A stretch of DNA of 40,249 bases from a virus. Location of the stretch: positions 1-40,249 of the IMG/VR virus record IMGVR_UViG_3300031566_013562. One strand, given 5' to 3'. The notes under the pieces were generated by a model. The model was given only the letters and a program-made list of their open reading frames with translations, searched no databases and was not told the origin of the DNA. Numbering within the stretch: the stretch's first letter is position 1; the number at the start of each line of letters is the position of its first letter. Positions 1 to 40,249 of the stretch are shown in pieces. A program made the position numbers and the translations under genes.

Positions 1-3000
1 TTATGGAGATGCAATAAAAGCAATAGTATTTATACCCCTGCTAACTGGTCTTTAGTAGCTACCTTGTCATCAGATTTACTTAATTTTGTAGACTACGGGG
101 TAGAGAATGGGAATAGTTATTATTATGTTGTATCTGTGATAGATATATATAACCAAGAATCTACAATACCTACTGAATCCGACTGGGTTCCAAGAATTTT
201 TGCGAAAGCAACTGCTGTTGTAGATAGTTATTTATTAAGTTCTCCGTCAAGTGTTTCTGTTTCTTTTATCCCTAACGATCATGATGCTACTATTTCTTGG
301 GAATCAGAAATAGGACAGTTTGACGGATACGAAATATATAGATCTTCTTCAGAAAATGTTAATTGGATAAAAGTAGGGTGCGCACAGAAAACTAGTTCTG
401 ATTTTGTTGACGAGGATGGGTTATTAAAAGACGGGGTTACTTACAATTATATGGTTAGAAAGATTGTTAATGAAGCTGAAATTTTTATATCGTCTTCTTC
501 GGTAATTCCTTTTAATTCCATATGTTTAGGAACAATCGTATTTGACAATCAAGGGTATATACAAGAGATAGACCAAACATGTAGATTATATATTATTAAT
601 TTAATAAGTAGAATAGATAATTATATGGATTTATGGCTTGATACTCATAGGCATAATTTTGTATCTTCTACATTAGATAAAAGAATAGATTTGAATAGAA
701 ATATTTCTGTTACAAGTTGGGTTACATCTGACAACAGAAATTTTATTACAACAGAACCTATTTCAGGAGCAACAAGTTATGACGCTATAATTAACGGAGA
801 AAGAACAGATATACTTTATAGTGTAGATCAGGATGGAAGGCAAATAACTTTTGAAAGAGATTTAGATAGTGGTGCTGAAATAGAATTAATATGTGTAGGG
901 CTTAATGAAATATCTGGAATATTACCTAGCAAAAGATTAGGCGATATTAGTGCAACATCAATGGAATCAGGGCTTATCCCTAAGGAGCAATTAAGTGATA
1001 TAGATCATTTTGGAAGAAGAAAAGAACTTCTAATTCCTTTACAATTTCCAATGGTTTCATCAAACAATTATGAGTATGATATACAGCAAAATAATATTTT
1101 AACAGAAGATAGGGTTGAAAGTATAGGTGATGGTGTAACTTTTTATGATATAGAAGAGATAAGTGCAATATCGAGTTCAGGAACTTCTGCCAATATTTCA
1201 TCTGGTACTAATTCTTCTATTTCTCCTAGACATTTAGATTTAGTTGCCGCTACTAGTTACGGTATTATGGTAACTTCAGATGGTGGAATTACATGGTCTA
1301 AAGTTTTACAAGGCGACTCTCCAATACATACCATTTATTTTAGTGAGTCTCAGGTTAGGTTTTTCTCCCTTTCTTCTTCCTCTGTTTATGTTAGTGAAGA
1401 TGGTTCTAATTGGGCAAGAACAACTGGTTTAGAAACAGTACATTTCGTTAGAGATATAACCGAAGACGAAAATGCAAATATCTTTGTTTCTACAGATGCT
1501 GGTATTTTTATAATGCCAGAACCAGATACGGATTCAGCGTCTCCTGGATTTGTAGATTTGATTTTTACACAGGTTCAACCATATGGAGAACTTATTTCTG
1601 ATTCTTACGCCATATGGTATGATTCCGGTATTTCTGTTAGTACATATGGTAAAATATTTGTTACTACAGATATAGGGGCATCGTGGACAAAATATCAAGA
1701 ATTAGAAGAAAAGACACCTTTTAGATCTGTTTGTCAATATGGAGAATATTATTTTGCCGTATCAGATACTTGTATTTTTAGAAAAGACTCTGGCAGCAGC
1801 GGAACAGAAGAATTTATAAGAATAGCAACATTACCTACTTATATGTCTAGAAAAATAATAGTATTTGAAGATAGAATATTAGTTACAACGGATGATGGGA
1901 TACTTTTGTCCGATCAAACAGACAATATTTATAGTGATACAAATTTGAATATGGAAAGATCTGTTCCTGATGTATCTTATGAGAATAGACCAATAATAGT
2001 TACGTCAATGAACGAGATAGGAAACTTGCTTTTTGTCGGATCTGAGGGACGTTTATTTTCTTGTTCTTCTCTAAATCATTTCAATAGAATATATAATGAT
2101 TCTGGTATTATTCCTTCCGTTTATGTGGATGTAATAGAGAAAAAATTAGGATTTTTCTATGACTCTTATAGAGGAGTTGTCGTTTTTGACGAAAAAATTG
2201 ATACTTCTTCTATAGTTACAGTCGCTAATCAATATAGGACGTTTAGGGCAACTGGTAGAAGTTGGTTAGGCGAAAAGTACGATTCTCCGGTCCAGGTTTA
2301 CGTCAATAATTCTGCTTTTTTGGCAACCAAAGCTTTAGCGGCTGTACCATCGGCGGTTTTATCTACTCCGAATTTTCCTGATTTTGAAGAGCCCGATGCA
2401 AATGCATCACGAGCGGATGCTTATGTATCAGAATACTTAGTCTCCGTGGCGGATCTAACTGATCCTTTAACAAATAAATATATAGCGGTTAACAATCTAG
2501 TCCATCTATATAGAAAAGTTTATTCACAGGTTGTTGGCAAGGTCCGATTTGGAGTAACCCTTTCCTTACCGTACAAAACATACACAAATTATGTTGTTAA
2601 AGACATGGAGATTGCTCCATTTGATATATATGATACAATATTCAAACAGTATGAGATAGTACCTGAAATTGGTTCAATAGACCTTGGTTCAACTGCTCCT
2701 GACTCTTATATTGTAGACGTTTCTTCTGGAGTTTTTACTTTTTCTAAGGAGTTCAAAAAACAAGATGTATTAACTATAGATTTGCCTGGTACTGATATTT
2801 TAACAGGTGGTTTAAAATCTCACGAACAGCTTGACGATGGTATCGAATATGTTAATTCTGGGTTACCGGCGGTTTTGGCAGACGTACAACAATCTAATAT
2901 GGTAAAATTAGACATGGTTATTGTCCGAGAAAATATTGCAGATCTTAATGCTTCTGATGGAGTAGATTTAACTTCTCAATATCAGACAGAATGTTTGGAT

Positions 3001-3984
3001 TTTTCAGATTTGGTTCCTTTTTCTGGATCTCTTATAGAATCATCCTGGTATGATAAATTAAATTCTACAGTAGAATATACATCTGAATATTCAAATAACC
3101 CATTAGAATCTCCACGAACATATGCATATCCTTTATCTGTGGCTCACGATTCTAATAATACTATATATGTAGGTTTTCCTGATGCTTTAATTTCTGTAAA
3201 TAAAACTTCTTTTGATATAAGTGTTGTAGATTATAATTTTCGTGGTGGAAAGGGGCCAGTTAATGATCTATTATTTTATAACGGAAATTTATATTTGATT
3301 TCGGAAAAAGACATATATGTTATGGACGGTGAAGGAGTTTGGAGCAATTTTACTTCAGAAGGATTATCTGGGATTTTTAGAAAAATTACTCATAGTGGGA
3401 TAAGTTTTGTTTTAATAACAAGCGAAGGTTATTTTTATTATGATATTTCTCGTAGTTTATGGTCTTTAGGGGCTTCTATAACTAATGGATTTTTTATAGA
3501 TGATTTTGATTATTCTTTTTCTTTATCTGGGGATAATCTTTATTATAGTGTCGATGGGGTTTCCTGGAGTTTACGAGGTAATTTCGGGAATATGGTAGTT
3601 AACGCCTTCGATAAATATAGGACCAATTTTGTTATAGCTTCAGGATCTGGTTTAAGAATGGATAATTCTACTTTTTATGAAGGAAGTTCGAGTTCTATTT
3701 CTACTACACTTATAGATTTAGAATCTAATTTAGAGGAATCTGGATCCATATCTTTTAATTGTGTTAAAGTGCATCCTGATGGAAACTCTTTTGTTGCAGG
3801 TGCCCAAGATGGATCTTATTGGACATATGACGGATTGGTTTATGATGAACATTTAGATTCAGGTCTTAAAGCAATTCATAAAATATTATATGTTGATGGC
3901 GGATATTGGTTATTTGGATATAATTTATTAAAAGTTCCATCTCAAAGTGATGCTATAGACCTAAGCGGAGGAGAACTTTTCTAA
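1..3984 (+). CDS. Giant FN3/beta-propeller surface or tail protein (5' partial)
   Basis: The frame is open from the first base, so the gene starts left of the window; 1327 residues are visible. The first ~55 residues look like the end of a fibronectin type III domain (Y-x-Y-x-V-x-x-x-D), and a second FN3-like segment follows at about residues 80-165. Residues ~410-700 hold BNR/YCF48-type propeller repeats (SDGGITWSK, SEDGSNWAR, TTDIGASWTK). A second propeller-like stretch covers ~1035-1325 (DALISV, DGEGVWSNF, SVDGVSWSLRG). It is rich in Ser, Thr, Asp and aromatic residues, with no transmembrane segment seen. The stop lies one base before the ATG of the next giant gene, so the two are probably co-expressed. 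By family knowledge such repeats mediate binding in extracellular or virion fibre proteins; a tail-fibre or adhesin role is inference. Confidence 0.75.
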   Translation, partial: LWRCNKSNSIYTPANWSLVATLSSDLLNFVDYGVENGNSYYYVVSVIDIYNQESTIPTESDWVPRIFAKATAVVDSYLLSSPSSVSVSFIPNDHDATISWESEIGQFDGYEIYRSSSENVNWIKVGCAQKTSSDFVDEDGLLKDGVTYNYMVRKIVNEAEIFISSSSVIPFNSICLGTIVFDNQGYIQEIDQTCRLYIINLISRIDNYMDLWLDTHRHNFVSSTLDKRIDLNRNISVTSWVTSDNRNFITTEPISGATSYDAIINGERTDILYSVDQDGRQITFERDLDSGAEIELICVGLNEISGILPSKRLGDISATSMESGLIPKEQLSDIDHFGRRKELLIPLQFPMVSSNNYEYDIQQNNILTEDRVESIGDGVTFYDIEEISAISSSGTSANISSGTNSSISPRHLDLVAATSYGIMVTSDGGITWSKVLQGDSPIHTIYFSESQVRFFSLSSSSVYVSEDGSNWARTTGLETVHFVRDITEDENANIFVSTDAGIFIMPEPDTDSASPGFVDLIFTQVQPYGELISDSYAIWYDSGISVSTYGKIFVTTDIGASWTKYQELEEKTPFRSVCQYGEYYFAVSDTCIFRKDSGSSGTEEFIRIATLPTYMSRKIIVFEDRILVTTDDGILLSDQTDNIYSDTNLNMERSVPDVSYENRPIIVTSMNEIGNLLFVGSEGRLFSCSSLNHFNRIYNDSGIIPSVYVDVIEKKLGFFYDSYRGVVVFDEKIDTSSIVTVANQYRTFRATGRSWLGEKYDSPVQVYVNNSAFLATKALAAVPSAVLSTPNFPDFEEPDANASRADAYVSEYLVSVADLTDPLTNKYIAVNNLVHLYRKVYSQVVGKVRFGVTLSLPYKTYTNYVVKDMEIAPFDIYDTIFKQYEIVPEIGSIDLGSTAPDSYIVDVSSGVFTFSKEFKKQDVLTIDLPGTDILTGGLKSHEQLDDGIEYVNSGLPAVLADVQQSNMVKLDMVIVRENIADLNASDGVDLTSQYQTECLDFSDLVPFSGSLIESSWYDKLNSTVEYTSEYSNNPLESPRTYAYPLSVAHDSNNTIYVGFPDALISVNKTSFDISVVDYNFRGGKGPVNDLLFYNGNLYLISEKDIYVMDGEGVWSNFTSEGLSGIFRKITHSGISFVLITSEGYFYYDISRSLWSLGASITNGFFIDDFDYSFSLSGDNLYYSVDGVSWSLRGNFGNMVVNAFDKYRTNFVIASGSGLRMDNSTFYEGSSSSISTTLIDLESNLEESGSISFNCVKVHPDGNSFVAGAQDGSYWTYDGLVYDEHLDSGLKAIHKILYVDGGYWLFGYNLLKVPSQSDAIDLSGGELF

Positions 3985-3985
3985 C

Positions 3986-6900
3986 ATGAAAGAATTTGCA
4001 TCTATTTTTACCGTAAACAATGCTTTTGTTCCTACGAAAGCGTCTTTATATTTATATCCATTTAACGGTTTTGATGAAAATTCTTTTAGGTTAGATGGGT
4101 CTTCACAGGGTTTTTTGGCAGATAGTCCAAATTATGGAATTTGTTTAGATGCGTCAAATTTTTCCGATATTTCGCAACAAAGATATAATCTCGTTAATGA
4201 TGATACTGACTCCGGTTTTACGGATTCTGGCTATTTGGATTGTCAGTCTTATAATATGACAGAAGATAAAGAAGTAGCATCGGACGGTGCAACGGATGAT
4301 TATTTTGGAACATCTATAGCAATTGATGGTGATTATTTTGTTTCCGGAGCCAATAATGCTACTGTAGCTGCGGTTAGATCTGGTGCGGTATATGTGTTTA
4401 AAAGAATAAGTGGTAGTTGGACGCAAATAAAAAAGATAACGTCTCCAAATCCAAAAGCCGGAGGAGATTTTGGGTGGGCTTGTTCTTTATCTGGTGATTA
4501 TCTTATTGTGGGGGCACCTGATGAATGGGTAGGAGTGGAAGTTTCCGCAGGCCGAGCATATGTGTATAAAAAAGATCAAGGGGGATCGGATAACTGGGGG
4601 TTGGTAGCTAGTTTATTATCTGATGTTCCCGATGCGGCTGACGAATATGGTGTTTCTGTTGATATATATGGTGAATATGCTATTGTAGGTGCCAGAACTG
4701 CTCCTTTTGGTGGAGTACCGGTTACCGGAGCAGCATATATCTATAAAAAAGATCAAGGAGGGGCAGATAATTGGGGACAGATTAAAAAAATAAATGGAGA
4801 CGATACGATAGGTGGAGATTATTTTGGGTCAGGAGTTTCTATCACAAATGAATATGCTGTTGCGGGTGCTGCTAGACATTGGGGAGGAGGAGTAGACGAT
4901 GCTGGGGCAGCTTATATTTTTAAAAATAACAACGATAACTGGACACAGGTTGCTCAAGTATGGTCCGATGATCCTCAGGTTGATGGTTATTTTGGAGATG
5001 CAGTATCTATCAATGGAAACAATTTGGCGATTGGAGCTAAGGGTCAAACTGTAGGTGCTGTAATAAACGAAGGTGCCGTATATGTACATAAAAAAGATTA
5101 TGGAGGAAACGATAATTGGGGGCGTGTCCAATCTCTAACAGGAAGAGATATAGCAGGTGATGGAGATAATTTTGGATGTAGCGTTTCTATATATAATAAT
5201 TATCTTGTTGTTGGAGCAAAATTTGATCATATAGAAGGTCAAGCAAATGCTGGATCCGCATACCTTTATGAAAAAGATCATGGAGGTCCAGACAATTGGG
5301 GCGAAGTAGAAAAAATAATCGCTAGTGACTATACTACAACAGATGAATTTGGGTATTCTGTTAGCACCGATGGAAGTAGAATTGTTATAGGAGCAAGTGA
5401 TGATAACATAGGAGCAGAAACAGATCAAGGATCCTGTTATGTTTATGGACTTCTTGATTACGCCAATGGAGATTATCCTGTTGTTTCATATCCTATTTTA
5501 GTTTCTGATTCTGGAACTTATACTATATGGCTTCGGGTAAAATGTGAAACATTATTTTTCATTGACCTGTTAATAGATGGAGTTTATTATGATAGTTTAA
5601 GTGCTAACGGATCGTTAAATTGGCAATGGGTAAGTCAACAGATATCTCTCGATTCCGGTTCGCATACTTTTTCTTTTAGACCTACAAATAATGATTTAGA
5701 AATTGATAAGATTTATGGATCTCTTTCTAGCAAAAATTCTATTCCATCAGGAACTGGTCCTGGACTTACAAGATCTCCTTTTATAACGGCGCATGTAAGA
5801 ATATTCGATACTGATTTAAACGGCAAACCAGATACGGCTTTATTCATTTATGATTATAAAACATCTATAGATGAGATGAAAATAAATAATTGGTATAATT
5901 TTGACATTCGTGCATTAGATGATAACGTAGGTGCAGATTTTTCTGGGAATCTTTATGCATTGGTTATTAAGGCATCGGGATTAGATGGTAATAATATAAG
6001 TTGGGGAGCATCTACTTCTGGAGATCCTCAATCTTATTATCGCTCGATAGGAGGTACGTGGTACGATAGAGAATGTGGACCATTTTTTGTTGTTATCTAT
6101 TCTAATAATGAAAATGGAATAGATTATGCTAACGGGTGTTTTAATATTCCTCCTATAGATCAAAGCAATATTAGTTTTAGTAATTTTGTTGAAGAGGACT
6201 TAGAAACCGATACAATGAAGATTTCTGAGGATTCTCAGGGTATAAAAGATATCGAGTTGTTTACTCCTGATAAACAAATAAGTTTTATTGTAGATCACAG
6301 TGGTAGTATGGGGTGGAACGATTATGATAATAGAAGATATACTTTGTTAAGAAGATTGGCTAACAGAATAGAAAATACATATGTTGGACAATCGGAGTAT
6401 AGTCTTATAAAATATGGTGGGAAAAAAATAAATGTTATTTTTGGTGGTCGTCCTGCTGCTATTGATCCATATAATCCGTTACTTTCCGGTGACCCGAAAA
6501 ATGCTATTGAACAAGATGTAGATGCTTTTGTCGGTTACAGATTAGTTAGAAGAACTGATAGGTTCCCTCTAACTCCTATTGAAGGAGAAATAGTATATGA
6601 TGGAGTTGGAAATAAATTTTTAGATAATACAACAATTATAGGCGGGACTGGTACAGGTACAGGTGGATCGTCTACTTTTGTTGATTACTATTATAGCGTA
6701 TTTACTTTTAATAAAAACTATAAGTTTTCTGAACCATTAAATCTTCTAGCTTCTGTTAGATCGGGAGATATTCCTACTGGTATAGGTGTTTTTCAAGGAG
6801 AAATTATAAAAGGAACAGGAGCTATATATGATTCTAGCTCTATGGGGATATGGCATTTTGATGAGAGATTTGGTAATAAAGTATATGATTTTTCAGGAAA

Positions 6901-9900
6901 TATAGATTTAGACATAGCCGATGATCGTCCTATATGGCTAAATCAAAGCGATGTTCCTAGCGGTTATTCTGGAATAAGGAGTTCTGAAAATACAGAGATA
7001 GAAGTATTGGACTCGGAAAACCTTTTATCTATTAGAGAACAAATGACAATCGCATCATGGGTTAAAGTAGATAATTATCCTGTTTTATCTACAACTTTAT
7101 TGTCCAGAGAAACAGATGATGCCGCTGTTATTAATTATTCTGTTATAGTTTCTGCTATAGGTCAAGTACAATATCATGATACTGTTAATACTGTGTCTAC
7201 TGGGTATAATATACCATTAGGAGAATGGGTCCATTTGGTATTGCTCGTAGATTATAATTCATCAGAAATTATAACTTATGTTAACGGATCTTTGTTTAGT
7301 ACTGTTGCTATACCTGCTCCGCATCCAGCAGATACTGGTTTACAGTTTTTCTTCAGAGTTGGTTGGTCGAATTTGGCTGCAAGAGAAGAAGAACCTATTA
7401 GTTTTTCTGACTTATCTATTTTTGAAGGTTTAAAAGATTCTGATTATATAGAGAATCTTTATACTATTGTCGAAAACGTAGATCCTGATAACGGGGATAG
7501 ATTAGCTATCCTCAAATGGTCTATTCCAGAAAATCCAGGTTTTGCTAATGGTAAAGTTAAAATTATTGCTAATGAATTTAGTCTTCCTTCTAATGTGAAT
7601 GATGGCACGGAGATATATTATGAAGATCCTGTTATCGGTGATTCATATACAACTTTTAGATATGATTTTGTTTTAGGGTCTAAATATTATTTTAGAATTT
7701 TCTCACAAAATAGTGTTCCTAATTATAGTCATATTTTGGATTCTGCTTCTTTATCTTTGGATGTTCCTGAAATATCTGTAGAAGATAAGATATATATACC
7801 GGCATTGTCTAGGGGTTTAAGCAATCCTATATCTTCTGCAAATGAGCTTTTAGTTGTTCCAGGATATGCAAAGAATGCCATATCATGGGGTGTTCCTAGT
7901 GATAGTAGGATATCTAGAGTTAGAATATATAGTTCTACAGAATATTATCCTGTTGTATCAGAATATAGAAATACTGGAGATCTAATTTTTGAAGGAGATC
8001 CTTCCGATCAATATTATGTTCATAGATTCATTTCAAATGGAAAGACATATTTTTATACATTAGTTTTTGCTGATCGATATGGTAGGTTATCTGAGTCGGC
8101 GAATGCTACTGGAACTCCATTAGTTACTGCCGATGATGAGGGAATTCCTATGCCTAAAGTAACTGGTATAGGATATGAAGTTGTTGAACCAGATCATATA
8201 AGAATATTTTGGGACGATGTAATACAACCGAATATGATAGATATTTCTTTTGATGATGATGTTGTTCTTTATGCAAAATTATTGGACGAAAATGGAGAAT
8301 TGTTATCAGAGGACTTTTTTGTTACGGCAGATATTTCTACTAGTTATGATATGGTAGAAGGTTCGGCAGAAGATGTGTTCAGTGGAGAGACAACGACAGA
8401 TGTAGATATAAATTCTGCTTATAAATTTAATATAACAAATGGCGAGAATGGGTTGTCGAACGTATCGTTATCGTTAACTGATGTGAATGAAGAGTTAAAA
8501 AATGTTGACTCGGTTCGGTTCGATATTATATTGAAAGTAATAATCCCTGATAGAAGTTCTGATATTGTTGGTCCAGAAAAATATGCGTCTAACTTATTCG
8601 AATATTCATCTAGACCGATACGAATTCGTTTTTTTAATCCTCTAAATCTAACCACTATCAATAGGGATAATAGGAAAGTTGTTAGCAATATAAAAAGGTC
8701 TATTGTTGTTTTGGGCAGAGAAACCCAAGTTGAGGTTTTAGAATATGATGGAGTATATTTAGGAGCTTCTGATTCTTATGTTGAAAGATTAGAATTAACT
8801 TATAATTCTGCACCATTAAAAGAATTGTCAGGTGTATCTATTGAAATATATCAGGCTATAGTAGATCCTATAACAGGTACAATAACCAAGGAAAGGATAA
8901 GTGATAAGGTAAAAGTCCTGAAAAAAAATATTATTTTAGGAGAAAGAGAAGTTTTAAACGAAGACGGTAGCGTATCTGATGAAACCGAAAATGTCTCTTG
9001 GGTAGATGTAGTATTGGATACTCCTTCTGTTACTACTGATGTTCTTATGTATGTCAAAACAAGATTAGGTTTCCATACCATTATTAAAAAGAAGCATATA
9101 TCTTTTGAATCGCCTATTAGAGCGGACATAAGAGGAAGATTTCCTCTAGTCGATGGTATTAATTCTGCTGAGCAATCTTGTTTATTCTATGTGATAGATC
9201 CAAATGACCCTGCCAATCCTAATAAAGAAAAGATTGTAGATAATACAATAGTAAGATGGGAGTTAAACGCTATAGAATCTGGTGCTATTAGGGTTCCGAT
9301 ATATTCTAATAATGAGGTTCCAAAACAGTCTGGAATATATTCTTATACAGAAGACGGAGTTGCGGATAATGTTTTTATAGGACCACTGGTAGAAGCGATG
9401 TTAATTGGAAAAGCCGTAGATGGAACCCCTCGTTATAACTCATATGAACTTATTGCTACTACAATGCTTAATGGAGAGACCGTTGAAGCGAAGCAGCTAT
9501 TTTTCTTTTCTCAAATAACGGATCAGGGCAAATATGTGCCTTACTCTCTTTTCCTTATGGAATTTCCTTCTTATAAAGAAAGGCTTTATACTAATGGTCG
9601 TTATTATGCTGTTTTGACTATAAGTCATAATCCAGAGCATTCTTCTACTCCTATGGCTAGTTGTTTTAATGAGTGCTTAAATGAAAGGGGAATGCTTGCT
9701 GTTATTTTGAATCCTGGTCAAATGGTTCAAATAATGACAGATGATCCTGAAACGGAAATATTATGGGGTGATATAGCTCCATCTAGTACGGGAGGAAGTA
9801 CTTCCAATACAATTGCAATGTCGAATGCAAATATTTCTTATGGGAATGCTTTTATTAATTTATCTGATGGAGACTATACAAATGTTTATTTCCGTTTGAA

Positions 9901-12900
9901 AAGAGATAATATTTTACAATCAGGGATAGGTTTTGAAAATATAAATTCTTATTGTAGTTGTTGGTCTCAGGGAGATATCCCAAAATATTCCAAAGAGATA
10001 AAAGTTTACGGCGCTATAACTACTATATATGATGGGCATATAGTTAATCTTATTGGAGGAACTACAGGAAGTGGTATTCCACCTACGGTATTATCTTTAA
10101 GAGAACCTATAGATATTGTTGTATCTGATAAAAGAGTAAACGGAGCAACCGTAGAAAATTTAGCTATAGATGGAATTAGTTATAATGATTTAATTATAGA
10201 AGTAAGTTCTGGAGAAGAGGTTATTCCTAATAATACGCCTATTTCTATAAATATAGTAAATGTTTATGGAGAAGATATAGTTAAATCAGAAAATGAAATT
10301 ATATATACTTCTAATCGTATCGAATCTTCTATTTTTGCTGAAGAAAAATCTTATGCAACGTTGAGGATATTACCAATTGTTCCTGGGAAGAGTTTCAAGT
10401 CCTATATATATTTAACTGTTTCATATTTAGGAAATAGCAGGACTATAGCAATAGATGTTGAATATGACAACAACACCGAGGGTGATAGGATAGAAACCAT
10501 ATTTAGAGATAAAACTTTGGCTTTTAACTTAACGACTCAATCCTGGGAAGAAAAAAGACCAATGATTGTAGCCAGGTCCTCTTTCTGTTCAGAAACGGTT
10601 TCTAATATAGTTTACGCTATAGGAGGAGTAAGTAGTAATAATATTATTGGGTTAGCGGAAGCATACACTCCTGCTACTGATAGATGGAATACAGTAAGGG
10701 AAATGCCTACAGCGAGAGCCGGTTGTTTTTCAACAGTTTATAATAATCTTATATATATTGCAGGTGGTATAGAATATAAATTTGACGAGAAACAATTAGA
10801 AATTTCTAGAGCTATGGAAGTATATGATCCAGCAACAAATATTTGGACTTCACTGAGCGATATGCCGGAAGAGTATGGGATAGCCTATGGTAGTATGCAT
10901 GCTATTGGAACAAATTTATATGTTTTTAGTGGAGCAAGATCTATAACATTTGATGGCAGAGTGACGGATGAAAGTGAGAGAATTTTAATATATGATACCA
11001 TAAATGATTCATGGTCACATATTATTATTTCTGATGAGGAAGAACTTAATTTATATAAACGGATTGCTCCGGTATCTTGTGATGACGGAAACTATATTTA
11101 TGTTACCGGAGGGCAGAGAACTGATAATGGTGTAGAATATTTATCTACAGCATATAGATATTCAATAGCTGATGGCGTAGAAGAAGGAGGAAATGATTTT
11201 GAAGATTTACCTAGGAAAAAGTATAGATCGGCTTCTAGTTATATAAGTAATAACTGGTATATCTTTGGAGGCTCAAGTAACCATTCGTTTACTTTAGGTG
11301 ATACTGAACGAATCAATACTGCTGTTGCTCCATTTGATTATACCAGGTTATCTATTACTATACCTGATTGTAACGGGTTAAATTCAGCGGCTTCTTCAAC
11401 TTTTACAAATGCAGGTGATACGTATGTTATGTTAGCTGGAGGAATAGATTCTGGCAAAAATCCAGAATTTGTAAAAATAAATACAGAATTTGTTCCTTCT
11501 CCTATGATGCTGAATAACATAGAAAATAGTCAGATTAAACTATCTCTTAAAGATACTCATGGATATCCTGTTTCTGTAGGAATGACTGCTAAAGGTTACG
11601 TCCAATCGACAAGTTTGAATAATGAGTTTATAGGTATATTGGAAGATAAATTGTCCAAGTATCCTGTTTATATTAAGGAAAATGGGATTATACCAGCATC
11701 TGATTATCCTGTTATAACATTATCTCCAAGAGCGGATGATGGGATATCTGGTATTAATCCTCTTGTTACTATTTCTGAAAATAGTCCTGGAGTTAGAAAT
11801 AAACTTCTTCTACAATCAGAGATCAATAACGATAATTATTACGGTAACACTTTTGTAAAAACAATAAAAGATATTGATGACCTTATGCTTGTTACTACTA
11901 ATGTCTGTCATGTTTCTGTTTCTAGCAATATGAAAATCACTTATAATTTATGTTCCGCTGATGATGATTTCGTTTTATTGAGTCCTCCTTTATTTCAATC
12001 TGTTATTACCAATTTTGATTGTGGAGTAGATAAACCATGGTTATCCATGATAGAGAGTATGACAGATGGGATGGTTTCCAAAAATGTATTTGATGACGCA
12101 ATGGATGAATTAGAATCTACGTATCCATATGGAGGTTCTCCTTTATACGATGCCTGTAGTGCCGGGGCTATAGTTTTTTCTCCTTCTACAGGTGGTACTG
12201 ATTCAGGCACGGATTCAGGCACTGATTCTACTTCTTCAAATATTTCTAGAAGATATCATACTTATATATTTGCAGATGACGATCCAAACTCTTATGAAAC
12301 AACTCTTTCAGAGTCTAGCGTAGATCTAAAAAGCATAAGTAATCATTCGGTTATTGTAGCTGGTTTGTCTTATAGAAATCCTTATGCTTCTATTTTAGAA
12401 AACGGGACAGAGCAATATCCTTTTAGTGAGTTTGCTGACGAGAATGATGGACAAATGGTATCTGTTACAGATGATATAGATAACGAAGTTATTAAAGCTT
12501 TATCTGGCTTTGCAAGAGGGGCAGTAGGTTATGGTAAAGCTACATATATTTATGATATGGAATCCATAGTTAGACTTTATTCTCTTTCTTCAAGTTTTTC
12601 ATTTGCTCAAAATACTGGAGGAAATTGGAGGGCTAGTTGGAGCAAAGACGGTTATGGTTATAATTATCCTAGTCCATATTCTGATAGTGATTATACATTA
12701 TCTATTATAGGAGAAGAAGCAAGATATATTAAATTCGAATTTGAACTATTCAGCGGATTAAGCAAAAACAATATCGCTTCCGAAGAGAATATTTCGGTAG
12801 ACGGAAGTCCCTCTGTCACTTCTATTTCAATTTTTTATAAGAATTTAGTGGATAATTTTATATTTACTAATAGTTTTGATTTAGGAGATGATGTTAGACA

Positions 12901-13390
12901 AGTTGTAGTAGCAGTTGATTCTGATAATGAATTAGATAAGAATGCTTCTGTTGATGTGGGGGTGACTACATCTTTATCTTCTAATTGGAAAGAGTATGAT
13001 AATACTCCCAAGCCCTCCAAACAAGAATCTGGTAAGGTTCCTCTTCTTATACGGTCTGGAATTATTGATTCTGTTATAATAGAGCCGTTGATTTCCGAAG
13101 ATGGATATATGTATAGGACTTCTTACGGTGCATGGGATTATAACAGCGACGTACAGGTTTATGATGAAGATGGTTTTCTTGTAGATGCGTTGGAATATAA
13201 AACATTTCCTAGAGACGGATTTATCGTTTTTTCGACAAGAAAGGTTGGGAATATGATAATAGAAGTAAGACATACTGATGATGTTAAGATAGGCGTAAAG
13301 GTCGATAATGGAGGAGAAAGGACTGTTAGAGTTTACGGGTTAGGATATATGTATGCAAATGGAGATGTTAGTGTTGCCCCAGAATCTTAA
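3986..13390 (+). CDS. 3134-residue multidomain adhesin-like protein (FG-GAP, VWA, LamG, FN3, Kelch)
   Basis: This is the largest gene in the window. Visible order: seven FG-GAP/integrin-like repeats (~98-490; each has a DxFG core and ends in YVYKKDxGG); a VWA first half with MIDAS motif DHSGSMG (~769-775); a LamG/concanavalin-like domain (~952-1160; MGIWHFDE, WVHLVLLVDY); FN3-like segments (~1175-1385); a long beta-rich middle; six Kelch repeats (~2190-2500; YAIGG, YIAGG, YVFSGA, YVTGG, YIFGG, MLAGG); then what looks like the second half of a VWA domain (~2715-2845; GGSPLYDA, IFADDDPNS, SVIVAGLSY). A short GTDSGTDSGTDS run lies inside that second half. No signal peptide is evident. The size and domains suit a virion-associated host-recognition protein or tail fibre, which is inference. 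Its 3' end overlaps the next gene by 38 bases. Confidence 0.8.
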   Translation: MKEFASIFTVNNAFVPTKASLYLYPFNGFDENSFRLDGSSQGFLADSPNYGICLDASNFSDISQQRYNLVNDDTDSGFTDSGYLDCQSYNMTEDKEVASDGATDDYFGTSIAIDGDYFVSGANNATVAAVRSGAVYVFKRISGSWTQIKKITSPNPKAGGDFGWACSLSGDYLIVGAPDEWVGVEVSAGRAYVYKKDQGGSDNWGLVASLLSDVPDAADEYGVSVDIYGEYAIVGARTAPFGGVPVTGAAYIYKKDQGGADNWGQIKKINGDDTIGGDYFGSGVSITNEYAVAGAARHWGGGVDDAGAAYIFKNNNDNWTQVAQVWSDDPQVDGYFGDAVSINGNNLAIGAKGQTVGAVINEGAVYVHKKDYGGNDNWGRVQSLTGRDIAGDGDNFGCSVSIYNNYLVVGAKFDHIEGQANAGSAYLYEKDHGGPDNWGEVEKIIASDYTTTDEFGYSVSTDGSRIVIGASDDNIGAETDQGSCYVYGLLDYANGDYPVVSYPILVSDSGTYTIWLRVKCETLFFIDLLIDGVYYDSLSANGSLNWQWVSQQISLDSGSHTFSFRPTNNDLEIDKIYGSLSSKNSIPSGTGPGLTRSPFITAHVRIFDTDLNGKPDTALFIYDYKTSIDEMKINNWYNFDIRALDDNVGADFSGNLYALVIKASGLDGNNISWGASTSGDPQSYYRSIGGTWYDRECGPFFVVIYSNNENGIDYANGCFNIPPIDQSNISFSNFVEEDLETDTMKISEDSQGIKDIELFTPDKQISFIVDHSGSMGWNDYDNRRYTLLRRLANRIENTYVGQSEYSLIKYGGKKINVIFGGRPAAIDPYNPLLSGDPKNAIEQDVDAFVGYRLVRRTDRFPLTPIEGEIVYDGVGNKFLDNTTIIGGTGTGTGGSSTFVDYYYSVFTFNKNYKFSEPLNLLASVRSGDIPTGIGVFQGEIIKGTGAIYDSSSMGIWHFDERFGNKVYDFSGNIDLDIADDRPIWLNQSDVPSGYSGIRSSENTEIEVLDSENLLSIREQMTIASWVKVDNYPVLSTTLLSRETDDAAVINYSVIVSAIGQVQYHDTVNTVSTGYNIPLGEWVHLVLLVDYNSSEIITYVNGSLFSTVAIPAPHPADTGLQFFFRVGWSNLAAREEEPISFSDLSIFEGLKDSDYIENLYTIVENVDPDNGDRLAILKWSIPENPGFANGKVKIIANEFSLPSNVNDGTEIYYEDPVIGDSYTTFRYDFVLGSKYYFRIFSQNSVPNYSHILDSASLSLDVPEISVEDKIYIPALSRGLSNPISSANELLVVPGYAKNAISWGVPSDSRISRVRIYSSTEYYPVVSEYRNTGDLIFEGDPSDQYYVHRFISNGKTYFYTLVFADRYGRLSESANATGTPLVTADDEGIPMPKVTGIGYEVVEPDHIRIFWDDVIQPNMIDISFDDDVVLYAKLLDENGELLSEDFFVTADISTSYDMVEGSAEDVFSGETTTDVDINSAYKFNITNGENGLSNVSLSLTDVNEELKNVDSVRFDIILKVIIPDRSSDIVGPEKYASNLFEYSSRPIRIRFFNPLNLTTINRDNRKVVSNIKRSIVVLGRETQVEVLEYDGVYLGASDSYVERLELTYNSAPLKELSGVSIEIYQAIVDPITGTITKERISDKVKVLKKNIILGEREVLNEDGSVSDETENVSWVDVVLDTPSVTTDVLMYVKTRLGFHTIIKKKHISFESPIRADIRGRFPLVDGINSAEQSCLFYVIDPNDPANPNKEKIVDNTIVRWELNAIESGAIRVPIYSNNEVPKQSGIYSYTEDGVADNVFIGPLVEAMLIGKAVDGTPRYNSYELIATTMLNGETVEAKQLFFFSQITDQGKYVPYSLFLMEFPSYKERLYTNGRYYAVLTISHNPEHSSTPMASCFNECLNERGMLAVILNPGQMVQIMTDDPETEILWGDIAPSSTGGSTSNTIAMSNANISYGNAFINLSDGDYTNVYFRLKRDNILQSGIGFENINSYCSCWSQGDIPKYSKEIKVYGAITTIYDGHIVNLIGGTTGSGIPPTVLSLREPIDIVVSDKRVNGATVENLAIDGISYNDLIIEVSSGEEVIPNNTPISINIVNVYGEDIVKSENEIIYTSNRIESSIFAEEKSYATLRILPIVPGKSFKSYIYLTVSYLGNSRTIAIDVEYDNNTEGDRIETIFRDKTLAFNLTTQSWEEKRPMIVARSSFCSETVSNIVYAIGGVSSNNIIGLAEAYTPATDRWNTVREMPTARAGCFSTVYNNLIYIAGGIEYKFDEKQLEISRAMEVYDPATNIWTSLSDMPEEYGIAYGSMHAIGTNLYVFSGARSITFDGRVTDESERILIYDTINDSWSHIIISDEEELNLYKRIAPVSCDDGNYIYVTGGQRTDNGVEYLSTAYRYSIADGVEEGGNDFEDLPRKKYRSASSYISNNWYIFGGSSNHSFTLGDTERINTAVAPFDYTRLSITIPDCNGLNSAASSTFTNAGDTYVMLAGGIDSGKNPEFVKINTEFVPSPMMLNNIENSQIKLSLKDTHGYPVSVGMTAKGYVQSTSLNNEFIGILEDKLSKYPVYIKENGIIPASDYPVITLSPRADDGISGINPLVTISENSPGVRNKLLLQSEINNDNYYGNTFVKTIKDIDDLMLVTTNVCHVSVSSNMKITYNLCSADDDFVLLSPPLFQSVITNFDCGVDKPWLSMIESMTDGMVSKNVFDDAMDELESTYPYGGSPLYDACSAGAIVFSPSTGGTDSGTDSGTDSTSSNISRRYHTYIFADDDPNSYETTLSESSVDLKSISNHSVIVAGLSYRNPYASILENGTEQYPFSEFADENDGQMVSVTDDIDNEVIKALSGFARGAVGYGKATYIYDMESIVRLYSLSSSFSFAQNTGGNWRASWSKDGYGYNYPSPYSDSDYTLSIIGEEARYIKFEFELFSGLSKNNIASEENISVDGSPSVTSISIFYKNLVDNFIFTNSFDLGDDVRQVVVAVDSDNELDKNASVDVGVTTSLSSNWKEYDNTPKPSKQESGKVPLLIRSGIIDSVIIEPLISEDGYMYRTSYGAWDYNSDVQVYDEDGFLVDALEYKTFPRDGFIVFSTRKVGNMIIEVRHTDDVKIGVKVDNGGERTVRVYGLGYMYANGDVSVAPES
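4280..5460 (+). repeat. Seven tandem FG-GAP repeats within the giant adhesin
   Basis: Seven units of about 55-60 codons each begin with a D/E-x-F/Y-G core (DDYFG, GDFGW, DEYG, DYFG, GYFG, DNFG, DEFG) and end in Y-V/I-Y-K with a DNWG or DNW tail. Seven is the number needed for one closed seven-bladed integrin-type propeller. Confidence 0.75.
10561..11490 (+). repeat. Six Kelch repeats within the giant adhesin
   Basis: Six units each contain a hydrophobic strand followed by a double glycine (YAIGG, YIAGG, YVFSGA, YVTGG, YIFGG, MLAGG), then a Y-D/T-P-A-T-D/N-x-W strand in the clearest copies (TPATDRW, DPATNIW). This predicts a six-bladed Kelch propeller lying between the two separated VWA halves. 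Confidence 0.75.
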
Positions 13391-14108
13391 TTCTTCAAAC
13401 GAAGTTGAAGATTATGTAATAGATGTTATTGTTTTGACTTGTAACAATAAAGAGATACTTAAATCTTTTACAAAAGCCATTTATTCTAATACTGTATTAC
13501 CATTTCGGTTTATATTATTAGATAATGGATCAAGTGATGGAACTTCTGAATTTATCGTAGAAAAACTAGAGGGGAAACGAAATGTTATTTCTATTTTATC
13601 GCCAAAAAATTTAGGAGTTATAAAAGGCAGAAATGTTGGATGGTCTTATTCTAATAGTCCTTTTATATGTTTTTTAGATGATGACCAGATTGTTCATAAG
13701 GGCTGGGATATTCAATATCTATCTATGTTTGATAAAGGATTTGATATTGTTGGAGCAGAGGCATGGTTAATGAATTCTTCTTTTTTTCCAATAGAAAAAA
13801 TAAAAAATTCTAATCGTCATTTCCATTATGTCGGATGTGGTGGAATGATGATGAAAAAGAAAGTTTACGAAAAAATAGGATTTTTTGATGAAATATTTTC
13901 TCCTGCATATTTTGAAGATCCTGATTATAATTTTAGAGCCGCAGATGCAGGTTTTGTTGTAGGATGGAACGAATTGGCTAAAATAACTCATTTAAAACAT
14001 CAAACATTAGGGTCTAAAAATCCAGGTTCTATTTTTGCGGAAAGTTACAAGAAATTTTTTAAAAAGTGGAAGAATAGGAAGTTATCATTTATACGGGAAA
14101 TCCGATGA
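13353..14108 (+). CDS. Family 2 (GT-A) glycosyltransferase
   Basis: A GT2-like sugar transferase of 251 residues. The N-terminal Rossmann-like strand reads VIDVIVLTCNN, followed by LLDNGSSDGTSEF, the usual nucleotide-sugar binding region. FLDDDQ (Asp109-111) supplies the DxD metal-binding motif. FFDE and YFEDPDYNFRA match the acceptor/base region typical of GT2 enzymes. No membrane segment is seen, so it is probably cytosolic. The start overlaps the adhesin gene by 38 bases; TAGGA about seven bases upstream supports ATG 13353, though ATGs at 13359 and 13365 are possible. It ends in an ATGA overlap with a second glycosyltransferase. The pair could glycosylate the preceding adhesin, host surface sugars or phage DNA; the sequence does not decide. 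Confidence 0.85.
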   Translation: MQMEMLVLPQNLNSSNEVEDYVIDVIVLTCNNKEILKSFTKAIYSNTVLPFRFILLDNGSSDGTSEFIVEKLEGKRNVISILSPKNLGVIKGRNVGWSYSNSPFICFLDDDQIVHKGWDIQYLSMFDKGFDIVGAEAWLMNSSFFPIEKIKNSNRHFHYVGCGGMMMKKKVYEKIGFFDEIFSPAYFEDPDYNFRAADAGFVVGWNELAKITHLKHQTLGSKNPGSIFAESYKKFFKKWKNRKLSFIREIR

Positions 14109-15178
14109 AAATATTAATTTGTTCTAATTATTCTTATCCGCATATTGGTGGATCAGAGGAAGTTATTCGTAACATAGCAAGTAGGCTTGGGTCCAAATAT
14201 AAATGTGATTGTTATATTTCTAGTGCCACTACTAGGAATTCTTTTACCCATGAAAATGTCAAATACATTCCTCTTCCTTCCTATTACAAAGATTTTGTTA
14301 GTCATGTTCGGTCTTTGAAACCTGATAGAATTTTTATTTATGGAGATAATTTTCTTCATTTTCCAGATATTGTGAAAAATCCCAGTATTATGGGGGCTTC
14401 AATAAGTATAGCATTATTAGGAATGAATGCTATGGAGAAGGACGAAGATTTATTAAAAAGTTTTTTACAGCATCATAATTATTTTAATGTGATAGTTCAT
14501 TCCCGTTATTATAGGGATTATGAACAAATGGAGGCATATGGAATTCTCGTTTCGGTTATCCCTAACGGCGTTAATCCAGAAGAATTTTGTGGAGCAAAAG
14601 AATTTTTTCGAGAAAAATATAATATAAGGCGCAATTCGAAACTTTGTTTATGCGTAGCAAATTTCTTTCCTGGTAAAGGACACGATAAAATACCAGAAAT
14701 TATGAATACTGTAAGAGACTTAGGGTATTCTGAAAAAATAGATTTTGTTATTGTTTATTCAGACGTTCTTATTCCTACTTCCAAATATTTAGAAAAACAA
14801 TTTGAAGCATCTCTTCCTATTTTAGATAATATAAAATTCCATATGTTGAAAAATTTACCAAGAAAAGATGTTATAGAAGCCTTTAAAGATGCTGATATTT
14901 TTGTAATGCCATCGGAGAAAGAGGTTTTTCCTATTGTTTTATTAGAAAGTATGGCGGCATCTTTGCCATGGGTTTCTTTCAATGTGGGAAATTCTTCTAA
15001 ATTGACTGGTGGAAAATCCGTAGATTTTTCCGTAACAGATTTTGCTTCTGCTATTGTTTCTATATTAGAATTCTCATCGTTTGGTGCAGAATTAGGGAAA
15101 CAGGGGAAGGAGGCAGTAGCTAGTAGTTATAATTGGAATAATATAGTCGATATGTATCATTCGGCTTTTTCCAAATAA
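14105..15178 (+). CDS. Family 4-like (GT-B) glycosyltransferase
   Basis: A GT-B fold glycosyltransferase of 357 residues. It starts MKILICSNYSYPHIGGSEEV, the classic GT4 N-terminus with a glycine-rich loop for the acceptor. The C-terminal nucleotide-sugar domain starts around VIPNGVNPEEF and CVANFFPGKGHDKI. The motif IFVMPSEKEVFPIVLLES holds the E-x7-E pattern that binds the donor phosphate and ribose in this family. It overlaps the GT2 gene by four bases (ATGA), so the two are almost certainly translated together. Donor and acceptor are unknown. Placement directly after two giant surface proteins makes virion or host-surface glycosylation a reasonable inference. Confidence 0.85.
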   Translation: MKILICSNYSYPHIGGSEEVIRNIASRLGSKYKCDCYISSATTRNSFTHENVKYIPLPSYYKDFVSHVRSLKPDRIFIYGDNFLHFPDIVKNPSIMGASISIALLGMNAMEKDEDLLKSFLQHHNYFNVIVHSRYYRDYEQMEAYGILVSVIPNGVNPEEFCGAKEFFREKYNIRRNSKLCLCVANFFPGKGHDKIPEIMNTVRDLGYSEKIDFVIVYSDVLIPTSKYLEKQFEASLPILDNIKFHMLKNLPRKDVIEAFKDADIFVMPSEKEVFPIVLLESMAASLPWVSFNVGNSSKLTGGKSVDFSVTDFASAIVSILEFSSFGAELGKQGKEAVASSYNWNNIVDMYHSAFSK

Positions 15179-15192
15179 CGTTGGAGAAAAGT

Positions 15193-16422
15193 ATGAGTAA
15201 AAACGATAATTGTTCAAATCTTTTTAAGTCAAGACCCTGGACAGGAGGAGAAGAACAAGTTCTTTATTGTATGCGATCTGAGGGAATTGAATATAAGTTT
15301 ATAGCTATTGAATTAAAAAGGACAATAGATTCTTGTAAGAAAAAATATAATAGCACTATATGGAGTAGAAGAGATTGGTACGATACTTATACGGCTATGG
15401 CCAAAGCTTCTGTCAAGAAAGATTATTTAGAAAAAATAACAAGGGCACAAGATAGAAGAGAAGAAAACGGCAAAGTAAAAATGGATATCATTGCTGATCG
15501 TTTAGCAACTGTTGTTCAATCTCTCCCGCTTGTTCCTAAGCCTATAAAAACCAGAAAAAAGAAGAAACATTCACCGGAAGATGTTGCTGTTTTAATAAGT
15601 GATTTGCATATAGGGCACGAACATACTTTAGAAGATACTGGAGGTTTGTCAGAATATAATATAGACGTTTTTAAAAGAAGAGTATATAATTTACAATGTG
15701 CTATAACAGATATACATGAACTGCATAGTAATTTATATAATTTGCCCACTTTACATATAATGACTTTAGGAGATGTAGTTGCAGGTATGAACACTGTTGG
15801 GGCTTGGTCTTCTACCTATATTAGTTCAGATATACATCAACAAGTTATATATGGAGTAGAAGCCTTGGCAGGTGTTATACATCATTGTCTAAAGTTGTTT
15901 GATAACATAGTATTTTATGGAGTGTATGGGAATCATGGGCGTTCGGCCTCGAAAGGTCTTGAAAAAGAATATATTAATTGGGATTTTATTTGTTATGAAT
16001 ATTTAGAACAGAGATTTAGAGGCAATCCTAGAGTAGAGTTTGTTATTCCTAAAACTTGGTGGATTTTAAAAGAAATTCGTAATCATAAATTTCTTATGAT
16101 GCATGGAACGGATGTTAGATCTTCTGGATCTCCACTTTCTGGAGTAATTAGAAGTTCTAATCAGATGATGACAATTTTAAAAGTTATACCGGATTATACA
16201 ATTATTGGACATTTTCATGCGGCAGGAGAATGGACTACTAATAATGGGAAAGTAATAATAAATGGAGGATTTTTAGGACCTGACATTTATTCATTAAAGA
16301 ACCTACAAAAAGGTGCTAGAGCAGAACAAAAAATATTTGGGATACATGATAAAAGAGGTTTGACATGGAGATATGATATCGATTTAGATGATGATAGGTC
16401 AATCACCCCTACCTTCAGGTAG
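15193..16422 (+). CDS. Calcineurin-like metallophosphoesterase with Myb/SANT-like N-terminus
   Basis: A predicted metal-dependent phosphoesterase of 409 residues. Its five dimetal motifs are all present: DLHIGH (Asp137, His139), GD (Asp194), GNHG (Asn247, His248), HG (His304) and GHFH (His340, His342). The N-terminal ~50 residues (PWTGGEEQVLYCM, IAIELKRTIDSCKKKY) resemble a Myb/SANT-like helix-turn-helix, which suggests DNA binding. A basic linker (KTRKKKK) joins the two parts. I chose ATG 15193 because GGAG lies seven bases before it; an in-frame TTG at 15181 overlaps that site. The stop codon is inside a perfect hairpin that may belong to an inserted element, so the last residues (about SITPTFR) may not be original. 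Substrate unknown; a nuclease or DNA-end phosphatase is possible. Confidence 0.8.
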   Translation: MSKNDNCSNLFKSRPWTGGEEQVLYCMRSEGIEYKFIAIELKRTIDSCKKKYNSTIWSRRDWYDTYTAMAKASVKKDYLEKITRAQDRREENGKVKMDIIADRLATVVQSLPLVPKPIKTRKKKKHSPEDVAVLISDLHIGHEHTLEDTGGLSEYNIDVFKRRVYNLQCAITDIHELHSNLYNLPTLHIMTLGDVVAGMNTVGAWSSTYISSDIHQQVIYGVEALAGVIHHCLKLFDNIVFYGVYGNHGRSASKGLEKEYINWDFICYEYLEQRFRGNPRVEFVIPKTWWILKEIRNHKFLMMHGTDVRSSGSPLSGVIRSSNQMMTILKVIPDYTIIGHFHAAGEWTTNNGKVIINGGFLGPDIYSLKNLQKGARAEQKIFGIHDKRGLTWRYDIDLDDDRSITPTFR

Positions 16423-16643
16423 GGGCTTGAGTAGTAACACTTAAGGGTAACTGGTTGATTAGGGAGCTTAATTTAGGATTAGATTATGCAGCAGTTTAAT
16501 GGAAAGTTAAAGAACACACCAAGAGGTACTCCACAAGCCTCTTGCTCTGTAAATCCTCTATTAAACAGAGAGGAAACTCTCAGTGTAGAGTCTTCTTGCC
16601 TCAAAAGATAAAGGAAATCATTTTTTTTGATAGAAGTTAAGAT
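16404..16643. ncRNA. Structured intergenic region, possible non-coding RNA or mobile-element end
   Basis: About 220 bases here have no convincing + strand gene but strong potential for structure. A perfect 8-bp stem with loop TTCA occupies 16406-16425 (CCCCTACC / GGTAGGGG). A 7-bp stem CAAGAGG / CCTCTTG closes an 11-base loop near 16518-16542. CTCTGT pairs with ACAGAG near 16543-16570, and GAGAG-GAAA-CTCTC is a short stem capped by a GNRA tetraloop near 16568-16581. A run of eight T lies at 16621-16628. Read on the minus strand, the first hairpin resembles the right-end hairpin of IS200/IS605 elements. Whether it is a stable RNA, a relic or just terminator-like sequence is not settled. Confidence 0.4.
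16479..16601 (-). pseudogene. Possible tnpB 3'-end remnant of an IS200/IS605-type element
   Basis: On the minus strand, 40 codons run to a TAA at 16479 and include TEQEACGV, which resembles the Cys-Gly-containing C-terminal tail of some TnpB proteins. About 55 bases after that stop comes the hairpin CCCCTACC-TGAA-GGTAGGGG followed by TGATTGAC, which looks like an IS200/IS605 right end. No TnpB catalytic region (RuvC motifs, zinc finger) exists beyond it; the + strand gene at 16644 begins instead. If correct, this is only the 3' end of tnpB plus its overlapping guide-RNA scaffold. The match is from memory of family features, not an alignment, so confidence is low. Confidence 0.35.
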
Positions 16644-17090
16644 ATGATAGAATTACCCCCATGGTTAGAAGAAAAGATAGAAAAAGAGTTCAAATGTCCA
16701 AACTGTGATGGAGAGATGAGCACAGAGTTTGTAACTGCTTTTGGGCTGAAGGATAGTTCAAAACATCCAGGTACAATAGTCTGTTGGATGGAATATAATT
16801 GTTTAATATGTGATAAAAAATCTCATATAGAAATTAGACCATATTCGACTCACCAGCTTTGTGAAGATATGGAAATGAAGGATAGCAAAACAAAAAAGAG
16901 CAAAAAAAGAAGGCGGCAAAACGTCGAAGTTATAAAAAGTAAAATAAGAGAAGAAGAAGTTAAAGAAGCTAAAATAATTTTAGAAAGTTCTAAAACATGG
17001 TATGATATAATGTTAGGGTTCGGACTGAACGCGGATGGAATAAAAAATTATATGAAAGAGGGGGAAAATATGGATATAGATAATAAATAG
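16644..17090 (+). CDS. Zinc-ribbon-like protein of unknown function
   Basis: A 148-residue protein not recognised as a named family. Two CxxC pairs, CPNC near residue 18 and CLIC near residue 53, form a probable four-cysteine zinc ribbon. A highly basic stretch follows (KTKKSKKRRRQ), then a charged helical region and an acidic tail. This layout suggests nucleic-acid contact, which is inference. Its ribosome site is weak (GAAG about nine bases upstream). It follows the structured non-coding gap and sits eight bases before the next gene. Confidence 0.6.
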   Translation: MIELPPWLEEKIEKEFKCPNCDGEMSTEFVTAFGLKDSSKHPGTIVCWMEYNCLICDKKSHIEIRPYSTHQLCEDMEMKDSKTKKSKKRRRQNVEVIKSKIREEEVKEAKIILESSKTWYDIMLGFGLNADGIKNYMKEGENMDIDNK

Positions 17091-17098
17091 GTGTATTT

Positions 17099-18166
17099 AT
17101 GCACAAAATAAGCGATTTTCATATAGCGTATACAATAATTAAATCGGTATGTCATAGCAGGCATTGTGCCTTTGTAGATATCCCTGTTCTATTTGCGGTT
17201 AAAAAAGATGCATTTGTAGGGTTTGATGGTAGATTTTTAAATGTTGGTTCTCCAAAAAATATAGGAGAAACTAACTATATTGTGTCTATGCAATATTTAA
17301 AAAATTTCCAGAATATTTGTGGTATTCCGGCATGGGATACTGATGCACAGGCAAAAAATGCTATGTCTTGGATATTTATGTATATACAAGAGTTAATCAA
17401 TAACGGAAAGAATATAGATGATAATACTCCATTCGCTATGAGATTATATCAAAATCCTTTAGTTTGGATTTTTATGAAGGACATTATTTGTCCTGTATAT
17501 GATGTTCCTTTAGATAATATAAAAATGGTATTGTTTAGTTCTCCTTATTCTGATACCAGATTTGTAGCAGAAGACGAGACAGAAGAAAAGGAAAGATTTA
17601 TTTTTGTTAATACCGGAATAAATTATCGTCCTTGTGAACAAGCCGGTATTATATGTTCTGTTCTAGATGCCTATGGGCTTAATTATAAAGAAGTTCTAAC
17701 AGAAATTTTTGAAAGCCAATTATTGGATAAGCTTATAGGATTAGCAGACTTATCTTTCGAAGACGATGGAGAAAGAGATGATTTTATATTGCATTTATCT
17801 TGTTATGCAGGGATTCAAGATGTATATAAACACTTCGTTTCTGTGGCAAAAAAGGCAGAAAAATGCAATGACTTAAAAAAGTTTGCTCAACTGGGAGGTT
17901 TGGGATCAGATCATACAACAGGAAGTTGGTGGTATTTAGGGTTAATAGAAAAATCATTAGAACCTGTTAGAGGTCCTGACTGGTCTACTTATTATAGAAT
18001 GGCACCCTGGATAGAGGAACTTAATCAAAAAATAGAAGCCGCAAGAAAGAAAAAGGGACGTGCCGGTTTAAATTTAGAAGCCCTTTTAAGGCTTAAAGAT
18101 GGCGAGGTAAGAAAGGAAGATATCTATGTGTTAGAAAAAGCTCTATCGTCTAATAGAGTGTGGTAG
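17099..18166 (+). CDS. Hypothetical protein, 355 residues
   Basis: Not recognised. The protein looks soluble, without a signal peptide or clear membrane segment. It is moderately rich in aromatic residues and Cys (CHSRHC near the N-terminus) and ends with a basic segment (ARKKKGRAG) and a short helical tail. The start is supported by TAGGTG upstream of ATG 17099. It has a good downstream neighbour spacing and sits in the same run as the zinc-ribbon protein and the helicase, so it may be part of an early or replication module. I see no catalytic signature. Confidence 0.7.
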   Translation: MHKISDFHIAYTIIKSVCHSRHCAFVDIPVLFAVKKDAFVGFDGRFLNVGSPKNIGETNYIVSMQYLKNFQNICGIPAWDTDAQAKNAMSWIFMYIQELINNGKNIDDNTPFAMRLYQNPLVWIFMKDIICPVYDVPLDNIKMVLFSSPYSDTRFVAEDETEEKERFIFVNTGINYRPCEQAGIICSVLDAYGLNYKEVLTEIFESQLLDKLIGLADLSFEDDGERDDFILHLSCYAGIQDVYKHFVSVAKKAEKCNDLKKFAQLGGLGSDHTTGSWWYLGLIEKSLEPVRGPDWSTYYRMAPWIEELNQKIEAARKKKGRAGLNLEALLRLKDGEVRKEDIYVLEKALSSNRVW

Positions 18167-18176
18167 GAGAACTTTT

Positions 18177-18350
18177 ATGGAAAACGAAATGATCATTAAT
18201 GTAGCTAGAAGTGCTCTATTAAGGGTTAAACAAGCCAGGTTAGATTTAGAGAAAAATCTTATTATACGTTCTGATAGAAATCTGCAAGCAGTTCACGATA
18301 TTCTTGTAGATTTAGTCAGGAAAGTAGAGCCAAAAGATGAAAGTAATTAA
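18177..18350 (+). CDS. Small hypothetical protein, 57 residues
   Basis: A short open frame with an excellent ribosome site: AGGAGA six bases before the ATG. It begins MENEMIINVARSALLRVKQA and ends EPKDESN. The sequence is almost entirely charged and amphipathic helix, so a small helical adaptor is likely. It lies between the 355-residue gene and the next small gene, overlapping the latter by 14 bases, which suggests coupled translation. Function unknown. Confidence 0.65.
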   Translation: MENEMIINVARSALLRVKQARLDLEKNLIIRSDRNLQAVHDILVDLVRKVEPKDESN

Positions 18351-18561
18351 TACTTTTAATTTTGTTAAGCTTTCTGGAGCTACTGGAGATGATCAGTTTC
18401 CGAGTTATAAGTCCAGGCACGATGATGAACCTCAGGGTCAAGCAATTTTTGCTCCAAATAGCGATTCCGCATTAGATACTAAAGAAAAAATTGAAGACAA
18501 GTGGAAGAAAAAGAAGAAGAAAAAGGACAAAAAGGAAAAATTCCCAGAAGGCTCTCTTTGA
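18337..18561 (+). CDS. Small hypothetical protein with lysine-rich tail
   Basis: A 74-residue protein, unrecognised. The N-terminal part has no clear motif; the last third is strongly basic (DKWKKKKKKKDKKEKF). It overlaps the preceding small gene by 14 bases, and its TGA shares one base with the ATG of the helicase gene (TGATG at 18559-18563). That overlap indicates translational coupling to the helicase. The basic tail may contact nucleic acid; this is inference. Confidence 0.55.
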   Translation: MKVINTFNFVKLSGATGDDQFPSYKSRHDDEPQGQAIFAPNSDSALDTKEKIEDKWKKKKKKKDKKEKFPEGSL

Positions 18562-20081
18562 TGCAAAAACTAGAATTGTTTGTGACAAATACTGCTACTT
18601 ATATACGAGGATCTATACGTAGCGAAGATTATAATGAGTTAAAAAAGGTTCTCGGTTATCGTCCTCCCAACGCGGATTTTATGGTCCAAAATTTTAATGA
18701 AAAACAAAAGGATAATACACATTCTTGGGAGTGGGATGGGACTATATCTACCGTATGCTATCCTGGTAAATGTAGATGTTATGTCAAAAAAAAAGGAATG
18801 CACTTTCCAACCGGACTTCTAGGAAAAGCTAGAACGTTTTTTTTAAATAGAGAAATTCGTTTTAAAATAGTAGATGGACGCAAACCTGTATTAAAAACTC
18901 TGTCACTTAGCATGTCTTCGGAATTTGAACAAAGACCTTATCAAAAAGAAGTTGTAGATAAAGCCTGTGAAAGAGGGCGCGGTATAATAAAAGTAGCTAC
19001 TGGAGGCGGAAAATCGGTAATTGCGGCTAATATTATACAAAAATTAGGGGTTAGTCCATTTATTTTTTATGTCACATCTGTTGATTTAATGTTGCAAGCT
19101 CAAGATAGTCTACAAAATTTTATCACTAGCAATGGTTCTAATTTAAAAGTTGGGATTATCGGAGACAGCAAATTTGATATAAAAGATATAAATGTTATGA
19201 CCATCCAAACCGCTATAAGATCGGTAGGAGAAAAATGGACAAAATTTGATGATGAAGATACAGGGAAAGAAGATTGTAGCCTAGACGACAAACGGAAAGA
19301 GATACGTTCGTTAATTATTACTGCTAAAGGACTTATAATAGACGAGTGTCAACATTGGGCAGCAAAAACCTGTCAAGTAATTTCTGATTATTCAATGTCT
19401 GCTAGATATAAAATAGCTATGTCAGCTACTCCACATCGAGATCTTGGAGATGATATTTTAATAGATGCTTGTTTTGGTAGAGAGATATCTGATATAAATG
19501 CTAGTTTCCTTATCAAAAAAGGATATCTTGTTAAACCAAGAATTTTTCTGATACCTATTACTAATAATAGGGGGATAGGGCTTAGATCTTATCCTAGATT
19601 GTATAAGAGATGTATTTCTCATAATGATGTTAGAAATTCAGTGATAGTAAATATAGCCAAAAACTTCGAAGAAGATAATAGAAATATTCTCATATTATGT
19701 AAGCATATTGAACATGGGAAATTACTACAATCCTCAATTCCTGGCAGTACATTTTTGAGAGGTTTGACTAGTAGTAAAAAAAGAAAACAGCATTTGGGAA
19801 AAATGAGGAAGAAAGAAGCTGGAATTACAGTCGCCACAGTGATATTTGATGAAGGAATAGATTGTAAGTCGTTGGACACACTAATTTTAGCAGGTTCAGG
19901 AAAATCAAAAACTCGTGCATTGCAACGGATAGGAAGGATATTAAGACCCTATCCAGGAAAAAAAGATGCAATAGTGGTAGATTTTATAGATCATGCAAGG
20001 CACATGTTGTCTCATAGCAAAGAAAGAATAAAAATGTATAAATCTGAATTAGAATTTGATATATCTACATTGAAAATGTGA
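18561..20081 (+). CDS. SF2 helicase, UvsW/XPB-like
   Basis: A superfamily 2 DNA helicase of 506 residues, close in layout to T4 UvsW and XPB/ResIII-type enzymes. Ahead of the motor is a ~120-residue N-terminal domain, as in UvsW. Motifs: QRPYQKEVVDKA (Q-motif region), motif I VATGGGKS (~145-152), motif II DECQ (261-264), motif III SAT (288-290) and motif VI QRIGRILRP (from 455). UvsW-type helicases unwind branched DNA, regress forks and help move from origin- to recombination-dependent replication; that role here is inference. I chose ATG 18561, which overlaps the previous stop; a GTG at 18501 would extend the frame through another gene's lysine codons and is unlikely. Confidence 0.9.
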   Translation: MQKLELFVTNTATYIRGSIRSEDYNELKKVLGYRPPNADFMVQNFNEKQKDNTHSWEWDGTISTVCYPGKCRCYVKKKGMHFPTGLLGKARTFFLNREIRFKIVDGRKPVLKTLSLSMSSEFEQRPYQKEVVDKACERGRGIIKVATGGGKSVIAANIIQKLGVSPFIFYVTSVDLMLQAQDSLQNFITSNGSNLKVGIIGDSKFDIKDINVMTIQTAIRSVGEKWTKFDDEDTGKEDCSLDDKRKEIRSLIITAKGLIIDECQHWAAKTCQVISDYSMSARYKIAMSATPHRDLGDDILIDACFGREISDINASFLIKKGYLVKPRIFLIPITNNRGIGLRSYPRLYKRCISHNDVRNSVIVNIAKNFEEDNRNILILCKHIEHGKLLQSSIPGSTFLRGLTSSKKRKQHLGKMRKKEAGITVATVIFDEGIDCKSLDTLILAGSGKSKTRALQRIGRILRPYPGKKDAIVVDFIDHARHMLSHSKERIKMYKSELEFDISTLKM

Positions 20082-20083
20082 TT

Positions 20084-21211
20084 ATGATAAAACAAGCGTA
20101 TGGTAGCGACGAGATCGATATAGATACTGGTTTTGTAGAAGAAACCTTTGAGTCTAGATTATTTGAAGTGGTTAACCGAGTAAGGGGGATGAAAAATCCT
20201 TATGTCGGAAACAAAAGAAAGATTTTACCTTGGATTATTACTTCATTAAGAGATGAGGGTGTTGAATATAATTCTGTCTTAGATTTATTCGCGGGGAGTC
20301 ATTGTTTTTCTATAGTAATGAAGCTCTTGGGAAAAAAGGTTTTTTGTAATGATCTTTTGTTGAGTTCATATCATTATGGTGTAGGGTTTGTAGAAAATAA
20401 TGAGATATATATTTCTGATGACATTGCCAATAGACTTATATCTCCTGTAAATATCGAATTATCTGTTTCTAGTGGATGGGATAGATATTTTACAAAGGAA
20501 GAACAACATCTTATTGATTTGTTTTTTTACAATGCGAAGAAAATCGTTAATGAAGAGCATGGATTAAAACGTATTTATCTATGTAGTTTAATATGGGCTA
20601 ATTTCCAATCGTATGTAATGGATAGATGTTATGTGGGAGGAAGGTTAAATCGTGGGCAGATATTAGCTGAATTGTATCATCGTATTCAGCATAGTAGAAA
20701 TCTTGGCTCACAAATGACTTTTAAAAACATTCAATGGAATGAATTTAATTCTAGTATGCTTTCAGAGCAAAGTTTGGCATTTTCTTTAGATGCAATAGAT
20801 TTATTATCTAATAAATCTATTTTAAATAAAGATGTAGATCTTGTTTATATAGATCCTCCTTATGGAGGACAACAAAGTGACTATTATCATATGTTTAATT
20901 TTTTCGAGCATGTTGCTTCCTTTTGGTACGATATTTGCGATATAAAAGATGTCAGTAAAGAGAGATTTGTTTCTTCTTCTCATTACAAGGATAATTTTTT
21001 ACTTTTGCTAGAATGTTTAAAAAATAGAGATATTCCAACTTGGGCAATAAGTTATAATAACAGAAGCTGGGCGAAAATAGATTCAATATTTAATTTACTT
21101 AGAAAAATTGTGCCAGATAAAAATGTTATAGTGAAGGAGAATACATACGAATATAATTATGCGGGCAAAGAAAAAAGAAAAGGTAAAGAATTTCTTATTA
21201 TCGTCAGATAA
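20084..21211 (+). CDS. D12-class DNA N6-adenine methyltransferase
   Basis: An alpha-group (Dam/D12) adenine methyltransferase of 375 residues. NPYVGNKRKI near residue 38 is the N-terminal motif X of the class, LDLFAGSHCFS (~65) is the S-adenosylmethionine-binding motif I, and DPPYGG (257-262) is catalytic motif IV. The enzyme should transfer a methyl group from SAM to adenine N6 in double-stranded DNA. No partner restriction enzyme is seen, so it is probably an orphan used to mark phage DNA or block host restriction. ATG 20084 is chosen; GTG 20078 overlaps the helicase stop and is an alternative. The target site cannot be read from sequence. Confidence 0.88.
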   Translation: MIKQAYGSDEIDIDTGFVEETFESRLFEVVNRVRGMKNPYVGNKRKILPWIITSLRDEGVEYNSVLDLFAGSHCFSIVMKLLGKKVFCNDLLLSSYHYGVGFVENNEIYISDDIANRLISPVNIELSVSSGWDRYFTKEEQHLIDLFFYNAKKIVNEEHGLKRIYLCSLIWANFQSYVMDRCYVGGRLNRGQILAELYHRIQHSRNLGSQMTFKNIQWNEFNSSMLSEQSLAFSLDAIDLLSNKSILNKDVDLVYIDPPYGGQQSDYYHMFNFFEHVASFWYDICDIKDVSKERFVSSSHYKDNFLLLLECLKNRDIPTWAISYNNRSWAKIDSIFNLLRKIVPDKNVIVKENTYEYNYAGKEKRKGKEFLIIVR

Positions 21212-21224
21212 GGAAGGAGAAAAA

Positions 21225-22097
21225 GTGAATCCAGTAGTTGATATGATTTGTTCTGTGTATTCTGAAGCAATCAAAAAGAAAGAAACAAAAAAATCTAACG
21301 ATATAAAGATAATTTTTAAAAATGATGCTTCTACCGTTAAGAAGATAGATATATCAGATATAAAATCTACAAAAAGAACATCTGTTAATAGTGATCTGTT
21401 CAAATGGAATAACTTCGATTTTGCTATATATTTTATAGATAAGTATAATAAGATATATGACGGTGGTGAATTAAATAGATTAGCTATTGTTAGATATTTG
21501 GATAATTTACACGACCGATTAATTGATGTTGTAGGTTTTTGTGACAATTTGGTTATGTTAGATTATCTAGATTTTTTCATTTCAAGATGGTTGTCTTTTC
21601 TTATTAAAAAACAAAAAAAAGGATTTATCCTTAGATTTTTGGTGGAAGAGGACGCATTGAACGATTTTATGATGGGATATAATTATGCAAAAAGTAAGGA
21701 GATTTATAAAAAGAAAAATAATTATGAAAAAAAATCTAATTGTATAACAAGTAAAATGTTGTCCGATTCTTTGTTATTGGGATACGAAAATCTATTTTTA
21801 GAATATGGTATATTAGGACCAGTTAATTGGTTGATAATGTCGTTTGGGATTGACGCACAAAAGGCACAATTGAAAGCAGTAGAAATATTAAAAAAATTGG
21901 CAGATAAGAAGGAGTTGCATATATCTGTTGGGGCTACAAATAAATTAAACCCATATCCAGATTGGTTTGTGATTAAGAATTGCGATATAATATTTGATCT
22001 TCTCAAAAAAGAATATTTTATCGTGATAGATCGGTTAAAGGTTAGTATTACATTTCTACACAACGAAAATTCTTGGAAATTTAAAGAGGAGATTTGA
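21225..22097 (+). CDS. Hypothetical protein, 290 residues
   Basis: Not recognised. I chose GTG 21225 because AAGGAG lies just upstream at the standard distance and the previous gene has already ended; an in-frame ATG at 21159 would overlap the methyltransferase by 53 bases. The protein has a basic N-terminal third followed by a mostly helical, hydrophobic-aromatic body. The motif KAQLKAVEILKKLADKKEL near residue 220 is amphipathic helix, and the C-terminus reads like a winged-helix remnant at best. No catalytic signature is seen. Confidence 0.65.
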   Translation: MNPVVDMICSVYSEAIKKKETKKSNDIKIIFKNDASTVKKIDISDIKSTKRTSVNSDLFKWNNFDFAIYFIDKYNKIYDGGELNRLAIVRYLDNLHDRLIDVVGFCDNLVMLDYLDFFISRWLSFLIKKQKKGFILRFLVEEDALNDFMMGYNYAKSKEIYKKKNNYEKKSNCITSKMLSDSLLLGYENLFLEYGILGPVNWLIMSFGIDAQKAQLKAVEILKKLADKKELHISVGATNKLNPYPDWFVIKNCDIIFDLLKKEYFIVIDRLKVSITFLHNENSWKFKEEI

Positions 22098-22106
22098 AAA
22101 CATACT

Positions 22107-22604
22107 ATGAAAGATCAGGCCATTAATGGGCAAATTAGACACAAAATGATAACTTTGATTTTAGACGACGGATCAAAATTTGGCGATGTTGCAACTAAAG
22201 AAGCCCTTAGTATAGCAAATGAGAAAGGATTAGATCTTGTAGAAGTTTCCGGTCCAGATAAGAATAATTTCGCAATTTGTAAAATTCTTGATTATGGCAA
22301 ATTAAAATATAAACAATCAAAAAAAGATAGGCACCAACCTAAATCCGTTAGCGCAAAGGAAATGAGAATTAGTTCTGTTATTTCTGAACACGATTTGTTG
22401 GTCAAAAATTGTAAAGTAGAAAAATTTCTTAAGAGCGGGCATAGGGTAAAATATGTTTTATTTGTAAAAGGAAGACAAAGAAAATTTTTTGAGTCAATGA
22501 GGGAAAAATTCGATCAAGCAATATCTTGTTTTTCTGAATATTCTCATCAAGGTGAAATTAAAATTGGCGAAAATTCAATTGCTGTTTGGCTGACACCTAA
22601 GTGA
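22107..22604 (+). CDS. infC: Phage-encoded translation initiation factor IF-3
   Basis: A full-length IF-3 homologue of 165 residues (bacterial IF-3 is about 170-180). The N-domain has the diagnostic run NGQIRHKMITLILDDG, then ALSIANEKGLDLVEVS and ICKILDYGKLKYKQSKK. A lysine-rich linker joins the C-domain (KEMRISSVISEHDL, KFLKSGHRVKYVLFVKGRQ, NSIAVWLTPK). In bacteria IF-3 binds the 30S subunit, blocks 50S joining and checks start-codon pairing; the C-domain does most of the binding. Here FRGRE of the family reads VKGRQ. It starts with a normal ATG, not the AUU used by E. coli for autoregulation. It sits directly between an unknown gene and the AAA+ ATPase. A role in biasing host ribosomes toward phage mRNA is inference. 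Confidence 0.92.
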   Translation: MKDQAINGQIRHKMITLILDDGSKFGDVATKEALSIANEKGLDLVEVSGPDKNNFAICKILDYGKLKYKQSKKDRHQPKSVSAKEMRISSVISEHDLLVKNCKVEKFLKSGHRVKYVLFVKGRQRKFFESMREKFDQAISCFSEYSHQGEIKIGENSIAVWLTPK

Positions 22605-22617
22605 TGTTGAGGGATTA

Positions 22618-23628
22618 ATGATGGATAATGCAGCTACTACGCAGGAAGCTCATGAAGAAGCTTTGTTTTCTATGGGAGATCCTGTTTTTACAGACGAGCT
22701 TATTGCTCTTTTAAGAATCCGCGCGCCACTAATTTATATAACGTGTAATGAAGAGTATAGATTATTGGCCTTTTTTAAACATCTTTCTGTGGCGAAATCT
22801 TATAAAACGGAAATGTGGGATTGCCATAGAGGGTTATTGGATTTATTAAGTGGCAAAAAATCAAAAATAGCTACAGATGATGTTAAAGATCCAGATATTG
22901 TTCTTGAAAAAATTATAGAAAGTATAGAACATGACGAAGTACAAGCACAATCAATGATTAGTAAGGGAATATCCGGTAATATATTTTTGTTGTTAGATTA
23001 TCATAGATTTTTAAAAGATGCTCTTCCTTCTACGGAAAGAATGTTGAAAAGGATACATTCGATAGAAGATTCTATGACTAGTGTCATCGTAGTGGCTCCA
23101 CATTTTGAATTTACTCCTGCTATAGAGAATTTGTTCCATGTTCTTGATTTTCCACTTCCTAATAAAAAAGAAATATTAGATACAATGTATGATCTTGTGG
23201 ATGCTGTTAAAGATAAAATAAAAGGGATAGCAAAAAATGCGAAATTAAGAGAGGAAGAAATTATACGTTCTGCCACTGGACTAACAATAGTGGAAGCACA
23301 AGCTGCTTTTTCTAAATCAGTTATAAAACATAAAGAATTTAATATCCCTACTATTATAGATATTAAGAAACAGATTATATCCAGAAAAGAAGTGTTAGAA
23401 TATTGTGTTCCTAACGTGACTATGGATGATGTCGGTGGTCTTACACCAATGATAGAATGGTTTAAGAAAAGGAAATTAGCGTTTTCCGATAAGGCGAAAG
23501 AATATGGATTGATAACTCCTCCGTCAGGCACATTGCTCCTGGGAATTCCAGGATGTGTTTTAGGTAAAACAAAAATAAAAATAAAAAAGATTTCTGATAA
23601 AGGAAAACTTAAAATTTTTGAGGAATAA
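22618..23628 (+). CDS. Ycf46-like AAA+ ATPase, N-terminal half, ending in a split-intein N-part
   Basis: Residues 1-312 are the N-extein: a Ycf46-type N-domain (IRAPLIYITCNEEYRLL, ISGNIFLLLDYHRF) followed by the start of the AAA+ module (DVGGLTPMIEWFKKR and TLLLGIPG). The chain stops reading as ATPase within Walker A, after GIPG. Residues 313-336 begin with Cys and look like intein block A (CVLGKTKIKIKK), then end at a TAA. The rest of Walker A (TGKS) is found 1.6 kb downstream in another gene. The half alone cannot bind ATP normally. A GAGGG site precedes ATG 22618 and ATG 22621; either may be used. Ycf46-like proteins are found in cyanobacteria, plastids and large phages; their role is poorly defined. 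Confidence 0.88.
   Translation: MMDNAATTQEAHEEALFSMGDPVFTDELIALLRIRAPLIYITCNEEYRLLAFFKHLSVAKSYKTEMWDCHRGLLDLLSGKKSKIATDDVKDPDIVLEKIIESIEHDEVQAQSMISKGISGNIFLLLDYHRFLKDALPSTERMLKRIHSIEDSMTSVIVVAPHFEFTPAIENLFHVLDFPLPNKKEILDTMYDLVDAVKDKIKGIAKNAKLREEEIIRSATGLTIVEAQAAFSKSVIKHKEFNIPTIIDIKKQIISRKEVLEYCVPNVTMDDVGGLTPMIEWFKKRKLAFSDKAKEYGLITPPSGTLLLGIPGCVLGKTKIKIKKISDKGKLKIFEE
23554..23625 (+). mobile_element. Split intein 1, N-part (24 residues)
   Basis: The intein starts with the nucleophile Cys immediately after the extein Gly of Walker A and carries only block A before a TAA at 23626. Typical split inteins break about 100 residues in; here the break is after 24, like the atypical phage TerL-type split inteins. 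The partner at 24804 supplies all remaining blocks, so the fold is complete only in trans. Confidence 0.82.
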
Positions 23629-23639
23629 TATATAGTCCA

Positions 23640-23658
23640 TTGCCGAGAAACTCGGTAT
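23640..23658 (+). promoter_or_regulatory. Hairpin and TATAAT-like box upstream of the homing endonuclease gene
   Basis: CCGAG (23643-23647) pairs with CTCGG (23651-23655) across an AAA loop, extendable by a G-T and a T-A pair. It is followed by TATAAT at 23658-23663 and TAGGAG before the ATG at 23677. Hairpins upstream of phage homing-endonuclease genes often limit their translation. Here the stem does not cover the ribosome site, so a promoter or RNA-end function is equally possible. Confidence 0.35.
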
Positions 23659-23676
23659 ATAATAGGAGTATATATT

Positions 23677-24588
23677 ATGGAGATTATAGAGAAAAAATTT
23701 GTTAGAAGATGCCCAATCTGTTCCAAAGAATTGTTTCATACCACGAAAAAACATAGGAATAGAGCAGAAAAGCTAGGACAATGGTGTGCAAAGTGTAGAT
23801 CGGCGGAAGTTCAAAGCCGTCCTGCATCAAAAATAATACATAAATTACAGTCAGAAAGGATGAAAAAAAATGTAGGGGAAAAAAATTATTTTTATGGAAG
23901 ACATCATACACAAGAAACTAAAGAAAAAATAGTTGCCAATAGAGATTATTCTATTTGGAAAACAGATGATTTTAAAAAAAAGATGTCAGAAGTTACTTCC
24001 GGGAAAAACAATCCCATGTATGGTAGGTCCCCCTATGATATTTGGTTATTGAAATACGGTAAGGCAGAAGCAGATAAACGCATGGAGAGCTTTAGAAGAA
24101 AAAAATCAGAACAAACCAAGGGGGAAAAAAATCCAATGTATGGACGACCTACTCCCCAAGGAGCAGGAAATGGATGGAGTGGTTGGTATAAAGGATGGTT
24201 TTTTAGAAGTTTAAAAGAACTTTCTTATATGATTCAAGTTATTGAAGTTATGGGCTGGCAGTGGGAGTCGGCGGAAACAAAAGAATTATCCATTCCCTAT
24301 AAGGATTATAAAGGAGATGATAGAACTTATCGCGCCGATTTCTTGATAAATAAGGATACATTGGTCGAAGTAAAGCCAAAGAAGTTGATGACTTCGATTT
24401 CTAATACCTTAAAAAAGGAAGCTGCTGTGCAGTTCTGCGAAGTGAAAGGTTTGCAGTATAAAATGGTAGATGTTAAGAAACTACCAGATGAACGGATACG
24501 AAAGCTATATGATAGCGGGCAAATAAAGTTTACAAAAACCTATGACAAAAAGATGAAAGAAAAAATAAAGATGGAGAATGCAATATGA
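23677..24588 (+). CDS. Free-standing homing endonuclease (zinc finger, NUMOD, PD-(D/E)XK)
   Basis: A 303-residue nuclease gene placed exactly in the break between the two intein halves. The N-terminus has a CPIC...WCAKC zinc finger (Cys12, 15, 37, 40). Next are three NUMOD3-like DNA-binding motifs (NYFYGRHHTQETKEKI; NPMYGR near 113; NPMYGR near 153). The C-terminus is a PD-(D/E)XK nuclease core: Glu in SLKELSYM, then RADF (Asp221) and EVK (Glu231, Lys233), followed by a TnsA-like helix region. Homing endonucleases cut alleles lacking the element and so spread it. It has its own TAGGAG site and a separate start, so it is not part of the intein polypeptide. The last bases overlap a small downstream frame. 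Confidence 0.85.
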   Translation: MEIIEKKFVRRCPICSKELFHTTKKHRNRAEKLGQWCAKCRSAEVQSRPASKIIHKLQSERMKKNVGEKNYFYGRHHTQETKEKIVANRDYSIWKTDDFKKKMSEVTSGKNNPMYGRSPYDIWLLKYGKAEADKRMESFRRKKSEQTKGEKNPMYGRPTPQGAGNGWSGWYKGWFFRSLKELSYMIQVIEVMGWQWESAETKELSIPYKDYKGDDRTYRADFLINKDTLVEVKPKKLMTSISNTLKKEAAVQFCEVKGLQYKMVDVKKLPDERIRKLYDSGQIKFTKTYDKKMKEKIKMENAI

Positions 24589-24817
24589 GGATTTTGAATG
24601 GCGACTGTATCGATCAGGGGACCAGATTAAGTTAGCATTAAAAAATAGTGATTATGACTATTTTAGCGGTTTATATGAGGCTACTATTGATGTGTCGCCG
24701 GGAAGGGGTAATAAACTCAATCAGGTTTATTCAGAAGGGCTTTATGGGACCTGGAAGGGTTTAAAAAAGTTTGATCCAAATTCTGCTAGATTGGAGACAA
24801 TTCATGAAATTGCATGA
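24578..24817 (+). CDS. Small hypothetical frame in the intein break
   Basis: A 79-residue frame that begins inside the nuclease gene's last codons and ends 14 bases into the C-intein gene. The sequence (GDQIKLALKNSDYDYFSGLY, then YGTWKGLKKFDPNS) is protein-like but unrecognised. GGAG is only one base before its ATG, which is too close. A different ATG at 24585 has better spacing (seven bases) but its frame stops after 16 codons. It may be a small gene, a frameshifted relic, or a leader whose translation couples to the C-intein gene. Confidence 0.35.
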   Translation: MQYEDFEWRLYRSGDQIKLALKNSDYDYFSGLYEATIDVSPGRGNKLNQVYSEGLYGTWKGLKKFDPNSARLETIHEIA

Positions 24818-25181
24818 TGAAAAAGAAATGACAATTGAGGAGTTCTTTCTCCTTTGTGAGCAGGAAGAAGGACAATATCAAATAGATACACCAGATGGCT
24901 GGCAAGAGATACAATCTCTTGTAAGGAAGAAAAATAAGGAATGTTATAACCTTATTACAGAAGATGGGATTGAATTAGGGTGTTCTAATGATCATATGGT
25001 CCTTACGAAGGAGGGTTGGAAAAAAGCTGAAGATATTAATGTAGAAAATGATCTTGTAGAAACTGCAAATGGGTTCAAAGCTGTAATCGCCAAAGAATAT
25101 ATCGGAAATCATAATACGTTTGATTTGTCGGTTAATCATAAAAACCAAAGATACTATTCTAATAATATCATATCCCATAAT
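24804..25181 (+). mobile_element. Split intein 1, C-part (126 residues)
   Basis: It carries the region missing from the N-part: a helical start (EMTIEEFFLLCEQEE), block B (NLITEDGIELGCSNDH, with the conserved His), block N4 (GWKKAEDINVENDLV), block F (TFDLSVNHKNQRYY) and the terminal SHN. The next residue, Thr of TGKS, is the +1 extein nucleophile. Combined length 150 residues, so a mini-intein without its own nuclease domain. Confidence 0.85.
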
Positions 25182-26426
25182 ACAGGTAAGTCCTTATGTG
25201 CAAAAGCTTTAGCGTCATTATACGAGATGCCATTACTTAGATTAGACTTCGGGAGATTATTCGGTAGTTTTGTGGGAGATTCGGAACGGAATGCTAGAGA
25301 AGCTATTAAACTTGCAGAAGCAATAGCACCTTGTGTAACGGGGGATACGATTGTATCAGTTAGTTTAGGAGGAGATGTTTCTCGCAGATATAAGATATCC
25401 GATTTATTTGATTCTATGAAAATTGGATTGTTTAACTATTGGGATGATAATGGAGATTATCTGGAACGATTGACTGATGGAACAGAGATAGCTCGTGCTG
25501 CATCTGATATAAAGATTAATGCTTATGATATTGAGAATGGCAAGCTAATAAGAACTAATTTAAAAGCGATTATAAGAAGACCAAAGATTTCTAGAAAGAT
25601 ATTCAAGGTGGTAACTGATAATAACAAATCAATAGAAGTTACAGGAAATCATAATTTTTTTGTTAGAAATAACGAAGAAGATAAGTGGAAAAAAGCAGAG
25701 GAATTGGATGGCGAAAAAGATTATCTTTTGGAATATATTGATGGGAATTTTTTTCCCCGAAAAATAAAGAATATTGAGGAAACTCAAGAAATAAAGTTTG
25801 TTTATGATCCTTCTTGTGAATCTCCTCATAACTATTTAGCGGAAGGTTTTATAAATCATAATTGCATCCTCTGGATTGACGAAGTTGAAAAGGGACTTGC
25901 CGGAGCCAAATCATCAGGACAAACTGATGGAGGAACTACCAGTAGAGTGGTCGGTAGTTTTTTAACTTGGATGCAAGAAAAAGTAAAACCTGTATTTGTC
26001 TTTTGCACTGCAAATGATTACGAACAGATACAACCAGCTTTTATGAGACGTTTCGACGAAGTATTTTTTGTAGATCTGCCTATTTTAACTGAACGGAAGC
26101 AGATATTTGGAGTTCTTCTGAAAAGATATAAAAGGGACCCAAAGGATTTTGATCTTGATTGTCTTTCGCAATCATCTGATAAATATAGTGGCGCAGAGAT
26201 AGAGAAAATTATAAAAGAAGCTCTTTATGAAGGCATGTCTGATAATTACCGGAAGATAACTACAACAGATTTATTAAAGGTGATGGAACCTTTTATTCCT
26301 TTAGCTAAATCGAGAGAAGAGGAAATAGAAGAATTAAGAAGCTGGGCAGCTACAAAATGCCGCAGAGCCAATTGTGTGGAAGTAGAAAAAATAACAACCA
26401 GAAAAAAAGCTTCATTAGATTTATGA
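24804..26426 (+). CDS. Ycf46-like AAA+ ATPase, C-terminal half, with C-intein and a second intein
   Basis: GGAGA six bases before ATG 24804 sets the start. Residues 1-126 are the C-part of split intein 1, ending in His-Asn. Residues 127-176 return to ATPase sequence with TGKSLCAKAL (rest of Walker A) and LFGSFVGDSERNAR. Residues 177-353 are a second intein. Residues 354-540 finish the enzyme: Walker B CILWIDEVEKGL, then FCTANDYEQI (sensor 1), the arginine-finger region FMRRFDEVFFVDLP and SGAEIEKIIKEAL (sensor 2 region). Joined with the 312 upstream residues the mature protein would be about 549 residues, a plausible Ycf46-like size. Trans-splicing and cis-splicing are both needed. The stop overlaps the next gene in an ATGA. 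Confidence 0.88.
   Translation: MKLHDEKEMTIEEFFLLCEQEEGQYQIDTPDGWQEIQSLVRKKNKECYNLITEDGIELGCSNDHMVLTKEGWKKAEDINVENDLVETANGFKAVIAKEYIGNHNTFDLSVNHKNQRYYSNNIISHNTGKSLCAKALASLYEMPLLRLDFGRLFGSFVGDSERNAREAIKLAEAIAPCVTGDTIVSVSLGGDVSRRYKISDLFDSMKIGLFNYWDDNGDYLERLTDGTEIARAASDIKINAYDIENGKLIRTNLKAIIRRPKISRKIFKVVTDNNKSIEVTGNHNFFVRNNEEDKWKKAEELDGEKDYLLEYIDGNFFPRKIKNIEETQEIKFVYDPSCESPHNYLAEGFINHNCILWIDEVEKGLAGAKSSGQTDGGTTSRVVGSFLTWMQEKVKPVFVFCTANDYEQIQPAFMRRFDEVFFVDLPILTERKQIFGVLLKRYKRDPKDFDLDCLSQSSDKYSGAEIEKIIKEALYEGMSDNYRKITTTDLLKVMEPFIPLAKSREEEIEELRSWAATKCRRANCVEVEKITTRKKASLDL
25332..25862 (+). mobile_element. Intein 2 (177-residue mini-intein) before Walker B
   Basis: It begins Cys-Val-Thr-Gly-Asp-Thr (block A) after extein Pro and ends INHN before extein Cys of CILWIDE. 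Block B is VTDNNKSIEVTGNHNFFV, with Gly-Asn-His, and block F is FVYDPSCESPHNYLAEG. No LAGLIDADG or HNH region fits in its length, so it probably splices but cannot home by itself. Confidence 0.85.
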
Positions 26427-27208
26427 TTGAAAAATTTTCTAAAATAAAAGAAGATATTATTTCTAAATTGCTTTCTAAGCATCCTGTCACTGACGAAAGA
26501 GAGAAGGCTAAAATAGATTTAGCGGCAGAGATATTGGCCTATCAAAAAACTGTTATTCCTTATCCTTATGCTAAATATTTTATAACAGATTTTACTGGAA
26601 AATATCAGGGACAAGATATAATACCAAACCATATTGCTATTCAGGCCAAACAAAAATTATTGGATTATTGTTGGAAAGATGTGAAACTTAAGCAGTTGAT
26701 TTCTATCGATACTGATGTTATTTCATTTCTTGATCAACATAGTAGTATAGGTTATCGTAAAAAATTTGGACATAATGTTGTTATTTGTGCAGACAGATCA
26801 TTGTCTGGGGGACCTTCAGGTAAAACTCTATGTGCAGCTATAATAATTAAAGAAGCGATTCGTAAAAGAATTGATGAAGAACTTTCTTGTGATACATATA
26901 AATGGATCGGATATTCTGAACTAAAAAAGATTTTAACAGATGACGACCTGGCTGTATCAGAATATTCTACAGCCGATTGGTTAGTGGTTGATGATATCGA
27001 TATTGACGTATCAAGTCGAAAAGCTCAAGCATATAGAACTTCTTTTTTGGACCCATTTTTTTCCGAAAGGATAAATAACAAGATTCCGACTATATTGGTT
27101 TTTCGTTTTGATATAGAGAAGATAAAATTGTCTGAGGAAGATTATGGAGTTGCTATTTATAGAATGGTAAATGATAAAAATACAACTAGGATATGCTTGT
27201 CGCAATGA
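26423..27208 (+). CDS. DnaC-like helicase loader ATPase
   Basis: A 261-residue AAA+-like ATPase with the layout of phage helicase loaders: a helical N-terminal region that could bind the helicase, then a P-loop and Walker B. The P-loop reads SGGPSGKT (128-135), one residue shorter than the GxxxxGKT rule, and Walker B reads WLVVDDIDID (Asp190-191). Its place immediately upstream of the DnaB-like helicase gene, with an ATGA overlap at both ends, strongly supports a loader role. Loaders of this type open the helicase ring on single-stranded DNA. An earlier in-frame start at 26357 would overlap the ATPase gene and is unlikely. Confidence 0.72.
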   Translation: MIEKFSKIKEDIISKLLSKHPVTDEREKAKIDLAAEILAYQKTVIPYPYAKYFITDFTGKYQGQDIIPNHIAIQAKQKLLDYCWKDVKLKQLISIDTDVISFLDQHSSIGYRKKFGHNVVICADRSLSGGPSGKTLCAAIIIKEAIRKRIDEELSCDTYKWIGYSELKKILTDDDLAVSEYSTADWLVVDDIDIDVSSRKAQAYRTSFLDPFFSERINNKIPTILVFRFDIEKIKLSEEDYGVAIYRMVNDKNTTRICLSQ

Positions 27209-28815
27209 ACTATAAAGAAAAAAAAGATTCTGAATTAAGTTTTATTTCTTTATTGCTAAAACATAAGGATTTAATATACCAGTGGATAGAATCTGGTGGA
27301 CTATCTTCTTTAGAATGTTTTGAAGATTCGCATATTCCTATATTACAGGCAATAGATTATGCTTTTTCCAATAATGTTTTATTGACTAAAACTACATATC
27401 TTGATTTTTTGAGAAAAATGGGGAAGAGCAAGATGGAGATACAGAACCAAGAAGCTCTTTTCTTGCGCTTGGAAATGATATCTACCAGAGTTTCTCAAAA
27501 CGATTTTCCAGTATTACGAGAGAAAATACAATCAGCGTATTTATTACAAAATAGTAGATCCTATATAGAACAATTTGCTAAAGATATAAAAGAAAAAGAT
27601 CCATTAGATTGTGTTATAAAATTAGTTTCTGTTATGAAAGATTTGATAGGGGATACGAAGCAAGATGTTCCTATCAAATATCAAGACATAATGGATATAA
27701 AAATACAGTGGGTGGATGAGGTTTTAAGAAAAGCAGAGGCGGAAAAAGATGAGAGAATTCTTACTCATATAAAAGAATTTGATGATACTATGGTAGTAGG
27801 ATTAGCTCCAGGCACTTTAACCCTTATATGCGCGGACGTTGCAAATTATAAATCGACTTGTATGCTTAATTTGGGACTAAATGTTTGGGAACTAGGTGGG
27901 GAGAATGTTCTTTTTGTCCCGTTAGAAATGCCTAAAAGACTTGTTATGAACAAGATCGCCTCCAGGGCTTTGCATATTTCTTTAGATGGAATAGAAAAAC
28001 CTTGGGACTTAACAGGGGATCAGAAAGAAAAACTTAAAAATTTTAAAGAGGAATGGGGAAAAGATTATGGGGCTCAGTTTTATCTAATGGACGTGGGAGA
28101 CAGGGCTCCAGTTTCTGTTATTCGTAGACAAATAGAGAAACATTTAGATATATTTAAGCCCAGGGTTGTTGTAGTAGATTATATAGCAAATTTGATTCCT
28201 GAAAAAAGATCGGAGAATATACGTAATGATTTACAGATTGGAGAAATGCTTAAAGATCTTAGATCAATGGGCAAAGAAGATGGTATTACGAAAAAAGGAT
28301 TTTCTGTTATTTCTGGGGCTCAGGTTGGTAGGGAAGCCCTAAAAAGAGTTAGAAAATCAGGTGCAAATAAAACTTCTTTTTATTCTGAAGATATTAGAGG
28401 GTCACACGAGTATTCGGCAGATGCAGATTTTCTTTATGTTCAAATGAAGGACCCTGATAATACTAATCTTCTTAATTTATATTGTGTAAAATCAAGATAT
28501 GGACCTACATCTTTTTTTGGAGGTTCTAACAAAGCAGTTTTAGAAGTAGTTCCAGAATTTAGTATTGTTAGAAGTAGGCAGACAGATTGGACGATTCCTG
28601 AAAAAAATGATATACAAGAAATAATTAATAATGGTTCTGCTTTAACTTTTGACGATTCTCAGGAAGATTTTATGGAGGATCTAGATGATAGCGTTTTAGA
28701 ACCTTCATATGACGAGGAAAAAGAAGAGAAAGAAGAACAGGTAGAGGAGGTAGATTTGGGCGCGCACCTGGATGCGGAAGAGAGAGATCTTCTTAAAGAG
28801 TTTGATGATGACTAA
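27205..28815 (+). CDS. DnaB-like replicative DNA helicase
   Basis: A 536-residue hexameric SF4-type helicase. The N-terminal helical domain covers ~1-170, then the RecA-like motor. Motif order fits DnaB: GTLTLICADVANYKST (P-loop 210-218), PLEMPKRLVMNKIASRAL (motif H1a region), VVVDYIANL (Walker B, Asp325), SGAQVGREALKRVR (motif H3) and DIRGSHEYSADADFLYVQM (motif H4). The P-loop lacks both usual glycines. The C-terminal ~55 residues are very acidic (YDEEKEEKEEQVEEV) and could be a protein-binding tail. ATG 27205 overlaps the loader's stop in an ATGA; ATG 27193 is possible. It would unwind DNA at the phage fork, working with the loader, the zinc-finger primase piece and DnaE encoded nearby. Confidence 0.87.
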   Translation: MNYKEKKDSELSFISLLLKHKDLIYQWIESGGLSSLECFEDSHIPILQAIDYAFSNNVLLTKTTYLDFLRKMGKSKMEIQNQEALFLRLEMISTRVSQNDFPVLREKIQSAYLLQNSRSYIEQFAKDIKEKDPLDCVIKLVSVMKDLIGDTKQDVPIKYQDIMDIKIQWVDEVLRKAEAEKDERILTHIKEFDDTMVVGLAPGTLTLICADVANYKSTCMLNLGLNVWELGGENVLFVPLEMPKRLVMNKIASRALHISLDGIEKPWDLTGDQKEKLKNFKEEWGKDYGAQFYLMDVGDRAPVSVIRRQIEKHLDIFKPRVVVVDYIANLIPEKRSENIRNDLQIGEMLKDLRSMGKEDGITKKGFSVISGAQVGREALKRVRKSGANKTSFYSEDIRGSHEYSADADFLYVQMKDPDNTNLLNLYCVKSRYGPTSFFGGSNKAVLEVVPEFSIVRSRQTDWTIPEKNDIQEIINNGSALTFDDSQEDFMEDLDDSVLEPSYDEEKEEKEEQVEEVDLGAHLDAEERDLLKEFDDD

Positions 28816-29488
28816 AATTAGCACATATCATATAGATAAAATCAGGACAGAGAATAGGATAGAGAAGTATTTAGCTGAATTGGGGATATTTCCATCACAT
28901 ACTTACGCCGATAAAATGTCATATTTCTGTCCATTATCTTTCCACGAAGATACGAATCCTTCGTTCTTTGTATATGTAGATGGAGATTATGATAATTTTT
29001 ATTGTTTTAGTTGTAAAAATAGTGGAGGGATAATAGAATTACATAGATGTATAAAAAAAATCAGTTCGTGGGGTCAGGCGGCAAAAGATTTGTCGAGTTC
29101 GGAAAACAAAATTGATTTTGAGGAAGAGCTTGATTATGCAGTAAAAGAAATGCAGAAAACAAACAGGGATAAAGAAATTGCATCTTTACCAGGAAAAATG
29201 GCTTTAATTATTTCTTCTATGGGATTTAACCATTTATGTGCTTCTGAAAAAGATTCGTTGGAATATGAATTTCTTGAATCATTGTATAAAGAAATAGATA
29301 AATGTGTTTGGGAATCAGATATTAATAAATTAATATCTATTTTTTCTTTTTTAACTGAAGAAATGGTTATTGCTGCTGATGGGATGGAGATGAGCCCGCT
29401 TGCTTATAAGGCGTGGCAATTTGCTAATAAAAAAGAAGATCGTCTTAAAAAACAATATGAAGAAATAAAAGTATACGAAGAGATGTGA
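28808..29488 (+). CDS. CHC2 zinc-finger protein (DnaG primase N-domain only)
   Basis: A 226-residue protein with the zinc-binding domain of bacterial-type primase: CPLSFH (Cys41, His46), then CFSCKNSGG (Cys66, Cys69), together a CHC2 finger, preceded by the usual helical start (IEKYLAELGI). Such domains recognise primer start sites on single-stranded DNA. Normal DnaG continues into a TOPRIM catalytic core; none is present here, and the rest is charged helix ending EEIKVYEEM. The catalytic core may be another gene outside the window. The start is ATG 28808 or 28805, inside the end of the helicase gene, consistent with coupling. Confidence 0.78.
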   Translation: MTKISTYHIDKIRTENRIEKYLAELGIFPSHTYADKMSYFCPLSFHEDTNPSFFVYVDGDYDNFYCFSCKNSGGIIELHRCIKKISSWGQAAKDLSSSENKIDFEEELDYAVKEMQKTNRDKEIASLPGKMALIISSMGFNHLCASEKDSLEYEFLESLYKEIDKCVWESDINKLISIFSFLTEEMVIAADGMEMSPLAYKAWQFANKKEDRLKKQYEEIKVYEEM

Positions 29489-29502
29489 GAGGTTTTTCAA
29501 CG

Positions 29503-29508
29503 TATAAT
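29503..29508 (+). promoter_or_regulatory. TATAAT box in the 55-base spacer after the primase gene
   Basis: A perfect TATAAT preceded by CG lies 35 bases before the next ATG. No good TTGACA box is seen at the right distance, so this is only a possible promoter. Confidence 0.3.
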
Positions 29509-29543
29509 AGAAGTCAAGGAATATAGATTAGGAGAAAAAAAAG

Positions 29544-29834
29544 ATGAACGGGAAAGTGGATAAAATTGACGTAAAAGAAGCAGTAAAACTCATTCAAGAG
29601 TCAAAAGGTAAATTTATTACTGTTAGTTTTACTAAACGGACCAATAATGAACTAAGGACTATGAATTGTCGCGTCGGCGTGATTAAGGGATTAAAAAACG
29701 GAAAGAAAAAACGAAGCAGAAGAACCGGACTTATTACAGTTTATGATATGGGGGAAAAAGATTATAGAAATATTAATTCTTCAGGATTAAGATCATTAAA
29801 AATAAACGGTAAAAGATATTCTGTTGTAGAGTAG
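29544..29834 (+). CDS. SH3-like small protein (DUF2693-type)
   Basis: A 96-residue protein resembling small SH3 beta-barrel proteins common in large phages. It begins with a helix (EAVKLIQESKGKF), then alternating strands FITVSFTKRTNNELRTMNCR, and ends in DYRNINSSGLRSLKINGKRY. Residues KNGKKKRSRR form a basic loop that may contact nucleic acid. AGGAG about ten bases upstream marks the start. Family naming is by resemblance, and the function is unknown. Confidence 0.65.
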   Translation: MNGKVDKIDVKEAVKLIQESKGKFITVSFTKRTNNELRTMNCRVGVIKGLKNGKKKRSRRTGLITVYDMGEKDYRNINSSGLRSLKINGKRYSVVE

Positions 29835-29910
29835 ATATGTCTTAAATAATTGCAAACCAAAGAGTTTGAAAGCCGTTTGACTAAACTAGGATTGTATAAT
29901 CATCAGGATT
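29835..29910 (+). promoter_or_regulatory. 76-base spacer with TATAAT box and short hairpin
   Basis: The spacer has CAAAC...GTTTG, a five-pair stem near 29853-29868, then TTGACT at 29877 and TGTATAAT ending at 29900. The distance between the two boxes is only 12 bases, so it is not a standard sigma-70 promoter, but it may drive the genes that follow. Confidence 0.3.
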
Positions 29911-30159
29911 ATGCCGCAGAAGAAGAAAAAATCGTCTAAAATAAATTGGGGCGTTATTGCAGAGGCACGGATATCTCTGCTGGATCGTGTTTTCTTATGT
30001 CCTGCTTGTGGAGGAGAAGGATATGATTTGGATAAGGCTTATGTCTATGGAGAGGATTTCCCGTGTACAAAATGCAAATCAACTGGATCCCGTTTTTGGA
30101 TATGCTACAAAATAAAATGTAGATTTATTGATTTTTTTAGGAAATTCAAATGGAGATAA
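29911..30159 (+). CDS. Small DnaJ-type zinc-finger protein
   Basis: An 82-residue basic protein with two Cys pairs in DnaJ-like form, CPACGGEGY and CTKCKSTG, that should bind one zinc ion. A lysine-rich start (PQKKKKSSK) and a basic aromatic C-terminus (CRFIDFFRKFKW) flank it. No J domain is present. Such small CxxCxG proteins are frequent in phages and may act on protein or RNA partners. The start codon has a weak ribosome site. It overlaps the methyltransferase start by ten bases. Confidence 0.6.
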   Translation: MPQKKKKSSKINWGVIAEARISLLDRVFLCPACGGEGYDLDKAYVYGEDFPCTKCKSTGSRFWICYKIKCRFIDFFRKFKWR

Positions 30160-32129
30160 AAAACAAAGAACAAGAAGATCGTAATAAGCTGCTAGATCAG
30201 GCGGGAGTATTAAATAAAATAATATACAGTGATGTAATTGACGGGCTCAGGATGGTTCCGGACAATACTGTATCATTGGTGTTCACTTCTTGTCCCTACA
30301 ACGTAGATATAAAATATGGTTCTCATAATGACGCTCTGTCTTTCCCTGTGTATTTAGATTGGTTAAAGGGGGTTTGGTCCGAGTGCAAGAGAGTTTTGCG
30401 TCCTGGGGGACGCCTGGCGATAAATATAGATACTGTACGCAATGTAGATGATGATTCTGAGTATTTGCATCCTATAGGATATTATTTAACGAAACAAGCT
30501 AAAGAAATAGGTCTACTTCCATTTACGGAAATAGTTTGGTATAAGCAAAATGCAAGTGGAAGAAAAACTGCTTGGGGATGTTACGACAAATTTACTAGAG
30601 TTGTTACTAAGAACGGGCTTAAATATTTTAAAGATGTGACTTATCAAGATGAAATAGCAACTTTAAATATGCAAACTATGGAGATGGAATATCAAAATCC
30701 TATTTCTATTATAGAATATAAATATGAAGGAAATATGTATAGGATTAAATCTCGCTCATTTGACCTATTGGTTACACCAGATCATAATATGTTTTATAAA
30801 AAAAGTAGCGGGGAATTGGGGTTAAGAAAGATTAAGGAAATGCCTAAATGCTTTTGTATACCACAAGGGCATAATGGGATAAAATTTAATTACGAAGAAA
30901 AAAAATATTTTTATTTACCAGTTATTAGTTATGGGAAAAGATCAAGGAAATCTTATATAAATAAGAATACAATAAAAATAGATATGAAAGATTGGATAAT
31001 GTTCCTTGGTATATATCTAACTGATGGGTCGGTTTATTATGATGAACGTAGGGGAAGTTATACTACATCTATTTATCAATCAAAAAAAACATATTTGCAG
31101 GAGATAAAAGATCTGTTGCATAGATTGCCATTCAATTTTAAGTATAAGGAAAATAAAAAAGAATATTATACATGTTCTAAGCAATTGGCAAGTTTTTTAA
31201 ATGGTTTTTCTAAGAAAAATGAAAGAGAAATACCAAATTTTATCATGCAATGTACTATCCCGCAAAAGAAATTATTTATTGAATGGCTGGTCAAGGGAGA
31301 TGGATCTATAGCGAGGAATGGATCTATAAGGTTATATATTGCATCAGAGGCTTTTGTAAAAAAAATAATAGTATTATTATCAGAATGTGGATATGCATTT
31401 TCCCATTCAATACGAAAAAAACAGAAACCTAAGTTGGTAAAAACCGGCAAATTGGCTGGTAGAATTATGAATTGTAATATAAGGTTGCAAGAAATAAAGA
31501 TAAAGATATCTAATAATTATTATATAAGAGAAAATGAAAATATTTCTCAAGAAAAATATTCTGGAATGGTTTATTGTTTAGAACTCAACAATCATGTAAT
31601 GTTTGTTGAGCGTAACGGCAAATTCACTTGGTGCGGCAATTCTTGGTGTTCGTCTTCGTTACCAAATATCCGTAGGGTCCATGAGTATATTTATGTTTTT
31701 TCAAAAGACCAATTTCGTCTCGATGGTGATTCCGAATTATCTGATATGGAAGCTGAAGAATTTGAACAGTGGACTCTTTCTACTTGGTTTATATGTCCTG
31801 AGACAAAAAATATGGGTGGACATCCAGCTAGTTTTCCTGAAGAACTTGTTCGGAGAGCCATAAAATTGTGGACTTATAGAGGAGATATTGTTTTAGATCC
31901 GTTTGTAGGTTCTGGCACAACGGCTTGTGTTGCTAATAGATTAATGAGGAAATATGTAGGAATCGATAATTGTTTGGAGTATGTTAAATATGCGAGAGAT
32001 AGGATAAATTCTTCTCCAGATATGTTTGAAGAGGATTATGTTCCAAGATCAGAAAGGCTTGCGATACGAAAAAAAGCAAGAATGGTAGAAAATGAAGAAA
32101 ATGGGATCGATACCATCGATGGAGCCTAG
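30150..32129 (+). CDS. Beta-class DNA methyltransferase interrupted by a LAGLIDADG intein
   Basis: A 659-residue precursor. Removing the intein (residues 144-497) leaves a 305-residue methyltransferase of the N4-cytosine/N6-adenine beta class. Catalytic motif IV is TSCPY (46-50) near the N-terminus, and the SAM-binding motif DPFVGSGTT (583-591) is near the C-terminus, which is the beta-class order. The host motif WG-SW is split exactly at Gly-Ser. Cys replaces the usual Pro in the TSPPY version of motif IV, so target base choice is uncertain. An AGGA about seven bases before ATG 30150 sets the start. No cognate restriction enzyme is visible; together with the D12 enzyme this gives the phage two orphan methyltransferases. 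Confidence 0.88.
   Translation: MEIKNKEQEDRNKLLDQAGVLNKIIYSDVIDGLRMVPDNTVSLVFTSCPYNVDIKYGSHNDALSFPVYLDWLKGVWSECKRVLRPGGRLAINIDTVRNVDDDSEYLHPIGYYLTKQAKEIGLLPFTEIVWYKQNASGRKTAWGCYDKFTRVVTKNGLKYFKDVTYQDEIATLNMQTMEMEYQNPISIIEYKYEGNMYRIKSRSFDLLVTPDHNMFYKKSSGELGLRKIKEMPKCFCIPQGHNGIKFNYEEKKYFYLPVISYGKRSRKSYINKNTIKIDMKDWIMFLGIYLTDGSVYYDERRGSYTTSIYQSKKTYLQEIKDLLHRLPFNFKYKENKKEYYTCSKQLASFLNGFSKKNEREIPNFIMQCTIPQKKLFIEWLVKGDGSIARNGSIRLYIASEAFVKKIIVLLSECGYAFSHSIRKKQKPKLVKTGKLAGRIMNCNIRLQEIKIKISNNYYIRENENISQEKYSGMVYCLELNNHVMFVERNGKFTWCGNSWCSSSLPNIRRVHEYIYVFSKDQFRLDGDSELSDMEAEEFEQWTLSTWFICPETKNMGGHPASFPEELVRRAIKLWTYRGDIVLDPFVGSGTTACVANRLMRKYVGIDNCLEYVKYARDRINSSPDMFEEDYVPRSERLAIRKKARMVENEENGIDTIDGA
30579..31640 (+). 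mobile_element. Intein 3 with LAGLIDADG nuclease in the methyltransferase
   Basis: 354 residues, from Cys after WG to Asn before Ser-Trp (FTWCGN ending). Block A region CYDKFTRVV, block B FDLLVTPDHNMFY, LAGLIDADG motifs LGIYLTDGSV and EWLVKGDGSIA, block F MVYCLELNNHVMFVERNG. The ending Gly-Asn instead of His-Asn is a known variant. Both nuclease acidic residues look intact, so it may still home. Confidence 0.86.
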
Positions 32130-32532
32130 CGAGTCAGAACTATTTTTTACTGATTTGACTATTATAGAAGCAGAGGGGAAACACGAAGAAGTTAATCGTA
32201 TCATGATTGAAGATATGTATGACGGATATAAATGGGTTATTAATACTAGTTTAACTCTTCTTAGTATGGCCGGTGTTGCCAATTTTAATTTAGATTTTTA
32301 TTATGATGGCAAAGTAATTATATTGGATTTTGATCCCAGTATGCCTAATCTTTTATATAATCCAGATTTATCATTTTTATCTTTATGGGCTCAATCTAAT
32401 GGATGGTCTGTTCCCGAACCGCATCCAGATCTTATTAGAACAAGTATAGAATTTTGGAAACATTTTTGGGAAACCTCCATAATACAATCATCTTTTCTCG
32501 ATAATAAATTTGGAGCAAAAACATTTGAATGA
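32092..32532 (+). CDS. Hypothetical protein, 146 residues
   Basis: Not recognised. It starts inside the methyltransferase gene's last codons (38-base overlap) at ATG 32092 or ATG 32101, and ends overlapping the next gene. The sequence mixes helix with a hydrophobic beta stretch (FNLDFYYDGKVIILDFDPS). No catalytic signature is seen. It belongs to the same packed operon of small genes between the methyltransferase and DnaE. Confidence 0.6.
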   Translation: MKKMGSIPSMEPSESELFFTDLTIIEAEGKHEEVNRIMIEDMYDGYKWVINTSLTLLSMAGVANFNLDFYYDGKVIILDFDPSMPNLLYNPDLSFLSLWAQSNGWSVPEPHPDLIRTSIEFWKHFWETSIIQSSFLDNKFGAKTFE

Positions 32533-32749
32533 TATATGTATAATAGAGTGTCCAAATTGTAAATTTGTATATAGGCACTATGCCAATTATTTTGGCAAAG
32601 TGTGTGTGCGATGTGGGTGTGTTATGGAAGCAGAACAAGAACCAGAATTCGTTAAAATAAATAAAAAACGAGAAGATGAGTTATTAGAAAAGGTTAGGTT
32701 ACAGGTTAGGAGAAATATCACAAATGCCGATAGACAGCGAAAATGCTAA
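32525..32749 (+). CDS. Small zinc-ribbon protein
   Basis: About 74 residues with CPNC and CVRCGC, a four-cysteine zinc ribbon, followed by an acidic-basic helical tail. There is no ATG in frame near the start; TTG 32525 is about nine bases after GGAG, with TTG 32510 as the alternative. It overlaps the preceding and following genes. Function unknown; zinc ribbons often bind nucleic acid or RNA polymerase. Confidence 0.55.
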   Translation: MNDICIIECPNCKFVYRHYANYFGKVCVRCGCVMEAEQEPEFVKINKKREDELLEKVRLQVRRNITNADRQRKC

Positions 32750-33386
32750 ATATAGTATAGAATTTTCTTGGTCGAAGTCTAAGAAAAAAAATAAGAAAAA
32801 TACTGATGGAGATGTAGAATGGCATATTAAATACCATTATACACAAGCTTTAGGAGATACCATTACTGTTGTTGTAGGCGACCAGCAAAGTGAGATTCCG
32901 GCCGATCTTTGGTCTGAAGTAACAGATCATTTAAGGGCGCGAGGATTTTTGGTTTCTTCGGAAAAAATAGATCCGATTCCAGAAAAAAAAGTTATTGAAG
33001 AAATATCTTCTCTTCCATTACCTACTATTATAAATGATGAAAAAACAGTTAAGGAAAAGATAGGTGATATATCTCAAGTAGCAGATCCGGTTCAAAGTTT
33101 TAGCATTCAAAAAGAAAATCAAAATACTAGATTAATCAAATCCGCTAAGAATAAAACGAATGTGAGAAAGGCGGATGTTCGAACGAAACAAGAGGATGAT
33201 ATTGAAGATGTAATTTCAGATGTAGGAGAAGGTATGGGTAAAAATATATTGCAACATTCACAAAGAATAGCAGGACAACTAATTCCAGAGACTCCTGAAG
33301 AGTGGAAAACAGATGCAATAAAAATGAAGGCTGATAGGATGAAGAAAAAAAACGGGTCTAAAAAGCTGAGTATAAAAAGATTGTAG
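32724..33386 (+). CDS. Hypothetical protein, 220 residues
   Basis: Not recognised. The N-terminal ~75 residues (VEWHIKYHYTQALGDTITVV and following) look like a small beta-rich domain; the rest is low-complexity, charged and probably disordered until a basic C-terminal end (MKKKNGSKKLSIKRL). AGGAGA lies 12 bases before the ATG. It overlaps the zinc-ribbon gene by 26 bases. Confidence 0.6.
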   Translation: MPIDSENAKYSIEFSWSKSKKKNKKNTDGDVEWHIKYHYTQALGDTITVVVGDQQSEIPADLWSEVTDHLRARGFLVSSEKIDPIPEKKVIEEISSLPLPTIINDEKTVKEKIGDISQVADPVQSFSIQKENQNTRLIKSAKNKTNVRKADVRTKQEDDIEDVISDVGEGMGKNILQHSQRIAGQLIPETPEEWKTDAIKMKADRMKKKNGSKKLSIKRL

Positions 33387-33395
33387 GGATAAGAC

Positions 33396-33611
33396 ATGGA
33401 ATATAGAGTTAAGACCGTACAATTATCATGTTGTCCTATTGGTCCTGTTGGTATGGTAGACCCATTATGTAATTTTTGCAAAGTCTCAGATTGTAGTCAT
33501 CAAATAGAGAATAGACTTATTAGTTTAGTGGGGGTTACAAAAAAATGGAAGCTTCTTGTTAGGGGTAACGAACCTTATCTTGTAGTAGAATGTGAAGGAT
33601 TTTCGCCATGA
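33396..33611 (+). CDS. Cysteine-rich hypothetical protein, 71 residues
   Basis: A small protein with Cys pairs CCP and CNFCKVSDC, so a metal site or disulfides are possible. It is unrecognised. GTAGGGAT precedes the ATG, and its stop overlaps the next gene's start in an ATGA, which indicates coupling to the metallopeptidase-like gene. Confidence 0.55.
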   Translation: MEYRVKTVQLSCCPIGPVGMVDPLCNFCKVSDCSHQIENRLISLVGVTKKWKLLVRGNEPYLVVECEGFSP

Positions 33612-34408
33612 AAGATTTTTTCCATTTGGTAAATATTATGAGGCGGCATGATGATATAAATAAAGAACATAAAAGAATTATCCTTTTATCTGAGGATCAT
33701 CTGGAAAGAATAGAGAAACATGTAGGAACGGTTAGAATACAATATTCAGATTATAAAAAAGCCTTCGATTATGTAGATGATCTTTTTCCTGAAGCTCTTG
33801 TAAAGGAGTCTATCGTATTAAGAGCTTCTTCTTCTTTTTTAAATCGGCTTGGATATAAAGGAATAGGAGGATTCTATAATAGGGTTTGTAAAAAAGTTGT
33901 AGTTCCAGATAAACTTGTTTTTTCTACTACTAAAAACAAATCTATATGGAATTCTATAAAAGCCAAGATTTCCGAGGATGAAGTTATTGTTCATGAGCTT
34001 TTACATTATGCATCAGATAGTAAGGGAACGGCTTCTAGAAGTGCTAATACAGAAGAAGAATTTGCTTATGGAAATTCTATTGGATATTTAAAATCGAAAG
34101 GATATACTGACGAATATATAATAACAAAAAACTTTTTGCCGTTTTTGGTAGGAACAATTAATATTAAAAAAATTCTATGGAAGAAGTTACAGGAAGCTGG
34201 ATATGACCCTGAAAAACTTTCGTGTATGTCTTATCAGAAGAAAAATAGTATTTATGCTAAAGTAGAAAAAAAAGTATTTGAAGAAACAAAAGAAAAAGCA
34301 ATAAAATTGGGACAGGAAATTATAGATATATATATATCAGATGGTTCTTTGCTAACTAATGTTCCTGTTGTAAATAGTAAAAACAAATTTTCGACATTGG
34401 ATATATAA
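33608..34408 (+). CDS. Putative zinc metallopeptidase (HExxH)
   Basis: A 266-residue protein with HELLH (His129, Glu130, His133), the zincin motif, followed by NTEEEFAYGNSIGYL, whose Glu could be the third ligand. The surrounding helix-loop arrangement fits a compact metallopeptidase, but the family is not identified. The N-terminus has no signal peptide, so it should act in the cytosol or inside virions. The last ~60 residues are helical and then loosely structured. Processing of phage structural proteins or host factors is inference. The ATGA start overlap couples it to the Cys-rich gene. Confidence 0.6.
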   Translation: MKDFFHLVNIMRRHDDINKEHKRIILLSEDHLERIEKHVGTVRIQYSDYKKAFDYVDDLFPEALVKESIVLRASSSFLNRLGYKGIGGFYNRVCKKVVVPDKLVFSTTKNKSIWNSIKAKISEDEVIVHELLHYASDSKGTASRSANTEEEFAYGNSIGYLKSKGYTDEYIITKNFLPFLVGTINIKKILWKKLQEAGYDPEKLSCMSYQKKNSIYAKVEKKVFEETKEKAIKLGQEIIDIYISDGSLLTNVPVVNSKNKFSTLDI

Positions 34409-34409
34409 A

Positions 34410-34688
34410 ATGCCTATTTATGTTTTTGAACATACTGATACTGGCGAAAGATTTGAAGAAATGAGATTATTTAAAGATATAGATAAACCTTTCATAGCAC
34501 CAGATGGCAAAAAATGTAAAAGAATATTATTTCCTCCGCGAAAAAATACAAGCGGTCGTGCCACCAGAGCAGGCATGAAGTTGGAATCTTTTGAGGCAGA
34601 TCCCGATTTTGTAAAAAAAGTGAACCCTAAATATGTTAAGTTTCATGATGGACATCGTGAAAAATTTGACCCTACAAAGCATTGTTGA
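34410..34688 (+). CDS. FmdB-like small protein lacking zinc cysteines
   Basis: 92 residues starting MPIYVFEHTDTGERFEEM, the start typical of FmdB-type zinc-ribbon proteins (MPIYEYRC...). The usual CxxC pairs are absent, with only two scattered Cys. So it may keep the fold without metal or be unrelated. It begins two bases after the metallopeptidase stop, and its TGA overlaps the next ATG. Confidence 0.5.
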   Translation: MPIYVFEHTDTGERFEEMRLFKDIDKPFIAPDGKKCKRILFPPRKNTSGRATRAGMKLESFEADPDFVKKVNPKYVKFHDGHREKFDPTKHC

Positions 34689-35047
34689 TGAGATACATAA
34701 GAAAAAAAACGACGATAACAACGGTTGCAGATTTTGAATTAACTGATGAAGAAGAAATTCTCAGTTTGTTGAAAAAACTATCTAAATCTAGCGTTGATAT
34801 TAGTATACAGTATATAGATCCTTCTAATCAATTTGTAAAATCCAATCATAAAGCTCGTATTACATCAGTTTCTGATAGTGCTGTTTCTTTGACTCTGTTT
34901 TATCAAAAAGGAAGTTTTAGAGTCGATAGTCTTCCGATTGGTAATATACAAAAATTAGAAATTAATACAGAACATACAAATCTTGTTGTTGCTCCAAAAA
35001 ATATTAGTAGATATGATTTTATGGATATAATAGAAGAAGGCAAGTAG
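34688..35047 (+). CDS. Hypothetical protein, 119 residues, SH3/Sm-like strands
   Basis: Not recognised. ATG 34688 shares a base with the preceding TGA. The N-terminal part has a helix (EEEILSLLKKLSKSSVD), then strand-rich sequence (ISIQYID, ARITSVSDSAVSLTLFY, IGNIQKLEI) suggestive of a small beta-barrel. It lies 15 bases before DnaE. Confidence 0.55.
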   Translation: MRYIRKKTTITTVADFELTDEEEILSLLKKLSKSSVDISIQYIDPSNQFVKSNHKARITSVSDSAVSLTLFYQKGSFRVDSLPIGNIQKLEINTEHTNLVVAPKNISRYDFMDIIEEGK

Positions 35048-35062
35048 AAGGGATCAAAGTTA

Positions 35063-36352
35063 ATGCAAAATAAGGATTTCGTTCATACACATGTACATAC
35101 GAGTATGAGTTCATTCGACGGATTAGCTCCTATTCCAAAATTGGTTATGAGAGCCAGAAAAATGGGTTTTGAAGCTTTGGCATTAACTGATCACGGTAAT
35201 GTTGGAGGACTAATTACTTTTGTTAATGAGTGCAAGCTTACTCAGGATAAAAAAGGAAATGATATTCCTTATCCTATTTTGAAGCCTTTACTTGGTGAAG
35301 AGTTTTATATGAGTTCTGGACATACTAATAAGTCTAAAGAATTGCAACCAAGGATGAGAAAGGGAAATCATCATCTTGTTTTGATTGCAACTAATTTTAA
35401 GGGATATCAGAATTTATGTAGATTGTCTCATAAAAGTTGGATTGATGGTTTTTATATGGACCCTCGAATAGATTTTGATCTTTTGTCTACTCATTCCGAA
35501 GGGTTAATATGTTCTACAGCTTGTTTGGCGGGTCTTGTAAATAGTCAGTTGATGTATGATAGATATGATTTAGCCAAGAAAACTTGTGGAATATTTAAAG
35601 AAATATTTGGAGAAAGATTTTTTCTGGAAGTAATGTATCATGGTATTCGGATGGAACAAGAAATCATGCCAGATATTTTGAAACTTGGGAGGGAATTGTC
35701 TATAAAAGTTATCGCTTCTTGTGATTGTCATTATATAGATAAAAAGCAAGCGGATAGTCATGAGATGTTTATGTGTATGTCTACTGGCAAATGTATGAAA
35801 GATCCTAATAGATTGAAATTTCCATATCCAGAATTTTATTTAAAAAGTGCTGATGAGATGTTGAAGATATTTAAAAATATTCCTTACGTTTTGACAAATA
35901 CAAAATTAGTAGCTGATATGGTGGATGATGAAGATATAGACAAAAATTTATTTGGCGGAATGAAGCTTCCTAAATTTGATTTGCCAGAAGGAAAAACAGC
36001 GTTCCAGTATCTTAAAGAACTGTCTATAGAGGGGATGAAAGAATTAGGATTTGATAAGAGCAAACCTCATATAGAAGCCTTAAAAAAAGAGCTGGGAGAT
36101 ATTAAAGTAGCATGGGAAAATAATGGATATGACTTTGCTACATATTTCTTAATAGTTTGGGATATAATAAATTTTGCGAAGAAAAATGATATAATGACAG
36201 GTCCTGGGAGAGGATCTGGGTTTGGAAGTATTTTACTTAAATGTCTGGGAGTAACTTGGGGAGCAGACCCAATCGAGTATGGGCTTTTGTGGGAAAGGTT
36301 TTTAGCGTTCGCGCCGCGGAGGGTGTTGATGGAGAAAGACTTTGGGTTTTAA
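35063..36352 (+). CDS. dnaE: DNA polymerase III alpha subunit, N-terminal half (PHP and first palm part)
   Basis: 429 residues. It opens with an intact PHP domain: HTHVH, TDHGN, LLGEEFYM, a conserved HH and CDCHYID, so the metal ligands appear present. The palm begins with YFLIVWDIINFA and GPGRGSGFGS (380-389), the nucleotide-binding glycine motif. It stops after ERFLAFAPRRVLMEKDFGF, just before the place where the catalytic Asp pair would normally follow. The Asp residues are in the next gene. PHP domains with full metal sites can proofread in some polymerases; that is inference here. AAGGGAT lies about nine bases before ATG 35063. Confidence 0.9.
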   Translation: MQNKDFVHTHVHTSMSSFDGLAPIPKLVMRARKMGFEALALTDHGNVGGLITFVNECKLTQDKKGNDIPYPILKPLLGEEFYMSSGHTNKSKELQPRMRKGNHHLVLIATNFKGYQNLCRLSHKSWIDGFYMDPRIDFDLLSTHSEGLICSTACLAGLVNSQLMYDRYDLAKKTCGIFKEIFGERFFLEVMYHGIRMEQEIMPDILKLGRELSIKVIASCDCHYIDKKQADSHEMFMCMSTGKCMKDPNRLKFPYPEFYLKSADEMLKIFKNIPYVLTNTKLVADMVDDEDIDKNLFGGMKLPKFDLPEGKTAFQYLKELSIEGMKELGFDKSKPHIEALKKELGDIKVAWENNGYDFATYFLIVWDIINFAKKNDIMTGPGRGSGFGSILLKCLGVTWGADPIEYGLLWERFLAFAPRRVLMEKDFGF

Positions 36353-36406
36353 AAAAATAAAGGGTTGTTACCAAAAGTGCTGCGGTTTTAACTGTTGAGG
36401 AAAAAA
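36303..36406 (+). other. DnaE break region: GC-rich junction and same-frame stops
   Basis: The two DnaE genes are in the same reading frame. Between them are TAA at 36350 and a second TAA at 36389, then GAGG six bases before ATG 36407. Just before the first stop is an unusually GC-rich run (GCGTTCGCGCCGCGGAGGG), unlike the AT-rich surroundings. The spacer is too short for an intron or intein. Confidence 0.6.
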
Positions 36407-39400
36407 ATGGCGGATTTTCAAAAAATAAAAAATGAAATTATATCTAGTATCCAAGAGTCTATAGGTAATGTAGATCCTCGTATTCACGAAGAGCTAGAGT
36501 TGCTTGAAATGACTGATGGGATAAATGATGTAAATAATTTGGAGCATTTCTATGAGATATGGAAATCAGGTAAAAGAAATGGCACTAAAAATGCGGTTAA
36601 TAGTTTAACTGCTTATCAGCTTGGGATAACATCGAAGGAGCCAGATGGGGATTTTCTTCCTGAACGCAGGATTTTTGCTAGACCTGGTTTCCCAGATGTT
36701 GATATGGACTTCGATTTTTTCCGCCGGCAAGAAATATACGATTATATTATAGATAAATATGGACGTGAAAATGTTGGAAATATAGGAACATATCAAGCTT
36801 TAAAATTGAAATCTGCTATAAGAAGGATAGGGAAAGCTCTTGATGTTGCTGGATCTTTTCATAAGGGACAAAAAGAATATGTTTCAGATAATGAGGCGAA
36901 AGTATCTGAAATTATTGATTCTCTTCCATTTCAAAGCGGTGCATTTATAAAAATGACCGATAGGGATGGCGAGCTTCATGTTATTAAAACCATTCGAGAT
37001 GCTTATAAACATTGCGAAAGTTTTAGAGCTTATATAGATAAATATCCTGACATACTTAAATATTCGGATGATATAGAAGGATTATTAACAATTTACTCGT
37101 GCCATCCCGCCGGAATCGTCATAGGAAACGAGCCTCTTGAGAATATTGCACCATTACGACGTGCTAAAAAAGATTCCTATGCTACTCAATATGTTTACGA
37201 AGAGTTAGAACAATTGGGACTTATAAAATTTGATATATTAGCTTTAAGTACATTAACAGTAGTAGACAATACAGTTAAGTTTATTAAGCAAAATTATGAT
37301 ATTGATATAGATATAAAGAATTTACCACTAGATGATAAGCCTACTTTAAGTTTATATAGGTCTGGTAATCTTAAAGGTGTTTTTCAGTGCGAATCAAAAC
37401 CCATGCAACAGGTTATGAGGGATATTGGAGTTGATAGGTTTGATGATATCGTTGCTGCTATAGCGCTATTTAGGCCAGGTCCTATGGCTAGTATCCCAGA
37501 ATATTGTGCTAGAAAAAGAGGAGAGAAAATTGTAGATTATTTCCATCCTAAGATAGAGCCTTTTGTCAAACCTTATTTAGAGGAAACTTTAGGAATTTTA
37601 ATCTATCAAGAATCCTTGATGCAGATTTGCAATTCGTTAGCGGGTTTCTCTATTACTGACGGATATATTATGATAAAAGCTGTCGGTAAGAAGAAAAAAT
37701 CCTTGATGGATAAATTTGCTAAGCAATTTGTTGAGGGTTGTGTTGGTAATGGAATTGACAAAAACATTGCTATAGAATATTGGAATAGATTCATAACTCC
37801 TTTTGCATTATATGGTTTTAATAAGTGTTTTAGTGAAGACTCTATTGTGGCGGATTCTATGACAGGTGAACTAATCAATATGCGAGACGTATTTAATCGA
37901 TTTAATAAAAAGGAAAAAATATATGTTAATGCGGTTAATGACAAAGGAAAAATAGTATCTAGACCGATTGTTGCAGTATCTTCAAATGGAAAAAAACTTG
38001 TATATAAAGTTCAAACCAGAAGTGGTTATACTTTACGGGTAACCAAAGATCATAAAATTAAAACTCCTATTGGTATGATTCCTTTAAGCGATATTAATAT
38101 AGGAGATTATGTGGCGACTTCTCGTTGTCTTTTAGCGAAAAAACCTTCTGAAAAAATAGAGAAGCACGAATTGATAACTCTGGCGCATTTAATAACGGAA
38201 GGAAATACATGTCATCCTACTACTTTGTATTTTTACAATAATGATATTGATTTAATTAACGATTTTAACAGATTCGTTTCATGTTTTGATGATAGTTTAG
38301 TTCAAGTTATTGAACAAGATGAAAAAAGATATGTTGCGTCTGTTAACACCGGTCGAATAAAAAATAAAAAAACTGTTCCTTGGAATAAAGGATTGACAAA
38401 AGATGATTATAAAACTAGAAAATCTACAGTTGGACAAAATGTTTCTGGGGTATATAAATGGGCATTAAATTTGGGTTTGATCTATAAAAAAGCTACAGAA
38501 AAAGTTGTTCCTAAGATAATATTTGGATTGACCGATAACGAAATAGAATTATTTGTTGGGAGATTATGGTCCGGTGATGGGCATATAACATACAAAAAGG
38601 AATTTTCATATCCATATTATTCTACATCTAGTAAACAATTGGCATATGATGTTCGCATGCTTTTATTAAGATTGGGGATATTGTCTAAATTAACTAAGAA
38701 AAAATTTAAATATAAAGATTCTGTAAAAATAGGATATACTGTATCTCTTTATGATAAGAATTCTTTATCGTTATTTATAAATAGGATAACAAAACATATT
38801 ATTGGTAGAAAAGAAGATATTTTAAGGCTGAAATATTATTTTGGGCAGATAAAAGACCATCCGTCTCAAAGAGATGTTATTCCAATACATTTTAAGTCTT
38901 TAATTCGTGAAGAGATATCTAAAAAAAATATTAGTTTAGCATCAGCATGTGTAAACTCTGGATTATGTTCAAATAATTTTGCATTCGCTGCTCCGTATCT
39001 TAAAAAAGGGATAAAATATAAGAAACATAGTTATTTTAGGGATAATATTAGGAAATTGGCCGAGGCTATAGATTCAAAAGAATTAAAACAATTAACTAAT
39101 TCTGATATACTGTGGGATAGAATTGTGGATATATCTCCAGATGGAGAATGCGATACTTTTGATGTAACAGTTGAAACAGATCACAATTTAGTAGTTGACG
39201 GAATTATTACATCAAATAGTCACAGTCTAGCCTATGCTATACTTTCTTATTCTTGTGCATATTTAAAAGCGAATTATGCTGATGAATTTTTATGTACTTT
39301 ATTGAATGTAGAAAATAATAGAAGGAAGTACGATAAGGTTTTAGATTATGAAAAAGATGTGAAAAGGAATGGTATTACTATATTACCATTAGATTTAAAT

Positions 39401-39784
39401 AAAAGTGGTGTAGATTATACGATAGCAAAAAAGAAAGATCCTATGTCTGGAGTTCATAATACTGAATTTCGTTCTAGCCTTATGACAAAAGGGATTAGTA
39501 AAGAATCTGCACAAGAGATAGCTGCTCATCAACCATATAAAGATTTGAGAGATTTGGCTTTTAAAACGGATACAAAATTGGTTGGGAAGGAGGCGATATC
39601 TGCATTAGTCGTGGCTGGCGTATTCGATCACCAAAATGTTAGAGAGCCAGGGAAAAGACGAATCTCTATGGAAAAATTTCGTATAGCTGTTGTAGAAAAA
39701 TTTCAAAGACTTAGAATAGATATAAAAAAAGCAGGAAATAGGGGCGTAGATAGTATGGATATGTTCGAAGATTTTGACGAATAG
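36407..39784 (+). CDS. dnaE: DNA polymerase III alpha subunit, C-terminal half, with intein
   Basis: 1125 residues as translated, 661 after removing the intein. A ~80-residue leading segment with no close match to normal DnaE precedes FPDVDMDF, where Asp97 and Asp99 equal the catalytic pair of bacterial DnaE (PDIDIDF). The third catalytic Asp is in KFDILALSTL (Asp276). Then come GVFQCES, LFRPGPM and YQESLMQI, all standard for DnaE, and YGFNK-SHSLAYA is split by the intein. The C-terminal part covers the helix-hairpin-helix region (DLAFKTD) but no clear beta-clamp tail or OB fold is seen. With the 429-residue N-half the enzyme totals ~1,090 residues, normal for DnaE. The two chains must pair to act. 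GAGG six bases before ATG 36407; TTG 36395 is unlikely. Confidence 0.9.
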   Translation: MADFQKIKNEIISSIQESIGNVDPRIHEELELLEMTDGINDVNNLEHFYEIWKSGKRNGTKNAVNSLTAYQLGITSKEPDGDFLPERRIFARPGFPDVDMDFDFFRRQEIYDYIIDKYGRENVGNIGTYQALKLKSAIRRIGKALDVAGSFHKGQKEYVSDNEAKVSEIIDSLPFQSGAFIKMTDRDGELHVIKTIRDAYKHCESFRAYIDKYPDILKYSDDIEGLLTIYSCHPAGIVIGNEPLENIAPLRRAKKDSYATQYVYEELEQLGLIKFDILALSTLTVVDNTVKFIKQNYDIDIDIKNLPLDDKPTLSLYRSGNLKGVFQCESKPMQQVMRDIGVDRFDDIVAAIALFRPGPMASIPEYCARKRGEKIVDYFHPKIEPFVKPYLEETLGILIYQESLMQICNSLAGFSITDGYIMIKAVGKKKKSLMDKFAKQFVEGCVGNGIDKNIAIEYWNRFITPFALYGFNKCFSEDSIVADSMTGELINMRDVFNRFNKKEKIYVNAVNDKGKIVSRPIVAVSSNGKKLVYKVQTRSGYTLRVTKDHKIKTPIGMIPLSDINIGDYVATSRCLLAKKPSEKIEKHELITLAHLITEGNTCHPTTLYFYNNDIDLINDFNRFVSCFDDSLVQVIEQDEKRYVASVNTGRIKNKKTVPWNKGLTKDDYKTRKSTVGQNVSGVYKWALNLGLIYKKATEKVVPKIIFGLTDNEIELFVGRLWSGDGHITYKKEFSYPYYSTSSKQLAYDVRMLLLRLGILSKLTKKKFKYKDSVKIGYTVSLYDKNSLSLFINRITKHIIGRKEDILRLKYYFGQIKDHPSQRDVIPIHFKSLIREEISKKNISLASACVNSGLCSNNFAFAAPYLKKGIKYKKHSYFRDNIRKLAEAIDSKELKQLTNSDILWDRIVDISPDGECDTFDVTVETDHNLVVDGIITSNSHSLAYAILSYSCAYLKANYADEFLCTLLNVENNRRKYDKVLDYEKDVKRNGITILPLDLNKSGVDYTIAKKKDPMSGVHNTEFRSSLMTKGISKESAQEIAAHQPYKDLRDLAFKTDTKLVGKEAISALVVAGVFDHQNVREPGKRRISMEKFRIAVVEKFQRLRIDIKKAGNRGVDSMDMFEDFDE
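37826..39217 (+). mobile_element. Intein 4 with LAGLIDADG-type nuclease in DnaE
   Basis: 464 residues between FNK and SHS. It begins CFSEDSIVADS, block B YTLRVTKDHKIKT, nuclease motifs LAHLITEGN and VGRLWSGDGHI, block F CDTFDVTVETDHNLVV, end ITSN. The first acidic motif carries Glu. A PWNKGLTKDDYKT stretch between the motifs resembles NUMOD-type DNA-binding linkers. The last intein residues lack the usual His before Asn (Ser-Asn). Confidence 0.87.
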
Positions 39785-39793
39785 GAGAAAATA

Positions 39794-40153
39794 ATGGATA
39801 AAGATTTAGAAAAAAGTGAAAGTATTTTAGATGAAACTCTTGTTGTGGATAATAGAAGTTCTAGAATAAAGAAATCCATAGAGAGAATTTACAATATTGC
39901 TCCATATGAAAGTTTGAAAATTGTTGTAGGAATAGAGGAAGAAATTCAGTGGGAGACTTTAAAGGAAAGAAGAAGAAAATCTGAAGATTGGACCAAGATT
40001 TTGACTGATGATTTTAATAAGACGGTACAGGATATTTTTAAGGACCAGAATGTATCAGAGAAAAAAGTTTTTATAAAAAGTCCTGAAAAAACACAGCCAT
40101 TAGATGAGATAGACGATAAAATCAATGTTATGGAAGATTTAGATTCGCTTTAA
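39794..40153 (+). CDS. Hypothetical protein, 119 residues
   Basis: Unrecognised, acidic and mostly helical, with a basic patch (KERRRKSEDW). AGGAG lies about eight bases before the ATG, ten bases after the DnaE stop, so it is likely co-transcribed with the polymerase. No motif is seen. Confidence 0.6.
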   Translation: MDKDLEKSESILDETLVVDNRSSRIKKSIERIYNIAPYESLKIVVGIEEEIQWETLKERRRKSEDWTKILTDDFNKTVQDIFKDQNVSEKKVFIKSPEKTQPLDEIDDKINVMEDLDSL

Positions 40154-40166
40154 TTGGAGCAAAAAT

Positions 40167-40249
40167 ATGAAGGAAATTGATATTTCTACAGTTAGGTCTT
40201 TATTTGATTTGCCGTTAGAAAAGAAGGTGAATAAAGAGGAAGGAACTAG
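40167..40249 (+). CDS. 3' partial gene at the right edge
   Basis: ATG 40167 has GGAG seven bases upstream; 27 codons (MKEIDISTVRSLFDLPLEKK and so on) run to the edge with no stop. Too short to identify. Confidence 0.5.
   Translation, partial: MKEIDISTVRSLFDLPLEKKVNKEEGT

What the first reader, a model, noticed from the sequence alone, without database searches (positions are those of the whole stretch)
23554..25181. AAA+ ATPase broken in its Walker A motif by a split intein with a homing nuclease in the gap
The ATPase reads TLLLGIPG, then a Cys-led 24-residue intein piece and a stop. A stand-alone nuclease gene follows, then a 126-residue C-intein ending SHN directly before TGKS. The two intein pieces join end to end into a full set of blocks (150 residues). 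Fractured genes with split inteins and free-standing nucleases are known from environmental phage sequence (Dassa et al. type), and a short N-part resembles TerL-type split inteins. The site in a Ycf46-like P-loop, with a NUMOD/PD-(D/E)XK nuclease between the halves, would be a new case to my knowledge. The enzyme is dead unless trans-splicing occurs.
Basis: partly seen in the sequence, partly recalled or inferred. Interest (0 to 1): 0.9.

Follow-up and report, generated by a model that had tools for sequence, protein, structure and literature searches.

The report
Split intein with nuclease breaks ATPase
A phage ATPase gene is cut in two inside its ATP-binding loop by a self-splicing protein element that carries a DNA-cutting nuclease gene in the gap, and relatives of that nuclease sit at the same kind of loop in dozens of other viral genes, showing how such broken genes arise, spread and lose the nuclease again.

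Summary
An AAA+ ATPase is split inside Walker A (GIPG|TGKS). A 24-residue intein-N is followed by a stop; then come a NUMOD3 plus TnsA-like nuclease gene, a 79-residue ORF and a 126-residue intein-C. Intact homologues align without a gap across the join. The intein-C is modelled as an intein fold, closest to the short-N split intein VidaL. The key splicing residues are present. The stop is no sequencing error: other viral contigs carry the same break, in this ATPase and in other AAA+ proteins. Two lost the nuclease but keep the tail of its gene in the gap, and one re-fused into a continuous intein across a nuclease scar, so the nuclease was lost in place. New here: the nuclease family is tied to P-loop codons (50 of 67 members, against 1 of 72 other NUMOD3 nucleases). 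Elsewhere it sits 5' of P-loop genes, about a dozen with a remnant of the old 5' end, or beside P-loops broken by a stop and a strong hairpin. Fractured genes with split inteins are a known kind. Splicing and cleavage are inferred, not shown.

The parts
22618..23553 (+). N-terminal half of the AAA+ ATPase (312 aa), ending TLLLGIPG, first four residues of Walker A
   Evidence: uninterrupted phage homologues aligned; phrog_8638 E 3.5e-42
23554..23628 (+). Intein-N, 24 aa starting at Cys1 (block A), and stop codon
   Evidence: same element in L009, L092, L190, L192, L194
23629..23676 (+). Leader of the nuclease gene: small inverted repeat CCGAG-AAA-CTCGG (23643-23655) and AGGAG Shine-Dalgarno-like site; the stretch TATAGTCCA is shared with L009
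   Evidence: read directly
23677..24588 (+). Free-standing homing-type nuclease (303 aa): Cys4 zinc-finger-like N-terminus, NUMOD3 repeats, TnsA-like PD-(D/E)XK domain with E181, D221, E231-x-K233
   Evidence: NUMOD3 1.5e-14, TnsA-like 1.1e-6; residues invariant in the alignment of 18; fold TnsA / I-Bth0305I (probability 0.94-1.00, E not below 0.001)
24578..24817 (+). 79-aa ORF between nuclease and intein-C, overlapping both; function unknown; no such ORF between nuclease and intein-C in L009, L092, L192
   Evidence: no relatives found
24804..25181 (+). Intein-C, 126 aa: block B SNDH, block F D107, block G SHN; preceded by TTGGAGAC (Shine-Dalgarno-like)
25182..25331 (+). ATPase: TGKS (rest of Walker A) up to AIAP
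25332..25862 (+). Second intein, continuous, 177 aa, no nuclease domain, inserted at Walker B (AIAP|CILWIDEVEK)
   Evidence: absent in L092 and L192, present in longer form in L190
25863..26426 (+). ATPase C-terminal part (Walker B, rest of AAA domain, AAA lid)
   Evidence: AAA 1.1e-19; AAA_lid_3 1.5e-5, just below its cut-off

Best explanation
This is a fractured phage gene. Two polypeptides are made: ATPase-N with a 24-residue intein-N, and a 126-residue intein-C with ATPase-C (which also contains a second, cis-splicing intein). The intein halves find each other, splice in trans and rebuild an intact Walker A motif (GIPG+TGKS); the Walker B intein splices in cis. The nuclease in the gap is the mobility part: it presumably cuts uninterrupted P-loop codons of this or related ATPase genes, so that repair copies the whole cassette in, while the intein insertion destroys the recognition site in the carrier. 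Shown here: the anatomy, the exact empty sites, recurrence in other contigs and in other AAA+ genes, loss of the nuclease in place, and the family's link to P-loop codons. Inferred: trans-splicing, nuclease cleavage and its target, homing.
For: Uninterrupted homologues in Rhizobium, Agrobacterium, Aeromonas, Mycobacterium and other phages align without a gap over both junctions. Intein-C: Pfam Intein_splicing, VidaL as best structure by sequence and fold. Same Walker A split with intein in L092, L192, L190 (same ATPase), L009, L194 (other AAA+ proteins), L135 (N-half only, Clp_N protein, contig end); their intein-C parts are 50-61% identical to the window's. Orthologues L198-L201 and L204 are intact at Walker A, so occupancy is patchy. 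L190 and L194 lack the nuclease but their gaps hold its C-terminal tail in an open frame (scores 79 and 130, 0 of 200 shuffles), and L193 is a continuous intein whose junction is the nuclease's active-site stretch. Active-site residues are invariant in the alignment of 18. Family link to P-loop codons: 50/67 against 1/72 other NUMOD3 nucleases and 8/356 other ORFs. One contig (L009, L016, L201) carries two copies of the nuclease family at two P-loop genes and an intact orthologue of the window's ATPase.
Against: No experiment. In the window the block F His seen in four of the six aligned inteins is Gln. The 79-aa ORF has no explanation. The nuclease's target site is inferred from where its relatives lie, and 17 of 67 family members were not placed at a P-loop by the scan. 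All split relatives are metagenomic contigs.
Confidence: 0.85

Rival explanations
1. The gap is a group I or other intron with the nuclease in it; RNA splicing removes it and leaves a continuous cis-intein.
For: Nucleases with NUMOD motifs are common in phage introns (general knowledge); the two intein pieces abut without overlap.
Against: No Rfam match in the window at curated cut-offs and only chance-level hits in the gap. In L190 and L194 the gap is just 147 or 111 nt, made of the tail of the nuclease gene, with the stop kept, too short for a group I intron. Intein-C has its own ATG; in L009, L092 and L192 its start overlaps the nuclease end.
Confidence: 0.04
2. The gene is dead: the nuclease invasion killed it and the halves are decaying.
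For: Metagenomic contig; L193 carries a changed Walker A residue (GIPR) in the fused form.
Against: Long open frames on both sides with intact splicing residues, AAA motifs and a second intact intein; the same split is kept in several diverged contigs, two of them after the nuclease was lost.
Confidence: 0.05
3. Two-subunit enzyme without splicing, as in the Aeh1 nrdA genes-in-pieces (cited in PMC3653736).
For: Phages do keep some nuclease-split genes working without splicing; the DnaE gene of this window is itself in two ORFs without an obvious intein at the break.
Against: The break is inside Walker A and each half ends in a conserved intein piece with catalytic residues, which a plain two-subunit enzyme would not need.
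Confidence: 0.04
4. The nuclease merely landed near P-loop genes because conserved sites are generally favoured, and has no special P-loop specificity.
For: Inteins in general prefer P-loop ATPases (PMC5050341); 17 of 67 family members lie elsewhere, e.g. before 5'-3' exonuclease-like genes (L111, L119) or in an RNR split intein (L132).
Against: Other NUMOD3 nucleases show it in 1 of 72 cases; remnants of the P-loop gene's own 5' end on the far side of the nuclease break at or near the Walker A GK.
Confidence: 0.25

Closest known systems
Fractured genes with split inteins and free-standing homing endonucleases (Dassa et al. 2009, NAR 37:2560; not held, known from citations and memory)
   Same: Two gene halves each carrying an intein piece, nuclease gene in the gap, environmental phage DNA
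   Different: Host genes there were helicase, RNR and others with, as I recall, a long intein-N and a Vsr-like nuclease; here an AAA+ Walker A, a 24-aa intein-N and a NUMOD3 + TnsA-like nuclease
VidaL and other atypically split inteins (VidaL 6vgv; PolB16 OarG with 15-aa intein-N, PMC10189870; TerL inteins)
   Same: Very short intein-N, long intein-C; best sequence and fold match is VidaL
   Different: About 31% identity in the structural alignment; different host gene
P-loop inteins, e.g. mycobacteriophage TerL1-a/b (PMC5050341)
   Same: Intein inside Walker A of a phage ATPase
   Different: TerL1-a sits between Lys and Thr; here the intein is split and sits after GIPG, three residues earlier
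I-Bth0305I and TnsA nuclease folds
   Same: Nuclease domain of the window protein resembles both
   Different: Weak matches (best E 0.036); NUMOD3 repeats and a zinc-finger-like N-terminus added
T4 gene 60 bypass and its neighbouring homing nuclease (PMC5009743)
   Same: A stop and a hairpin interrupt a gene next to a nuclease gene, as in 18 relatives of this family
   Different: In the relatives the gap is 5-9 nt and lies in Walker A; bypass not shown; not part of the window itself

Membership tests
Natural split intein | Two separate ORFs carrying complementary intein pieces that abut in the intein fold | tested here: met
   24 + 126 aa; joined halves match continuous relative L193
Natural split intein | Catalytic residues: Cys1, block B His, block F Asp, penultimate His, terminal Asn, +1 Cys/Ser/Thr | tested here: met
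   C1; SNDH; D107; SHN; +1 Thr; conserved in six loci. Block F His is Gln in the window
Natural split intein | Hint fold | tested here: met
   Intein-C model pLDDT 84.4; VidaL TMq 0.84; all 41 matches at E <= 0.001 are inteins or intein-like domains
Natural split intein | Trans-splicing activity | not testable with these tools
   needs co-expression
Fractured gene with nuclease in the gap | Intact alleles exist; precise empty site | tested here: met
Fractured gene with nuclease in the gap | Free-standing nuclease gene between the halves | tested here: met
   23677-24588
Homing endonuclease | Site-specific cleavage of intein-less allele and homing | not testable with these tools
   inferred from patchy occupancy and P-loop association
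Vsr-like nuclease family recalled for Dassa-type fractured genes | Vsr-like nuclease domain | tested here: inconclusive
   Pfam gives NUMOD3 and TnsA-like N, not Vsr; fold matches TnsA and the EDxHD enzyme I-Bth0305I about equally; the paper could not be read
Group I intron | Intron core detectable by covariance model | tested here: not met
AAA+ ATPase | Walker A, Walker B, AAA lid in the spliced protein | tested here: met

The most novel reading that the evidence does not exclude
A nuclease family homes into the codons of P-loops in many unrelated phage genes and persists there by several different ways of keeping the gene alive while spoiling its own recognition site: a split intein where the P-loop is deep in the protein (this window), a replacement 5' gene end where the P-loop is near the start, and a short stop-containing insert behind a strong hairpin, possibly crossed by ribosomal bypass. 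Deleting the nuclease in place leaves permanently split genes, which would be one route by which nuclease-free natural split inteins arise.
Probability: 0.55. Interest if true: 0.88.

Novelty: new variant of a known kind. Interest (0 to 1): 0.77.

Why it matters
How natural split inteins arise and why they persist is an old question. This locus and its relatives give a graded set: intact gene, split with nuclease, split with only the nuclease gene's tail left, re-fused with a nuclease scar. That ties the split to the nuclease and makes the order of events testable. A nuclease family linked to P-loop codons would explain how the same element reached different AAA+ genes. The short intein-N (24 aa) is also the kind sought for protein semisynthesis.

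Tried and rejected
Search of viral contigs with the single downstream protein found nothing; an alignment-based search was needed. The nuclease has no match in isolated phages. The 79-aa ORF has no relative in phages, viral contigs or PHROGs. Group I intron in the gap: rejected. For 12 loci where the nuclease points away from the P-loop gene I looked for a gene remnant on the far side; only one (L100) beat all its shuffles. A first strict count of Walker A next to the nuclease (23/71) missed interrupted P-loops and was replaced; the pattern was widened after I had seen the stop-broken P-loops, so the two counts should be read together. The hairpin control used a wrong spacing pattern and was redone. 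Trees of seven inteins and four nucleases were too weakly supported to order events and are not used. Dassa et al. 2009 could not be read.

Full report
Observation. The finding is correct to the base. The ATPase reads TLLLGIPG and at 23554 runs into a 24-residue piece starting with Cys, then stops at 23626-23628. A 303-residue nuclease gene follows (23677-24588), then a 79-residue ORF (24578-24817) that overlaps the nuclease end and the start of the 126-residue intein-C (24804-25181), which ends SHN directly before TGKS.

Junctions. I joined the extein pieces in a script and aligned them with AAA+ proteins of isolated phages (Rhizobium L338C, Agrobacterium JP1, Aeromonas HJ05, Mycobacterium Shida, Rhodobacter RcTiptonus, Pseudomonas SM1, a Streptococcus satellite phage). 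Both junctions align without a gap. Closer orthologues in viral contigs (L198-L201, L204; 42-54% identical to the N-half) are intact at Walker A.

Intein. Pfam finds Intein_splicing and AAA in the downstream ORF. The best solved relative of the intein-C is VidaL, by profile (E 3.7e-18) and by fold (model pLDDT 84.4; TMq 0.84). Cys1, block B His, block F Asp, SHN and +1 Thr are in place; the block F His seen in four of six aligned inteins is Gln here.

Nuclease. NUMOD3 (1.5e-14) and TnsA-like N (1.1e-6) by Pfam; E181, D221, E231-x-K233 invariant in the alignment of 18; the predicted structure matches TnsA and I-Bth0305I at high probability but weak E-value.

The same break elsewhere. L092 and L192 (same ATPase, with IF3 just upstream as in the window) have split plus nuclease; L009 has it in a different AAA+ protein; L135 shows the N-half in a Clp_N protein at a contig end. 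L190 (same ATPase) and L194 (other AAA+) are split without a nuclease gene, and the gaps of 147 and 111 nt contain the nuclease's C-terminal tail in an open frame (scores 79 and 130, 0 of 200 shuffles). L193 is a single continuous ORF whose intein contains YSPDFIVDGKVLVEVKP, the nuclease's active-site stretch. So in these lineages the nuclease was lost in place, leaving either a permanently split gene or a re-fused intein. L193 also has a changed Walker A residue (GIPR), so it may be decaying.

P-loop link. A profile of the nuclease found about 80 strong relatives among fetched loci. After removing near-duplicates, 50 of 67 have P-loop codons within 300 nt, counting intact P-loop gene starts (30), P-loops broken by a stop (17) and split inteins caught by the pattern (3); other NUMOD3 nucleases give 1 of 72, other ORFs on the same loci 8 of 356 (Fisher 7e-22 and 1e-41; the sequences are related, so these are not true probabilities). 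An earlier, stricter pattern fixed before the stop-broken P-loops were counted gave 23/71 against 0/72 and 7/430. Of 31 loci with the nuclease upstream of a P-loop gene, about a dozen carry, upstream of the nuclease, a remnant of that gene's own 5' end that breaks at or just before the Walker A GK: L156 FMKICVSGTQCVG| against YMKICVSGTACVGKT, L021 MSHKRIIFVGSTFSG| against MSHKRVIICGATCSGKT, L131, L117, L098, L027, L130 and others; the rest show none above control level. This reads as insertion into the P-loop with a replacement 5' end supplied downstream. In 18 loci the P-loop codons are broken by a stop or a frame break after GVP or similar, with a gap of 5-9 nt, behind a hairpin with z-scores of -3.8 to -9.0; 27 control loci average +0.3. 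Ribosomal bypass as in T4 gene 60 (PMC5009743) is my guess; it is untested, and the gene may instead be dead in those contigs.

Mechanism. Most likely: trans-splicing restores the ATPase; the nuclease spreads the cassette into uninterrupted P-loop sequences; the intein interrupts the carrier's own site. This fits the collaborative-homing idea (PMC2988022). Steps shown: anatomy, empty sites, recurrence, nuclease loss in place, P-loop association. Steps inferred: splicing, cleavage, homing.

Known or new. Fractured genes with split inteins and nucleases are known (Dassa et al. 2009, cited in PMC3653736; not readable here). Short intein-N pieces are known (PMC10189870). P-loop inteins are known (PMC5050341). 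I found no description of this host site with this nuclease type, of the in-place loss series, or of the P-loop link in the papers I could search, which leave out most subscription journals.

Noticed in passing
window 25332-25862: Second intein, continuous and without nuclease domain, at Walker B of the same ATPase; L190 carries a longer one at the same place, L092 and L192 none.
   Followed up: partly
window 30150-32129: DNA methylase interrupted by an intein with a LAGLIDADG domain.
   Followed up: no
window 35063-36352 and 36395-39784: DnaE is split into two ORFs (PHP part and catalytic part) without an obvious intein at the break; the second ORF holds a LAGLIDADG intein at YGFNK|..|SHSLAYAIL.
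   Followed up: no
window 22107-22604: Translation initiation factor IF-3 gene in a phage, directly upstream of the ATPase; also present upstream of it in L092, L192 and L193.
   Followed up: no
L010, L013, L018, L025, L089, L090, L093-L095, L098, L100-L102, L105-L107, L109, L112: P-loop codons of an AAA_33/PNK-like gene broken by a stop or frame break and 5-9 nt behind a strong hairpin, next to the nuclease; candidate translational bypass.
   Followed up: partly
L158, L171, L176, L177, L182-L184: DnaE genes of bacterial genome contigs with a continuous intein that contains a domain of the same nuclease family.
   Followed up: no
L132, L140, L142, L196: Other split inteins with nucleases: RNR-like (L132), a P-loop SGKG site (L140), an SGCTTAAN site (L142), TerL with two split inteins (L196).
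   Followed up: no
window 24578-24817: 79-aa ORF between nuclease and intein-C, no relatives found; the related split loci lack it.
   Followed up: partly
L111, L119: The same nuclease family also sits before 5'-3' exonuclease-like genes with an N-terminal conserved motif, a second recurring neighbour.
   Followed up: no
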